Positions 1 to 64,000 of a stretch of DNA of 64,000 nucleotides are shown one piece after another (position 1 is the first letter of the stretch; every line of letters begins with the position of its first letter). The DNA comes from Jiella flava (GTDB lineage Bacteria; Pseudomonadota; Alphaproteobacteria; Rhizobiales; Rhizobiaceae). The stretch spans positions 1-64,000 of the forward strand of contig NZ_JAFMPP010000006.1 in NCBI RefSeq assembly GCF_017349315.1, written 5' to 3'. The translations under genes were made by a program, and so were the position numbers. The notes below the pieces were generated by a model. That model had not been told where the DNA came from, did not search any database, and was given only the letters and a program-made list of their open reading frames with translations.

Positions 1-448
1 GCGGGCCGATGCGCCATTCGGCAAATGGCAGACCCAGACCTTCGTGGCGGGCCTGCGCTGCCATGAACTTGTCGCACCATGGGTCATCGACGGCGCCATG
101 GATGGCGAGGCGTTCGATCTCTACGTGCGCACGCAACTGGCGCCGTGTCTTTCGCCCGGTGACGTGGTGATCATGGACAATCTCAATGTCCACAAGAGCC
201 CCCGGGCGGCCAAGGCGCTCGCCGAACGGGGCGCCTGGCGCCTGCTCTTGCCGAAATACTCGCCCGACCTCAATCCCATCGAAATGGCTTTCGCCAAGCT
301 CAAAACCCTTCTGCGCAAAGCCAAAGCCCGGACCACCGACGACCTCTGGCGAGCCCTCGGCGATATCTGCGACCTCTTCGAGCCCGACGAATGCTGGAAT
401 TATTTCAAGACCGCAGGATATGTTGCCGATTAATCGCCCGACGCTCTA
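1..448 (+). mobile_element. 3' end of an IS630-family insertion sequence
   Basis: The left edge of the window cuts an insertion sequence whose transposase ends at 433. IS630/Tc1-type elements insert at TA dinucleotides. The element's right end is probably a few bases after the stop codon, and the TA at 447-448 is the best nearby candidate. The other end lies outside the window, so inverted repeats could not be compared. The element limit is an inference; the transposase itself is clear. Confidence 0.5.
2..433 (+). CDS. IS630-family transposase, C-terminal part (truncated by window edge)
   Basis: This is a DDE-superfamily transposase of the IS630/Tc1 type, which cuts and joins DNA at TA targets. 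The frame is open to the left edge, reading RADAPFGKWQTQTFVAGL before the first possible start (GTG at 44), so the N-terminal helix-turn-helix and the first catalytic Asp are outside the window. The visible part carries the second catalytic Asp in VIMDNLNVHKS and the closing motif YSPDLNPIEMAFAKLK with its acidic residue. The C-terminus (YFKTAGYVAD) looks complete, so the copy is not obviously broken on this side. No passenger gene is seen. Confidence 0.9.
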   Translation, partial: RADAPFGKWQTQTFVAGLRCHELVAPWVIDGAMDGEAFDLYVRTQLAPCLSPGDVVIMDNLNVHKSPRAAKALAERGAWRLLLPKYSPDLNPIEMAFAKLKTLLRKAKARTTDDLWRALGDICDLFEPDECWNYFKTAGYVAD

Positions 449-603
449 GGCACCGCGCTTCGCGGTCCGTCCATCACCGCGTGCCCGCGACGGTGGGGGC
501 CCTGCAACGGGGCAAGCCGGCAAAGACAGTTGAGCCTGCATCATCGATCGCGCCAACCGTCTCGCGCTATAAGAGCTTGCGGCCCCAGGCGCCCCCTATC
601 CTC

Positions 604-1560
604 TCAAAGCGATGAGGTGTGCTCGAGATCGCCAGCGGTTTTTGCGGCTGGATCGGCGGCGCTTTCGCCGGGCGGAAAATCCGGGTAGTGCGGTGCCGGC
701 GGGCCGATCAGCGCCGGGGCGTCGGGAATTGGTCGCACGAGACGATAGCGCACCAGCTCTTCAGGCCGCAGCACATAGAGACTGGCCGCCGGCGTCTGCA
801 TCGCCTTGATCCACAGCGCCGGATCGATGCCCATTTCGGCGAGCAGGTTCTGGCATTCGGCGCTGGTTTGCTGGATGTCGGCGATCGAACGATCGACATC
901 GCTCGGCAGGCCGGGCTCATCCCCCGAAACCGCATAGACCTGATGGACACCGACCCAGGCGCCGTCGCCGGCACGCCGCGTCAGGCCGCCGGCCAGCACC
1001 AGCGGACAGGCCGACGCGCAATAGCCGTCGGCGGGCACCCGGGTCGAGACCTTGCGCGCGCGAATGTCACGGGCCATGGCGATCGCATCGGCGACCGAGC
1101 CGCCGGGCGAATGCAGGACGAGGGTTTGAACGCCGGCGCTCTCGGGCTTGTCGAGAAAGGCCTGCAGCGCCTTGGCCGTGCCAACCTCGATCCGGCCGAT
1201 CGCCGTCGCCTCGCCCTTTTTTCCGACGAAAAACCGCATCGGCTCGGCGAGCGCCTCGCCCTCGACCGGGCCGTCATAGCCCGGCAGTTCCGGCTCGCCG
1301 CGATCCGGCCCGACCGGGATCGTCTTTGGCAAATAAGGCCGAATCTGATCGCCCGGCTGCGGGCGGCGCAGCGGCATCGGTTCGGTGCGGCTGGTCCGCT
1401 CCTGCTCGGCGGCGCGCTCGGACAGGTTTTGATAGTCGACGACGACGATCGCGATCGAAACCGCCACGAGCGCCGAAAACACCAAGCGCAGCACCGAGCC
1501 TTCCGGCACCCGCAGCATCAACCGCTCCAACCGGCCGGGTGGGGTCTCGTCGCCGATCAT
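604..1560 (-). CDS. membrane-anchored ClpP-fold protein (COG3904-like)
   Basis: A 318-residue protein with an N-terminal transmembrane segment at about residues 22-42, a proline-rich linker to about residue 95, and a ClpP/crotonase-like domain from about 108 to 275. The domain shows SPGGS at 151-155, then CASAC at 181-185 and GVHQ around His206. The Ser183-to-His206 spacing of 23 residues resembles the Ser-His spacing of ClpP, so a serine-protease-like site is possible. The topology suggests a periplasmic domain. It lies 63 bp downstream of a membrane/coiled-coil gene on the same strand and is probably cotranscribed. No function is established for this subfamily and the substrate is unknown. 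No strong ribosome-binding site was found, so the start is tentative. Confidence 0.75.
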   Translation of the reverse strand: MIGDETPPGRLERLMLRVPEGSVLRLVFSALVAVSIAIVVVDYQNLSERAAEQERTSRTEPMPLRRPQPGDQIRPYLPKTIPVGPDRGEPELPGYDGPVEGEALAEPMRFFVGKKGEATAIGRIEVGTAKALQAFLDKPESAGVQTLVLHSPGGSVADAIAMARDIRARKVSTRVPADGYCASACPLVLAGGLTRRAGDGAWVGVHQVYAVSGDEPGLPSDVDRSIADIQQTSAECQNLLAEMGIDPALWIKAMQTPAASLYVLRPEELVRYRLVRPIPDAPALIGPPAPHYPDFPPGESAADPAAKTAGDLEHTSSL

Positions 1561-1623
1561 CGTGGCCGGCTCGGCATCGCAGGCAGACCGGCCCCGGCCG
1601 GGGGCAAGACGGCGCGCGTCATC

Positions 1624-2976
1624 TCAGCGCGTGGCGGTCTTGGGAAATGGCGTCGCCGCGCCCGGCCGATTGCGCTGGACGATGTCGGCATCGCCGTCCG
1701 CATCTGCCAGCTCCCGGGCCTCGGCGGCCGCGGCATCCCCCGGCCGCTCCGTCGGCGGCATGCTCACCCCCTCGTCCGCCGCTCCCACCTGAGCGCTCTC
1801 GATCTTCTTTTGGATGCGGATCGCACGCATCAGCTCGGCCGCGCTCATGTCGCCAACCTCGAACTCGTCACCTTCCTCGCGGCGGATCACATCCTGGATG
1901 ATGCAAAGGACGAAGATCAGCACGGCCGGCAAGAGGTCGATCGAGATCGCCCCCGCCCAGGACGGCAGGAAGTCGCGGGCATAGCGGATCACCGCCTCGG
2001 GCGCCGAGAGCGGGGTGAAGCGCAGCGGCTCGACCTTCGGCCGGGCGAGGATTTCGTCGGCGGCGCTCGCCAACGCAGCACTCTGGGTCTTCACCGCGGC
2101 TTCGATGGTGCCAACGACGCGGCTTTGCCGATCGCGCAGATCGGCATCGACCCCATCGGCAATCGGGGCGATGAAGCTGCGACCGAGATCCTCCGCCGCC
2201 CGGCGCACCGCCGGTGCGACCGAGGTCTGATCAAGGGCGGTTATCAAGCCCGACAGCTGTACCGCCTCTTCGCCAAAGGAATTGGAGCGATCGGCAATCG
2301 GCCCCTGCGAGGAGACCAGCCGGCGCATCGCGGCCAAATGCGTCCCGCCTTGCTCGAACAGCGCCTTCACCTCTTTCCGCGAGCCCTCGATCTCGCCCTG
2401 CAAACTCGTCAGTTGATCCGACATCTGCCGCAGAAGCTGCACCACCGTGCCCGAGCCCGAGGTTCCCGTCAGAGCCCCGGATCGCGCCTCTTCCTGCGAC
2501 AGTTGCGAGAAGCGCTGGGAGGCGAGCTGAATATCCGGCAACAGGCTTTGGGCTGCCAGCGCATTCTCATGGGCCTCGTTGAGCTTTTGCTGATAGGCCT
2601 CGGTGGTCACCGCAAGATGCTGTTCCAGGGCTGCCGAACCGGCAAGCGCGGCGGCGTTCAACCAGGACGACATGGCGATGATCATCGCCGCGCCGATCGC
2701 CATGGCGAGATACAGCATGCGCCGGCCGCCAGCTTGGCGCACATGCGGCATAAGCCGCATCAGATAGGACCAGAAGGCGTATATCGCGACCGAGACTGCC
2801 GAGGCGTAGACGATCGCGCCGAGAAACACGGCGGTCTCGCTGCCGTTTAAAAGCTCGCGGACGCCGAGATAGGTGTAGACGCCGCTCGCCAGCGCCAGCA
2901 CGGACAGGGTGATCCGCGTCGTCGCATCGAGCCGCGTGACCTGTCCCCGCAAGGTGTAAGACTGGGATGCCCCCAT
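1624..2976 (-). CDS. conserved membrane protein with coiled-coil middle, function unknown
   Basis: A 450-residue protein I do not recognise. Three hydrophobic segments lie near the N-terminus (about 22-40, 49-72 and 87-108). A long Gln/Glu/Ala-rich region (about 115-310), probably helical or coiled coil, follows. A fourth hydrophobic segment (about 344-364) ends in a charged tail with an IQDVIRREEGDEFE motif and a low-complexity Ala/Asp-rich end. Two pairs of membrane segments bracketing a soluble helical domain could suit a scaffold or sensor in the inner membrane, but that is inference. It heads a probable two-gene unit with the ClpP-fold protein. A perfect TTAA-N7-TTAAC box lies about 48 bp upstream of its start, which suggests cell-cycle control by CtrA. 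Confidence 0.75.
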   Translation of the reverse strand: MGASQSYTLRGQVTRLDATTRITLSVLALASGVYTYLGVRELLNGSETAVFLGAIVYASAVSVAIYAFWSYLMRLMPHVRQAGGRRMLYLAMAIGAAMIIAMSSWLNAAALAGSAALEQHLAVTTEAYQQKLNEAHENALAAQSLLPDIQLASQRFSQLSQEEARSGALTGTSGSGTVVQLLRQMSDQLTSLQGEIEGSRKEVKALFEQGGTHLAAMRRLVSSQGPIADRSNSFGEEAVQLSGLITALDQTSVAPAVRRAAEDLGRSFIAPIADGVDADLRDRQSRVVGTIEAAVKTQSAALASAADEILARPKVEPLRFTPLSAPEAVIRYARDFLPSWAGAISIDLLPAVLIFVLCIIQDVIRREEGDEFEVGDMSAAELMRAIRIQKKIESAQVGAADEGVSMPPTERPGDAAAAEARELADADGDADIVQRNRPGAATPFPKTATR

Positions 2977-3023
2977 GAACGCAAGACCTTCCTCTCGACG
3001 CGTCGCCGAACGAACCGATGACG

Positions 3024-3038
3024 TTAACGGAAGATTAA
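3024..3038 (-). promoter_or_regulatory. CtrA-like binding box upstream of the 450-aa membrane protein
   Basis: Read on the minus strand, the site is TTAATCTTCCGTTAAC, an exact match to the alphaproteobacterial CtrA consensus TTAA-N7-TTAAC. It is 48 bp before the start at 2976, a typical place for promoter control. Other TTAA pairs checked in the window do not have the 7-bp spacing. One short motif can occur by chance, so binding is inferred. Confidence 0.5.
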
Positions 3039-3278
3039 GACTTTCGTTCGGCTGAGGTAAGGGCGCGCGGCTGCGCCAGCTTGTCCCGGCCGGGGGTAAT
3101 TGCGGGAACGGTTAACGTCCGCAATGCATATCCGGCTACGGATCTTCGACCTGCGCATTCAACGCATAGATGTATTATATCAATAGATAAAAGCTATCAC
3201 GATATTTGCTATCACCTTGAAAATTGGCCAATGATAGAAATCCGATATGATGAAAACGCATAGCAGTCATGCCCATAT

Positions 3279-3307
3279 CTTGATTGCTCAATCTTCTGGA
3301 TCTATTA
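3279..3307 (+). promoter_or_regulatory. sigma-70-type promoter of the candidate sRNA
   Basis: CTTGAT (3279-3284) and CTATTA (3302-3307) are separated by exactly 17 bp and fit the rhizobial vegetative consensus CTTGAC-N17-CTATAT. Transcription would begin near 3313-3315. Upstream the DNA is A+T-rich and holds a direct repeat GCTATCAC at 3193-3200 and 3208-3215, plus an inverted half-site TGATAG at 3232-3237. These are candidate activator sites, for example for a LysR-type regulator. Confidence 0.65.
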
Positions 3308-3313
3308 TTCCAA

Positions 3314-3430
3314 TCCTCAGTCGGCGGGTTGACCACCTCCTCCCAATTCGGTCGCCTCCGGCTGTTTCCTCCCATATGGTCTTTCGAGACCAGCCTCATG
3401 CCGGGTTCGTTATGAGCCCGGCTTTTTTTT
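3314..3430 (+). ncRNA. candidate trans-acting sRNA with anti-Shine-Dalgarno motifs (NfeR1/AbcR-like, alpha-r14/r15 class)
   Basis: A transcript of about 117 nt is bounded by a good promoter and a strong terminator, with no credible reading frame inside. It carries the anti-ribosome-binding-site motif CCTCCTCCC at 3336-3344 and a second, TTTCCTCCC, at 3365-3373. These are followed by a perfect 6-bp hairpin with a TTCG loop (3377-3392) and the terminator stem (3400-3422). Size, C+T-rich unpaired motifs, and hairpin-plus-terminator layout match the rhizobial sRNA families NfeR1 (alpha-r14) and AbcR (alpha-r15), which base-pair with ribosome-binding sites of ABC-transporter mRNAs. Which of the two families cannot be decided by eye. 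The 5' end is predicted, not measured. Confidence 0.7.
3400..3430 (+). terminator. intrinsic terminator of the sRNA
   Basis: The stem GCCGGG (3400-3405) pairs with CCCGGC (3417-3422) and is followed directly by eight T residues (3423-3430). CTCAT (3395-3399) can also pair with ATGAG (3412-3416), giving an alternative fold that competes with the terminator stem. Confidence 0.85.
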
Positions 3431-3468
3431 GCGCGTGTGCCTGGGTTTCCGCCTCTCTTGCGGCGCCA

Positions 3469-3573
3469 AGAGCGCCCCGCGTCCGATCGGACGCGGAAAG
3501 GTCGCTCTCACCCTTTGAATCGACGCATCGTGCTTTGCCGAAAATCGATTCCGATTTTCGAAAGCACGATGCT
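3469..3573. repeat. intergenic palindromic mosaic repeat, copy A
   Basis: This is one of seven related intergenic copies in the window. It has a GC-rich palindromic block (CGCGTCCGATCGGACGCG) beside GAGCGACC-like sequence, then the core palindrome AAAATCGATTCCGATTTT with a nearby CACGATG/CATCGTG pair. Its orientation is opposite to copies B, C and E. The arrangement resembles the RIME and Bru-RS mosaic elements described in rhizobia and Brucella, but membership in either family was not tested. Confidence 0.75.
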
Positions 3574-3601
3574 GTTGGCCGCACCCTCGGCGGTCCCAAC
3601 G

Positions 3602-3634
3602 AAAAACCCGCCACCGGACGAATCCGTGGCGGGT
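3602..3634 (-). terminator. intrinsic terminator downstream of aatA
   Basis: On the minus strand ACCCGCCAC (3634-3626) pairs with GTGGCGGGT (3614-3606). A further three pairs form inside across a one-base bulge. The stem is followed by a run of T (3606-3602). It lies about 77 bp after the aatA stop codon and faces the sRNA terminator. Confidence 0.8.
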
Positions 3635-3710
3635 CGATCACGATCAGGGTCGCTTTGCGCAGATGTTCAAGGTCCGTGGACGCATGCCGCGGGCCCGTGC
3701 CAGCACCGTG

Positions 3711-4922
<1,212 letters not shown>

Positions 4923-5193
4923 TCACTCCGATGGTTCAAAACGGTCCGGTGCCGGACTCGCCCCGCGCACCTTGACAAACGCGGCGGACCCTAGTCCCGC
5001 CCGCCGCCGGGTGCAAGATCAAGATCCACCGCCCGTCCGAGCGGGTTCGTCCTTCCGACATGAAGGAGGCGGGCGCTGACCGGCAAGGCGGCCGAAATCC
5101 CTTGAAATCGCGGCGGACCCTCTGGCTTTCAGGTAGGGTATCATAGCCGTTTCACACAGCCGAACCGGCCAGAGGCGAGATCAAGGACGACGG

Positions 5194-6270
5194 ATGAAGC
5201 TCTTCTTTTCACAGACCCAGCTCGACCATCGGCCGACGCAATACGGCGTCCACGGCAAGCTGGTCACGCCGCTGGAAAATCCCAACCGTGCCGAAACGCT
5301 AGTCGGAGGTCTCGGCGCGCTGGGTCTGAGCCTTGCAACACCGCCGGCCGCCGATCGTGCAGCCATCGCGCGCGTGCATGCGGGCGATTATCTGGACTTC
5401 CTCGCGAGCGCCTATCAGCGCTTCCGAGAGCTGCCGAATGTCGGGCCCGAGGTGCTTCCGAACGTCCATCCCTATTTTTCCACCGCCCGCCCCTATGCGC
5501 CCGAAATGCAGGCCAACGGCGCCCGGCCGCAGCCCCGCACCACCGGCATTCTCGGTCAGACCGGCTGGTATATCGGCGACCTGTCCTGCGCCATGACCGC
5601 CGGCACCTACGAGGCGGCCCTTGCGTCGGCCGCCAGCGCCATCGCCGCCGCTCGCGCGGTGCGCTCGGGCGAGACGGCGGCCTTCGCGCTCTGCCGCCCG
5701 CCCGGCCACCACGCCTATGCCGACCGAGCTTCCGGCTTTTGCTTTCTCAACAATGCGGCGATCGCCGCCGAAACCCTGCGCGAGCGCTATGCCAAAGTCG
5801 CGATCATCGATTTCGACACCCACCACGGCGACGGCACCCAGACGATCTTCTATGCCCGAAACGACATCTTCTTCGGTTCGGTCCACACCGATCCTTCGGC
5901 CTATTACCCCCATTTTCTCGGCTATGCCGACGAGATCGGGACGGGCGCGGGCGAAGGCTGCAATCGCAATCGGCCGCTCGCTTTCGGCTCTGGCGACGAC
6001 GACTTTCTCGCCGCAATCGCGCAGCTGATCGACGAGGCAGTCCGCTTCGGCGCCGAGGCACTGGTGATTTCGGCCGGCTGGGACGCCCATCGCCAGGATC
6101 CGCTGTCGCGGCTCGAAGTGACCACCGACGCCTATCCCGCGGTCGGAACCATGCTCGGCGAACTGAAGCTGCCGAGCGTGATCATCCAGGAGGGCGGCTA
6201 TTCGCTAGCCGCCGTCTCGGAGGCGGCACCTGCCTTCGTCGAGGCTTTCATGACGGCCCATGGCGACTGA
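5194..6270 (+). CDS. acetylpolyamine amidohydrolase-like deacetylase (histone deacetylase family)
   Basis: A 358-residue zinc-dependent arginase/deacetylase-fold enzyme. The paired active-site histidines are His172-His173 in RPPGHHA. The zinc ligands are Asp208 and His210 in DFDTHHGDGTQ, and Asp297 in SAGWDAH. The transition-state tyrosine lies in EGGY near residue 336. The arrangement and length match bacterial acetylpolyamine amidohydrolases such as the Mycoplana and Pseudomonas enzymes, which remove acetyl groups from acetylated putrescine, cadaverine or other small amines. The long insert between about residues 85 and 125 fits that subgroup, where a loop narrows the active site and forms the dimer. 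The exact substrate cannot be read from sequence. The neighbours give no pathway context. Confidence 0.85.
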   Translation: MKLFFSQTQLDHRPTQYGVHGKLVTPLENPNRAETLVGGLGALGLSLATPPAADRAAIARVHAGDYLDFLASAYQRFRELPNVGPEVLPNVHPYFSTARPYAPEMQANGARPQPRTTGILGQTGWYIGDLSCAMTAGTYEAALASAASAIAAARAVRSGETAAFALCRPPGHHAYADRASGFCFLNNAAIAAETLRERYAKVAIIDFDTHHGDGTQTIFYARNDIFFGSVHTDPSAYYPHFLGYADEIGTGAGEGCNRNRPLAFGSGDDDFLAAIAQLIDEAVRFGAEALVISAGWDAHRQDPLSRLEVTTDAYPAVGTMLGELKLPSVIIQEGGYSLAAVSEAAPAFVEAFMTAHGD

Positions 6271-6346
6271 CAGCGCGATCATGAAAACACCGCCCCCCGA
6301 TCTGAGACCGAGGAGCGGCGACCGCCCTGACCGCTAGCGGCAACGA

Positions 6347-6715
6347 TCAGCGGCGATAGGCAATGACCGGGCAGCCCGGAGCACGGGCAAAGCGCACGAT
6401 CTGACGGTGGTGATGACGGCGGCCGGCGACGACGATCGCCCGCCGGTCGACGCGGCGGATATGGGCGTGGCGCACCCCCATGCGCTCGGCCTTGCGAACC
6501 GCATGGCGCGGCGAGCAAGCCGGGCGGTCCCAACGCTCGCGCCGATCCCAGCGGTCGCGGCGGTCACCGTGACGGCGATCGCGGATGACATGGACCCGGT
6601 CGCCGCCGATGGTGATCGTGGCACGGCTTTCGGCGGCGGCAACCGACGGCGCGGCAATGGCGGCCGAGCCAAGCGCGGCGACGATGCAAAGGGTTTTCGC
6701 AAGGGTCTGGAACAT
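6347..6715 (-). CDS. small secreted Arg/His-rich protein
   Basis: A 122-residue protein of unknown function with a clear signal peptide (MFQTLAKTLCIVAALGSAAI, cleavage likely after the Ala-rich stretch near residue 28). The mature part is very basic, with an Asp-Arg-rich repeat (RDRRHGDRRDRWDRRERW), two cysteines (67 and 115) and HHH near 101-103. The start at 6715 was chosen over a longer frame because AAGGAGAA lies 7-8 nt upstream and the signal peptide begins there. It resembles the 89-residue protein at 47559-47828 in size, charge, HHR motif and pair of cysteines. An envelope role or binding of metal or polyanion is conceivable but unproven. Confidence 0.7.
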   Translation of the reverse strand: MFQTLAKTLCIVAALGSAAIAAPSVAAAESRATITIGGDRVHVIRDRRHGDRRDRWDRRERWDRPACSPRHAVRKAERMGVRHAHIRRVDRRAIVVAGRRHHHRQIVRFARAPGCPVIAYRR

Positions 6716-6930
6716 TTTCGGTTTCTCCTTCGATCTCGGCATCGCCCGTCCGGTTGAAAGCCAGTGCGCGAACGAGCCGAGGCCTGATGCGTCGAGCCGC
6801 GCGGCGGCCGTCTGTCGATTATCGATGAAGACACCATGGCAAGCCGGCCCTGAACCGAGCCGGAAACCGCCATTCATGCGGCATTCAGACAATGACGTGG
6901 CGAGAGAACTGCGACCGTCTCAGCTTCGGC

Positions 6931-7036
6931 GCGAAAATCGGAATCGATTTTCGGCAAAGCACGATGCGTCAATTCACGATGCATCGTTTCAAAGAGTCAG
7001 AGCGCGCCTTCTGCGTCCGATGGAATGCAGGGCGAT
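6931..7036. repeat. intergenic palindromic mosaic repeat, copy B
   Basis: Core AAAATCGGAATCGATTTTCG, then GCAAAGCACGATGCGTC, a short internal duplication of CACGATGC, CAAAGAGTCAGAGCGC, and CTGCGTCCGAT. It ends directly at the stop codon of the GNAT gene, so it could shape the 3' end of that mRNA. The 320-bp gap between the secreted-protein start and the GNAT gene holds nothing else recognisable. Confidence 0.75.
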
Positions 7037-7666
7037 CTAATCCAGGCGACGCATCCAGAACTGCATCGGCTTTTCGCTTTCCTCGCTCTCGCCGATATCG
7101 CGCCAGCGCATATGGGATACGAGGCCGTCGACCCTGCGATAGCCACGTTTCGCCCAGAACCCGTCGAGCGGGGCATAATCGGCGGGCCGCCGCGGATGAT
7201 CGGCCGGCCGGACGACGCCGCAAAAGGCGGCGATGCCGAATCCCTGCTCCCGGCCCGCCGCCTCGCGGGCGTCGAAGAAGCGGTGGCCGGCGCCGAGGCC
7301 GCGATAGGCGGGAAGCAGCACCGACTCGGCGAGATAGAAAACCTCGGTGGGGTCGATCCCCTGGCGGGCAAAGGCAGCGGCCAGCTGCGGCTGGTGATCG
7401 CCGAGCGGGGCAGCCGTCGCCGCGCCGACGATCTCGCCCTTGCCGCTGCTCGCGATCACCACCATTGCCCCCGGCGACTCGCCATAAGTACGCAGGTAAT
7501 TGCGCTCATAAGCCTCGTCGCCGTCATAGAGATAGGGAAACGCGCGAAAGACGATGGTCCGAAGCCGGGCAAGATCCGCGAGGATCGGCTCGATCTCGCC
7601 GCCCGAAAGGACAGCGAAGCTCAGGGTTTCATCGCTCTCACCGCGCATCGCGCCCTCGCCTGTCAT
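7037..7666 (-). CDS. GNAT-family N-acetyltransferase
   Basis: A 209-residue protein with the GNAT acetyl-CoA binding signature LPAYRGLGAGHRFF, the equivalent of motif A (R/Q-x-x-G-x-G/A), around residues 120-135, preceded by a beta strand VFYLAESVLL. The C-terminal half contains FWAKRGYRR, typical of motif B. It should transfer an acetyl group from acetyl-CoA to an amine, but the substrate is unknown. It overlaps the upstream SnoaL-like gene by 4 bp, so the two are translationally coupled and probably work in one operon. An internal Met at residue 7 is an alternative start. Confidence 0.82.
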   Translation of the reverse strand: MTGEGAMRGESDETLSFAVLSGGEIEPILADLARLRTIVFRAFPYLYDGDEAYERNYLRTYGESPGAMVVIASSGKGEIVGAATAAPLGDHQPQLAAAFARQGIDPTEVFYLAESVLLPAYRGLGAGHRFFDAREAAGREQGFGIAAFCGVVRPADHPRRPADYAPLDGFWAKRGYRRVDGLVSHMRWRDIGESEESEKPMQFWMRRLD

Positions 7667-8076
7667 GCCTTGGAAACGGCTGCGATCCAGGCCTTCAGAT
7701 TGTAATAGGTGGTGAGGCGGGAAATCTTGCCGTCGTCGATCGTAAAAAACTGGCCGGCCGGGATCGAATAGGCCTGATGGCTCGCCTCCGGCAGGCCGGC
7801 GGCGGTCTCGATATAGCGGCCGCGCACGGTGAATTCGGCGGCCGCCCGGCTGCCGTCCTCGGATGCGAAGACAACGATGTCGGCCAGCGTCTCGTCGTAG
7901 TGTCGATGCATCGCCGCCATGAAGCGGCGGAACGCCTCGCGGCCGATCTCCCGCTCGCCCTCGTTAACGTCGTGGGCGACATCCTCGTCGAGGCAGACGA
8001 ACATCGTGTCGAGATCGCCCGTGTTGAAGGCCTCGAGATAGCGGTGGATCAGCGTTTCGGTCGCAGCGCGGGTCAT
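7663..8076 (-). CDS. SnoaL-like / ketosteroid isomerase-related protein
   Basis: A protein of about 137 residues with the NTF2-like fold pattern: an N-terminal helix (LIHRYLEAFNTGD), central strands with DVAHDVNEGEREIGREAF, and FTIDDGKISRLTTYYN at the end. It is close to proteins annotated as ketosteroid isomerase-related. Members bind small hydrophobic ligands or isomerise them; no specific activity can be assigned. Two in-frame ATGs occur. The second (8076) is preferred because GAAGGA lies about 6 nt before it and would abut the first (8082). Its stop overlaps the start of the GNAT gene. Confidence 0.8.
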   Translation of the reverse strand: MTRAATETLIHRYLEAFNTGDLDTMFVCLDEDVAHDVNEGEREIGREAFRRFMAAMHRHYDETLADIVVFASEDGSRAAAEFTVRGRYIETAAGLPEASHQAYSIPAGQFFTIDDGKISRLTTYYNLKAWIAAVSKA

Positions 8077-8203
8077 GGGCATCCTTCAATCGATCGCGAG
8101 GTTGCAAGCGGAGTCCAGCGCCACTTACCGCATCGGCCGGCAAACCGGAATCGGTTTTCGCGTCCGCACAGCCAAATTCGCCGCCGCGACACGGACCGGC
8201 AAC

Positions 8204-11994
<3,791 letters not shown>

Positions 11995-12487
11995 CGCTGT
12001 TTCCTGACATATCCGGACAGTGGCCGAGACGGCCGTGATCGCGACAAGCGGCTTACCCCGAAGGCAAAGCCATTAACGACAATGCAGCCGCCCCCGCGTG
12101 CTGACATAGGCTCATATAGGCTCAGCGGCGGCAAAAATCAGGGGGGTGGCGCGAGCCGGTCATGCCGGTCATCGTCAACTGTTGAAGCCAGGCTGAAACC
12201 GGTCCGGTCCGGATGAGCGGTCAACGCCGAGCAGTTGCCCAGCGCTAAAAAAATATTCCCACATCCAACCGTCATGAATGCGACGAATGATCGATCGGAA
12301 ACAACTTCCGAACAGCCTGATTTTCAGGGTCTAAATGAATTTACCGGCGGACCGCCGCTTACTGCCTGTCTTATGGGCGCGTCAATTTTCTAGGCAATTG
12401 AGCACTGGACAGAGGGGAGTAAATCGGAAAGATGCTCGCCATGGTCGCGCGTGCGGGCGCGATAATCCGATCGTTCCGGGGGGCAAA
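11995..12487. other. divergent intergenic region between ABC exporters and oppA
   Basis: A gap of about 490 bp that must hold the promoters of two divergent operons. It contains a tandem 10-bp repeat (ATAGGCTCAT then ATAGGCTCAG, 12105-12124) and an A+T-rich stretch near 12246-12345. The oppA ribosome-binding site is a G run (GGGGGG) just before the start. This run is complementary to C-rich sRNA motifs such as those in the 3.3-kb sRNA. No small gene was found. Confidence 0.5.
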
Positions 12488-14074
12488 ATGAACTTTTCCT
12501 TCAAAACTTTCACCGGCGTCGTGGTGCTTTCGACGCTGCTCGCCTTCGGCTCGGCCGAGGCCAGGGATCTTGTCGTCTACAATGGCGGCGACGTCACCTC
12601 ACTCGATCCGCAGAAGATCAGCGGCGACTGGGAAGACCGCGTCGATGGCGACATCTTCGAGGGGCTCTTCACCGAGGACGCTGAGGCCAAGCCCATCCTC
12701 GGCGTCGCCAAGAGCTATGAGACCTCGAAAGACGGTCTGACATGGACCTTCAAACTGCGCGACGACGCCAAATGGTCGGACGGCCAACCGGTCACGGCGG
12801 AGGATTTCGTCTTCGCCTTCCAGCGACTGATGGATCCGAAGACCGCGTCCGAATACGCCTATATCCAGTACCCGATCAAGAATGCCGAGGCGATCAACAC
12901 CGGCAAGATCAAGGATTTCAGCCAGCTCGGCGTCAAGGCGCTGGACGACAAGACGCTTGAGATCACGCTGGAACATCCCATTCCTTACTATCGCAGCCTG
13001 TTGTGCCATTTCACCGCCTATCCCTTGCCCAAGCACCTGATCGACAAAGTCGGCGACGACTGGGTCAAGATCGGCAATATCGTCACGGACGGGCCCTACA
13101 AGCCAGTCGAGTGGGTGCCAGGCAGCCATGTCCTGACCGCCAAGAACCCCTATTGGCCGGGCAAGGACAAGCTCGATATCGACGGTGTGCGCTTCCTCTC
13201 GATGGAAGACAATGCGGCCGGCTTCCGCCGCTATCAGGCCGGCGAAATCGACATCATGACGGCGTATCCGAAGGACCAGTACACGTTCATCCAGAAGAAC
13301 CTGCCCGGCCAGGGCCACTTTACGCCATTCGCGGGCCTCTATTACTACCTCTTCAACGAGCAGAAGCCGCCCTTCGATGACAAGCGGGTTCGCGAGGCGC
13401 TGTCGAAGGCGATCTATCGCGAGGTCATCGGCCCGAAAGTGCTGACCAGTGGCGAGCCCGCCGCCTTCGGCTGGGTTCCCCCCGGCATGGACAACTATCC
13501 GAAGGAAGGGGCCCGGTTCAAATGGGCCAAAGAGCCTTATCCCCAGCGTGTCAAAGAGGCCAAGGCGCTGCTGAAGGAAGCCGGCTACGGCCCCGACCAT
13601 CCGCTGGACGTCACGCTGAGCTACAACACCAGCGACAATCACAAGCGGATCGCCATCGCCATCGCGGCCATGTGGAAGCCGCTCGGCGTCAACGTCAAGC
13701 TGGTCAATGCCGAGGTGAAGGTCCACTACGCCAATCTGCGCGAGGGCGACTTCCAGGTCGCGCGCGCCGGCTGGCTCGCCGATTTCAACGATCCGATCAA
13801 CTTCCTCGACCTGCTGAAGGGCGGCAACGAGATGAATTACGGCAAGTGGAACAATAAGGAATACAATGCTCTGCTGAAGCAGGCGTCGACCGAAAGCGAT
13901 CTCAAAAAGCGCGCCACGCTCTTGAAACAGGCCGAACAGATCGCGCTCGACGACGACGCGGCCATGCCGATTTATTTCTACCTGTCTGAAAACCTGGTGT
14001 CGCCAAAGGTGAAGGGGTTCAAGGACAACGTCTTCGACAAGCACCGCACCCGCTGGCTGTCGCTCGACAAATAA
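12488..14074 (+). CDS. oppA: oligopeptide ABC transporter, periplasmic binding protein
   Basis: A 528-residue solute-binding protein of family 5 (OppA/MppA type) that captures peptides in the periplasm and delivers them to the OppBC channel. A signal peptide ends near AEA at about residue 24. The mature part opens with VYNGGDVTSLDPQKISGDWE and contains the family pattern LTWTFKLRDDAKWSDGQPVTA. The ATG at 12488 was chosen over a longer frame because the signal peptide starts there and a G-rich ribosome-binding site precedes it. It heads the oppABCDF cluster. A hairpin 40 bp after its stop may raise its mRNA level relative to the membrane genes. Confidence 0.93.
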   Translation: MNFSFKTFTGVVVLSTLLAFGSAEARDLVVYNGGDVTSLDPQKISGDWEDRVDGDIFEGLFTEDAEAKPILGVAKSYETSKDGLTWTFKLRDDAKWSDGQPVTAEDFVFAFQRLMDPKTASEYAYIQYPIKNAEAINTGKIKDFSQLGVKALDDKTLEITLEHPIPYYRSLLCHFTAYPLPKHLIDKVGDDWVKIGNIVTDGPYKPVEWVPGSHVLTAKNPYWPGKDKLDIDGVRFLSMEDNAAGFRRYQAGEIDIMTAYPKDQYTFIQKNLPGQGHFTPFAGLYYYLFNEQKPPFDDKRVREALSKAIYREVIGPKVLTSGEPAAFGWVPPGMDNYPKEGARFKWAKEPYPQRVKEAKALLKEAGYGPDHPLDVTLSYNTSDNHKRIAIAIAAMWKPLGVNVKLVNAEVKVHYANLREGDFQVARAGWLADFNDPINFLDLLKGGNEMNYGKWNNKEYNALLKQASTESDLKKRATLLKQAEQIALDDDAAMPIYFYLSENLVSPKVKGFKDNVFDKHRTRWLSLDK

Positions 14075-14114
14075 GCGGCAGACGGACGAAGCCGCCAGCA
14101 AGGGCGGTCGAAGC

Positions 14115-14135
14115 GGGGTCGCGCAAAACGACCCC
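14115..14135 (+). promoter_or_regulatory. intercistronic hairpin after oppA
   Basis: GGGGTCG (14115-14121) pairs with CGACCCC (14129-14135) around a 7-nt loop and lacks a T run, so it is not a full terminator. In binding-protein operons such stems often block 3' exonucleases, giving more binding protein than permease. That role here is inferred. Confidence 0.45.
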
Positions 14136-14257
14136 GACGGCCATGATCGAGAGCGAGCGCCGTTGAACCGAAACCGGTCGAAGGGCGCTCGCACCATTCC
14201 CAAGGCATCGCGGCCGATCAAGGAGCCTCGGGCCTGACCTGACGAAACGATCCCGAC

Positions 14258-15181
14258 ATGCTGACCTTCGTTCTGAAGCGGCTGGCCTCGACGATCCCGG
14301 TCATTTTGATCGCGATCACGGTCTGCTTCTTCATCCTGCGCCTGGCGCCGGGCGGCCCGTTCGACCAAGAGCGCGCGCTGCCCCCCGATGTTCTCGCCAA
14401 TCTGCGGGCCTATTATCACCTGAATGACCCGCTGATCGTCCAGTATCTTCGCTATCTCCTGCGGCTTGCTCAGCTCGATCTCGGGCCGTCCTTCGTCACC
14501 AAGGACTTCACCGTCGCCCAGCAGATCGCCATCGGCCTGCCTTATACGCTGATCGTCGGCGGCTCGGCTTTCTTCCTGGCGATCGTCGGCGGCATCACCG
14601 CGGGGATCTACGGCGCGCTCTACCAAAACCGTTCGGCCGACTGGCTCATCGCCATCGTCGCGATGGCCGGACTGGTGGTGCCGAACTTTCTCGTCGCGCC
14701 GATCCTGCAACTCGTCTTCGGCGTCCATCTCGCCTGGCTGCCGGTCGGCGGCTGGGGCGACGGCTCGATCCGCTTCCTGGCGATGCCGGTGGTGGTGCTT
14801 GCCCTGCCCCATATCGCCCGCATCTCCCGGCTGATGCGCGGCTCGTTGATCGAGACGCTGAACTCGAACTTCATCAAGACCGCGACGGCCAAGGGCATCG
14901 GCCGCCGGCGCGTCGTTCTCAAACACGCCCTGCGCCCGGCGCTCACGCCCGTCGTTTCCTATCTTGGTCCGGCCGCCAGCTATCTCCTCACCGGCTCCAT
15001 CGTGGTCGAGCAGATTTTCGGCATCCCCGGCATCGGCCGCTATTTCGTCCAGGCCGCGCTCAATCGCGACTACGGCATGGTTCTCGGGACGGTGGTCTTC
15101 TACATGGCGCTGATCGTGGTTTTGAACCTGCTTGTCGATCTCGCCTATGCCTGGCTCGATCCGAAGGTGCGGCAGCGATGA
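14258..15181 (+). CDS. oppB: oligopeptide ABC transporter permease OppB
   Basis: A 307-residue inner-membrane permease with about six hydrophobic helices, the first beginning at the N-terminus (LTFVLKRLASTIPVILIAITV). The conserved cytoplasmic coupling segment (IKTATAKGIGRRRVVLKHALRPALTP, split here only for naming: IKTATAKGIG then RPALTP) matches the EAA loop that docks onto the OppDF ATPases. The C-terminal VEQIFGIPGIGRYFVQA is typical of dipeptide/oligopeptide permeases. Its stop overlaps the start of oppC by 4 bp. Confidence 0.93.
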   Translation: MLTFVLKRLASTIPVILIAITVCFFILRLAPGGPFDQERALPPDVLANLRAYYHLNDPLIVQYLRYLLRLAQLDLGPSFVTKDFTVAQQIAIGLPYTLIVGGSAFFLAIVGGITAGIYGALYQNRSADWLIAIVAMAGLVVPNFLVAPILQLVFGVHLAWLPVGGWGDGSIRFLAMPVVVLALPHIARISRLMRGSLIETLNSNFIKTATAKGIGRRRVVLKHALRPALTPVVSYLGPAASYLLTGSIVVEQIFGIPGIGRYFVQAALNRDYGMVLGTVVFYMALIVVLNLLVDLAYAWLDPKVRQR

Positions 15182-16101
15182 GCCTTTACGCCGGCAAGCG
15201 CCAAGCCCTCGAAGAGGCGTTCATCGAGCGCGATGACGCCATTCCCCGGGGCAAGCCCCGCTCGGTCAGCCGCGACGCGCTTCGGCGCCTGCGCGCCAAC
15301 AAGGCGGCGATGACGGCGATCGTCATCTTCGCTTTGATCGTGATCGCCGCGATCGTCGGGCCGCATCTCGTCCCCTACGACTTTGAAACGCCTGACTGGA
15401 GCGCGTTCACCGCGCCGCCGTCGATCGAAAGCGGCCACTATTTCGGCACCGACCAGAACGGCCGCGATCTCCTCGCGCGCACCCTCTACGGCACCCGCGT
15501 TTCGCTGCTCGTCGCGCTGATCGCGACCACCGTCTCGGTAGTGGTCGGCGTGCTCTACGGAGCGATCGCAGGCTTTGCCGGCGGCCGCGTCGACAGCGCG
15601 ATGATGCGCTTCGTCGATGTCATGTATGCGCTTCCCTACATCCTCTTCGTCATCCTGTTGATGGTGATGTTCGGGCGCAACGTCTTCCTGCTCTTTGCCG
15701 CCATCGGCCTGCTCGAATGGCTGACCATGGCCCGGATCGTCCGCGGCCAGACGCTGTCCCTGAAGGAAAAGGAGTTCGTCGAAGCGGCGCGGGCCGGCGG
15801 CGTCTCCAACTTCGCCATCATCTTAAGGCACATCGTGCCGAACCTCGTCGGCCCGGTGGTGATCTATGCGACGCTGACGATCCCAGAGATCGTCGTCACC
15901 GAAAGCTTCCTGTCCTATCTCGGCTTCGGTGTGCAGGAGCCGCTGACGTCGCTCGGTACGCTGATTTCGGAAGGCGCCGCCGCCCTCGGCGCCGCCGACT
16001 GGCTGCTGCTCTTTCCCGGCGGCGTGCTCATCGTGATGCTGCTGGCCCTCGCCTTCATCGGTGACGGCCTGCGCGACGCCTTCGACCCGAAGGATCGGTG
16101 A
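15178..16101 (+). CDS. oppC: oligopeptide ABC transporter permease OppC
   Basis: A 307-residue permease partner of OppB. A hydrophilic N-terminal tail of about 40 residues is followed by six helices. The EAA-type loop reads EFVEAARAGGVSNFAIILRH, followed by IVPNLVGPVVIYA. The motif FGTDQNGRDLLARTLYG near residue 90 is characteristic of OppC/DppC N-terminal domains. It is translationally coupled to oppB and together they form the peptide channel. Confidence 0.93.
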   Translation: MSLYAGKRQALEEAFIERDDAIPRGKPRSVSRDALRRLRANKAAMTAIVIFALIVIAAIVGPHLVPYDFETPDWSAFTAPPSIESGHYFGTDQNGRDLLARTLYGTRVSLLVALIATTVSVVVGVLYGAIAGFAGGRVDSAMMRFVDVMYALPYILFVILLMVMFGRNVFLLFAAIGLLEWLTMARIVRGQTLSLKEKEFVEAARAGGVSNFAIILRHIVPNLVGPVVIYATLTIPEIVVTESFLSYLGFGVQEPLTSLGTLISEGAAALGAADWLLLFPGGVLIVMLLALAFIGDGLRDAFDPKDR

Positions 16102-16264
16102 TGAGAACCAGGCGTTTTGCCACCATGCCAAACCGCCGCGCGTTGTGGTTGACGAAAAGGAATGACAGGTCTGATCGAAAGCACGAATCCGCAATGGAAC
16201 GACATGGATCACGGCATCCGGTGATGAGCGATCTCAGGATAAACTGGAAAAAGGGACACGGCCT

Positions 16265-17275
16265 TTGAATGCGACCATAGAGCCCCTTCTGACCCTGTCC
16301 GACTACACCGTCCGCTTCACGACGCTGGACGGCACGGTCAATGCCGTCAATGGTCTCGACCTTGCCGTTGCACGCGGTGAGACGGTGGCCGTCGTTGGCG
16401 AATCCGGCTCCGGCAAGAGCCAGACATTCAACGGCGTCTTTGGCCTTCTTGCCCGCAACGCCGAGACCCGTGGCGCGGTCAATTTCGAGGGCCGCGATCT
16501 TTTGGCGATGAGTTCCAAGGAACTCGACACGGTGCGCGGCGCCGACATGGCGATGGTCTTTCAGGATCCGATGACCGCGCTCAACCCGGCGATGAAGATC
16601 AAGCATCAGCTGATCGAGACGCTGGTCATCCACAAGGGCCTGAAAGGCAAGGCGGCCGAGGCGGAAGCGCTGGCGATCATGAAGAAAGTCGGCATTCCGG
16701 AGGCCGAGCGGCGGATCAACCAGTATCCGCATGAGCTGTCGGGCGGCATGCGTCAACGCGTGGTCATCGCCATGGCGCTCTTGTGCCGCCCCAAGCTGAT
16801 CGTCGCCGACGAACCGACCACGGCGCTCGACGTCACCATTCAGGCGCAAATCCTCGATCTCTTCCGTGATCTTACCGCCGATGCCGGAACGGCACTGATC
16901 CTCATCACCCACGATCTCGGCGTCGTCGCCGGCATCGCCGACCGGGTGGTGGTGATGTATGCTGGCCGGATCGTCGAAGAGGGGCCGGTCGACGAGCTCT
17001 TCGCCCGGCCAGCCGCGCCCTATACCGCCGCGCTGCTGCGCTCGATCCCCCGCGTCGATCGCGACGCGGACGCCGTCCAGCCGATCGGCGGCCGCCCGCC
17101 GGATCTCATCAATCTCCCGAGGGGCTGTCCATTCAACCCGCGCTGCGGGTTCACGAAGGACAAATGCCGCAGCGAGCGTCCGCCGCTCGCCGACGTGGCG
17201 CCTGGCCGGCGCGCCGCCTGCTGGTCCCCTTTCATCGATGCGGCCGCCGGAACTGCGGAGGGTCAGCATGCCTGA
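16265..17275 (+). CDS. oppD: oligopeptide ABC transporter ATPase OppD
   Basis: A 336-residue ATPase with Walker A GESGSGKSQT, signature LSGGMRQRVVIAMAL, Walker B LIVADEPTTALD and switch His in ITHDLGVV. The C-terminal oligopeptide-transporter extension has a cysteine motif (RGCPFNPRCGF...CRSERP) that in relatives can bind an iron-sulfur cluster. In Walker A the residue after GKS is Gln rather than Thr, as in other OppD proteins. The start appears to be TTG at 16265, about 8 nt after AAAAAGGGA; the nearby ATG at 16269 is in another frame. It is separated from oppC by 163 bp, and its end overlaps oppF by 8 bp. Confidence 0.92.
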   Translation: MNATIEPLLTLSDYTVRFTTLDGTVNAVNGLDLAVARGETVAVVGESGSGKSQTFNGVFGLLARNAETRGAVNFEGRDLLAMSSKELDTVRGADMAMVFQDPMTALNPAMKIKHQLIETLVIHKGLKGKAAEAEALAIMKKVGIPEAERRINQYPHELSGGMRQRVVIAMALLCRPKLIVADEPTTALDVTIQAQILDLFRDLTADAGTALILITHDLGVVAGIADRVVVMYAGRIVEEGPVDELFARPAAPYTAALLRSIPRVDRDADAVQPIGGRPPDLINLPRGCPFNPRCGFTKDKCRSERPPLADVAPGRRAACWSPFIDAAAGTAEGQHA

Positions 17276-18278
17276 GACACTGCTTTCGGTCGAAAATCTC
17301 TCCACCGTCTTCACTCTGCCCGGCCGCGCTCTGCTGGCGAAGTCGGCGAGACTGACGGCGGTCAGCGACGTTTCGTTCTGCCTCGAGGAGGGTGAAACAC
17401 TGGGTATCGTCGGCGAATCGGGATGCGGCAAGTCGACGCTCGGCCGCTCGATCCTGCGCCTGATCGAGCCGACGGAAGGCCGCGTCGTCTGGCAGGGGCG
17501 GTCGCTGACCGCGTTGTCGAAGACCGAGATGCGCAAGGCCCGCCGCGATCTTTCGATCATTTTTCAGGATCCCGTCGCCTCCCTCGATCCGCGCATGAAT
17601 GTCGGCCAGATCATCGAGGAGCCGCTCAAAATCGCCGAGCCGAAGTTGCTGCGCGGCGAGCGGCGCAAGCGGGTTGAGCGGGTGATGGACGAGGTCGGCC
17701 TCGCGCCGGAGATGATCAATCGCTATCCGCACGAGTTTTCCGGCGGTCAGGCCCAGCGCATCGGCATCGCCCGGGCGATCGTGACCGAGCCGAAGCTGAT
17801 CGTCTGCGACGAGCCGGTCTCAGCCCTCGACGTCTCGATCCAGGCGCAAATCGTCAATCTCCTGAAAGCGCTGAAAGAGCGCATGGGACTGACGCTGATC
17901 TTCATCAGCCACGATCTGTCGGTCGTGCGGCTCGTTTCCGACCGCATCCTGGTTCTTTATCTCGGACGCATCGTCGAGATCGGTCCGCGCCAACAGGTGT
18001 TTCAAAACCCGGCGCATCCTTATACGCAGGCGTTGCTTTCCGCCGCGCCGATCCCCGATCCCGTGGTCGCTCGCAGCCGCGAGCGCACCGCGCTGCAGGG
18101 CGATCCGCCCTCGCCGATCAACCCGCCGTCCGGCTGCGGCTTTCGCACCCGCTGCCCGATCGCGCGCGAGGACTGCGCCAAGGATCTGCCGCCGCTTGCC
18201 AAGGTCGATGCCGACCATCAGGTGGCCTGTCTGTTCTGGACCGAGGTGCGCGCCGATCCGGCGCTGGCCGCGGGCTGA
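17268..18278 (+). CDS. oppF: oligopeptide ABC transporter ATPase OppF
   Basis: A 336-residue ATPase partner of OppD. Walker A is GESGCGKST, the signature is FSGGQAQRIGIARA and Walker B is LIVCDEPVSALD, with the switch His in ISHDLSVV. The C-terminal region holds the family cysteine pattern GCGFRTRCPIARE. The start at 17268 lies inside the end of oppD, with GCGGAGGG just upstream. OppD and OppF together power peptide import. Confidence 0.93.
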   Translation: MPETLLSVENLSTVFTLPGRALLAKSARLTAVSDVSFCLEEGETLGIVGESGCGKSTLGRSILRLIEPTEGRVVWQGRSLTALSKTEMRKARRDLSIIFQDPVASLDPRMNVGQIIEEPLKIAEPKLLRGERRKRVERVMDEVGLAPEMINRYPHEFSGGQAQRIGIARAIVTEPKLIVCDEPVSALDVSIQAQIVNLLKALKERMGLTLIFISHDLSVVRLVSDRILVLYLGRIVEIGPRQQVFQNPAHPYTQALLSAAPIPDPVVARSRERTALQGDPPSPINPPSGCGFRTRCPIAREDCAKDLPPLAKVDADHQVACLFWTEVRADPALAAG

Positions 18279-18305
18279 AAGAGCAACAGCCCCAACCGCA
18301 TTCAA

Positions 18306-18410
18306 CAGCATCGGCCCGAAAATCCCAGTCGATTTTCGGCAAAGCACGATGCGTCGATGCAAAGAGTTCGAGCGTCCTTCCTGCGTCCGATCAAACGCGG
18401 GGCGCTCCAG
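18306..18410. repeat. intergenic palindromic mosaic repeat, copy C
   Basis: It has the core GAAAATCCCAGTCGATTTTC, the GCAAAGCACGATGCGTCGAT arm, CAAAGAGTTCGAGCG, and the block CTGCGTCCGAT...GGGGCGCTC. It is in the same orientation as copies B and E. It sits between oppF and the terminator hairpin that precedes eda. Confidence 0.75.
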
Positions 18411-18418
18411 CGACAAAC

Positions 18419-18457
18419 GCAGACGGCCGCGCCCTGAATCAAGGCGCGGCCGTCTGC
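18419..18457. terminator. strong hairpin between convergent oppF and eda
   Basis: A perfect 15-bp stem (GCAGACGGCCGCGCC with its complement) closes a 9-nt loop. There is no strong T run on either side, only GTTTGTCG on the minus strand. Position between converging genes suggests a bidirectional end for both transcripts. Confidence 0.6.
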
Positions 18458-18477
18458 CGTTCGATCGAAAGGGCGGG

Positions 18478-19122
18478 TCAGGCCGCGTCGCGCAGGCCCG
18501 AAGCCTCGGCCGCAAGAGCCGAGATCGCATCCCAGTCGCCGGCCGCGACCTTGTCCTTCGGCGCGAGCCAGGAGCCGCCGACGCACAAAACATTCGGCAG
18601 TTTCAGATAGTCGCCGACATTCTTCATCGAGATGCCGCCGGTCGGGCAGAACTTGATCTGCGGGATCACCGGCGCAATCGATTTCAACAGCGCCGCGCCG
18701 CCGACCTGCTCGGCGGGAAAGAATTTGAGAACCTCATAGCCCTCCTGCAGCATCGCCATCATTTCGCTCGGCGTTGCCGATCCGGGCAGCAGCGGCACGT
18801 CGCTGTTGCGCGCCGCATCGAGGATCTCGACCGTTGCGCCCGGCGAGACGATGAACTCGGCGCCGGCCTTTTCGGCCTGCTCGAACTGCTTCGGCGTCAG
18901 GATCGTGCCCGCGCCGCAGACCATTTCCGGAACCTCGGCGGCGATCGCCGCGATCGCCTCGAGCCCCGCCGGCGTGCGCAAGGTGACCTCGATCGAACCG
19001 ATCCCGCCGGCGATCAGCGCCCGCGCCAGGAGAACGCCCTGCGCCGCGCTGTCGACGGCGACCACGGGAACCACCGGCTGGGCCGTCAAAATCGCGAGAA
19101 GACGTTTGGTATCCTGGCTCAT
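18478..19122 (-). CDS. eda: 2-dehydro-3-deoxy-phosphogluconate (KDPG) aldolase
   Basis: A 214-residue class I aldolase that splits KDPG into pyruvate and glyceraldehyde 3-phosphate in the Entner-Doudoroff pathway. It may also act on 4-hydroxy-2-oxoglutarate. The Schiff-base lysine is Lys133 in LKFFPAE. The catalytic Glu45 and Arg49 lie in IEVTLRT, and the phosphate-binding turn is PTGGIS near residue 165. Length and order match the family. No edd, zwf or pgl gene is nearby, so the pathway partners are elsewhere. It is a single-gene unit. Confidence 0.93.
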   Translation of the reverse strand: MSQDTKRLLAILTAQPVVPVVAVDSAAQGVLLARALIAGGIGSIEVTLRTPAGLEAIAAIAAEVPEMVCGAGTILTPKQFEQAEKAGAEFIVSPGATVEILDAARNSDVPLLPGSATPSEMMAMLQEGYEVLKFFPAEQVGGAALLKSIAPVIPQIKFCPTGGISMKNVGDYLKLPNVLCVGGSWLAPKDKVAAGDWDAISALAAEASGLRDAA

Positions 19123-19257
19123 TGCCGCTGCTCTTTCGAAAAAGAATGAATCCGAGCGCAGGCTTAGACCATCGGGCGTGATCGAGGGAAGCCGCCGGCT
19201 TCAAAAAACATCGGGCGCTCAAACGGCCCCTGCAGCAAGCGGACGACCAGCAATCGT

Positions 19258-20460
19258 TCAGCGGCCGCCATCGAAGGTGCGGTAGAAAATATGACGGCCG
19301 ATCTTGTCGACCTCTTCCATCGCCCGGGCCCAGCGCGGCCGCACATAGGTGGCGTGGTAATGGGTCGCCGAGCCGACCTCGGCGATCCAGATCTTGCCTT
19401 CGGTGACCTCCTCGGCGATGTCCTTGGCCTTGTCATAGGCTTCGGCATCGCGGACCCGGTCCTTGTGGCCGTCGCAGGCGAAGGAGAACTGGCAGCGATT
19501 GCGCCAATTCTTGTTCTGATAGACGACGCCGCAGATCGAGTTCGGATAGGCGGGATTGCGAACGCGGTTGAGGATCACCTGCGCGACCGCCGCCTGACCT
19601 TGCGACGATTCGCCCCGCGCCTCGAAATAGATGCCGTTGGCGAGGCAGGTCTGTTCGGCCTTGCTATAGGCCTTTTGCGGCAGCGCCGTCGCGGCCCAGG
19701 CGTGATCGCCGTCGTCGATCGGCGGAATGAAGGCTTCCGGCTGATCCTTCAGCACCCGCTCGAACATCGAGGAGGCGCGGCCGGCATTGCCGCCGTCGGC
19801 CGGCGCATAGCCGAGCGCTCCGGCATCGTCGGAGGGTTTCAGCGAGGCGAGCAGCACATTGGCGTTGGCCGGCTCGCCGCCATCCCGGCCGGTGGCACCG
19901 AAGTTCGGCTGGCCCATCAGCTGGAACCGTGTGGCGAGCGCGATCTGATCGCGGGTCTCCGGCGTCACCTGGGCGAAGGCGGTGCGGAGGCGCTCCTGCG
20001 AGCCGACGACCCGAGCGCCCAGCAGCGTCTTGCCGCCAAACACCGAGCCGGCGCGCACGCCGTAGGGCGAAAAGGCATTGTCGGCGGTCTGGGTGTAAAC
20101 CCGGCCACCTTTTCCGTGGCGGGTGATGCGCGGACCATCGCCCTCGGCGATCTGTGCGAGGATACGCGCACGTTTGGTAGCCGCCTCACGCTCGGCGACG
20201 AGACCGGCGCCTTCCTTTTCGGAATAGGCAAGATCGACCGTGGACGGCGTCTCATCCGCGTTCGGCACCAGAAACGCATGGACACGCTTGGCGATGTCGG
20301 CGCCGCCCACCATGCTGGTCACGTCCTGATGGGCAACTGAACCGCCGCTGGTCCCCACCAGCAGCCCGCCGGCCACCAAAACGAACGCAGATTTCCCCGC
20401 TGTGCGATAGCCACGACGTCGCTTGCAGCCCGACGCCGCTCGCCCCTCTTGCCTCATCAC
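19258..20460 (-). CDS. SleB/CwlJ-type cell wall hydrolase
   Basis: A 400-residue protein with a basic N-terminus and one hydrophobic segment (about 24-42) acting as signal or anchor. A variable middle of about 220 residues follows. The C-terminal Hydrolase_2 domain (about 270-398) contains CLANGIYFEARGES, VAQVILNRVRNPAYPNSICGV and the late THYHATYVRP. Related domains are lytic transglycosylase-like enzymes first known from spore cortex lysis. In non-sporulating alphaproteobacteria they are thought to remodel periplasmic peptidoglycan. The putative catalytic Glu is in FEARGE. The gene stands alone, downstream of der on the same strand. Confidence 0.85.
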   Translation of the reverse strand: MMRQEGRAASGCKRRRGYRTAGKSAFVLVAGGLLVGTSGGSVAHQDVTSMVGGADIAKRVHAFLVPNADETPSTVDLAYSEKEGAGLVAEREAATKRARILAQIAEGDGPRITRHGKGGRVYTQTADNAFSPYGVRAGSVFGGKTLLGARVVGSQERLRTAFAQVTPETRDQIALATRFQLMGQPNFGATGRDGGEPANANVLLASLKPSDDAGALGYAPADGGNAGRASSMFERVLKDQPEAFIPPIDDGDHAWAATALPQKAYSKAEQTCLANGIYFEARGESSQGQAAVAQVILNRVRNPAYPNSICGVVYQNKNWRNRCQFSFACDGHKDRVRDAEAYDKAKDIAEEVTEGKIWIAEVGSATHYHATYVRPRWARAMEEVDKIGRHIFYRTFDGGR

Positions 20461-20513
20461 GCCCCCGATTGCGTGTTACAAACTTTCCACAGATGCCGCT
20501 AAAACATCCCCCA

Positions 20514-20534
20514 TTAACCTTGTTCTTTGGTTAA
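20514..20534. promoter_or_regulatory. inverted repeat upstream of the SleB-type gene
   Basis: TTAACC (20514-20519) and GGTTAA (20529-20534) form a perfect 6-bp inverted repeat with a 9-bp spacer, between the der stop and the hydrolase start. It could be an operator. The spacing is not that of a CtrA box. Confidence 0.3.
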
Positions 20535-20549
20535 CAAATTGCGACGGTT

Positions 20550-21989
20550 TCAAGACGATCGCTTCTTTTTGCCCGCAAAGGGGTTCTGAGGCTTGCGTAA
20601 AGCTATCCGGAGGGGCACCCCGAAGAAGCCGAAGGTCTCGCGCAACCCATTGACGAGATAGCGGGTGTAGGCCGCGCCAAGGGCATCCGGCCGGGCCGTC
20701 GAGACGATAAAAGTCGGCGGCCGCGACTTTATTTGCGTCATATACTTGACGTTAACACGTCTTCCGGCGACCGCCGGCGGCGGATGCTTGGCCAGCATGC
20801 GCTCAAGCCATTGATTCAATTTCGCCGTACTGATTCGCCGGTTCCAGACCTCATGGGTCTCGGCGACGGAGCGCATCAGCCGGTCGATCCCCTCGCCGGT
20901 CTCGCCGGAAACCGTCACCGCCTTGACGCCGCGGATCTGCGGCAGGAGGCGATCGGTCTTTTCGCGCAGATCCGCCAGAAGCGCCTGCCGATCCTCGACC
21001 AGATCCCACTTGTTGAAGGCGATGACCGGCGCCCGCCCCTCGCGCACGATCAGATCGACGATGGAGAGATCCTGGCGCTCGAAGGGAACGGTGACGTCGA
21101 AGACGATCACCACCACCTCGGCGAAGCGGATCGCGCGCAGGCCATCAGCGACGGAAAGTTTTTCGAGCTTTTCCTGCACCCGCGCCTTGCGGCGCATGCC
21201 GGCGGTGTCGAACACCTTGATCTGACGGCCGCGCCACTCCCATTCGACCGAGATCGAGTCGCGGGTGATGCCGGCTTCCGGTCCGGTCAGCAGCCGGTCT
21301 TCGCCAAGAAAGCGGTTGATCAGCGTCGACTTGCCGGCATTCGGACGGCCGACGATCGCCATGCGCAGCGGCTTGGTCGCGTCATAGGCCTCGATTGGCT
21401 CCTCGCCCTCGTCGCCGTCCGCTGCGTCACCTGATGAAGCTGCGTCGTCTTCGTCCGACCTGCGCTGCGAGGGCGCGCGGGTGGGCCGGAACGCTTCACG
21501 CCCCAGCGCCTCGACCATCGCGTCGCGCAGCTCGCCCATGCCCTCGCCATGTTCGGCGGAAATGCCGACCGGCTCGCCGAGCCCGACCGCATAAGCGTCG
21601 ATCAGCCCGGCCTCCGAACTCCGCGCCTCGGCCTTGTTGGCCACGAGCACAAGCTTTTGCGCAGATTTGCGCAGAAGGTCGGCGAAATCCTGGTCCTGCG
21701 GCGTCAGGCCGGCCTTCACGTCGATCATGAACAGGCAGAGATCGGCAGCGCGGATTGCCGCTTCGGTTTGGGCACGCATGCGCCCTTCCAGCGTGTCGGC
21801 TCCGGCGATTTCGAGACCGGCCGTATCGACGATCTCGAAGGTCAGATCCATCAGCCGGGCCTCGCCGGTCCGCCGGTCGCGGGTGACGCCCGGCCGATCG
21901 TCGACGAGCGCCAGACGGCGCCCGACAAGGCGGTTGAACAAGGTCGATTTTCCGACATTCGGTCGACCGATGATGGCGATGGTGACCAT
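20550..21989 (-). CDS. der: ribosome-assembly GTPase Der (EngA)
   Basis: A 479-residue protein with two tandem GTPase domains and a C-terminal KH-like domain, needed for maturation of the 50S subunit. The first P-loop is GRPNVGKST at residues 8-16 and its DxxG motif is DTAGLE. The second is GRPNAGKST near residue 215 with DTAGMRRK. NKxD motifs (NKAE and NKWD) are present. An acidic linker ([20 protein letters not shown]) joins the GTPase domains. The C-terminal basic tail [15 protein letters not shown] is typical. It lies 39 bp downstream of the TPR membrane-protein gene, as part of the usual Der operon. Confidence 0.95.
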
Positions 21990-22028
21990 GTCGGTATGCT
22001 CCTATGAGGGCTTCGCGGGCGCTCCGCC

Positions 22029-23204
22029 TCAGTTGCCGGCGCCGGTGGTCGCCGCCGGCGGCGGGACTTGGCCGTCTGCCGCCGGCTTGTCGGTCGGCGG
22101 CGTTGCGGTTGCGGGCGAGGCGGTGCCTGACGATGCGGCCGCCCCGCTTTGATTATCGCTTGAGGACGACGAGCTTGTGCTGTCGGTCCCGCGTGTCAAA
22201 GCCGGCGCATTGCCGCTCTTCGGCGCGGCGGCTGGCGCGGAGGGCTCTGACGTCGTCGGTGCGGGCGCGGTTGTGGAGGGTGCGATCGGGGCCGGGCTTG
22301 CCGGTGCCGGCGTTCCGGCGGATGCAGCGGGCGCCGCGCCTGGCGCTCCGCCCGTCGTCTCCATGCCGATATTCGAGGTCGGCATCTGCGGTGTCCCGAT
22401 CGGCAGGGCCGCACCGCCGCCTTTAGCCGCGCCGGGCTTGGTGTCGAGCAGCCCCGGCAGATCGATGACGCCAAGGCCGTTGTCGGCGCTTGCGGGCGGC
22501 GTCGCGCCGGCCGGCTCGGGCTTGGCCGGCGGAATGGCGTTGGGTCCGGTCGCACCGGAATTGATCAAGGCGAGGAGGATGCGCGCGCGCCCGGCCATGT
22601 CCGAGGGCGTTTCGCCGTCGGTCACGAGCTTTTCAAGCAGCGGCTTGGCAGTCTTGCCGTCACCGGCCTTCCAGGCGGCGAGCGCAATCGCTTCGCGGGC
22701 GGCAAAGCGCAACGGCTGGCTATCGCCGGTCAGTCGGTCGACCCGGTCGTGAACCTCGTCGAGCGTGCCATGATCGACCAACACATAACCGGCGCGCAGC
22801 GCCGCCATGTCCCGCAGATCCTGAGGGGCCTCGGCATTGTTGGCGACCGCATCGAAGGCTGCGACGGCCCGCTTGGGGTCGCCGGCCTTTGCCTCGAGCC
22901 CCCCGATCGTCAGTTGCGCGAGAGCGGGATAGGCGCCAATGCCGTTATCGGCGATCGTCTTCAGCGCCTTGATGGCATCTTCGCGCTTGCCCTCTTCGGC
23001 AAGCTTCATGGCCTGAGCATAGCGATCGCCGGCGGCATTGGCCTGGCTGGTCTGGTAACGCTCGTAGGCGACATAGCCGGCCGTTCCGGCGACGACGACA
23101 ACCGCAGCGCCCACCAACCAACTGCCGAACCGCGTCCAGACCGCTTTGACCTTATCCTGGCGAAGCTCTTCGTCGACTTCCCTGAAAAAACTCTCGTCGC
23201 TCAT
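22029..23204 (-). CDS. YfgM-like TPR membrane protein
   Basis: A 391-residue protein whose first 210 residues match YfgM-type proteins. A short cytoplasmic start (SDESFFREVDEELRQDK) precedes one membrane helix (about 30-50) and TPR-like helical repeats in the periplasm. The last 180 residues are low complexity, rich in Pro, Ala, Ser and Thr, and probably disordered. In E. coli YfgM assists the SecYEG translocon and periplasmic chaperones. The start at 23204 has GAAGGAAAG upstream and replaces a longer frame. In many bacteria bamB lies between this gene and der; here der follows directly after 39 bp. Confidence 0.8.
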   Translation of the reverse strand: MSDESFFREVDEELRQDKVKAVWTRFGSWLVGAAVVVVAGTAGYVAYERYQTSQANAAGDRYAQAMKLAEEGKREDAIKALKTIADNGIGAYPALAQLTIGGLEAKAGDPKRAVAAFDAVANNAEAPQDLRDMAALRAGYVLVDHGTLDEVHDRVDRLTGDSQPLRFAAREAIALAAWKAGDGKTAKPLLEKLVTDGETPSDMAGRARILLALINSGATGPNAIPPAKPEPAGATPPASADNGLGVIDLPGLLDTKPGAAKGGGAALPIGTPQMPTSNIGMETTGGAPGAAPAASAGTPAPASPAPIAPSTTAPAPTTSEPSAPAAAPKSGNAPALTRGTDSTSSSSSSDNQSGAAASSGTASPATATPPTDKPAADGQVPPPAATTGAGN

Positions 23205-23328
23205 CCGCTCGCTTTCCTTCTTTTCCGACGGATCGGCGAAAGGCGGCCAAACCAACGGAAATCAAAGCGTCTTCTAACGATTTTTTGCGGCAGCGAAAGA
23301 GTGGAAGGGTCAGAGGCGCTCCGAGGCG

Positions 23329-23898
23329 TCACGCTAGCGGCGAAACGCCGATCAACCAGCGGTGAAGCCCGAGAAGAAAAATTCCGCTGGCAATCAGTCC
23401 GCCGGCAATGGCGACGATGTCGCCCTTGGCCTGTGGCAGGCCGAACGCCGGCTGCGGCCGGCTGAACGCATTCAGATAATCGACCACCGCCCAGACGAAG
23501 AAGGCGCCAAACATCACGACTTCGGCAGTCCCGCCATTCGCCAGGAGATGGCCGAGCGACCACAGCGCGACGCCGAGCACCATCGGATGGCGCACCGTCC
23601 GTTTGATATGACCCGTCGGCGTGTAGGTGGCGACAACGAGAATAAACGCGCTCGGCACGAGGACAAGCGCGAGATGGGACAACACCGGCGCCGGCTGATA
23701 GAGGCTGCCCTCGCTCGCGCGCGCCAGGCCGTAGCCATAGACCACCAGCACCAGGCCGATCAGCGCGAGCACCGAATAGCTGCCTTTGAAGCGCATCTCG
23801 CCAAGCCTGCGCAGCACCGCCGCCCGGCCCGGTTCAGAGACAATCCGAAAGGAGTGAACCCCCAAAAACACAAACAGTCCAATCACCAGAATAAACAT
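23329..23898 (-). CDS. NnrU family membrane protein
   Basis: A 189-residue integral membrane protein with five to six hydrophobic segments and the NnrU-type pattern LGVHSFRI, SYSVLALIGLVLVVYGY and RTVRHPMVLGVALWSLGHLLANG. NnrU proteins were named near denitrification genes, but many are unrelated to it, and no nitrogen-oxide genes are visible here. The start at 23898 has GGAGGG close upstream and removes a 14-residue extension. The RHP motif resembles isoprenylcysteine-methyltransferase-like folds, so a catalytic role is possible. Confidence 0.82.
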   Translation of the reverse strand: MFILVIGLFVFLGVHSFRIVSEPGRAAVLRRLGEMRFKGSYSVLALIGLVLVVYGYGLARASEGSLYQPAPVLSHLALVLVPSAFILVVATYTPTGHIKRTVRHPMVLGVALWSLGHLLANGGTAEVVMFGAFFVWAVVDYLNAFSRPQPAFGLPQAKGDIVAIAGGLIASGIFLLGLHRWLIGVSPLA

Positions 23899-24073
23899 TG
23901 TCCCTCCATCGCACGACCGGCGGTGCGCGGCCGGCGACATCGGCCCGCCGCCCTCGTGATGGCCTCAGTGCCAGTCCGTCACCTCGGCCCGTCTTCGCCG
24001 GACGCTTTCACTTTGCTACTACGTTGCGATCTTATGAATTGATGCGTCGCTCTTAAAAACGGGAAAAATTCTA

Positions 24074-24478
24074 ATGAATACGACCGGTCTTGCCGCTGTG
24101 GCAATTTACGCAGCGCTTAACGGCGGCGTCTTGGTCTGGCTGACCGTTCAGACGGGCCGCGTGCGGGCGCGCGACAAGGTGATGATGGGCGACGGTGGTA
24201 ATCCTCGCCTGATCCGGGCAATGCGCGGTCACGCCAATGCCGTCGAGTTCATCCCGATCACACTGATCACCATGACGCTCGCCGCCCTGCTCGGCGCTCC
24301 GGCCCTGGTGCTGCACGTCCTCGGCATCATGCTGACCGTCGGCCGGGTGCTGCATGCGCTGCATTTCACCGCGGACGACGCGCCACGCTGGCAGCGCTTC
24401 TCCGGCACCGGCCTGTCGCTTCTGGCCATGGCCGGTGCGGCCTTGGCGGCGCTGATCCAGGGACTGATGGCGATCTGA
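24074..24478 (+). CDS. MAPEG-family membrane protein
   Basis: A 134-residue protein with four hydrophobic helices and the MAPEG motif MRGHANAVEFIPITLI (family pattern R-x-x-x-N-x-x-E-x-x-P). Eukaryotic relatives are microsomal glutathione transferases. Bacterial members are usually glutathione-dependent and detoxify lipophilic compounds, but activity here is inferred. It is a single gene, convergent with rarA. Confidence 0.85.
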   Translation: MNTTGLAAVAIYAALNGGVLVWLTVQTGRVRARDKVMMGDGGNPRLIRAMRGHANAVEFIPITLITMTLAALLGAPALVLHVLGIMLTVGRVLHALHFTADDAPRWQRFSGTGLSLLAMAGAALAALIQGLMAI

Positions 24479-24517
24479 TCGAGGACGATCGGCGAGCCAA
24501 GACCTGCCGCGCGGGGT

Positions 24518-25909
24518 TCACCGTTTCGCGCGTTCGGCCCGCCACCGATCGAGCATCGCCAAACGCTCGCCGATCCGCTTCTCGATGCCCCGGTCGGTCG
24601 GCTCGTAAAAGCGCTGCCGGCCCATTGCGTCCGGAAAATAGTCCTGGCCGGAAAATCCATCCGGCTGGTCATGATCATAGAGATAGCCGTCGCCGTAGCC
24701 CACATCCTTCATCAGATTGGTCGGCGCATTGAGGATATGTTTCGGTGGCAGCAGCGAACCATGCTGTTTGGCTGCGCGCATCGCAGCCTTGTAGGCCACA
24801 TAGACCGCATTCGACTTCGGTGCGGCGGCGAGATAGGCGGTCGCCTGGGCGAGCGCCAATTCGCCTTCGGGCGAACCCAGATAATCGTAGGCGTCCTTGG
24901 CGGCGAGTGCGATCGTGAGCGCGTTCGGATCGGCGAGCCCGATATCTTCCGAGGCCATGCGCACCAGCCGACGGCCGAGATAAAGCGGGTTTTCGCCGGC
25001 GTCGAGCATGCGGGCGAGCCAGTAGAGTGCGGCGTCGACATCGGAGCCACGCACCGATTTGTGCAGGGCCGAGATCAAGTTGTAGTGGCCGTCCTGGCCC
25101 TTGTCATAGATCGGCGCCCGCCGCTGGACGACGCTGAGCAGCGTCTCGGCGTCGAGGATCTCACCCGGCCCCGATGAGCGCCAGACCTCCTCGGCAAGCG
25201 TCAGGATCGCCCGCCCGTCGCCATCGGCAAGGCCGAGCAGGACATCACGCGCCTCAGCGTCGAGCGGGAGTGCGCGGCCCATTTCCGCCTCGGCCCGATC
25301 GAGGAGCTTGGCAAGACTGTCCGACGGCAGCGATTCGAAGGTCAGCACCCGGGCGCGGGATAACAGCGCAGCGTTCAGCTCGAAGGACGGATTTTCCGTC
25401 GTCGCGCCGACGAGCACCACCGTGCCGTCTTCCATCACCGGCAGGAAGGAATCCTGCTGGGTGCGGTTGAAACGATGGATCTCGTCGACGAAGAGCAGCG
25501 TCACCCGGCCGTTCTGCCGTCTGAAGCGCGCCGCCTCGAAAACCTTCTTCAGGTCCGCCACACCGGAAAAGATCGCCGAAATCTGCTCGAAGGCATAATC
25601 GACCTCATTCGCCAGGAGCCGTGCCACCGTCGTCTTGCCGGTGCCGGGCGGCCCCCAGAAGATCAACGAGCCGAGGCTCTTATTGGCGAGCATGCGGGTC
25701 AGCGCCCCGCCCTCCCCGGTCAGGTGCTCCTGACCGACCACCGCCGAAAGCTGCTTGGGCCGGAGGCGATCGGCCAGCGGGCGCGGTGCTTCGGCGATCC
25801 GTCGTTCCTTGTCCTCGATCTCACCCGCGCCCGCGCCGCGCGGCCCGGCGTTTGGACGCTTGGCCGAAGGCGATGGCGGATCTGGTGGCTCGCCGAAGAG
25901 ATCCGCCAT
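24518..25909 (-). CDS. rarA: replication-associated recombination protein RarA (MgsA)
   Basis: A 463-residue AAA+ ATPase that acts at stalled replication forks. After a short N-terminal tail it has [15 protein letters not shown], Walker A GPPGTGKT (86-93), Walker [12 protein letters not shown], sensor 1 [10 protein letters not shown], and the MgsA C-terminal domain with [22 protein letters not shown]. The length is slightly above the E. coli protein (447). It begins two bases after the stop of the Do-like protease gene on the same strand, so the two are cotranscribed. The order rplQ, protease, rarA is common in rhizobia. Confidence 0.94.
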
Positions 25910-25911
25910 GG

Positions 25912-27507
25912 TCAGCGCACGACCTGGGTCAGGCGGCGCCCGCCCCGTTCGATGTCGAACTGCCAGCCGCGATCGCCACGATCGGCGATCTCGGCGAGCT
26001 TGCGCGTGGTGTCGACTCGCTCGCCATTGATGTCGAGGATGATATCGCCCGGCTGCAGGCCAAACCGCGCAGCGAGCGAGCCGTTGCCGACCTCGGCGAC
26101 AACGACGCCGGTCTTCGTGCGCGGCAGCCGCAGCTCATCAGCGACCCGTGGCGAGAGGTTGTCGACGGTCGCGCCCGCAAAGGGATTGCGCCCTTTGATC
26201 GTCCGCTGATCGCGCCGCGGCACTTCGGGCGCCTTGGCAAGGGGCAAGGTAACGATCTTCCGCACGTCCGACGACAGAACGTCGAGGGTCACGGACTTGC
26301 CGATGCCGAGCGTGGCAAAGCGGAAGTTCAGCGCGTCGGGAGTCAGCACCTCCTTGCCGTCGACCGTCATCACCACGTCGCCGACCTTCAGGCCGGCCTT
26401 CGCCGCCGGCCCGCCCGGATAGATCGAACGCACCAGCGCCCCGGTCGGTCGGCGGAGACCGAGCGCGTCGGCGATATCGGCGGTCACTGGTGCGAAGTCC
26501 GCGCCGACGAAGGGCCGCTCGTAGTGCCCACCGTTCTTGGCCGCTCGCAGAAAGGTCGCGACCATGTTGGAGGGAATGGCGAAGCCGATGCCGTTGGAGC
26601 CGCCCGAACGCGAGAAGATGGCGGTGTTCACGCCGATCAGCTGGCCCTTCATATTGATCAGCGCGCCGCCGGAATTGCCCGGATTGATCGCCGCGTCAGT
26701 CTGGATAAAGAACCCAAAATTGTCGACGCCGATATTGTTGCGGGCCAGCGCCGAAACGATGCCGTTGGTCACCGTCTGGCCGATCCCGAAGGGATTACCG
26801 ATCGCCAGTACCAGGTCGCCGATCGCCAGATCGTCGGAATTGGCGATCGAAATGGTCGGAAACGGTCCCTTGCCCTCAATCTTCAGGACGGCGAGATCCA
26901 CCGTTTTGTCCTTCGACAAGATCTTGGCGCTGAATTCCCGCCCGTCGGCAAAGGCGACCTTCACCTCGTCGGCACCATCGATCACGTGATTGTTGGTGAC
27001 GACCAGGCCGGAGGGGTCGAGAATCACGCCAGACCCCAGCGACTGCTCCATGCGCGGCGGGCTCTGGAACGGGCCGCCGAAGAACTGGCCAAAAAATGGA
27101 TCGTCGGCAAAAGGCGAGCGGCGGGCGGGAATCTTGCGCGCCGCATAGACGTTGACGACGGCCGGCGCGGTCTCCTTGACCAGCGGAGCAAAGCTGAGAT
27201 CGACTTCGGCGCGGCTCTTTGGGATTCGATCCTGGGCCTGGGTGTCCTGCGCCGCCTCCGCCACATCGACCACCGACGTCGGCTTGACCGTTCGGCGGGC
27301 GTCGCCCAGATGCCGCCAGGCGGCCTTCTTGTCGAGGCCAAGGCCCTTGCGCAGGCGCTCGTCACCCTGCTCGAGCCGCACCGGCTGCTCATTCACCAGC
27401 GGCCGGATAAAGTCGTGCACCACCGAGTTTTTCGTGAAGACCGCAGGCACTGCCGCGACCGTTCCCAGCAGGAGGAGCACTCCGAGGAAAAGCATTTTCA
27501 GTTTCAT
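25912..27507 (-). CDS. Do-like periplasmic serine protease (DegQ/DegP family)
   Basis: A 532-residue periplasmic protease and chaperone. The signal segment is MKLKMLFLGVLLLLGTVAAV. The trypsin-like catalytic triad is His174 (TNNHVIDG), Asp204 (VDLAVLKI) and Ser279 (NPGNSGGAL). Two PDZ domains follow (about 345-425 and 440-530), including SLAARFGLQPGDIILDINGE. It should degrade or refold damaged envelope proteins. The longest frame begins 75 codons earlier, but 27507 gives a standard signal peptide. The ribosome-binding site is weak (GGAACC), and a Met 10 codons upstream is the alternative. It forms an operon with rarA. Confidence 0.9.
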   Translation of the reverse strand: MKLKMLFLGVLLLLGTVAAVPAVFTKNSVVHDFIRPLVNEQPVRLEQGDERLRKGLGLDKKAAWRHLGDARRTVKPTSVVDVAEAAQDTQAQDRIPKSRAEVDLSFAPLVKETAPAVVNVYAARKIPARRSPFADDPFFGQFFGGPFQSPPRMEQSLGSGVILDPSGLVVTNNHVIDGADEVKVAFADGREFSAKILSKDKTVDLAVLKIEGKGPFPTISIANSDDLAIGDLVLAIGNPFGIGQTVTNGIVSALARNNIGVDNFGFFIQTDAAINPGNSGGALINMKGQLIGVNTAIFSRSGGSNGIGFAIPSNMVATFLRAAKNGGHYERPFVGADFAPVTADIADALGLRRPTGALVRSIYPGGPAAKAGLKVGDVVMTVDGKEVLTPDALNFRFATLGIGKSVTLDVLSSDVRKIVTLPLAKAPEVPRRDQRTIKGRNPFAGATVDNLSPRVADELRLPRTKTGVVVAEVGNGSLAARFGLQPGDIILDINGERVDTTRKLAEIADRGDRGWQFDIERGGRRLTQVVR

Positions 27508-27692
27508 ATCGGTTCCGAGGACTGTTGTGAAACCCATCGACTTCGAAGCGGCCAAGCCGGCTCGATTCAATTCCGCGGCACTCGGCAGGCCGCTCCGATC
27601 ATCCGCAGCGGACCGAGGCTGTCGGCGGTCCGAACAGAGCGGTTCGCACCACCTGGTGTTCTTGTCCGGGATAGAGCAGGAAAATGCCACGA

Positions 27693-27717
27693 AAAAGGGG
27701 CCTCGAAGGCCCCTTTT
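27693..27717. terminator. bidirectional intrinsic terminator
   Basis: AAAAGGGGCC (27693-27702) pairs with GGCCCCTTTT (27708-27717) around a 5-nt loop, giving a T run on both strands. On the minus strand it ends the transcript of the 42-aa peptide gene, 44 bp after its stop. Confidence 0.8.
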
Positions 27718-27760
27718 CCGCAAATGCCCCAATTGTGGTGCCCCGACGCCCGCGAAGGGA

Positions 27761-27889
27761 TCAGTCGGAGACGCCGGTTTGGATCCCGGCTTCCTGAGCT
27801 TTGGACGGCAGATCCGCCGTCGCGTAGCTCGCCGTCAGCACGCCGAAAGCCGCAATGGCTCCCAGAAGAGTGAGAAGGGTTCGACGCAT
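27761..27889 (-). CDS. 42-residue secreted peptide, unknown
   Basis: A short gene not usually called by ORF finders. ATG at 27889 follows GGAG at a 4-5 nt distance. The peptide begins MRRTLLTLLGAIAAFGVLTA, a signal-like segment, then SYATADLPSKAQEAGIQTGV and SD. After cleavage near SYA or ATA only about 18-20 residues would remain. Its own terminator lies 44 bp downstream. I know of no family. It could instead be a lipid- or membrane-bound microprotein. Support is the start site, signal peptide and terminator together. Confidence 0.5.
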   Translation of the reverse strand: MRRTLLTLLGAIAAFGVLTASYATADLPSKAQEAGIQTGVSD

Positions 27890-28155
27890 GGTACTCCGGC
27901 CCATCGTGTTCATTGTTGTTGCATCATTCATGAAGATTGTTTCAACCGCGTAAACTCCGCCATCTTGTTGTGGCGTCGCCTCATTCCTGTCGTAAAAGGC
28001 TGGATCGACGATTTGGTTGCTTCGGTTCCAGCAAAAATCGAATTCGCGGTCGGTATCGCATGGCCCGAGTCTGGCGACGATATCATTTCCGCCACACTGC
28101 GATTTTTCGCTGTTTTCAAACTTAACGCCTTGAATGCCTTACGGCAGGTCGGGCG

Positions 28156-29196
28156 TTAACCGATTTGGGGATCTCGGCGGAGCCAACCATGATCACGCAG
28201 ACTGAGCGCGGTCTCGGCCACCGCCTCTCGCGTGTGTCCCGGCGTAAAGCCGAGAATTGTTTCGGCAGGCTTGGTTAACAATGTCTTTTGCCGCCCGAGT
28301 TCCGGAACCGCCGCCCGCGCCTCGGGCACCACCTTCGCCGCCAGCCTGACGACAAAATCCGGCACGGTGAAGCGCGGCACGCGCTTGCGGCATTCGGGGA
28401 CGGCGGCGGCCACCGCCTGGCCGATCTCGATCATCGTCAGCGACCCGGCAGAGACGATGAAGCGGCGGCCCGGCGCCTCGGCAGCCGTCAGGGCCGCGAC
28501 GTGGGCCTTGGCGACATCGCGCACATCGACAATGCCGAAAGAGACGTTCGGGACAGCTGGCAGCTTGCCGGTCATCATCATCCCGATCAGCGTCGCAGAG
28601 GTGCCGGCGTCGGCGTCGAGCAACGGCCCTGCAACGAAAGACGGATTGATCGTCACCATCGGCAGGCTTGCCGCATCGGCGGCGCCCCAGGCGGCGGCCT
28701 CGGCCTCGGTCTTGGAAACGGCATAGTCGGAAATATCCGCCGCCCCGACATTCGACCAATCGTCTTCGCCATAGACCGGCGGATGATCGGCGCCATGGCC
28801 GTAATAGACGGCGACGACGGAGGATGTCATGACGAAGCGCTGGACCTTGGCCTTGATCGCGGCATCGACGACGCGCAGCGTCCCGCCCTTAGCGACCGGC
28901 ACCAACGCCCACTTGTCCTTGGACTGACGAGCCGGAAACGGCGATGCCGTATGGCAGACGACGTCGCAGCCGCGCGCCGCCGCCTCCCAACCCTCGTCCC
29001 GTAAAAGGTCCGCTTCGGCGATTTCCAGCCGTGCAACATCGGCGCCGGCCCTGGCGAGCGTCTGGCGCAGGGCCTCGCCCTTCTGCGGACTGCGCACCGT
29101 CCCGCGAACGCGATAGCCGGCCTGAAGAAGCTGCAGCGCGATGTGCTTGGCGATGAAGCCCGATGCTCCCGTCAGCAAAATCCGCTCGCCCGCCAT
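28156..29196 (-). CDS. NAD(P)-dependent epimerase / dihydroflavonol-4-reductase family protein
   Basis: A 346-residue extended short-chain dehydrogenase. The Rossmann motif is LTGASGFIAKH at residues 8-18 and the catalytic pair is Tyr158/Lys162 in YAVSK, with Ser in MTSSVVAVYY near 125. The pattern matches DFR-like reductases that reduce aldehydes or ketones, often with NADPH. No pathway partners are adjacent, so the substrate is open. The start at 29196 follows an excellent AAGGAGGTGA site and replaces a frame 26 codons longer. Confidence 0.85.
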   Translation of the reverse strand: MAGERILLTGASGFIAKHIALQLLQAGYRVRGTVRSPQKGEALRQTLARAGADVARLEIAEADLLRDEGWEAAARGCDVVCHTASPFPARQSKDKWALVPVAKGGTLRVVDAAIKAKVQRFVMTSSVVAVYYGHGADHPPVYGEDDWSNVGAADISDYAVSKTEAEAAAWGAADAASLPMVTINPSFVAGPLLDADAGTSATLIGMMMTGKLPAVPNVSFGIVDVRDVAKAHVAALTAAEAPGRRFIVSAGSLTMIEIGQAVAAAVPECRKRVPRFTVPDFVVRLAAKVVPEARAAVPELGRQKTLLTKPAETILGFTPGHTREAVAETALSLRDHGWLRRDPQIG

Positions 29197-29296
29197 CGCT
29201 TCACCTCCTTGCCCGGTAAACTCAGCTTCGATGATCAACCAACGCGGCGCAGAATGCCGGCGTTCCTTCGGCATTCACCGCTGCGGGGTTGCGGCA

Positions 29297-29324
29297 ACAA
29301 AAAGGGGAGCCGAAGCCCCCCTTT
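29297..29324 (-). terminator. intrinsic terminator of the rpsM-rplQ operon
   Basis: On the minus strand a stem AAAGGGG-GGC and its partner GC-TCCCCTTT enclose a TTCG loop with one mismatch, followed by a run of five T. It is about 30 bp after the rplQ stop codon. Confidence 0.8.
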
Positions 29325-29353
29325 CGCAAGTCGTTCAAAAGACCCAGATCGCC

Positions 29354-29773
29354 TCAGGCGCTCTCGGCCTCTTCTGCCTCGACGCGGGCGCGGTCGATCG
29401 CGCCGCGCGCTTCGGGATCGCGATCGACGAATTCGATGACGGCGAGCGGCGCATTGTCGCCGCGCCGGAAGCCGGCCTTCAGAACGCGGCAGTAGCCGCC
29501 GTTGCGCTCGGCATAGCGGCCGGCCAGCGTGTCGAACAGCTTGGCGGTGGCAGCCTCATCGCGCAGACGCGAGGCGGCCAGACGGCGTGCATGCAGATCG
29601 CCGCGCTTGCCGAGGGTGATCAGCTTCTCGACGATCGGACGCAGGTCCTTCGCCTTCGGCAGGGTGGTGATGATCTGCTCATGCTCGATCAGCGAAGCCG
29701 CCATGTTGGCGAACATCGCCTTGCGATGGCTGGCAGTGCGGTTGAGCTTCCGTCCGCGACTGGCGTGGCGCAT
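29354..29773 (-). CDS. rplQ: 50S ribosomal protein L17
   Basis: A 139-residue ribosomal protein with the L17 N-terminus [39 protein letters not shown] and the C-terminal [18 protein letters not shown]. The short acidic tail ([10 protein letters not shown]) is typical of alphaproteobacteria. It is last in the rpsM-rpsK-rpoA-rplQ series and is followed by a terminator. Confidence 0.97.
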
Positions 29774-29939
29774 GGTGTGTTTCCTTCGAAAGAAACCGGC
29801 TCATTGGCCGGGGGTCGGTATCTTCGCGTCCATGCCGGATCAACCGACAAGTCGCCGTGCCTTTGAATGAATTGCGTCCTCGGGGTCCCCGAGGCCGAAA
29901 CGCCCGGCCACCCGAAAGGGCAGCCGGGACGTGTCATAC

Positions 29940-30974
29940 TTAGTACTGATCTTCGTAGCGTTTGGCGAGATCGTCGATGTTCTCCGGCGGCCAGGACGGG
30001 ACTTCCATGCCGAGATGAAGGCCCATGGACGCCAGAACTTCCTTGATCTCGTTCAAGGACTTGCGGCCGAAGTTCGGCGTGCGCAGCATCTCCGCTTCGG
30101 TCTTCTGAATGAGATCGCCGATATAGACGATGTTGTCGTTCTTCAGGCAATTCGCCGAGCGGACCGAAAGCTCCAGCTCATCGACCTTCTTGAGCAGCGC
30201 CGGGTTGAAGGCGAGTTCGGCGATCTGATCGTCCGCCGCGCCCGGAGCGCCCGGCCGCGCGTCACGCTGCGGCTCTTCGAAATTGATGAACACCGAAAGC
30301 TGGTCCTGCAGGATCCGCGCCGCATAGGCGACGGCGTCCTCGCCGGAGATCGAGCCGTCGGTCTCGATCGTCATCGACAGCTTGTCCTTGTTGAGGTCCT
30401 GACCCTCGCGGGTGTTCTCGACCTTGTAGGACACCTTCTTGACCGGCGAGAACAGCGAGTCGACCGGGATCAGGCCGATCGGCGCATCCTCGGCCCGGTT
30501 CTGGTCGGCCGGGACGTAGCCTTTGCCGGTGTTGACGGTGAACTCCATGCGGATCTCGGCGCCCTCATCGAGGGTGCAGATCTCATGCTCGGGGTTCAGA
30601 ACCTCGATGTCGCCGACGGTCTGAATGTCGCCAGCCGTGACGACGCCCGGGCCCTGCTTGCGCACGACCATACGCTTCGGCCCCTCGCCCTGCATGGAGA
30701 TGTTGATCTCCTTGACATTCAGGACGATGTCGGTGACGTCTTCGCGCACCCCCGGGATCGAAGAGAACTCGTGCAGAACGCCGTCGATCTGAACGGCGGT
30801 AACCGATGCGCCGCGCAGTGACGATAAGAGCACGCGGCGCAATGCGTTACCGAGCGTCAGACCGAAGCCACGCTCCAGCGGTTCAGCGACGAGCGTAGCG
30901 CGGTTGCGGCCGCTCTCGTTCTTGAACACAAGCTGGTTCGGCTTGGTCAGCTCTTGCCAATTGCTTGAAATCAT
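29940..30974 (-). CDS. rpoA: DNA-directed RNA polymerase subunit alpha
   Basis: A 344-residue subunit that nucleates RNA polymerase assembly. The N-terminal domain (about 1-240) includes [20 protein letters not shown], the dimer and beta/beta' contact region. The C-terminal domain (about 260-330) has [19 protein letters not shown] and [16 protein letters not shown], which bind UP elements and activators. The start at 30974 ([14 protein letters not shown]) matches other rhizobia, so the upstream 38 codons of the open frame are not coding. Confidence 0.97.
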
Positions 30975-31169
30975 GAGGATGCCTCTCAGTTTCCTCGCCA
31001 CCATCCAATCGTGACGAAAGGTCTGATGCCGGATCGGGCATGGCAGCACCGCCGCCAGCCTTCCGGAAAGTCGAACGGCGGAGCGCATGACGCCCCGCCC
31101 ATGACCGCTTGTGGCGGCCCAATCGTTCTGCCGGCCCGAAGCATCATCGCATCGGGCGTCTTCAGGGCG

Positions 31170-31559
31170 TCAGACGCGACGCTTCTTGCGCGGGCGAACG
31201 CCGTTGTGCGGGATCGGAGTCACGTCCCGGATCGAGGTGATGGTGAAACCCGCCGACTGCAGCGCACGCAGCGCCGACTCACGGCCCGAGCCCGGACCGC
31301 AGACCTCGACCTCGAGGGTGCGCATGCCATGTTCTTGCGCCTTCTTGGCACAATCCTCGGCAGCGATCTGCGCCGCAAACGGCGTCGACTTGCGCGAGCC
31401 CTTGAAGCCCTGCGCACCGGCCGAAGACCAGGCGATCGTGTTGCCCTGGGCATCGGTGATGGTGATCAGCGTGTTGTTGAAGGTCGAGTTGACATGCGCC
31501 ACCCCCGACGAAATGTTCTTCCGCTCGCGACGGCGAACGCGCTGGACTTCCTTGGCCAT
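31170..31559 (-). CDS. rpsK: 30S ribosomal protein S11
   Basis: A 129-residue protein with the S11 signatures [34 protein letters not shown] and the C-terminal [15 protein letters not shown]. It is placed between rpsM and rpoA with gaps of 183 and 195 bp, wider than in many genomes. It helps form the platform of the 30S subunit and the mRNA exit site. Confidence 0.97.
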
Positions 31560-31742
31560 TCAAATTTCCTGTTTGATCTCGACACCGCCGTAATTCCGGC
31601 GGCTCCACCAGCGCCGCGCAAAGGCGCCGCCTTGAAACAGCGACGGATCTTCACTGCAAGACCTGCCCCGCAGCCAAGATCCGACGCCCTGACACCGCAA
31701 AGACGGACACCCGATCGGGCCGCTCCGCCAGCGTGGATAATC

Positions 31743-32111
31743 TTACTTCTTCTTACCGGCGATCGCCTTCGCCGGCCCCTTGCGGGTGCGGGCGTTGGTG
31801 TGGGTGCGCTGGCCGCGAACCGGAAGGCTGCGGCGATGACGCAGACCGCGGTAGCAGCCAAGATCCATCAGCCGCTTGATGTTCATCGCGGTCTCGCGAC
31901 GCAGGTCACCCTCGACCTGATAGTCGCGGTCGATGATCTCGCGGACCTGCAGAACCTCGGCGTCGGTCAGGTCGTTGACGCGGCGCTCATCGGACAGATT
32001 CGCCTTTTCCATGATCTGGCGGGCGAAAGCCGGGCCGATGCCATGGATGTACTGAAGCGCGATGACGACGCGTTTTCCAGTCGGGATATTGACGCCAGCG
32101 ATACGTGCCAC
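31743..32111 (-). CDS. rpsM: 30S ribosomal protein S13
   Basis: A 122-residue protein beginning (M)[14 protein letters not shown] and containing [25 protein letters not shown] and [16 protein letters not shown], all typical of S13. The start codon is GTG at 32111, with AGGAGAAG about 5 nt upstream; the much longer open frame upstream is not coding. It is first in this operon, behind a strong promoter at 32262-32290. In most rhizobia adk and secY precede it, but here yqeY does. Confidence 0.97.
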
Positions 32112-32261
32112 GTCGCTTCTCCTACAAAATCTTGACGGGCGATGACCCGTTTGTTGCGCGGGCGTGAGCCCATTCTTTGCCGCGGGGCGTGATGGCCGAA
32201 AGCGGCCGGTCGGTCCCCAGATTCGAGTCCCGTGCCAGCCGCAGAAATCGCGAATGCGGTG

Positions 32262-32290
32262 GCTATAGGGACATGCGCCTGGCAAGTCAA
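32262..32290 (-). promoter_or_regulatory. sigma-70 promoter of the rpsM operon
   Basis: On the minus strand TTGACT (32290-32285) and TATAGC (32267-32262) are spaced exactly 17 bp apart. Transcription would start near 32255, leaving a leader of about 145 nt before rpsM. This is where an S10-spc-alpha operon elsewhere would read through from adk. No other gene or RNA is seen in the 373-bp gap. Confidence 0.65.
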
Positions 32291-32484
32291 CCGGGCGTTC
32301 ACCTGTTTGACATGTCGGCAGCGGCCGGACGGGCCCTATGGTCGCAGAGCGGCAAGGCCGGTCATCGAGGAAACGCGGTTGTTCTGCAAGCTTCGCAGCC
32401 GGCCCTCGCCGCCTTGACCCCATGAGCGCCGACGGCCGAACCGGGCGTTCACAGACGAAGACCACACCGCGCACCGCCCCGTGC

Positions 32485-32934
32485 TCAGCGCAGCAACCCC
32501 TTCACCACGGTCGAGGCCTTGCCGAAATCCATCTGACCGGAATAGCGCTCCTTCAGAGCGTTCATGCAGCGGCCGACGTCGCGCAGCCCCTTCGATTCGG
32601 TGTCTTCGACCACCTTGCGGCAGGCCCGTTCGATCTCTCCGCTGTCAAGCTGCGCCGGGAGCAAATCGCGAATGACGGCGATTTCCTCGCGCTCCTGCTC
32701 GGCAAGTTCCAGCCGGCCGTTATCCTCGTAGGTCCGCGCCGACTCCTCGCGCTGCTTGATCATCTTGACGAGGATTTGCAGCACCTCCTCCTCGCTGACC
32801 GGATCGCGTCCGGCGGTGCGACAAGCGATGTCGCGGTCCTTGATCGCCGCATTGATCAGCCGCAAGGTGCTGATCCGGCGCTTGTCCTGCTGTTTGACTG
32901 CGGCATTGAGAGCGTCGGTCAGATGCTCGCGCAT
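32485..32934 (-). CDS. GatB/YqeY domain protein
   Basis: A 149-residue protein of the YqeY family, related to the tail domain of the GatB amidotransferase subunit that contacts tRNA. It begins [19 protein letters not shown] and has [18 protein letters not shown] and [20 protein letters not shown]. The function is unresolved; a tRNA-related role is inferred from the domain. The start at 32934 lacks a strong ribosome-binding site but fits the family N-terminus. It is divergent from carA, as in many rhizobia. Confidence 0.9.
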
Positions 32935-33179
32935 AATGCATGACTTTCGATTCGACTGTCGGCAGACATCGCGATGGATGCACGCCACGGCTTTAGTGCA
33001 ATACCTGTTGATCGCCGACGTAAAGCGGAATCGCATCAGTTGCGATCAAACTTCATCTTGAATCGGCCGGATTGTCGCCCGTTTGCATCGGCTGATCGCC
33101 GTTCCGTCCGCCTTGGCGGACGCTCTTGCTCGTCGGCGCCCGCTGGATGTAGAGACATCGTGGACTTTCCGCAAGATGC

Positions 33180-33208
33180 CTTGCCCTTGCCCGCCGTGAT
33201 CCTGATAT
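33180..33208 (+). promoter_or_regulatory. candidate carA promoter
   Basis: CTTGCC (33180-33185) and TGATAT (33203-33208) are 17 bp apart. A leader of about 72 nt would follow, containing a stem GGCCGC-CTT-GCGGCC (33229-33243). Upstream at 33105-33122 is a perfect 8-bp inverted repeat with a 2-bp centre. The remaining 352-bp gap to yqeY shows no gene. Confidence 0.4.
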
Positions 33209-33286
33209 GAGCACTGCGGGATGCGGCCGGCCGCCTTGCGGCCACTTCGAACGACTTGCAGACAATGGACGGCGAAAGGAACGACG

Positions 33287-34474
33287 ATGGCTGGCGAAGG
33301 CTGGACTCAGCGCAAAACGACCGCGCTCCTCGTGCTTCAGGATGGAAGCGTGATCGAGGGCTATGGTCTCGGTGCCGAGGGATCGGTCGAGGGCGAAGTG
33401 TGCTTCAACACCGCACTCACCGGCTACCAGGAAATCCTGACGGATCCGTCCTATGCCCGTCAGATCGTCACCTTCACCTTTCCCCATATCGGCAATGTCG
33501 GGGCGAACCCGGACGACCATGAGGATCTGACCCCGGCCAATTCCTGCGGCGCGGTCGGCGCGATTTTCCGCGCCGACGTGACCGCACCGTCGAACTATCG
33601 CTCGGCCGGCCCTCTTGACACCTGGCTGAAGGCCCGCGGCGTCATCGCCCTTTCCGGCATCGACACCCGCGCGCTGACGGCGCACATCCGCGAGAACGGG
33701 ATGCCGAACGCCGTAATCGCCCATTCGGCCAGCGGCGAGTTCGACCTCGACGCGCTGAAGGCCAAGGCCAAGGCGTGGTCGGGCCTCGTCGGCCTCGATC
33801 TCGCCAAGGACGTCGCCGTCGGTCAGAGCGCGGTGTGGAAAGAGACGCCGTGGATCTGGGACAAGGGCTATGCCGACATCGACGCGCCTCGCTACAAGAT
33901 CGTCGCCATCGACTTCGGCACCAAGCGCAACATTCTGCGGCTGATGTCTGGCCTTGGCGCCGAGGTCATCGTCGTTCCGCCAACCGCGAGCGCCGAGGAA
34001 ATCCTCGCGCATGCGCCTGACGGCGTGTTCCTCTCCAACGGTCCGGGCGATCCGGCGGCAACCGGCGACTATGTCGTGCCGACCATCCGCAAGCTGATCG
34101 AGGCCGACGTCCCGCTGTTCGGCATCTGCCTCGGCCACCAGATGCTGGCCCTGGCACTCGGCGCCAAGACCGAGAAGATGCACCAGGGCCACCATGGCGC
34201 AAACCATCCGGTGAAGGATTTCACCACCAACAAGGTCGAGATCGTGTCGATGAACCACGGCTTCGCGGTCGCGGCCGACAGCCTGCCGGCGGGCGTCGAG
34301 GAAACCCACCGCTCGCTGTTCGATGGTTCGAATTGCGGTCTGCGCTTGTCCGGCAAGCCGGTCTTCTCCGTGCAGCATCACCCGGAAGCCTCGCCGGGTC
34401 CCCAGGACTCCCATTACCTGTTCCAACGCTTCATCGACATGATCGAGGAAAACCGCGCCAAGAGGGCCGCCTGA
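33287..34474 (+). CDS. carA: carbamoyl-phosphate synthase small subunit (glutaminase)
   Basis: A 396-residue subunit that releases ammonia from glutamine for carbamoyl phosphate, the precursor of arginine and pyrimidines. The N-terminal domain has GYGLGAEGSVEGEVCFNT and the class I amidotransferase domain follows. The nucleophile is Cys281 in FGICLGHQML, with the His-Glu pair in QHHPEASPGP. The start at 33287 has GAAAGGA about 6 nt upstream. A strong terminator lies 37 bp after the stop. carB is not adjacent: an XRE regulator and a 0.7-kb spacer separate them. Confidence 0.96.
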   Translation: MAGEGWTQRKTTALLVLQDGSVIEGYGLGAEGSVEGEVCFNTALTGYQEILTDPSYARQIVTFTFPHIGNVGANPDDHEDLTPANSCGAVGAIFRADVTAPSNYRSAGPLDTWLKARGVIALSGIDTRALTAHIRENGMPNAVIAHSASGEFDLDALKAKAKAWSGLVGLDLAKDVAVGQSAVWKETPWIWDKGYADIDAPRYKIVAIDFGTKRNILRLMSGLGAEVIVVPPTASAEEILAHAPDGVFLSNGPGDPAATGDYVVPTIRKLIEADVPLFGICLGHQMLALALGAKTEKMHQGHHGANHPVKDFTTNKVEIVSMNHGFAVAADSLPAGVEETHRSLFDGSNCGLRLSGKPVFSVQHHPEASPGPQDSHYLFQRFIDMIEENRAKRAA

Positions 34475-34510
34475 CCGGCCGGCCGCGCCGAGACAGGCAG
34501 GGCCCCAACG

Positions 34511-34545
34511 AAAAGCGGCGCCGGAGAACATCCGGCGCCGCTTTT
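34511..34545. terminator. bidirectional intrinsic terminator after carA
   Basis: A perfect 15-bp stem (AAAAGCGGCGCCGGA with its complement) closes a 5-nt loop. T runs occur on both strands. It serves carA from the left and, if real, the 45-aa peptide gene from the right. Confidence 0.9.
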
Positions 34546-34564
34546 GTTGTTCTCAAAAGGTTGT

Positions 34565-34702
34565 TCAATCGTGCCTGAACAGCCGCAGCACCTTCCTGAA
34601 AAGTGATCGGACACCACAACTGAATGTCGCGTGACGATGCAGATCGTCGCGCCCCCGATCGCCGCCATAGGACGAGCGGCCAACCAAAATATCCGCCAAC
34701 AT
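34565..34702 (-). CDS. possible 45-residue basic peptide
   Basis: A short open frame starts at ATG 34702 behind AAGGAAAGGGTGAG, a good ribosome-binding sequence. The peptide begins MLADILVGRSSYGGDRGRDD and ends SLFRKVLRLFRHD, a basic amphipathic helix. The stop is 20 bp before a bidirectional terminator. The DNA is less G+C-rich than neighbouring genes. I recognise no family, and a chance frame cannot be excluded. Confidence 0.4.
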   Translation of the reverse strand: MLADILVGRSSYGGDRGRDDLHRHATFSCGVRSLFRKVLRLFRHD

Positions 34703-34719
34703 TGCAGCTCACCCTTTCC

Positions 34720-34753
34720 TTGCGCTTGATTGACTTCTTTGCGCTTGATTGAC
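34720..34753. repeat. tandem 15-bp direct repeat
   Basis: TTGCGCTTGATTGAC occurs at 34720-34734 and again at 34739-34753, with a 4-bp gap (19-bp period). It lies just upstream of the possible 45-aa gene and could be a two-site operator, about two helix turns apart. Confidence 0.55.
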
Positions 34754-34819
34754 GTCACCGCGCGTCGATGAAAAGCCTGCTCGGGCGCGGGGCTCCTAAG
34801 ACTTGACTGCCAGCAAGAT

Positions 34820-34990
34820 GCGCACTGCGTGCGCCTACGTCAAGCGAATGGCGCAGTGAGTTCGTGGTAAAATTGACGCACGCCGTGCGCTCATGCATCA
34901 TGATGAGCGCGCAAGGCGCGCTCAGACACTCAATTAAAACAATCGACTATGAACCTGTTTTTTATAGCTGATCAAGCTTTCACAAAGCTT
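34820..34990. repeat. cluster of short inverted repeats with 3-nt centres upstream of the XRE gene
   Basis: Four perfect stems share a 3-nt centre: GCGCAC-TGC-GTGCGC (34820-34834), CGCAC-GCC-GTGCG (34877-34889), GAGCGCGC-AAG-GCGCGCTC (34905-34923) and AAGCTTT-CAC-AAAGCTT (34974-34990). A palindrome CATCATGATG lies among them at 34897-34906. The region turns A+T-rich after 34930. It may be regulatory or encode a structured RNA; no coding sequence is evident in the 480 bp before the XRE gene. Confidence 0.45.
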
Positions 34991-35184
34991 GCGAAACGGA
35001 GCAATTCAGCCATTCCGAGCATTCTTTAGAGATACAACAACCCCTGTGCCACGGTCGCCCGGCGCTTTTTGCCGCATAATCGCTTATTGCATAAAGTGCA
35101 TCGGCCGGTCGGGGCGCCGTCGATGGTCCGGACCGATGACCGGGACTTGGCCGGTCATCGGCATCAAGGAGAGCGAGTTCAAGC

Positions 35185-35553
35185 ATGATGACTCCCCAGA
35201 CCTTCAAGGAATGGCGCAAGGCACTTGGCTTTAAGCAGAAAGAGGTCGCCGAGAAGCTCGGCCTCAAAAAGCGAGTGATCCAGTATTACGAGAAGGGGCA
35301 CCGCGACGGCAAAGCCGTCGAGATCCCGAAAAGTATCGAGCTCGCCTGTCTGGCTCTTGCCCTCGGATATGAGCACTACGACGCGGCCGTCCTGCCGGAT
35401 AAAGTAGCGGGCGAGGACACCGCGGCCGACGACGAGACTGCCGCAAGCCAGGCGAAGCAGCCGGGCGACAGGCCAGGCGACGATTCGACCGCAGCCTCGC
35501 CGAGCGACCGTGAATCGACCGCCAAAATGCCGGACGAGACCACGGCGTCGTAA
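35185..35553 (+). CDS. XRE-type helix-turn-helix regulator
   Basis: A 122-residue protein. The DNA-binding helix-turn-helix lies at about residues 9-38 (WRKALGFKQKEVAEKLGL then KKRVIQYYEKG). A short helical stretch follows to about 70 and then a disordered tail rich in Asp, Ala, Ser and Thr. There is no ligand or dimerisation domain I recognise. The start has AAGGAGAG at an unusually long distance (about 13 nt), which suggests low or regulated translation. It sits between carA and carB on the same strand. A perfect inverted repeat follows it and a hairpin cluster precedes it; either could be its operator. Confidence 0.8.
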   Translation: MMTPQTFKEWRKALGFKQKEVAEKLGLKKRVIQYYEKGHRDGKAVEIPKSIELACLALALGYEHYDAAVLPDKVAGEDTAADDETAASQAKQPGDRPGDDSTAASPSDRESTAKMPDETTAS

Positions 35554-35593
35554 CCATTTCGCTCAGCCCTCCCAAAGACGAGTGTCAGCCCGC

Positions 35594-35620
35594 GAACCGG
35601 TTTTGCCCAAAAACCGGTTC
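35594..35620. promoter_or_regulatory. perfect 11-bp inverted repeat between the XRE gene and carB
   Basis: GAACCGGTTTT (35594-35604) and AAAACCGGTTC (35610-35620) flank a 5-bp centre. No T run follows, so it is not a classic terminator. It lies about 140 bp before carB and may be an operator or an RNA-stabilising stem. Confidence 0.5.
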
Positions 35621-35760
35621 GAAATTGTCCCTTCGCCCCTTTCGCCGCGCGCCGGCCTTGCCTATAAGCCGGCCTCAGCCTTTAGAACTTATCTGCGAAC
35701 GGACGCCGCATCAGCGCGGCGGCCCGGTTCCGTACGCGCGAAAAAATCGGACGGTCTGCC

Positions 35761-39255
<3,495 letters not shown>

Positions 39256-39318
39256 GTATTTGCGGCTCCTGACGGACGGGCGCCCCAGGCTCTTCTATTA
39301 GTCCGCCATGAGGTGCTG

Positions 39319-39354
39319 GTCCGGAACGGCGGAACCGTTCGGGACTGGTTTTTT
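39319..39354 (+). terminator. intrinsic terminator of carB
   Basis: GTCC-G-GAACGG pairs with CCGTTC-G-GGAC around a 5-nt loop with one G-G mismatch, then six T (39349-39354). It lies 64 bp after the carB stop. Confidence 0.8.
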
Positions 39355-39467
39355 ATTGTGTCGCGGCAGCGTCCTCGACACACTGTGTAAAACAGACTTC
39401 GCGCGTTGCGCGGGGCGTCGGTCAAATTGACTCCGCAGATGATGCGAAGTCCGGAAAGGTGGAGGCC

Positions 39468-39941
39468 ATGGATAAGGTCCCGATGACGAGTCGCGGTTTC
39501 GAAGCGTTGCGCGAAGAACTGCGCCGCCGCCAACAGGAGGAGCGCCCGCGGATCATCCAGGCGATCTCCGAGGCGCGTGCTCATGGTGACCTGTCCGAAA
39601 ATGCCGAATATCATGCCGCCAAGGAGGCCCAAAGCCTCAACGAGGGTCGAATTGCCGAGTTGGAGGATCTGACCGCTCGGGCCGAGGTGATCGACGTCTC
39701 GAAAATGTCCGGCGACCGGGTGAAGTTCGGAGCGACGGTGAAGCTCGTCGACGAGGATACCGAGGAAGAAAAGCGCTACCAGATCGTCGGCGATCAGGAA
39801 GCCGACGTGAAGCAGGGTAAGATCTCGATCTCGTCGCCGATCGCCCGCGCGCTGATCGGCAAGACGGAGGGAGACACCGTCGAAGTCGCGGCCCCCGGCG
39901 GCGCCCGCTCCTACGAGATCCTCGCCGTCTCCTGGCAATAG
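39468..39941 (+). CDS. greA: transcription elongation factor GreA
   Basis: A 157-residue factor that rescues backtracked RNA polymerase by stimulating transcript cleavage. The N-terminal coiled coil contains the acidic tip [15 protein letters not shown], whose Asp and Glu enter the polymerase channel. The C-terminal FKBP-like domain has [15 protein letters not shown]. The ATG at 39468 is preferred to a GTG three codons upstream because GGAAAGG lies 8 nt before it and the length matches relatives. Confidence 0.95.
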
Positions 39942-40084
39942 CCGGGCGGATCGACGCAGATGCGGCGGCATGTGCCGCTAGACGGCGCTGGCGCCGAGCG
40001 TTTTGCGTCTCACCGGCCGATACGGCTCGTCCGTCCCTGGGTCTGCGCCACCCCCTTCGCGAAACCGGGATTGAGGCTCTGAAA

Positions 40085-41137
40085 GTGCCCGAGGTCAACA
40101 CGGTCGAAGTCGTCGCGCCGAACTTCAAGCGGCGCTTGTCGGGCGTGACCTCGACGATCGTGCAGCTCGTTCCCCTGCAGGCGCGCAGTCTGTCGATCGC
40201 CGCTTTTGGCCCCGGACTGCCCGCGACGCTGCCGCATCTTGCCTGGCGGGATCTGGCGAGCTTCTGGCGGCGGCCGCAACGCCGGGCGTTTCGGATCTGG
40301 CATGCACGGCGCAACACCGAGATGCTCGCCGGATTGGTCATGCGCGATCTGTTGCACATGAAGCTGAAGCTGGTCTTCACCTCGGCCGCGCAGCGCCACC
40401 ACACCGCCTGGACACGCTTTCTCATCGGCCGCATGGATCAGGTGGTGGCGACGAGCGAACGCAGCCGCTCCTATCTCAAGGTCCCGGCGACGGTGGTGAT
40501 GCACGGGGTCGACTGCACACGCTTTTCCCCCGACGGCCCGATGCCGCAGGGCGGGATCGCGGCGCAATTGGCCGATCACAAGGTGATCGGCTGTTCCGGC
40601 CGGATCCGCTATCAAAAGGGCACCGACGTCTTCGTCGACGCGATGATCTCTCTGTTGCCGGGCCACCCCGACTGGTCGGCCGTGATCACCGGCCGAGTGA
40701 CGGCGGACAATCGGGATTTCGCCGACGCGCTCAAGGCGCGAATCGCCGCCGCTGGCCTGGCCGACCGGATCCTCTTTGCCGGTGAGGTCGACGATATCCG
40801 CGCCTGGTTCCGACGCTTCGATCTGTATGTCGCGCCGCCCCGCAACGAAGGCTTCGGCCTGACGCCGCTGGAAGCGATGGCGAGCGGCACGCCGGTGGTT
40901 GCCAGCGATGCCGGCGCCTTTCCGGAACTGATCGTCGAAGGCGTCACGGGGCGGATCGTTCCGGCCGGCGATGTCGGGGCGCTGGCCAAGGCGATCGCCC
41001 CCTATCTCGGCGATGCAGTCCTGCGCGCTGCCGCCGCCAAGGCCGCCCTTAACCACGTGCGCGCGCGCTTCCCGCTGCAGCGCGAGGTCGAGGATCTGCG
41101 AAAGGTCTACGAGGGCGTCTGGTCGGCCGGCCAATAG
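40085..41137 (+). CDS. lpcC: LPS core mannosyltransferase, LpcC-like (GT4)
   Basis: A 350-residue GT-B glycosyltransferase. The N-terminus VEVVAPNFKRRLSGVTSTI is nearly diagnostic of rhizobial LpcC, which adds mannose to Kdo in the LPS inner core. The C-terminal donor domain has GRIRYQKGTDVFVDAM and the E-x7-E motif in PPRNEGFGLTPLEAMASG. It acts at the cytoplasmic face of the inner membrane. The start is GTG at 40085, with TTGAGG about 9 nt upstream. The gene lies after greA, as in Rhizobium, and its last 31 bp overlap the convergent GT25 gene. Confidence 0.9.
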   Translation: MPEVNTVEVVAPNFKRRLSGVTSTIVQLVPLQARSLSIAAFGPGLPATLPHLAWRDLASFWRRPQRRAFRIWHARRNTEMLAGLVMRDLLHMKLKLVFTSAAQRHHTAWTRFLIGRMDQVVATSERSRSYLKVPATVVMHGVDCTRFSPDGPMPQGGIAAQLADHKVIGCSGRIRYQKGTDVFVDAMISLLPGHPDWSAVITGRVTADNRDFADALKARIAAAGLADRILFAGEVDDIRAWFRRFDLYVAPPRNEGFGLTPLEAMASGTPVVASDAGAFPELIVEGVTGRIVPAGDVGALAKAIAPYLGDAVLRAAAAKAALNHVRARFPLQREVEDLRKVYEGVWSAGQ

Positions 41138-41982
41138 CGCCGCATCTCGGCGTCAAGATCGGCGGCTGGAATCGGCAGGACGTCGTCGAACACCGTATGA
41201 TCAAAATCGGCACGGCGAAATTCGACGTCGACGAGGCGGCGGGCCTGAACCCCGGCCAGGCGCAGCTGCGTCCGAAGCCGTTTGGCGACATAGCCGAGAT
41301 TGGTCAAAGTCAGCGGCAGACGCTGGCGCGGCTGGTGGATCGACGTCGTGGTCGTCAACCCGACATCAAACCCGCGCTCTTGCAACAAATGCACTTGCAT
41401 GGTGGCTGCCGGCTCGACTTGCGCGATCTTCAACCGGCAGACCCCGAACATGTAAGCGTCGACCGGCGCCACATGCGTCTTAGACGCGGCGAGAAGACGC
41501 CGCGCGCCGGCCTGGGAAACGTAATAGGCGCCGGCGCCGGATTTGTCGCGCACCAGCGCCGTGAAGCGAAACCGACCACGATCGCTGGCCGCGGCCTTCT
41601 TGAAGAACTTGCGGCGGCCGACCGTCTCGAAATTGACAAGGTCATAGCCGCTGGCTGCAACTTCGCACGCCACTGCACGAAAATGCGCGGCGAAGATCGT
41701 GTCGTCTTCGAGAATGACCAGCCCCTCGGGCGTGGCGGCCGCCCTCTCCCATAACGCCCGGTGGGAGAGATAGGCGGCAAGCTCCGGCCGCGTCATCGGA
41801 CGCTCCCAACGAGTCGAGAGCCAGGCGAAGCGGTCCTCATCAATCGCCGCTGCCTCGCAGGCGGCAAAGCGGGTGAGCGCCAAGCCATGGGCACGCGCCT
41901 GCACCTCCATCGATGCCCGGCGCTGCCTGGCGCGGCCAAGATTGATGTAGTGCATCTCGGGCATCGAAGTGTCGTTCGCCAT
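41107..41982 (-). CDS. glycosyltransferase family 25 (LPS biosynthesis type)
   Basis: A 291-residue GT25 protein. It has MHYINLGRARQRRASME at the start, the gatekeeper segment RPELAAYLSHRALWERA, and the nucleotide-sugar binding acidic motif LVILEDDTIF with Glu92, Asp93 and Asp94. GT25 enzymes typically add galactose or glucose to lipooligosaccharide, and the neighbouring lpcC supports a role in LPS. The start at 41982 shares one base with the trkH stop (TGATG), so it is translationally coupled to trkH. Its 3' end overlaps lpcC tail to tail by 31 bp. Confidence 0.87.
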   Translation of the reverse strand: MANDTSMPEMHYINLGRARQRRASMEVQARAHGLALTRFAACEAAAIDEDRFAWLSTRWERPMTRPELAAYLSHRALWERAAATPEGLVILEDDTIFAAHFRAVACEVAASGYDLVNFETVGRRKFFKKAAASDRGRFRFTALVRDKSGAGAYYVSQAGARRLLAASKTHVAPVDAYMFGVCRLKIAQVEPAATMQVHLLQERGFDVGLTTTTSIHQPRQRLPLTLTNLGYVAKRLRTQLRLAGVQARRLVDVEFRRADFDHTVFDDVLPIPAADLDAEMRRYWPADQTPS

Positions 41983-43424
41983 CAGTCCGCCCACACCGAT
42001 GGGAAGAGCAGGATCAGAACCGTCACGAGCTCGAGCCGCCCGAGCAGCATGGCCGCCGAGAGCACCCACAAGGCCGAATCCGGCAAGCTGGAGAAATTGC
42101 CGGCCGGGCCGATGATCTGACCGAAGCCCGGACCGACGTTCGAAAGCGCGGTCAAGGTGCCGGAGAAGGCGGTGATCAGGTCGAGCCCGAACATCGTCAG
42201 CAGCACGGTCCCGGTCAGAAGCGTCCCGAAGAATAAGAAGAAGAAAATGGTGACGGTCTGGATCGTCTGATCGCTGATGTCGTCATTACCGTATTTCAGC
42301 CGGATCACCGCATGCGGCCGCACCAGCTTGCGGAAACCCGCCCGCACCACCAGAAACAGGATGACCAGCCGGTTGGCCTTGATCCCGCCGGCGGTCGAAC
42401 CGGCGCAACCGCCAAGGAACATGGCGAGGAAGAAGATGCCGATCGCCGCGTTTGACCAGAGCGTATAGTCTTCCGAGGCATAGCCGGTGGTGGTGATCAC
42501 CGAGACCAAATTGAAGGCGGAGGAAATCAGCGCCTCGCCGAAGGGGGTGTCGTTGAAGATCCGGCGGGTCACGGCGATGGCGAAGCTCAGCACCGCGCAG
42601 ATCATGATGAAGACCAGGATCTGCGGATCGCGCCAAAGCTGAAACCGGCGCGGCAGGAAGGCGCGTACATAGACAACGAAGGGCAGCGCCGCCAGCACCA
42701 TGAAGACCGTCGAGGCGATGAGCAGCGGATTGCTGTCGAAATAGCCCATCGAGGCGTCATGGGTGGAATAGCCGCCGGTCGCCAGCGTCGTCATGGCGTG
42801 ATTGGTGGCGTCGAAGAACGACATGCCGAGCGCGGTGTAGGTAATGGCGCACAGTAGCGTCAGCGTCACATAGGCGGCGATCAGGCCGCCGGTGAGCTGG
42901 TTCACCCGCGGCAGCACCTTGTCCGACTTGTCGGAGCTTTCCATGTGGAACAGCGTCAGCCCACCCGCCTGTAGCGACGGCAGGATGAGCAGCACCATGC
43001 CGATAATGCCGATACCGCCCAGCCATTGCAGCAGCGAACGCCAGAGCAGAATGCCGCGCGGGAGGGAGTCGAGGCCCGAAATCACCGTCGAGCCGGTGGT
43101 GGTCAGCCCCGACATGGATTCGAAAAAGGCGCCGGCGAAGGTGATCTTCACCGAGGAGAAATACAATGGCAGCGCCCCGATCACGCAGGCGACGATCCAC
43201 ACCGTCGTGACCATGAGGAAGCCCAGCTTCTGGGTGAATTCCGGCCGCTGCCCGCTCGTTGCGACGGCGACAAGGGTGCAGATCACTCCGACGAGGATGC
43301 CGGTGCCGAGAAAGACCCGAAAATCGCCGCTCTGATCGGAAAGATCGGTGAGCGCGGGCACCGACATGGCGAGGGCAAGGCCGAGGCCGAAGATCGAGTT
43401 GACGTGAGCGATCGTCCTAAAAAT
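41982..43424 (-). CDS. trkH: potassium uptake protein TrkH, probable ATT start
   Basis: The membrane subunit of a Trk/Ktr potassium uptake system, with four M1-P-M2 repeats. Selectivity-filter regions include SGLTTTGSTV, MTTLATGGYS and VITTTGYA, and AGSTAGGIKANR is the Trk signature. From the first ATG (43367) the protein has 461 residues and lacks half of the first membrane helix. The open frame continues upstream (IFRTIAHVNSIFGLGLALA) and completes that helix. It contains no ATG, GTG or TTG, but has ATT at 43424 exactly 6 nt after GGAGAG. That start gives 480 residues, the usual family size. The regulatory partner trkA is not in the window. GT25 is coupled downstream. Confidence 0.88.
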   Translation of the reverse strand: MFRTIAHVNSIFGLGLALAMSVPALTDLSDQSGDFRVFLGTGILVGVICTLVAVATSGQRPEFTQKLGFLMVTTVWIVACVIGALPLYFSSVKITFAGAFFESMSGLTTTGSTVISGLDSLPRGILLWRSLLQWLGGIGIIGMVLLILPSLQAGGLTLFHMESSDKSDKVLPRVNQLTGGLIAAYVTLTLLCAITYTALGMSFFDATNHAMTTLATGGYSTHDASMGYFDSNPLLIASTVFMVLAALPFVVYVRAFLPRRFQLWRDPQILVFIMICAVLSFAIAVTRRIFNDTPFGEALISSAFNLVSVITTTGYASEDYTLWSNAAIGIFFLAMFLGGCAGSTAGGIKANRLVILFLVVRAGFRKLVRPHAVIRLKYGNDDISDQTIQTVTIFFFLFFGTLLTGTVLLTMFGLDLITAFSGTLTALSNVGPGFGQIIGPAGNFSSLPDSALWVLSAAMLLGRLELVTVLILLFPSVWAD

Positions 43425-43633
43425 GTTCGGCTCTCCGAGATTCGCGGCAGCCGCGACACGCGACCGACGTGCCGGGTTCTAAAGCGTTGGATGAGCCTCG
43501 GCAATTCGGCACGCACCGGTGGATATCCCTTCTCTGCCCAGGGTGTCACCATGTTGCAGCAGGCCCGGCCCTCGTCTATTGAACGGGATCGTTCCCATCG
43601 CCACCTGCCATCCGCATAGCTTGGAAAGGCATC

Positions 43634-44605
43634 ATGTCCGATCGTCACGTCAACATTCTCATCCTCGGCTCCGGCCCTGCCGGCTATACGGCTGCGATCT
43701 ACGCCGCCCGCGCGATGATGAAGCCGCTGATCGTCGCCGGCCTGCAGGAAGGCGGCCAGTTGACCATCACCACGGACGTCGAGAACTATCCGGGCTATGC
43801 CGATCCGGTGCAGGGCCCGTGGATGATGGAGCAGATGAAGGCGCAGGCGTTGAATGTCGGTGCCGAAATCGCCAACGACATCATCGTCTCCGCCGATCTC
43901 GACAGCCGCCCGTTCCGCCTCACCGGCGATTCCGGCACCCGCTATACCTGCGACGCTTTGGTGATCGCCACCGGCGCCCAGGCGAAGTGGCTTGGCCTGC
44001 CGAGCGAAGAAACCTTCCAGGGTTTCGGCGTCTCGGCCTGCGCGACCTGTGACGGCTTCTTCTATCGCGGCAAGGAGGTCGTGGTCGTCGGCGGCGGCAA
44101 CACCGCCGTCGAGGAGGCGCTGTATCTGTCGCATATCGCCAAGTCGGTGACCCTGGTGCATCGCCGCGACGCACTGCGGGCCGAGCGGATCTTGCAAGAG
44201 CGGCTGTTTGCCAGCGCCAATGTCGAGATCATCTGGAACAGCGCGATCGAGGAAATCGTCGGCGTCGCAAAACCGATGAAGTCGGTCAATGGCGTCAAGC
44301 TGAAGAATCTGGAGACCGGCGCGATCAGTGAGCGCGCGGTCGACGGCGTCTTCATCGCCATCGGGCATGCGCCGGCGGTCGAGCTGTTCACCGGCCAGCT
44401 GAAGCAGAAGCCGTCGGGCTATCTCTGGGTCGAGCCGGGCAGCACTAGGACCTCGCGCGACGGCGTGTTTGCCGCCGGGGACGTTGCCGACGACGTCTAC
44501 CGCCAGGCGGTGACCGCCGCCGGAATGGGCTGCATGGCCGCGCTCGAAGCCGAGAAGTGGCTCGCCGAGCAAGCGCTTTCCGAGGCGCGCGAAGCCGCCG
44601 AATAG
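43634..44605 (+). CDS. trxB: thioredoxin reductase
   Basis: A 323-residue flavoprotein that passes electrons from NADPH to thioredoxin. The FAD motif is LGSGPAGYTAAIYAARA near the N-terminus, the redox-active disulfide is CATC in VSACATCDGFF, the NADPH motif is VVGGGNTAVEEALYL, and the closing FAD motif is GVFAAGDVADDVYRQ. It precedes the LsrB/VtlR regulator by 69 bp, the order found across Hyphomicrobiales. Confidence 0.96.
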   Translation: MSDRHVNILILGSGPAGYTAAIYAARAMMKPLIVAGLQEGGQLTITTDVENYPGYADPVQGPWMMEQMKAQALNVGAEIANDIIVSADLDSRPFRLTGDSGTRYTCDALVIATGAQAKWLGLPSEETFQGFGVSACATCDGFFYRGKEVVVVGGGNTAVEEALYLSHIAKSVTLVHRRDALRAERILQERLFASANVEIIWNSAIEEIVGVAKPMKSVNGVKLKNLETGAISERAVDGVFIAIGHAPAVELFTGQLKQKPSGYLWVEPGSTRTSRDGVFAAGDVADDVYRQAVTAAGMGCMAALEAEKWLAEQALSEAREAAE

Positions 44606-44674
44606 GGCTGAACAGCCCCTGACCCGCGTTTGAGACCGGTGCACCCGGATCGATCGCTTGAAGGACCACCGATC

Positions 44675-45571
44675 ATGGCCCTCGACTGGGATAAGCTGCG
44701 GATCTTCCATGCGGCAGCGGAAGCTGGATCGTTTACCCACGCCGCCGATGCGCTGAATCTCAGCCAATCGGCGATCAGCCGGCAGGTCGCCGCGCTGGAG
44801 AACGAGATCGGTGTGCCGCTGTTTCACCGCCATGCCCGCGGCCTGGTTCTGTCCGAGCAGGGCGAACTGCTCTTCCAGACCGCCAACGACGTCTTGAAGC
44901 GTTTGGAAACGGTGCGCATGCAGCTCACCGAGACCAAGGAAAAACCCGCCGGCAAACTGCGGGTGACGACCACCGTCGGCCTCGGCTCCGGCTGGCTGAC
45001 CGATCGTGCCCGCGAATTCCTGGAGCTTTATCCCGACCTCGAATTGCAGCTGGTCTTCGACAACGAAGAGATCGATCTGACCATGCGCAAAGCCGACGCC
45101 GCGATCCGCCTGCGTCAGCCGCAACAGCCGGATCTGATCCAGCGCCGGCTGTTCACCGTGCATCTCCACGTCTATGCGGCGCCGAACTATCTCGCCCGCT
45201 TCGGCACGCCGGAGACGCTGGAAGATCTCGACCGCCACCGCATCATCACCTTCGGCGAACCGGCGCCGAACTATCTGCGCAATCTCAACGTGCTGGAGAC
45301 GGTCGGACTGCCGGAAGGCAAGGGCCGTAACCCGATCCTGCAGATCAACAATTTGATGGCGATCCGTTCGGCGATCGAAAGCGGCACCGGCATCGCTCTT
45401 CTCCCCGACTACATGATCGACAAACATTCAAAGCTCGTGCAAGTTCTACCCGAAATGGAAATGCCCGCGTTCGATACCTATCTGTGTTACACTGAGCAGC
45501 TGCGCAGCGCCGCGAAACTGAAGGTCTTTCGGGATTTCCTGATTTCCAAAGCCCGCACCTGGGCTTATTGA
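44675..45571 (+). CDS. lsrB: LysR-type regulator, LsrB/VtlR family
   Basis: A 298-residue transcription factor. Its winged helix-turn-helix (about 2-62) has WDKLRIFHAAAEAGSFTHAA and LSQSAISRQVAALE. The effector domain (about 90-290) has GKLRVTTTVGLGSGWLTD and AAIRLRQPQQPDLIQRRLF. The sequence and the trxB neighbour match LsrB of Sinorhizobium and VtlR of Brucella and Agrobacterium, which control redox, envelope and LPS genes and activate AbcR-type sRNAs. The ATG at 44675 gives the family N-terminus; an earlier in-frame start was discarded. The same window encodes an anti-SD sRNA at 3.3 kb, a possible target. Confidence 0.9.
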   Translation: MALDWDKLRIFHAAAEAGSFTHAADALNLSQSAISRQVAALENEIGVPLFHRHARGLVLSEQGELLFQTANDVLKRLETVRMQLTETKEKPAGKLRVTTTVGLGSGWLTDRAREFLELYPDLELQLVFDNEEIDLTMRKADAAIRLRQPQQPDLIQRRLFTVHLHVYAAPNYLARFGTPETLEDLDRHRIITFGEPAPNYLRNLNVLETVGLPEGKGRNPILQINNLMAIRSAIESGTGIALLPDYMIDKHSKLVQVLPEMEMPAFDTYLCYTEQLRSAAKLKVFRDFLISKARTWAY

Positions 45572-45665
45572 GTGCCCGACCGGCTGTTTCACGGATCCTT
45601 TTTCAGATCGAATTGAATTCGGACGGCCACTTCGACCCACTGCCACGGGAACATCAGGTCGCGCG

Positions 45666-46460
45666 ATGGCAGATCGGCCCCAACACATCGTCGCTATCGG
45701 CGACGTCCATGGTGAACAGGCGCTCTTGCAGCGTTTCCTCGACGGCGTCGATGCGCTGGCCGAGCGCAAGGATGTCCAGCCGGCAATCTATCTGCTCGGC
45801 GATCTCGTCGATCGCGGCCCCGACAGCCGCGGCGTTATGGAACTGGCGACGCGCATCATCGCCGAGCGGCCCGGCTCAAAGCTGCTGATCGGCAATCATG
45901 ACGAGTGGTTCCACCGCTTCCTGGCCGACGACCTGATGCCGGAGGAGACCGCCGGCTGGCTCGATCAGGGCGGCTTCGAGACGCTGCGCTCCTACGAGGT
46001 TGCCAATGTCCGCGATCTCGAAGATCTTCGCCGTGCCATCCACGCGGATTGGCCAAGCCATATCAGCCTTCTCGAACAGGCCTCGACGATCGAATGCATC
46101 GACACATTCGCCTTCGTCCATGCCGGGATCGATCCGCAGCGCGCCATCAGTGCCCAGCGCCGCGAGGATTGCCTGTGGATCCGCGGCCGCTTCATGAACC
46201 ATGTCGGCAAGCTGAGCCACATCGTCGTGCACGGCCACACACCGCAAAAGGGCGGCCTTCCAACGGTCACCGAAAATCGGCTGTCGCTGGATACCGGCGC
46301 CGTGTTCACCGGCAAACTCAGCGGCGCATGGCTGGACCGCGAGGCGCATGAGGTCACCTGTCTGCAGGTTGAGAACAATCGGGCGTTGCGGATCGTTGAG
46401 CCACGGCGATTGGATCGGGGTTTGGGCACCGCCGCCCTGGGCGCACAGGATCATCACTGA
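45666..46460 (+). CDS. PPP-family metallophosphatase
   Basis: A 264-residue calcineurin-like phosphatase with the full PPP set of metal-binding motifs: AIGDVHG, LLGDLVDRGPDS, IGNHDEW, FVHAGI and VHGHTP. Bacterial members dephosphorylate Ser/Thr phosphoproteins, or diadenosine tetraphosphate in the ApaH branch. Size and motifs fit the bacterial serine/threonine phosphatase group. No cognate kinase is adjacent. It is probably cytoplasmic, since no signal peptide is present. Confidence 0.88.
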   Translation: MADRPQHIVAIGDVHGEQALLQRFLDGVDALAERKDVQPAIYLLGDLVDRGPDSRGVMELATRIIAERPGSKLLIGNHDEWFHRFLADDLMPEETAGWLDQGGFETLRSYEVANVRDLEDLRRAIHADWPSHISLLEQASTIECIDTFAFVHAGIDPQRAISAQRREDCLWIRGRFMNHVGKLSHIVVHGHTPQKGGLPTVTENRLSLDTGAVFTGKLSGAWLDREAHEVTCLQVENNRALRIVEPRRLDRGLGTAALGAQDHH

Positions 46461-46704
46461 ACGGATGGAAGGGCGCCGGGCCACGGGCGGCTCTCGCCCG
46501 CTGTGCGTCCGGCAGGACGGCCCACAAAGGACAGGCGATCTAATTGATTCCCCGCACCGGCCCGGCGCCAGCCTGTCTCCCGGATGAAATCCACCGGCAG
46601 GCCGGGATGATGGAGGTGGCAGCGCCGTGCACCGGTTCCAGCGCACGCCCGCTCCCACCCAATCGATGCGCTCACCGGACCCTGCGGTCTCCGGCGGACC
46701 CGCC

Positions 46705-47190
46705 TCACATCCCCCCGGCTTTGTCCTTCAGCGAATTGAGGCCTGCCTCGTAGATGCCTTCGACGACCTCCGATGCCTTCTCCTCGCTGGCGCCCTTCGG
46801 ATCGAAACGGCCAGACCAATCGACCGTCGCCATGTCGCCGGAGCCGGAGACACTGATCGTCGATTGATAATTGTCGACGGGCAGCGGGCCTTCCAAGATT
46901 TTGTAGGTGTAACGCATCTTGTCGTCGTCGCGCGACACCTCTTCCTCGACCAGCTTGCCGCCATCGGGCAGCGTCAACGTGCGGATCTTCTTGCCGTCCT
47001 TGCTGCCCGGCTCGCACGTCTTCACCGCCGGATGCCAGTTCTGGATCTCGCAGAAGCTGCCGATCATCTGCCAGACGGCTGCGGGCGTTGCCGCAATCTC
47101 GATGGATTTCGAGACCTCGGCGGCCAACGCCGGCGATGCCAGAATCGACCCTGCAGCCGCGAGCGTCGCGGTCTTGGAAGCGGTTGCCAT
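46705..47190 (-). CDS. secreted SRPBCC-fold protein
   Basis: A 161-residue protein with a signal peptide (about 1-23, ending SPALA-AE). It then has the SRPBCC/polyketide-cyclase pattern VSKSIEIAATPAAVWQMIG, FCEIQNWHPAVKTCE, LTLPDGGKLVEEEV and YTYKILEGPLPVDNY. The fold forms a deep hydrophobic pocket for lipids or other small ligands. Export to the periplasm is less common for this family. The ligand is unknown. The 244 bp between this gene and the phosphatase hold no clear element. Confidence 0.82.
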   Translation of the reverse strand: MATASKTATLAAAGSILASPALAAEVSKSIEIAATPAAVWQMIGSFCEIQNWHPAVKTCEPGSKDGKKIRTLTLPDGGKLVEEEVSRDDDKMRYTYKILEGPLPVDNYQSTISVSGSGDMATVDWSGRFDPKGASEEKASEVVEGIYEAGLNSLKDKAGGM

Positions 47191-47384
47191 GATGTTTTTC
47201 CTCCCCGGCCGATCCGGGCGCGTGGCGCGGTCGGCGTCGCACTACGATGCCCTAAGGGGAGTTATAGAGGAGGCCAAGAGGATCAACACCACGGGCAGGC
47301 GTCACCGTTGCGCCCCTCGCCCGGCATTTTGCCGCAGACGGTCGAACGCCCTGCCACACCCCGATGCCGGCTTGCCCGCACAAG

Positions 47385-47417
47385 AAAAACGGGCGGCGCC
47401 TTGATAGGCCCCACCCG
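47385..47417 (-). terminator. intrinsic terminator
   Basis: On the minus strand an 11-bp stem (CGGGTGGGGCC with GGCGCCGCCCG, one mismatch and one wobble) closes a 6-nt loop and is followed by five T. It lies about 140 bp after the stop of the 89-aa secreted protein gene, whose transcript it could end. Confidence 0.65.
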
Positions 47418-47509
47418 CTTGTTGACCGTCGATCGCAGGCACAATCGCCTCAGTGAGAGCACCTGGCGTCCTTCACGACGCCCAAGACACGCTCTTAATC
47501 ATAGATTTC

Positions 47510-47557
47510 GAGCATCGTGTTTTGCCAAAAATCGATTCCGATTTTCAGGTCGATGCC
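47510..47557. repeat. intergenic palindromic mosaic repeat, copy D (partial)
   Basis: Only the GCATCGTG arm and the core AAAATCGATTCCGATTTT remain; the GC-rich block is missing. It directly abuts the stop of the 89-aa gene. The rest of the 368-bp gap holds the terminator at 47385-47417. Confidence 0.7.
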
Positions 47558-47558
47558 C

Positions 47559-47828
47559 TTATCGGCAGATGCGAACGCGCTTCACGATCCGCTCGCCATG
47601 GCGGTACTTCACCGTCTTCTTGATGTAGCAGTCGGCATGATTGCGGCGGCCTTCGCGGATGACGACCGTCTTGCGCGGGGTGTGATAGCGCTCCATCCGG
47701 TGGTGATGACGGGGCACGTAGTGGTCGCGGGTGCCGATCTGGACATTCACGCTGGCCGCCTGGGCCGCTGCGCCGGCGCCCAAGCTCGCAGCGAGCGCAA
47801 CGGCAGATGCAATGAGAAACTTCCGCAT
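47559..47828 (-). CDS. small secreted basic protein
   Basis: An 89-residue protein with a signal peptide (MRKFLIASAVALAASLGAGA, cleavage near AQA-AS). The mature part is basic and His-rich (YVPRHHHRMERYHTPRK), has two cysteines (67 and 88) and ends KRVRICR. The start at 47828 has GGAAGGG about 8 nt upstream and discards 59 upstream codons. It resembles the 122-residue protein at 6347-6715 in charge, HHHR motif and cysteine count, so the two may be distant paralogues. The function is unknown. Confidence 0.72.
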   Translation of the reverse strand: MRKFLIASAVALAASLGAGAAAQAASVNVQIGTRDHYVPRHHHRMERYHTPRKTVVIREGRRNHADCYIKKTVKYRHGERIVKRVRICR

Positions 47829-48024
47829 GATCAAACCCTTCCGGTTTTTGTTGGTCGGCGTGACAAACGATGCGGAAGTGATAGGCGTTCCACGCTGAAT
47901 GCGATCTGAACAGTCTAACGATCTTCCGTTAAGGCATGGTGGAGCGCGTTGCGGCAACCTGCCATGACCAATGACGGGCCCGACACGCCCTGGCACGATG
48001 CCCATGCCCGGACGGCAATCCCGA

Positions 48025-48095
48025 CAGCATCGGCCTGAAAATCGGAATCGATTTTCGGCAAAGCACGATGCGTCGATTCAAAGGGTGAGAGCGCA
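48025..48095. repeat. intergenic palindromic mosaic repeat, copy E
   Basis: It has the core GAAAATCGGAATCGATTTTC, GCAAAGCACGATGCGTCGAT and CAAAGGGTGAGAGCGCA. The GC-rich CTGCGTCCGAT block is lost. It is in the same orientation as copies B and C. Confidence 0.75.
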
Positions 48096-48130
48096 CAAAT
48101 CCGGTGCGATCGCCGCGGGACTACCTGGCC

Positions 48131-48156
48131 AAAAAAAGGGCGGCCCGAAGGCCGCC
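48131..48156 (-). terminator. orphan intrinsic terminator
   Basis: On the minus strand GGCGGCC-TTCG-GGCCGCC is followed by C and seven T. No minus-strand gene is visible between it and the SOUL gene, so an unannotated minus-strand transcript may end here. Confidence 0.7.
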
Positions 48157-48487
48157 TTAGAGTTTGGCTGGAGTATCAGGTCATAAAACCCGATGGGACA
48201 GGAACGCTAACGTCGAAACATGGTTGCACTTGGGCAACGCTGGCGCGTCAAATTTTATTGCTGGGGAACTTTTGCAGTTTCCCGCAAGCCGAGGACGTCC
48301 AAGCGCCGATTCCTTGGCCCTTGGCGCCTTTCGCGGCGCAACCAATATCAGTGCCTCACGTTATCGAAAACAGTCGAATGGCGGTGTCACACCCCACCGC
48401 AGCTTTTGGGCCCGCCCGACACAGCTTGGAGCAGACCTAAAGGAATGTGCAGCCGGGACGATACCAAAAACACCAGGAGTTTTGCAT
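48157..48487. other. intergenic region upstream of the SOUL gene, possible minus-strand RNA
   Basis: A stretch of 330 bp with lower G+C than its surroundings. It precedes the SOUL gene on the plus strand and drains into the orphan terminator on the minus strand. A small stem GTTGC-ACTTG-GGCAAC (near 48222) is present. No frame above 20 codons with a ribosome-binding site was found on the minus strand. The upstream open frame on the plus strand is not preceded by a start signal. Confidence 0.35.
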
Positions 48488-49507
48488 ATGTTTCGGGATA
48501 GACCGAGCACCTACGAGCAGGTCGCCAATGCACTCGGCGCGCTGAGTGAGCGCATCGGAGAATTGGAAGGCGAGGTCGCAGAGCGACTGAATCCGACGCC
48601 GTCGGCCGGCGAACGCGCCCGCCGCGCGATCGGCCGCGTTGTTCCCGGTCTCACTGCCGAGCCGGCCGGTCTATCGCGCTATATCCCGAATCTCTCGGAT
48701 TACTGGCCGGATCATCCCAAGCGCGACGCCCAGCGCCAACTTCGGGCGCTGCGCGAGACCGGCGAAAGCTTGGCCCATGGCGCCGAGGACTATCTCGGCA
48801 GCGCACGGCAAAGCCTCGCCGATTGGACGAGCCCTGCGCTTTCGACCCTGCGCAACCGCCTGCCGGCCCGCCACCGACCGCAGCCGACCCGGGACAATCC
48901 GGATCTGACCGCTTTGCTCGTCATCGGCGGTGCCGTGGCAGCCGTGGGAGCGGCCTATTACGTCACCAAAAAGGTGCAGGAACACGCCGAGGAGCCGGAT
49001 TATGACGTCGTGCGCTCCGACGGCGCCGTCGAGATCCGCGACTATGACGCGATGATCGTCGCCGAGACGGTCAAGAGCGGCTATCACGAGAAGGCCCGCC
49101 GAATCGGCTTCATGACGCTGGCCGACTACATTTTTGCCAAGAACCGGCCGGGCAAGAAGATCAAGATGACGACGCCGGTGCTGCAGCAGCTCGCTGATGG
49201 CGAAGGCCGCAGCAAGGGATGGGCGGTGCGCTTCGTCATGCCGAAGAAATTTACCCTCGCCAGCCTGCCAGAGCCCGGCACAACCGACATCGCGCTTAAG
49301 GATGTGGCGGCCCGTCGTGTCGCGGTGATCCGCTTTCCCGGCAATTTTACCGCCACTCTGGCCAGTAAGCATCTGATGACGCTCTACAACTATTTGGCGG
49401 ACAACAATTTGAAGCAGAAAGGCGATCCCGAATACGCCTTCTACAATCCACCCTGGACGCCGGGCTTCATGAAGCGCAACGAGATCCTCATCGAGATCGA
49501 GCGGTAA
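48488..49507 (+). CDS. SOUL heme-binding family protein
   Basis: A 339-residue protein. The first 140 residues are helical and charged. A hydrophobic segment (TALLVIGGAVAAVGAAYYVT, about 138-160) follows, then a SOUL/HBP domain (about 165-339) with DYDVVRSDGAVEIRDYD, KKIKMTTPVLQQL, RFVMPKKFTLASLPEP and YNPPWTPGFMKRNEI. SOUL proteins bind heme or porphyrin through hydrophobic surfaces; bacterial roles are not settled. The start at 48488 has AGGAG 8 nt upstream and replaces a frame 108 codons longer. Fusion of a membrane anchor to SOUL suggests attachment to the inner membrane. Confidence 0.85.
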   Translation: MFRDRPSTYEQVANALGALSERIGELEGEVAERLNPTPSAGERARRAIGRVVPGLTAEPAGLSRYIPNLSDYWPDHPKRDAQRQLRALRETGESLAHGAEDYLGSARQSLADWTSPALSTLRNRLPARHRPQPTRDNPDLTALLVIGGAVAAVGAAYYVTKKVQEHAEEPDYDVVRSDGAVEIRDYDAMIVAETVKSGYHEKARRIGFMTLADYIFAKNRPGKKIKMTTPVLQQLADGEGRSKGWAVRFVMPKKFTLASLPEPGTTDIALKDVAARRVAVIRFPGNFTATLASKHLMTLYNYLADNNLKQKGDPEYAFYNPPWTPGFMKRNEILIEIER

Positions 49508-49536
49508 ATTCGCCGCTTGGCCCGACAATTCGCAAG

Positions 49537-49570
49537 AAAAAAGGCCGGCGTTGAGACGCCGGCCTTTTTC
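49537..49570. terminator. bidirectional intrinsic terminator (SOUL gene and rpmB)
   Basis: A perfect 15-bp stem (AAAAAAGGCCGGCGT with its complement) closes a TGAG loop, with six T on both strands. It ends the SOUL transcript from the left. The rpmB transcript from the right would carry a roughly 200-nt structured 3' region including GTGCGCC-ACGAGG-GGCGCAC-like pairing. Confidence 0.9.
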
Positions 49571-49774
49571 GCAACTGAATTTTGGCAACCAACCCGGCAC
49601 CGGCGCGCCCTTATCCGGCGGCTTTTATCCTGGGGGATGGAGCCAGCAGGGCCCAGCTCCGCTCTTCGGGCGAACTGGACCTCAGGAACGAAACGTGCGC
49701 CACGAGGGGCGCACGAAGCAAGTTGCGGTATGACAAAAAGCCGATGCGGCGCCGTGACGCACCGTCGATCGGCC

Positions 49775-50077
49775 TCAGGCCGCGGTCGACGCGGCCTCGG
49801 CGACCTTTTTGGCGATCTGGCGCTTCAACAGACGGGCGCGCTGCGACAGATCCGTCTCATTGGCCTTGAGCAGGAAGGCATCCAGGCCACCGCGATGCTC
49901 AACCGAGCGCAAGGCATGGGCCGAAACCCGCAAGCGGAAACGCTGGCCAAGGGCATCGGAGATCAGCGTGACGTTGCACAGATTCGGCAGGAAACGGCGA
50001 CGCGTCTTGTTGTTGGCGTGGGACACGTTGTTGCCGGTCAAAACGGCCTTGCCGGTCAGTTCGCAAGCGCGTGACAT
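49775..50077 (-). CDS. rpmB: 50S ribosomal protein L28
   Basis: A 100-residue protein starting [20 protein letters not shown] and continuing [20 protein letters not shown], characteristic of alphaproteobacterial L28. The tail is rich in Lys and Ala. The ATG at 50077 follows AAAGGTAAAG; 68 upstream codons of the open frame are not coding. It is divergent from the DUF3108 gene, the usual rhizobial arrangement. Confidence 0.96.
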
Positions 50078-50342
50078 CGCTTTACCTTTCAGAATATCGT
50101 CAAACCCTGGCGAGCGCGCCGCCGTCTTCGAAAACGGCGCGATCATCGCGACAGAGGCATGATCGGAAAAATCCCGCGCTCTATAGGCGCGATCGGAAGA
50201 AGCGTCAAGTTTTTCACGCGTCGGCAACGATCGCGATGTTGTGGCTGGCCGCCAACTCGCCAAGGCCTTTTCTTGGCCCATAATCTGTCACCAGATCAAC
50301 TTTCTTCCGGGGCATCCACCCGGGCAACGGGAATCATAAGCC

Positions 50343-51134
50343 ATGCGCATCCTGCGAATCGCGCTCGCTGTTTCGGCCTTCGCCGCGGTCGCTAGCGCCT
50401 CCCATCCCGCCGCATACGCCCAAAGCCAGACCGTGACCACCGAATACGGCATGGCGTTGCTCGGCCTGATCGTCGGCAAAGCCTCCTTCGACACGGTGAT
50501 GACCGACAATAGCTTCTCCGTGAAAGGCAATCTGTCCTCGGCCGGCCTCGGCCGATTGGTTTCGCACACCGGCGGCACCAGCCGCGTCTCCGGCCGCGTC
50601 ACCAACAGCGGGTTTCTGCCGGAACGCTATGGACTCGACTACACCTCGGACGGCAAGCACTGGCAGAGCGACGTTCACTTCCGCTCCGGCAGAGTGACCT
50701 TCACCAAGGTCAGCCCAAAACGATCGAAGAACGAAAAGCCGTCCTACATCCCGGTGGAGACCGCCCAGCTACGCTCGGTGGTCGACCCGCTTAGCGGCCT
50801 GATGATTCGCACCCACGATCCCGCTAGCGTCTGCCGCCGGACCCTCCCCCTCTACGACGGCTGGTCACGCCTCGACTTGCGCCTGTCGCCGAATGGGACG
50901 GAGACGGTCGCGCTTGAGGGCTACAGCGGCGAGGCGGCGGTCTGCAATGTCCGAATTCAGCCGGTCAGCGGCTATGACAAAAGCTCCAAGGGGCTGAAAT
51001 TCTTAGAGAGCCGGACAATCGAGGTGTGGTTCGCGCCGATCGCCCGGCCGGACGTCTATGTGCCGGTCTATGCGAGCGTTCCAACCACCATCGGCTCGCT
51101 GATCCTGCAGGCGACCTCGGTCTCTGTGAAATAA
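50343..51134 (+). CDS. DUF3108 domain periplasmic protein
   Basis: A 263-residue protein with a signal peptide (about 1-26, ending AYA-QS). The remainder matches DUF3108: EYGMALLGLIVGKASFDT, GLGRLVSHTGGTSRVSGRV, then DPLSGLMIRTHDP and CRRTLPLYDGWSRLDLRL, with a C-terminal beta-rich part. The domain is predicted to be beta-sheet and periplasmic. The function is unknown. In rhizobia it is commonly found beside rpmB. Confidence 0.85.
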   Translation: MRILRIALAVSAFAAVASASHPAAYAQSQTVTTEYGMALLGLIVGKASFDTVMTDNSFSVKGNLSSAGLGRLVSHTGGTSRVSGRVTNSGFLPERYGLDYTSDGKHWQSDVHFRSGRVTFTKVSPKRSKNEKPSYIPVETAQLRSVVDPLSGLMIRTHDPASVCRRTLPLYDGWSRLDLRLSPNGTETVALEGYSGEAAVCNVRIQPVSGYDKSSKGLKFLESRTIEVWFAPIARPDVYVPVYASVPTTIGSLILQATSVSVK

Positions 51135-51339
51135 AACCGATGCCGTTTCACGGCGCAGCGTGGCACTCCACGCCAGAGCGGCGTGGGCGGCCCTCCGCCT
51201 GCAAACCACAGCCGGCGATCATTCTCAGCTGAGATGCCTGGCTCGGCGCCGCCGCTTTAGCGAGGCCGGCGGGGCCCGCGCCGTCTCGACCTTACGGGAA
51301 TGTTCAACCCAATCCTCCCCCGGCTTTGCCAGCGATGCT

Positions 51340-51445
51340 AGAGCGCCCTGCGTCCGATCGGACGCAGAAAGGTCGCTCTCACCCTTCGGATCGACGCGTC
51401 GCGCTGTGCCGAAAATCGATTCCGATTCTCGGGCCGATGCTGTAG
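51340..51445. repeat. intergenic palindromic mosaic repeat, copy F
   Basis: A full copy in the orientation of copy A. It has the GC block CTGCGTCCGATCGGACGCAG, then AAAGGTCGCTCTCACCCTT, the GATCGACGCGTCG arm and the core AAAATCGATTCCGATTCT. It lies 53 bp before the PiT gene. The rest of the 363-bp gap shows no gene or terminator. Confidence 0.8.
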
Positions 51446-51497
51446 CTCCAGCGATCGTCCGCTGGCGGCGGACGCATTGCAGAGCATTGGACATTTC

Positions 51498-53012
51498 ATG
51501 GCAAAGAGTGCACTCGACAAGGATCTGGAGAAGGTCGCCCAGCTGAAAAAGGCCGCCCAGAGCACCGGGCGATCCTTTGCCGTTCCGGGGCTCGCTATCG
51601 TCTTCCTGCTCGGCGCGATGGTGCTCGGCGCCTTGTCCTTCGGCAGCGGCCCGCTTTCCTATCTGGTGATCCTCGCGTCGCTGATCGCCGGCTATATGGC
51701 GCTCAATGTCGGCGCCAACGACGTCGCCAACAACATGGGCCCGGCAGTTGGCAGCCGGGCGCTGACGCTGGCCGGCGCGCTGGCGATTGCCGCGGTTTGC
51801 GAGGCTGCCGGCGCGATCATCGCCGGCGGCAACGTGGTCGGCACGATCTCCCACAACCTCGTCAATCCCGGCACGGTCCTGGACGCCAAGAACTTTATCC
51901 TCGTCATGATGTCGTCCTTCCTCGCCGCAGGCATCTGGACGCATCTTGCCAATTTCCTCGGCGCGCCGGTTTCCACCACCCACGCGATCGTCGGCGGCGT
52001 TGTCGGCGCGGCGGTGATATCGGCCGGTGTGTCCGCGGTGCATTGGTCGGTGCTTGGCGCGATCGTCGCGAGCTGGGTGATCTCGCCGGCGCTCGGCGGC
52101 GGCATCGCCGCCCTGCTGCTCGCCCTGATCGATCGGCTGATCGTCGAGCGAGCGGACAAGGCCGCCGCCGCCCGTCGTTTCGTGCCGCTGCTGGTCGGAC
52201 TGATGGCGTCGGTTTTCGCCATGTATCTGATGACCGAGGGGCTGAAACGGATCTGGCATCCGGGCTTTGCCGGCGTGCTCGCTGCCGGCGTCGGCTTCTT
52301 CCTGATCGGCTGGGCGGTCTCGCGGCCCTGGGTCGCGGCGCGCTCGCAAGACGTCGCCATGAACGGCAAGTCCGTCAATCGGCTGTTCGTGCCGCCGCTG
52401 ATCTTTGCCACCGCCCTGCTCTCCTTCGCCCATGGCGCCAACGACGTCGCCAATGCGGTCGGCCCGCTAGCGGCGATCGTCGATGCCGCCAGCGCGGGCT
52501 CGGGGCCAAGCGACACGGTCGCGCTGCCGCTCTGGGTGCTGGTGATCGGCGGTCTCGGCATCGCGGTCGGCCTGGCCCTGTTCGGCCCACGCGTCATCCG
52601 CACAGTTGGTGAGAAGATCACCAGGATGAATGAAATCCGCGCCTTCTGCGTGGCGCTGTCGGCGGCGATCACCGTGCTCGTCGCCTCCGCATTCGGCCTG
52701 CCGGTTTCTTCGACCCATATCGCCGTCGGCGCGATCTTCGGCGTCGGTTTTTTGCGTGAATTCAAGACCAATCGCGGCATTCCCAACCCGGCGGTCCAGC
52801 CGCGCTCGACCTTTCTGAAAACCTCGCACCTCAACCGCACGCCCCGCGAGGCAGTGGAGAACTTTCAAAAACGCGAGCGTCGCCGGCTGGTGCGCCGCCG
52901 CCAGGTCCTCGGCATCGTCGCGGCGTGGCTCGTAACCGTGCCAGCCGCGGCGCTGCTGTCGGCCGTCTTCTGCGTGATGATGAGCTTGGCCGTCGCCGTC
53001 ACTCTGGCGTGA
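51498..53012 (+). CDS. PiT-family inorganic phosphate transporter
   Basis: A 504-residue permease with about ten to eleven hydrophobic helices and the two inverted PiT signatures: GANDVANNMGPAVGSRA in the N-terminal half and HGANDVANAVGPLAAIVDA in the C-terminal half. Matching APVSTTHAIVGG and LPVSSTHIAVGA segments are present. It imports phosphate, usually as a metal-phosphate complex, with protons or sodium. The N-terminal hydrophilic tail (about 30 residues) is longer than in E. coli PitA. The ATG at 51498 lacks a strong ribosome-binding site. The 3' end overlaps the Nudix gene by 14 bp, tail to tail. Confidence 0.93.
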   Translation: MAKSALDKDLEKVAQLKKAAQSTGRSFAVPGLAIVFLLGAMVLGALSFGSGPLSYLVILASLIAGYMALNVGANDVANNMGPAVGSRALTLAGALAIAAVCEAAGAIIAGGNVVGTISHNLVNPGTVLDAKNFILVMMSSFLAAGIWTHLANFLGAPVSTTHAIVGGVVGAAVISAGVSAVHWSVLGAIVASWVISPALGGGIAALLLALIDRLIVERADKAAAARRFVPLLVGLMASVFAMYLMTEGLKRIWHPGFAGVLAAGVGFFLIGWAVSRPWVAARSQDVAMNGKSVNRLFVPPLIFATALLSFAHGANDVANAVGPLAAIVDAASAGSGPSDTVALPLWVLVIGGLGIAVGLALFGPRVIRTVGEKITRMNEIRAFCVALSAAITVLVASAFGLPVSSTHIAVGAIFGVGFLREFKTNRGIPNPAVQPRSTFLKTSHLNRTPREAVENFQKRERRRLVRRRQVLGIVAAWLVTVPAAALLSAVFCVMMSLAVAVTLA

Positions 53013-53472
53013 CCGACTGCGCGGCGAAATCGTTGAGAATCGCTTTCAGCGGCCGTTCGGCGATCAGCCGGCGTGCCTCGGCGATCGTCGCCCAGTGGCG
53101 GTGGCGCTGGCGCATCTCCGGCCAAGCATCGTGCTGCGTCTCGACCAGCAACGGATAGAGCGTGACCTCGACTGGGATCGGGCGAATCCGCTGCTTGATG
53201 CTGTGATAGACGCCGACCGGCCGCGGGTCGACATGGCCCTCGACGCCGGCTTCTTCATAGGCCTCCTGCGCCGCGCTTTCCCACGGCTCCAACCCTTCCA
53301 TCAGGCCGCCCTTGGGAAACACCCATCGCCCGGTGCGGCGCGAGGTGACCAACAGGATCACGCGTTGTCCATCGACGAAGGCGTAGGGAATGCAGCCGGT
53401 CTGCGGCTTCAACACCCGATTATCCAGGTCAAAGGTCGAGCCTGAAAATCGGCGATAGAGCTGTTCGATCAT
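52999..53472 (-). CDS. Nudix hydrolase
   Basis: A 157-residue enzyme of the subgroup related to diphosphoinositol/diadenosine polyphosphate hydrolases. The Nudix box lies in FPKGGLMEGLEPWESAAQ and continues EAYEEAGVEG; the canonical Arg before the first Glu is Gln. It should cleave a nucleoside diphosphate linked to another group. The start at 53472 fits the family N-terminus (IEQLYRRFSGSTFDLD); the longer open frame is discarded. Substrate unknown. Confidence 0.88.
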   Translation of the reverse strand: MIEQLYRRFSGSTFDLDNRVLKPQTGCIPYAFVDGQRVILLVTSRRTGRWVFPKGGLMEGLEPWESAAQEAYEEAGVEGHVDPRPVGVYHSIKQRIRPIPVEVTLYPLLVETQHDAWPEMRQRHRHWATIAEARRLIAERPLKAILNDFAAQSVTPE

Positions 53473-53632
53473 GATCGATTCCTGAACCTGTCGGTAGCGG
53501 CTTACACGATCTGCACAGCGCGAAAATATCCCTCCACAAAAAATCTTCTGCTGCAACACCTTAAGCGCTCTTTGGAGCAACCGTTGCCGCATTGATAGGC
53601 TCGCGATATCATTGCACAAAGCGGAGGACAGT

Positions 53633-53836
53633 TTGACGACCATAGCGATCCGGTCAGCATTGTCCGGAGCTTTGTGTCTCCGCCTCGCGGCGAGTTTTGC
53701 GGCATCCCAGGCGCGGGCGGACGGCTCTGAGACCAACGGCCTGTGGGCGGTCTATGACAAAACGCTGAAAGGCGCGAAATATATCGATCTGACATGCGGC
53801 AAGGCCGGCACTCAGAGCGCCGGCTTTGCTTGTTGA
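53633..53836 (+). pseudogene. truncated N-terminal remnant of a secreted cyclase-family hydrolase
   Basis: A TTG codon at 53633 follows GGAGGA at a 4-nt distance. The frame gives a signal peptide (about 1-29, ending ARA-DG), then GLWAVYDKTLKGAKYIDLT, the usual opening of secreted cyclase-family (kynurenine-formamidase-like) metal hydrolases, where DLTH and the zinc-binding motif follow. Here the match stops after DLT and the frame ends 14 residues later (ending TQSAGFAC). The remaining 200 or so residues of the family, with all zinc ligands, are absent downstream. A deletion is the simplest explanation. A functional short secreted peptide is the alternative. A GCAAGGCCGGC stem overlaps its 3' end. 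Confidence 0.55.
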
Positions 53837-53876
53837 TGACGATGAAAACACAGCCGGATTTCCGCTTCTCCCGCTC

Positions 53877-54296
53877 TTAATCGCCGAGCGTCGTCTTCGA
53901 AGGGGACGTTTCGATCACCGGCTTCTGGCCGCGCTCGTGCGACATCGTCAGCGTCTTGCTCGACAAGTCATCACCGTGGATCTTCGTCTGGGTGCGCGAC
54001 TTCGAGAAGGTTCCGCCATCCTGCGCGCTAGCACGCGACTGGCCATGCAGCTTGTCCTTGTGAACCTTGCTCTTCGTCCGGCTGTCGGTCTTGCCGTCAA
54101 CCGCCGCAGCCGACCCGCCGGAACCAATCGAGGCGGCATAGTCGCCATCGGCGTCAATGGAAGCGCCACCGGTGCCGAGTGTCGTCGCCGAGGTGCCGCC
54201 GGTGCCGACCGTCGAGCTCGAGGACTGCGCGTAGCCAAGGCCGACGCTGCCGGCGAGCAGGATGGTGGCGAGCGCCGTGGTTTGGAGGGATTTCAT
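53877..54296 (-). CDS. small secreted Ser/Thr/Gly-rich protein
   Basis: A 139-residue protein with a signal peptide (MKSLQTTALATILLAGSVGL, cleavage near GYA-QS). The mature part is low complexity: Gly/Thr/Ser repeats (STVGTGGTSATTLGTGGAS) followed by a charged stretch with Lys-His-Asp pairs (KSKVHKDKLHG, QTKIHGDDL). No family is recognised. It is probably disordered in the periplasm or outside the cell. A ribosome-binding site (AGAAAGAAG) precedes the start. Confidence 0.68.
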   Translation of the reverse strand: MKSLQTTALATILLAGSVGLGYAQSSSSTVGTGGTSATTLGTGGASIDADGDYAASIGSGGSAAAVDGKTDSRTKSKVHKDKLHGQSRASAQDGGTFSKSRTQTKIHGDDLSSKTLTMSHERGQKPVIETSPSKTTLGD

Positions 54297-54358
54297 CTTC
54301 TTTCTCCCAGACGTTTTGCCGCCTTGTCTTGTGAGGACGGACTGGCTGGGAAAAGAAC

Positions 54359-54385
54359 CGGACCAATGCGATTGGTCCGATTTTT
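54359..54385 (+). terminator. terminator-like hairpin without an upstream gene
   Basis: CGGACCAAT (54359-54367) pairs with ATTGGTCCG (54371-54379) around GCG, followed by A and five T. On the plus strand no gene lies between it and the cyclase remnant, so it may end that transcript or an unseen RNA. The rest of the 578-bp gap before uvrB contains repeat copy G and nothing else I can name. Confidence 0.55.
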
Positions 54386-54726
54386 CTGTTCGAGAATCAA
54401 TTGGTTATCCGGGCTATTTATCTGCGGTTCATCTTCACTGCGCCGTGCTGGAATATCCCCGAGATCCGACCGCGAAAGGCGGGAGGACGGCCCAAGCGCG
54501 CGCGCCTTCGGCACCGCACCATCGCACCGGGCCGCAATCCCGCCACGAAATGAACTTGATCTCATCGGCCTCATCATCACGCAAGCAGGCTTTTTGCTGC
54601 TTCCATGCACCGTCAAATCGGCCCGACGCTGAGCCGACAGGCCACCGCGAAGGTGACGCATGCGATCTTGCGATCGAGGCAGAAATACCCTGCGCGGCGG
54701 CAGAGCGTCACTCGCGATGAGAACCT

Positions 54727-54822
54727 CGTGCGTCCGACAGGACGCAGGAGAGGCGCTCTCACTCATGGAAGCGATGCATTGGCCGTCGCCGAAAATCGCT
54801 TTCGATTTTCCAGCCGGTGCAT
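54727..54822. repeat. intergenic palindromic mosaic repeat, copy G
   Basis: A diverged copy in the orientation of A and F. It has GTGCGTCCGACAGGACGCAG, GAGAGGCGCTCTCACTCATG, the arm GAAGCGATGCATTGG and the core GAAAATCGCTTTCGATTTTC. It ends about 50 bp before the uvrB start, so it may lie in the uvrB leader. Confidence 0.7.
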
Positions 54823-54874
54823 GAGCCGCGTGCCCGCCTTCCATCCGAGCGCCACGGTCTCTATATGTTCCGCC

Positions 54875-57800
54875 ATGGCTTCCCGACCCCGCAATGCCTC
54901 TCGCCGTCCTACCGCCAAGCCTCGCATTGAGGCTGTGGAGGACTCCCCGTTCGATCCCTCCGCGCCCGCCCGACGCGGGCCGTTGGGCGATTCTTCTGAT
55001 GCGGCAGAGCGGGCGGAGAACGGCTTTGCCGAAGCGCCGCAGGCGGCGTTCGAAGCCGGCACGCCGGTGAACGGGCCGATTTCCGGCTGGGCGGACGCGA
55101 TCGCCAATGCGGCCGAGATGAAGGCCGAGCGCGCCGCCGATGCCGGCGGGAGCGATCCGTCGAAGGCTGCGAAACCGGCGGGTGGGCGCAAGACCGGCAA
55201 AGGCGACGGCCAAAAGCCGATGAAGTCGGCCCGCGGCACGTCGATGGGCGGCACCACCGATCCGAAGAAACGCGCCGCCGCGGGGCTCAATCCCGTCGCC
55301 GGCATGGATGTCTCGCTGGAGGATGCCAAATCGTTGCCCGCGGGCGGCGTCACCGCCACCGTCGAAGCGTTGACCAAGCTGATCTCCGAGGGCAACCCGC
55401 TGATCAAGAACGGCGAGGTGTGGCTGCCGCACCGACCGGCCCGGCCGCAAAAGTCGGAGGGCGGCGTCGCCTTCAAGATCGCCTCGGACTACACACCGAT
55501 GGGCGACCAACCGACGGCGATCGCCGATCTCGTTGCCGGCATCGGCGATCAGGACAAGACCCAGGTGCTGCTTGGCGTCACCGGCTCCGGCAAGACCTTC
55601 ACCGTCGCCAACGTGATCGAGCGCACCCAGCGCCCGGCCTTGGTGCTGGCCCCGAACAAGACGCTGGCGGCCCAGCTCTATGGCGAGTTCAAGGCGTTCT
55701 TCCCCGACAACGCGGTGGAATATTTCGTCTCCTATTACGACTATTACCAGCCTGAAGCCTATGTGCCGCGCTCGGACACCTATATCGAGAAGGAATCCTC
55801 GATCAACGAGCAGATCGACCGGATGCGCCACGCCGCCACCCGGGCTCTGCTCGAACGCGACGACGTGATCATCGTCGCCTCGGTGTCCTGCATCTACGGT
55901 ATCGGCTCGGTCGAGACCTATACGGCGATGACCTTCCAGATGGCGGTCGGCGACCGGCTCGACCAGCGCCAGCTGCTCGCCGACCTCGTTGCCCAGCAAT
56001 ACAAGCGCCGGGATATGGATTTTCAGCGCGGCTCATTCCGGGTGCGCGGCGACACCATCGAGATTTTCCCCGCCCACCTGGAAGACCGCGCCTGGCGGAT
56101 CTCGTTGTTCGGCGACGAGATCGAGGCGATCCACGAATTTGATCCGTTAACCGGCAAGAAGACCGACGATTTGAAGTCGGTCAAGATCTACGCCAATTCG
56201 CACTATGTCACCCCGCGCCCGACGCTCAATCAGGCGGTCAAATCGATCCGCGCCGAGCTGAAGCATCGCCTGGCCGAGCTCGAAAAGGCCGGGCGGCTGC
56301 TCGAAGCCCAGCGGCTGGAACAGCGCACCCGCTTCGACATCGAAATGATCGAGGCGACAGGCTCCTGCGCCGGCATCGAGAATTATTCGCGCTATCTGAC
56401 CGGCCGCGCCCCCGGCCATCCGCCGCCGACGCTGTTCGAATATCTGCCTGACAATGCGCTGGTCTTCATCGACGAAAGCCACGTCACCGTGCCGCAGATC
56501 GGCGCGATGTATCGCGGCGACTTCCGCCGCAAGGCAACGCTCGCCGAATATGGCTTCCGCCTGCCCTCCTGCATGGACAACCGGCCGCTGCGCTTCGAGG
56601 AGTGGGACGCGATGCGGCCGCAGACCGTGGCCGTCTCGGCCACACCGAGTGGCTGGGAGCTGGAGGAATCCGGCGGCGTCTTTGCCGAACAGGTGATCCG
56701 CCCGACCGGCCTCACCGATCCGCCGGTCGAAGTGCGCCCGGCCCGCAGTCAGGTCGACGACCTCCTCGGCGAAATCCGCGAAACCGTCGAAAAAGGTTAC
56801 CGTGTGCTGTGCACGGTGCTGACCAAGCGGATGGCCGAGGATCTGACCGAATATCTGCACGAGCAGGGCATTCGGGTGCGCTACATGCATTCCGACATCG
56901 ACACGCTGGAGCGCATCGAGATCATCCGCGATCTGAGACTCGGCGCCTTCGACTGCCTAGTCGGCATCAACCTGTTGCGCGAAGGCCTCGATATCCCCGA
57001 ATGCGGCCTCGTCGCCATTCTTGACGCCGACAAGGAAGGGTTTTTGCGCTCGGAAACCTCGCTGATCCAGACCATCGGCCGCGCCGCGCGCAATGTCGAC
57101 GGTAAGGTGATTCTTTATGCCGACGCCGTCACCGGCTCAATGGAGCGGGCGATCGCCGAGACCAATCGGCGCCGGGAAAAGCAGGAGGTCTACAATGCCG
57201 AGAACGGCATCACGCCGGCCTCGGTGAAGGCGAAGATCGCCGACATTCTCGACAGCTATTACGAAAAGGATCACGTCCGGATCGCCGCGGGTCCGAGCGC
57301 CAAGGAAGGCGAACTCGTCGGCAACAATCTGCGCGCCCATATCGAGCATCTGGAAAAGCAGATGCGCGAGGCGGCGGCCGATCTCGATTTCGAGCGGGCG
57401 GCGCGACTGCGCGACGAAATCAAGAAGCTCAACGCCAAGGAACTGGAATTTGGCGGCGACACCGGATCCGGCCGCAAGAAAGGCGCGACCGCCGTCGAGG
57501 AGGCCGATCCGATGGCCGCCGCAGCGGAGCTCGAAGAATCGGTCATGGGGCCGGCCTCGGGCCGCTCCAAGCACGGCAAGAAAGCCAAGCGCGACCGCGC
57601 CCCGCAAGGCGACGAGCGCTTCGGCCCGCGCGGTGAACCGCTGAAGCCGCGCGGCTCGGGATCGGACGGAGCACCGGCGTCCTTATTCCGCAAACCATCG
57701 CTCGACGAGATGGGTCCCGGCACCGACACCGCGATCCCCGCGGCGCGCTCACTGTTTCGCAAGAACACACTCGACGAAATGACCGTCGGGCGAACCGAAA

Positions 57801-58054
57801 AGCCCGCCGGCAAGACGCCGCCGACAAAACCCGCACCGCCGAAGGCTGGCACGGCGGCGAGTTCGGCGGACGCGGGCAGCGCCGGGACAAAGACGCAGAC
57901 CGGAACCTCTGCCGCCGGCGAGCGTGGCGCCTCATCTCCAGACGATTCGCCGGCGCCCCTCCGCCGCGAACGCGTCGGCCGCGGCTCTTACGAAGACCCC
58001 AGCGACCAAAAACGCAAACGCCGCCCCTCCAAAACCGGCCGTCCAGGGCGATAG
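54875..58054 (+). CDS. uvrB: excinuclease ABC subunit B, extended at both ends
   Basis: A 1059-residue UvrB, against about 670 in E. coli. UvrB verifies DNA damage with UvrA and loads UvrC for nucleotide excision repair. The core begins near residue 198 ([20 protein letters not shown]). It has Walker A GVTGSGKT (234-241), the beta-hairpin region [20 protein letters not shown], and helicase motifs including DESHVT and [13 protein letters not shown]. The UVR motif for UvrC binding is near 820-850. The first 200 residues are low complexity. The last 210 are basic and repeat the short motif [11 protein letters not shown] / [11 protein letters not shown]. The start at 54875 has no clear ribosome-binding site, so the exact N-terminus is uncertain. 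Confidence 0.93.
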
Positions 58055-58535
58055 AGAGGGCAGACGCGAGGCCAGGGCTTCCGATGGGCGGGCCGTGCGT
58101 CGTTCTCGTTTCGTCGGACCCGCAAAACGGCCGGCCAATCAGCCGCCAAAGATCGGCACTGGGAATAGAAAGAGGTGGAAAGGGAATTGATGGTCGGCCG
58201 GCATTCGCGCGACGGTACGAGGAAACCGCCATTGCACGGTGCCGACCGACCCCCCACGGGACCCAGGAGATGCGGCGGACCTGAGCATTCCATGGGGTAA
58301 CTTTGAAGGTCGAGGCGTCTTATCGAACCGGAACCCTCTCAATTCCTTGATAGAACACTTGCTCAGAACCGACTCAAATGCAACTTCGTCCACCGGCGGA
58401 AAGGTGAAATTTTAACAACAAGGTTAAGACGACGCCAACCGTGTCGATGCTGCCGGCGAACTTTTCCCCAACTGATCATCATCGCCCCCATGCGTTCTTC
58501 GCCGGCGATTGCATCGCCCATGGCGGACAGCGCAA
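58055..58535. other. intergenic region between convergent uvrB and pleD
   Basis: A stretch of 481 bp. A TTAA-N8-TTAA pair near 58413 has one base too many for a CtrA box. No convincing terminator, gene or RNA was found. Confidence 0.4.
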
Positions 58536-59906
58536 TCAGGCGGCTTCGGCGGTTCCGACACGGTTACGGCCGGCGCGTTTGGCGGCGTAGAGCGCGGCAT
58601 CGGCGCGCTTGAGCATCGTCTCGCGATGCTCCTCCGTCCCCGCGCCTGCCGCGGCGACACCGGCACTCACGGTCACCGCAAGCAGCTCGCCGGCGATGGC
58701 AAAGGGGAGCGCTTCGATCGTCTGGCGAATCCGTTCGGCAATCTGGCCGGCGGTCTGCAGATCGGCACCGGGCATCAGCACCGCAAATTCCTCACCGCCG
58801 AAACGACAAACGAGATCGCTGCCGCGCACCGTCGTCGTCAGCCGCGCGGCGAATTCGGTGAGAACAGCGTCGCCGGCATCATGGCCGAACCCGTCATTGA
58901 TGCGCTTGAAATGATCGATGTCGAGCAGCGCCAGTGCAAACCCCTCGAGCCCATCGGCCGCCCGTTGCTGCGCCCGAAATAGACGGCTGTCGAGAAAGCG
59001 GCGGTTATGCAGACCGGTCAGCGGATCGCGCACGGCGAGCTCAATCGTATCCTGCAGCGAACGACGCAGGCCCTCGTCATAGCGCTTGCGCCGCAGCTGC
59101 GTGCGCAGGCGCGCGGCCAGTTCGTTGCGGTCGATCGGCCGAGCGACATAATCGTTGGCGCCAAGTTCCAGCGCCCGGGCGGCACCGGCTTCGTCGTCCG
59201 CCGCCGACAGCACAAGAATCGGCATCAACCGCGTCGCCTCGCCCGCCCGGAGCTTGGAGATCAGCCGCAGCGGGCCGTCGTCTTCGGCCGCGAGGTCGAC
59301 GATTAGAACGTCGGGTGCACTTTTCGCGGCGGAGTCGAGAAATACTTCCGGGTCGGCGAAAACGTTGATCTGGCTTTCGCCGCGCAGCCGGCGGGTGATC
59401 TGTCGGCCCTCTTCAGCCGCCATCGTGAACACCAATGTATGCGCCGGGGCATCGGTCAACTGCCGCAGCATGTCCGCCTCGCCGCCGACCAGCTGCATCG
59501 CCGTCTCGGCGCGGGTGCGCAGCTCATCCGTCGCCCGCTTCAGCCGCGTCAAGCTACGCAATCGCGCCATCAGCGGCAGATCGGCAACCGGCTTGGTGAG
59601 AAAATCGTCGGCGCCGGCCTCAAGGCCGATCAACCGATCCTCGGGCTGATCGAGGGCGGTGATCAGCACCACCGGGACATGGGCGTGGCGGGGAGACGCC
59701 TTGATCCGCCGGCAGACCTCGAACCCATCGAGGCCGGGCATCATCACATCGAGGAGAACGATGTCGATCGGCTTCGCATCCAGAACGGCCAACGCCGCCT
59801 CACCGCTCTCGGCACAGCTGACCTCGTAATATTCGGCGCCAAGGCGCGCAGCGAGCAGCCGGCGGTTAACCTCGATGTCGTCGACGACGAGAATCCGCGC
59901 ACTCAT
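58536..59906 (-). CDS. pleD: response regulator/diguanylate cyclase PleD
   Basis: A 456-residue protein with REC-REC-GGDEF architecture. The first receiver (1-120) has the phospho-acceptor Asp53 in LLDVMMPG. The second receiver-like domain (about 155-275) is an adaptor for dimerisation. The GGDEF domain (about 290-450) has GGEEF near residue 369, preceded by the inhibitory RxxD site in VRGSDLVCRF, so it should make cyclic di-GMP and be feedback-inhibited. In Caulobacter PleD acts at the stalked pole during development. It lies 10 bp downstream of divK, its usual operon partner. Confidence 0.95.
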   Translation of the reverse strand: MSARILVVDDIEVNRRLLAARLGAEYYEVSCAESGEAALAVLDAKPIDIVLLDVMMPGLDGFEVCRRIKASPRHAHVPVVLITALDQPEDRLIGLEAGADDFLTKPVADLPLMARLRSLTRLKRATDELRTRAETAMQLVGGEADMLRQLTDAPAHTLVFTMAAEEGRQITRRLRGESQINVFADPEVFLDSAAKSAPDVLIVDLAAEDDGPLRLISKLRAGEATRLMPILVLSAADDEAGAARALELGANDYVARPIDRNELAARLRTQLRRKRYDEGLRRSLQDTIELAVRDPLTGLHNRRFLDSRLFRAQQRAADGLEGFALALLDIDHFKRINDGFGHDAGDAVLTEFAARLTTTVRGSDLVCRFGGEEFAVLMPGADLQTAGQIAERIRQTIEALPFAIAGELLAVTVSAGVAAAGAGTEEHRETMLKRADAALYAAKRAGRNRVGTAEAA

Positions 59907-59916
59907 TTCGGTTGCC

Positions 59917-60288
59917 TCAAGCCTCGTCGAGGAAGGAACGAATCACTTCCATGAAGCGGTTAACCGAAATCGGCTTGGAGATATAGGCCTCGCAGCCGCC
60001 TTGACGGATACGCTCCTCGTCACCCTTCATTGCAAAGGCGGTCACGGCGACGATCGGGATCGGATGGAGTTCGGGATCATCCTTGAGCTGACGGGTCACG
60101 TCGAGCCCCGAAATCTCCGGCAGTTGAATATCCATGAGGATGAGGTCCGGTCGGTGCGCGCGGGCAAGTTCGACCGCCTCCAAGCCATTGCGAGTCTGCA
60201 CGGTATCGTATCCATGCGCAACGAGGAGATCGCGGAAGAGCTTCATGTTCAGCTCGTTGTCCTCGACGATCATCACGGTCTTTGCCAT
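59917..60288 (-). CDS. divK: cell-cycle response regulator DivK
   Basis: A 123-residue single-domain receiver with the phospho-acceptor Asp53 in [13 protein letters not shown], the acidic pair Glu9-Asp10, and the conserved Lys in [11 protein letters not shown]. DivK signals through DivJ/PleC and DivL to regulate CtrA activity and thus the cell cycle. It is first in the divK-pleD operon, divergent from the DUF3572 gene across 88 bp. Confidence 0.95.
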
Positions 60289-60376
60289 CGCCGATACTCC
60301 CTGCCTCGACCAAGCCGCTATTTTCGGCTACCCGCGTTATCTAAGCGCATTTCATTAAGAATCGGGAATCGCTGCG

Positions 60377-60709
60377 TTGACTTTCCAGAACGACCCCCAG
60401 CGTTGTCCGGCGCGATCCGATCGCCGAACCGGCATCGACCGTGAGGCGGCGGCCGATATCGCCATTGCCGCGCTGGGCTTCATCGCGGCGGATGAAAAAC
60501 TTCTACCACGGTTTTTGGCGTTGACGGGCCTTGATCCCGCGCAATTGCGGGACGCGGCGCGCGAGCCGGGGTTTCTGCCTGGCGTGCTCGACTTCATGCT
60601 GGGCCACGAGCCGACGCTGTTGGCCTTCTGCCAAGCCTCCGGCGTGACGCCGGAGACGGTTCCCGCCGCGCGCGCGGCCTTCGGCCCGTCCGGCGAGACC
60701 GCGCCATGA
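60377..60709 (+). CDS. DUF3572 family protein
   Basis: A 110-residue protein with the DUF3572 pattern: AADIAIAALGFIAADEKLLP, RFLALTGLDPAQLRDAA and PGFLPGVLDFMLGHEPTLLAF. It is predicted all-helical and cytoplasmic, with unknown function. Its conserved position beside divK in rhizobia hints at a link with the cell cycle, which is inference. The start appears to be TTG at 60377. The end overlaps the next gene by 4 bp. Confidence 0.85.
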   Translation: MTFQNDPQRCPARSDRRTGIDREAAADIAIAALGFIAADEKLLPRFLALTGLDPAQLRDAAREPGFLPGVLDFMLGHEPTLLAFCQASGVTPETVPAARAAFGPSGETAP

Positions 60710-61374
60710 CCGCCGCCGCCGCTTGGTCGCATCAGACCGCCGGACCTGACATCGCCAACCTTGCAAAGCACCGCGAGGCCCTGCTGATTCTCGACATCGA
60801 CGAGGTGGTACTCGAATTCATCGGTCCGTTCTGCGCTTTGCTCGAAGAGCATGGAGCAAAGCTGCATCCGGAAAGCTTCCGCCTGACCGGCAATGTCCGC
60901 TCGCTCTCAACCGGCGCGGCGCTGTCCGGCAATCGATTGGACAAGCTGACCGACCAGCTCTATCGCGAACAAGGCGCGCGCCAGACGCTCGTCGCCGGCG
61001 TTGCCGCGGCGCTGAAACGGCTCTCGGCAGACGCCGACATCGTCTTCCTGACGGCGATGACGCCGGCTTTCTATGATCAGCGGCGCGCGCTGCTTGACGC
61101 AAACGGCCTCGCCTACCCGATGATCGCCACCGAGCGGTCCAAAGGCGGAGTCGTCGCCGAGCTCTGCGAGCGCTGGTCCGGGCCGGTGATTTTCGTCGAC
61201 GATCTGCCACCCAATCTCGAGCAGGTTCATCGCAGTGCGCCGGCGGTCAAGCTGTTGCACCTGATGGCCAACGCGGTGTTCCGACCCCACCTGCCGCCAT
61301 TGCCGGCGCCAGCCCTTGCCGGCAAGGACTGGCCACAGGCCGAGACCATAATCCTGCGCTGGCTGACCGTCTGA
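60706..61374 (+). CDS. HAD-like phosphatase-fold protein
   Basis: A 222-residue protein with a haloacid-dehalogenase-type motif near the N-terminus (LLILDIDEVVLEFIG, with DxD at about 30-32), a Thr in motif II (VFLTAMTPAF) and a late acidic motif FVDDLPPNLEQV. The C-terminal tail is proline-rich. It would hydrolyse a phosphate ester or act as a non-catalytic relative. It is translationally coupled to the DUF3572 gene (ATGA overlap), so the pair are probably functional partners. Confidence 0.75.
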   Translation: MTAAAAWSHQTAGPDIANLAKHREALLILDIDEVVLEFIGPFCALLEEHGAKLHPESFRLTGNVRSLSTGAALSGNRLDKLTDQLYREQGARQTLVAGVAAALKRLSADADIVFLTAMTPAFYDQRRALLDANGLAYPMIATERSKGGVVAELCERWSGPVIFVDDLPPNLEQVHRSAPAVKLLHLMANAVFRPHLPPLPAPALAGKDWPQAETIILRWLTV

Positions 61375-61540
61375 GGGCGAGCCGCGCCGCGGGGCATCGC
61401 CGCAAACCGGCGATGTTCTAACGCCAAGCCACCAAGCGGCCTAGAAATCAGCGGCTTCACCATTGCGCGAGCGGCGGAAAGCCCCTCGTTCGATGCTCCG
61501 AAATTGCCTATGATCGGTTTCGTTCTGGCGAAGGGCCCAG

Positions 61541-62842
61541 ATGCCTCACCCCGCTGTCGTCTCATTTTGCCGCGACTGTTTCGAGCCCGCCGCTGGCGCG
61601 CGACGCTGCCGGCGATGCGGCAGCCCGCGGCTTTTGCGCCATGCCGAACTGGCGACGCTGTCGATCGCGCATATCGACTGCGATGCCTTTTATGCCAGCG
61701 TTGAAAAGCGAGACCGGCCGCAGCTTGCCGACAAACCGCTGATCATCGGCGGCGGGCGCCGGGGCGTCGTCTCCACCGCCTGCTACATCGCCCGGATTCG
61801 CGGCGTGCGCTCGGCCATGCCGATGTTCAAGGCTCTGGCTCTGTGCCCGGATGCCGTGGTGCTGCGCCCGAATATGGAAAAATACGTGACCGTCGGACGA
61901 TCGGTGCGGGTTCTGATGGGAGAAGTCACGCCGCTGGTCGAGCCGTTGTCGATCGACGAGGCGTTTCTCGATCTGTCCGGCACCGAGGCTTTGCACCAGC
62001 AGCCGGCCAGCCTCACACTCGCCAAACTCGCCCGGCGGATCGAGACCGAACTCGGCATCACCGTGTCGATCGGCCTGTCGCACAACAAGTTTCTCGCCAA
62101 GGTCGCGAGCGAGCTGGAAAAGCCGCGCGGCTTCTCGGTGATCGGGCGGGCGGAAACCCAGAGCTTTCTCGCCGAAAAGCCGATCAGCCTGATCTGGGGC
62201 GTCGGCAAGGCGATGGAACAAAAGCTCGCGGCCGATGGCTTCAGACAGATCGGCCAACTCCAGACGACGGCGGAAAGCGACCTGATGAAGCGCTACGGCG
62301 AGACCGGCCGTCGGCTCTGGCGTCTGTCGCGCGGCATCGACGAGCGAAAGGTCAGCCCCCGCAGCGAGGCCAAAAGCATCTCCGCGGAGACCACCTTTGA
62401 CACCGACATCGCCGCTCTCGAAACCCTGATGCCGATCCTGCGCGATCTCAGCGAAACTGTTGCGGCGCGGCTGAAACAGACCGATCTGTCGGCCGCAACG
62501 ATCGTGCTGAAGCTTAAGACCGCCGACTTTCGAATTCGCACGCGCAACCGGAAGCTCGCCGACCCCACCCGCCTCGCCGACAAGATTTTCGCCGCCGGTC
62601 GCGCGCTGTTGGAAAAGGAAGCTGACGGCACGCGCTTTCGCCTGATCGGCATCGGATGCGCAGATTTCGCCAAGGCCGAGTTGGCTGATCCGGTCGATCT
62701 CGTCGACCAGGGGGCCGAGAAGCGCGCCCGCGCCGAACAGGCCCTCGACCGTCTGCGCGGGAAATTCGGCAAGAGCGCGATCGAAACCGGCATCACCTTC
62801 GGCAAGCTGGCGAAACCGCGACGGGACGAGCCGCGCACATAG
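61541..62842 (+). CDS. dinB: DNA polymerase IV with N-terminal zinc ribbon
   Basis: A 433-residue Y-family translesion polymerase. The catalytic acidic residues are in [12 protein letters not shown] and in [27 protein letters not shown] and the [15 protein letters not shown] helix-hairpin-helix follow. The little-finger domain occupies about 270-395. The first 30 residues contain two CxxC motifs (FCRDCFEP and CRRCGSP), a probable zinc ribbon seen in several rhizobial DinB proteins but absent from E. coli DinB. It should bypass lesions in stressed cells. No lexA-type operator was recognised in the 166-bp leader. Confidence 0.93.
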
Positions 62843-63147
62843 TGCCGCTGAACAAATCAAATGACCTGCCGGCCATGTCCTCTTGGCCCTGGGTTCAAAC
62901 GCCACTCCGGCCTGCCGGCGCCCCATGCAAGCGATACTCCCTGATGTGAGCCGCGATAAGCTGCACTGCGCGCAGCCGTGCGCAAGGGGCCGCGCGCAAG
63001 GAGCCGCGCCCACCCATTAAGCCGGCTTATAAATTGTCCGGCGACCTCAGCGCGGCGGGCATCACGCGATTTGCAGCGGCCCATCAGCCCGGCATCATGA
63101 CGAGACCATCGTCAACTTCGCGTCCGCACCATCCGGCGCCTCGACCG
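62843..63147. other. intergenic region between convergent dinB and dnaE
   Basis: A stretch of 305 bp with GC-rich palindromic pieces (for example CGCGCAGCCGTGCGC near 62967). GGGTTCAAAC at 62891-62900 was tested as a tRNA T-loop and rejected. No gene or convincing terminator was seen. Confidence 0.4.
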
Positions 63148-64000
63148 CTACAGCAGCTCGACGTCGAGCACGCCCGGCGCCGCTTTGACCGCGCTCGCCA
63201 TCTGCGGCGACACGCGATAGCGACCCGGCAGGGTGATTTCGACCTCGCGCTCGCCGGCTTCGCGCACCAGGATCAGCGAGATTTCGCTGTCGCCATTGCT
63301 CGACAGCTGGCCGCGGAATGCAGCCAGAGGCTTGGCGTCGCGCATAAAAATCCGCAGCGCCTTCTGGGTGCGCACCGCTTCGTCTTCCAGCGACTGGACC
63401 TGCTGGGCGCGCAGCGAAATGCCTTCCGGTCGCTCCTCGGCGGCGACCGTGACGATCACCGACGCACCGGGTTCGAGGACATCGCGGAACGCCACCAGCG
63501 CCTCGGAAAACAGCACCACCTCATATTGGCCGCTCGGGTCGGACATCTGAACGATGCCGAGCTTGCCGCCGGTGCGGGTTTTACGCTCCTGCCGTCCCGT
63601 CACGGTTCCCGCGAGGCGGCCGGCGCTCGCGCCGCGCTTGACCGCCGCCACGACCTCGGCATGGGATTGCACGCGCAGCCGCTTCAGAACGTCCCTGTAT
63701 TCGTCCAGCGGATGGGCAGAGAGATAGAAACCAACCGCCTGGAACTCCTTCATCAGCTTTTCCGACGCCGTCCACAGCGGCGCCGGGTTCAGCGCCAGAG
63801 GCTCCAGCGTGCCGCCCGCCGACTGGCCGAACATGTCGTGCTGTCCTGACGCCCGCCCCTCGCAGACACGTAACGCATAGGCCGACATCCGCTCGATATT
63901 GGCGTAAAGTCGTGCCCGGTCGTGACCGAAACAATCGAGCGCCCCGGCGGCGATCAGGAATTCCAGCGTCCGCTTGTTGACGATTTTGGGATCGATCCGC
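63148..64000 (-). CDS. dnaE: DNA polymerase III subunit alpha, C-terminal part (cut by window edge)
   Basis: The frame stays open to the right edge, so the N-terminus is outside the window. The visible 284 codons include KRTLEFLIAAGALDCFG, the helix-hairpin-helix-like part before the OB fold, with FQAVGFYLSAHPLDEYRDVL. The OB fold has TGGKLGIVQMSDPSGQYEVV and LEPGASVIVTVAAEERPEGI. The tail resembles the tau-binding C-terminus. This is the replicative polymerase subunit. The catalytic PHP and palm domains are not in view. Confidence 0.95.
   Translation of the reverse strand, partial: RIDPKIVNKRTLEFLIAAGALDCFGHDRARLYANIERMSAYALRVCEGRASGQHDMFGQSAGGTLEPLALNPAPLWTASEKLMKEFQAVGFYLSAHPLDEYRDVLKRLRVQSHAEVVAAVKRGASAGRLAGTVTGRQERKTRTGGKLGIVQMSDPSGQYEVVLFSEALVAFRDVLEPGASVIVTVAAEERPEGISLRAQQVQSLEDEAVRTQKALRIFMRDAKPLAAFRGQLSSNGDSEISLILVREAGEREVEITLPGRYRVSPQMASAVKAAPGVLDVELL

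Follow-up and report, generated by a model that had tools for sequence, protein, structure and literature searches.

What kind of gene lies at positions 3314-3430 of the window (the whole stretch of DNA analysed, 64,000 nucleotides) is a question that Rfam leaves without an answer. At the gathering thresholds the locus is uncalled, and the sole match in the window is an EcpR1 (Atu_C6, RF02500) sRNA gene at 58187-58299 on the reverse strand, with 92.2 bits. The initial annotation placed here an anti-Shine-Dalgarno (aSD) sRNA of the "NfeR1/AbcR class". We propose, with a probability of roughly 80%, that the segment encodes a trans-acting sRNA that is the AbcR (ar15) orthologue of its lineage, activated by the LysR-type regulator LsrB/VtlR and carrying seeds that block the ribosome-binding sites of uptake and catabolic mRNAs. 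The anti-Shine-Dalgarno character is thus supported, but the two families named together in that annotation are separable; locus, architecture and covariance model point to AbcR (ar15), not NfeR1 (ar14), as the best identification.

The elements that the initial annotation had listed are all present where it placed them on inspection of the sequence. The predicted RNA is about 117 nt long (3314-3430, forward strand; its 5' end is a prediction) and has a folding energy of -45.5 kcal/mol (z = -4.2), which 0 of 200 shuffled sequences equal. It comprises a first hairpin (SL1, 3318-3364), a second hairpin with a UUCG loop (SL2, 3377-3392) and an intrinsic terminator (3400-3430) with a stem at 3400-3422 and a T8 tail running to 3430. 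The C-rich motif CTCCTCCC (3337-3344), identical to aSD1 of Sinorhizobium meliloti AbcR, lies in the SL1 loop, and a second motif, TTTCCTCCC (3365-3373), takes the aSD2 position between SL1 and SL2; both are unpaired in the predicted ensemble, the outcome that the initial annotation had looked for on folding. The arrangement CTCCTCCC-N15..45-TTTCCTCCC occurs once in the 64 kb and in 0 of 100 shuffles. The segment immediately before the terminator (3393-3399) reads GCCTCAT, and an A/U-rich stretch is missing there. The earlier statement that the locus contains no coding frame is not literally right, as at least two open frames span it, one of 179 codons on the forward strand (3247-3786) and one of 74 codons on the reverse strand (3175-3399).

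Conservation of this RNA was followed at the level of both sequence and structure. A DNA search of 61 genomes detected it in 13, namely the window's own genome, the nine genus mates in the set and three other genera of the family, and in a 16-row alignment the CTCCTCCC loop and the TTTCCTCCCA segment are invariant while stem 1 is variable yet paired. Among the 30 model-matched loci (L153-L182, which include the window's own locus and a few near-identical pairs), CTCCTCCC is found in all 30 and TTTCCTCCCA in 29; the C-rich motifs are therefore conserved in relatives, and the lack of conservation that the initial annotation named as evidence against itself was not observed. Covariation was assessed in 29 sequences (28 distinct), made up of 27 of those 30 loci (three near-duplicates omitted) plus L009 and L027. 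Across these sequences, 95.2% of the cells are paired and both sides have changed in 13 of the 21 pairs, with a covariation score of 0.398 against 0.209 (sd 0.014) in shuffles, none of 500 reaching 0.398; the alignment was fitted to the model and hence leans towards it, and slid controls drop to 0.03-0.10. Because the stem of SL1 covaries and the loops are invariant, we argue that the product of the locus is an RNA, and a protein-coding reading of either open frame is disfavoured by the same covariation. The initial annotation is thus confirmed in that a compact, strongly folded sRNA gene is real and conserved here, with its transcription predicted.

Assignment to a known family is less direct. 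A scan with loosened thresholds gave suhB/mmgR (RF00519) at 25.3 bits (cut-off 41), ar14 (RF02344) at 16.9 bits (cut-off 58.8) and SorX at 14.8 bits (cut-off 46.6); ar15 and suhB belong to one Rfam clan, and only the best match of a clan is retained in such a scan. An ar15 (RF02345) search over 41 genomes with strict filters returned no match in the window's genome even at E<=10, and the gathering score of 40 bits is not reached at the locus. No family thus attains its cut-off in the comparison with the suhB, ar14 and ar15 models that the initial annotation had suggested, and at Rfam's cut-offs this is the result that it had said would speak against it. Formal membership in ar15 fails, and the assignment draws instead on locus, architecture and a covariance model.

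The model in question, R1, is a covariance model built from 16 RNAs, none of which is an Rfam ar15 hit. It scores the window's locus at 91.3 bits, a value to be read with the fact that this sequence is one of the 16 rows. R1 recovers ar15 genes at their own positions, with 17 matches in 14 ar15-bearing loci; 15 of these score 21-42 bits (E 9e-9 to 0.001), and the other two (17.6 and 16.3 bits) prove nothing because the noise of R1 reaches 17.5 bits at a false place on the opposite strand of L016. Some weak ar15-like places in a wider set of 32 loci score 12-23 bits. The distribution of ar15 was compared in 25 genomes: it is found at E<=0.001 in 0 of 10 genomes of the window's genus versus 13 of 15 other genomes of the family, eight of the 13 over the cut-off. 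Together with the matches between R1 and ar15, this distribution is most simply read as one gene that has diverged. Of 394 genomes in the family, R1 finds a match at E<=0.001 in 94, and in 34, the window's own included, the match attains 60 bits or more (nine candidates scored per genome). A draw of 297 genomes from the order gave no score above 37.0 bits outside the window's own genome; the remaining strong genomes were not among the matching ones there. Two genomes stand out for copy number. One (G084) is the sole member of the 34 with two strong copies (C12:149104-149214 and C31:71127-71242; 69.2 and 68.2 bits), perhaps a new AbcR1/2-like pair; another (G023; C17, C20 and C42) shows an unusual expansion, with ar15 exceeding the cut-off at four places and reaching E<=0.001 at a further two.

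The genomic neighbourhood provides a second line of evidence. Downstream of the RNA and convergent with it lies aatA (3711-4916, reverse strand), an aspartate aminotransferase gene named by homology (Aminotran_1_2) and by synteny, in the same arrangement as in Brucella and Paramesorhizobium. Relatives of aatA were fetched in 80 named genomes, and 16 loci, mostly picked for a C-rich motif near aatA, were scanned with Rfam. Among these, ar15 lies just downstream of aatA and convergent to it in Brucella (L042, L047 and L072) and Paramesorhizobium (L015), and farther from aatA in L054 and L089; in Aureimonas (L016, L017) and Aurantimonas (L020) the ar15 slot beside aatA is taken by an RNA like that of the window. 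Many other aatA loci, including those of Rhizobium, Agrobacterium and Ensifer, lack any C-rich motif in the nearest 900 bases of that strand, so that the link to aatA is not universal for ar15. Fulvimarina (L027) has the RNA about 3.3 kb from aatA and next to a relative of the window gene at 1624-2976 (reverse strand), the upstream neighbour, which encodes a conserved 450-aa protein without a Pfam match. Within about 1.5 kb of the RNA, the 30 model-matched loci have aatA in 23 cases, lsrB in nine, a relative of 1624-2976 in 17 and none of these in two.

The other characteristic neighbour of ar15 is lsrB/vtlR. One study reports that trxB-vtlR is a conserved pair in Alphaproteobacteria and that abcR1 and abcR2 lie downstream of vtlR in Agrobacterium tumefaciens (PMC7486931). 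An lsrB relative flanks the RNA on its other side in L015, L047, L097, L104 (whose RNA scores 39.3 bits with ar15, just below the cut-off of 40) and Aureimonas L016/L017; the Aureimonas gene order is lsrB-RNA-aatA, and a trxB-like frame is visible by eye beyond the LysR gene of L016. In the window's genome lsrB does not adjoin the RNA; such adjacency is seen in the nine model-matched loci just counted. A LysR-type gene at 44675-45571 on the forward strand (HTH_1, LysR_substrate) is 88% identical to the LysR gene adjoining the RNA in Aureimonas glaciei, and a trxB-like frame (43634-44605, by eye) is directly upstream of it, which places the trxB-lsrB pair (43634-45571) about 41 kb from the RNA. 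The name LsrB for this gene rests on the neighbourhood in relatives.

The shared slot bears on whether the RNA is a descendant of ar15 or an analogue, that is, an independent anti-Shine-Dalgarno RNA that arose at the aatA locus after ar15 had been lost. Such an origin would accommodate the failure of the Rfam ar15 model as well as a second seed and a putative Hfq region that differ from those of ar15, but it is opposed by a slot, an orientation, a box type and an aSD1 that are the same as in ar15, and by an intermediate RNA in G010 that scores alike with both models (41.4 bits with ar15, 42.2 bits with R1). We consider it quite improbable.

Descent from ar15 accords with the architecture. Like AbcR1/AbcR2 of Sinorhizobium, Agrobacterium and Brucella, the window RNA is about 115 nt long with two hairpins and a terminator, presents CUCCUCCC in the SL1 loop, followed by another C-rich seed in the SL1-SL2 interval, and is preceded by a candidate LsrB/VtlR-type box. 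It also shares the position beside aatA with the ar15 genes of Brucella and Paramesorhizobium, and its Aureimonas counterpart has lsrB/vtlR as a neighbour. The S. meliloti AbcR1/2 seeds are given as CUCCUCCC (aSD1) and UUCCCCUC (aSD2) in PMC8844928, and those of Brucella AbcR as CUCCCA (M1) and GUUCCC (M2) in PMC5461406. At the aSD2 site the window RNA agrees with AbcR in position and accessibility, but its sequence there is GUUUCCUCCCA, and its second seed is UUUCCUCCCA instead of UUCCCCUC. A further difference concerns the A/U-rich Hfq site before the terminator, described in PMC3712013 as well conserved in ar15; the window's genus lacks it, the corresponding stretch in the genus mates being similarly G/C-containing, whereas by eye a U-rich one is retained in several other genera. 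Unlike AbcR, moreover, the RNA was found in one copy, with lsrB 41 kb away and a score below the Rfam cut-off. A search of the literature available found no report of AbcR in Aureimonas or Aurantimonadaceae, though an earlier mention may exist, and returned for small RNAs with Aurantimonas only items that look unrelated.

The unusual second seed raises the alternative that the RNA is an mmgR (suhB-family) sRNA with an additional 5' hairpin. suhB is its best Rfam match, by way of GUUUCCUCCC and the terminator, and UUUCCUCCCA is nearly the seed of the suhB/mmgR model, in which a single-stranded GUUUCCUCCC seed likewise precedes the terminator. That model, however, lacks the CUCCUCCC hairpin, its cut-off is not reached, and a full mmgR gene scoring 64.9 bits is present elsewhere in the genome (C12:492503; L133) and is absent from the R1 matches at E<=10. 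The locus is that of ar15, and in none of the 16 scanned aatA loci did an mmgR attain the cut-off. An mmgR identity is accordingly very unlikely, and an NfeR1 (ar14) identity is the least probable of the three alternatives. The latter would account for the first hairpin having CCUCCUCCC in its loop and for the weak ar14 match over the whole length, but that match is far under its cut-off, and NfeR1 carries three identical aSD motifs as against two different ones here. Five places elsewhere in the genome match ar14 better, at 31-57 bits, though none attains the cut-off; three of these form a tandem array at C1:99219-99602, and R1 gives these three only about 10 bits. Locus, model scores and the separate genes in the same genome led us to reject both identities. 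The three tandem RNAs (G000, L125-L127) score 54-57 bits with ar14, contain two CTCCTCCC motifs each, and follow the end of a frame resembling a DUF1127 protein by eye. We take them to be reminiscent of the CcsR/cuckoo RNAs of Rhodobacter; a Cuckoo/CcsR-type identity, weighed for the window RNA on account of CCUCCUCCC, was dismissed as such a candidate sits elsewhere in the genome.

For the AbcR orthologue proposed here, expression would start from a sigma-70-like promoter on the forward strand with CTTGAT (3279-3284) and CTATTA (3302-3307) separated by 17 nt. The hexamers of the initial annotation are thus present with the expected spacing, but they are poorly conserved: they match at 9 of 12 positions in the window, and in the same scan none of the 29 other loci reaches 9, eight scoring 8, 14 scoring 7 and seven scoring 6. 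Poor hexamer conservation would fit an activator-dependent promoter. The published VtlR/LsrB consensus is GCAT-N3-TG-N3-T (PMC7486931), and an LsrB box is placed at -61 to -49 of the S. meliloti abcR1 promoter (PMC8844928). In the window GCATAGCAGTCAT (3258-3270) is one change from this consensus and is perfect on the other strand (3260-3272). A box located 56-62 nt upstream of the model start is perfect in 18 of the 30 loci and present in 24 (own locus included) once AG, the form in the window, is accepted in place of TG, compared with a shuffled mean of 0.02, and the six loci that miss it have near-variants at the same place by eye. As the consensus by itself is not rare (5 occurrences in 64 kb against 6.7 expected), the argument depends on position and conservation. 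The initial annotation was right in kind in postulating an activator, which it had linked to the GCTATCAC direct repeats (3193 and 3208) and a TGATAG half-site (3232), but the conserved site is the LsrB/VtlR-type box, and the predicted site at 3258-3270 makes LsrB/VtlR the likely activator. GCTATCAC occurs four times in the window against 0.83 expected, and is not conserved as direct repeats in a 17-row alignment; the region aligns by eye with GATAG/CTATC dyads in genus mates, and the repeats and the TGATAG half-site (3193-3237) may be further LysR-type half-sites. In S. meliloti, LsrB is reported to activate NfeR1 (PMC10746234), and abcR2 to use an RpoH-type promoter.

On this basis, the promoter is probably activated by the product of the LysR-type gene at 44675-45571, bound at about -56, and the transcript would fold into two hairpins and a terminator, leaving CUCCUCCC and UUUCCUCCCA exposed as anti-Shine-Dalgarno seeds. 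Where mRNAs for solute-binding proteins or catabolic enzymes have a G-rich ribosome-binding site, either seed would base-pair with it and so block translation. oppA (start 12488, SBP_bac_5), singled out in the initial annotation, was rejected as a special target: its duplex of -13.3 kcal/mol ranks 21 among the 53 starts in the window. Nor did solute-binding-protein leaders in general pair better with the RNA; 23 such genes of two Pfam families, one of them (L205) below Pfam's cut-off, did not differ from 49 window genes (p = 0.47), and the positive result is limited to GGGAGGAA leaders. Start codons for these comparisons and for the control gene pool were picked by a crude rule. An ABC-exporter-like gene recognised by eye at 10108-11994 on the reverse strand of the window has a leader, AGGAAACAGCGATG, that pairs with the sRNA part GCUGUUUCCU at -21.4 kcal/mol in the duplex prediction, making it a possible target.

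The perfect complement of the second seed, GGGAGGAA followed by ATG, occurs 36 times in the genome against once for the reversed pattern. Among the 30 of these 36 genes that were fetched, ten (L216, L219, L225, L226, L230, L233, L235, L237, L238 and L241) are assigned by Pfam to periplasmic solute-binding proteins or receptors and one (L223) to a permease; many of the remaining genes encode metabolic enzymes, and L218, L224 and L229 have no Pfam family, L224 being perhaps not a gene. A control of 40 genes, drawn at random from a pool of 81 in 400 kb whose leaders differ from GGGAGGAA yet are also strong (16S energy of -8 or better), contains one solute-binding protein (Fisher p = 0.0006), although GGGAGGAA has itself a 16S energy of about -11.9, so that leader strength is matched only in part. 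The enrichment is weaker when all transport genes are counted (11 of 30 versus 5 of 40, p = 0.018), and a second control, 16 places with AAAGGAGA that provided 14 frames of scannable length, has no solute-binding protein (p = 0.007). Towards 16S rRNA, the leaders of the 23 solute-binding-protein genes mentioned above are stronger than those of the 49 window genes (p = 0.026); part of the enrichment could therefore stem from leader strength alone, and strong leaders may simply serve abundant proteins. The enrichment fits AbcR-like silencing but does not single out the RNA at 3314-3430: seeds similar to its own occur in the mmgR and the ar14-like RNAs of the genome, so that silencing of these targets could just as well be due to either of them.

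A more tentative idea, which we hold to be possible but doubtful, is that in an Aureimonas/Aurantimonas-like group AbcR exchanged its second seed for an MmgR-like one, and that in the window's genus it also lost the Hfq site and moved away from lsrB, giving an Hfq-independent RNA with targets shared with MmgR and a rewired regulon. Nutrient uptake in rhizobia and related bacteria is tuned by the LsrB/VtlR-AbcR circuit; the AbcR assignment itself would add to its range a group that Rfam misses, and would supply natural variants of the second seed and the Hfq-binding region in a well-studied system. Addition of sequences like those of the 34 strongly matching genomes to the Rfam seed would improve annotation in this group.
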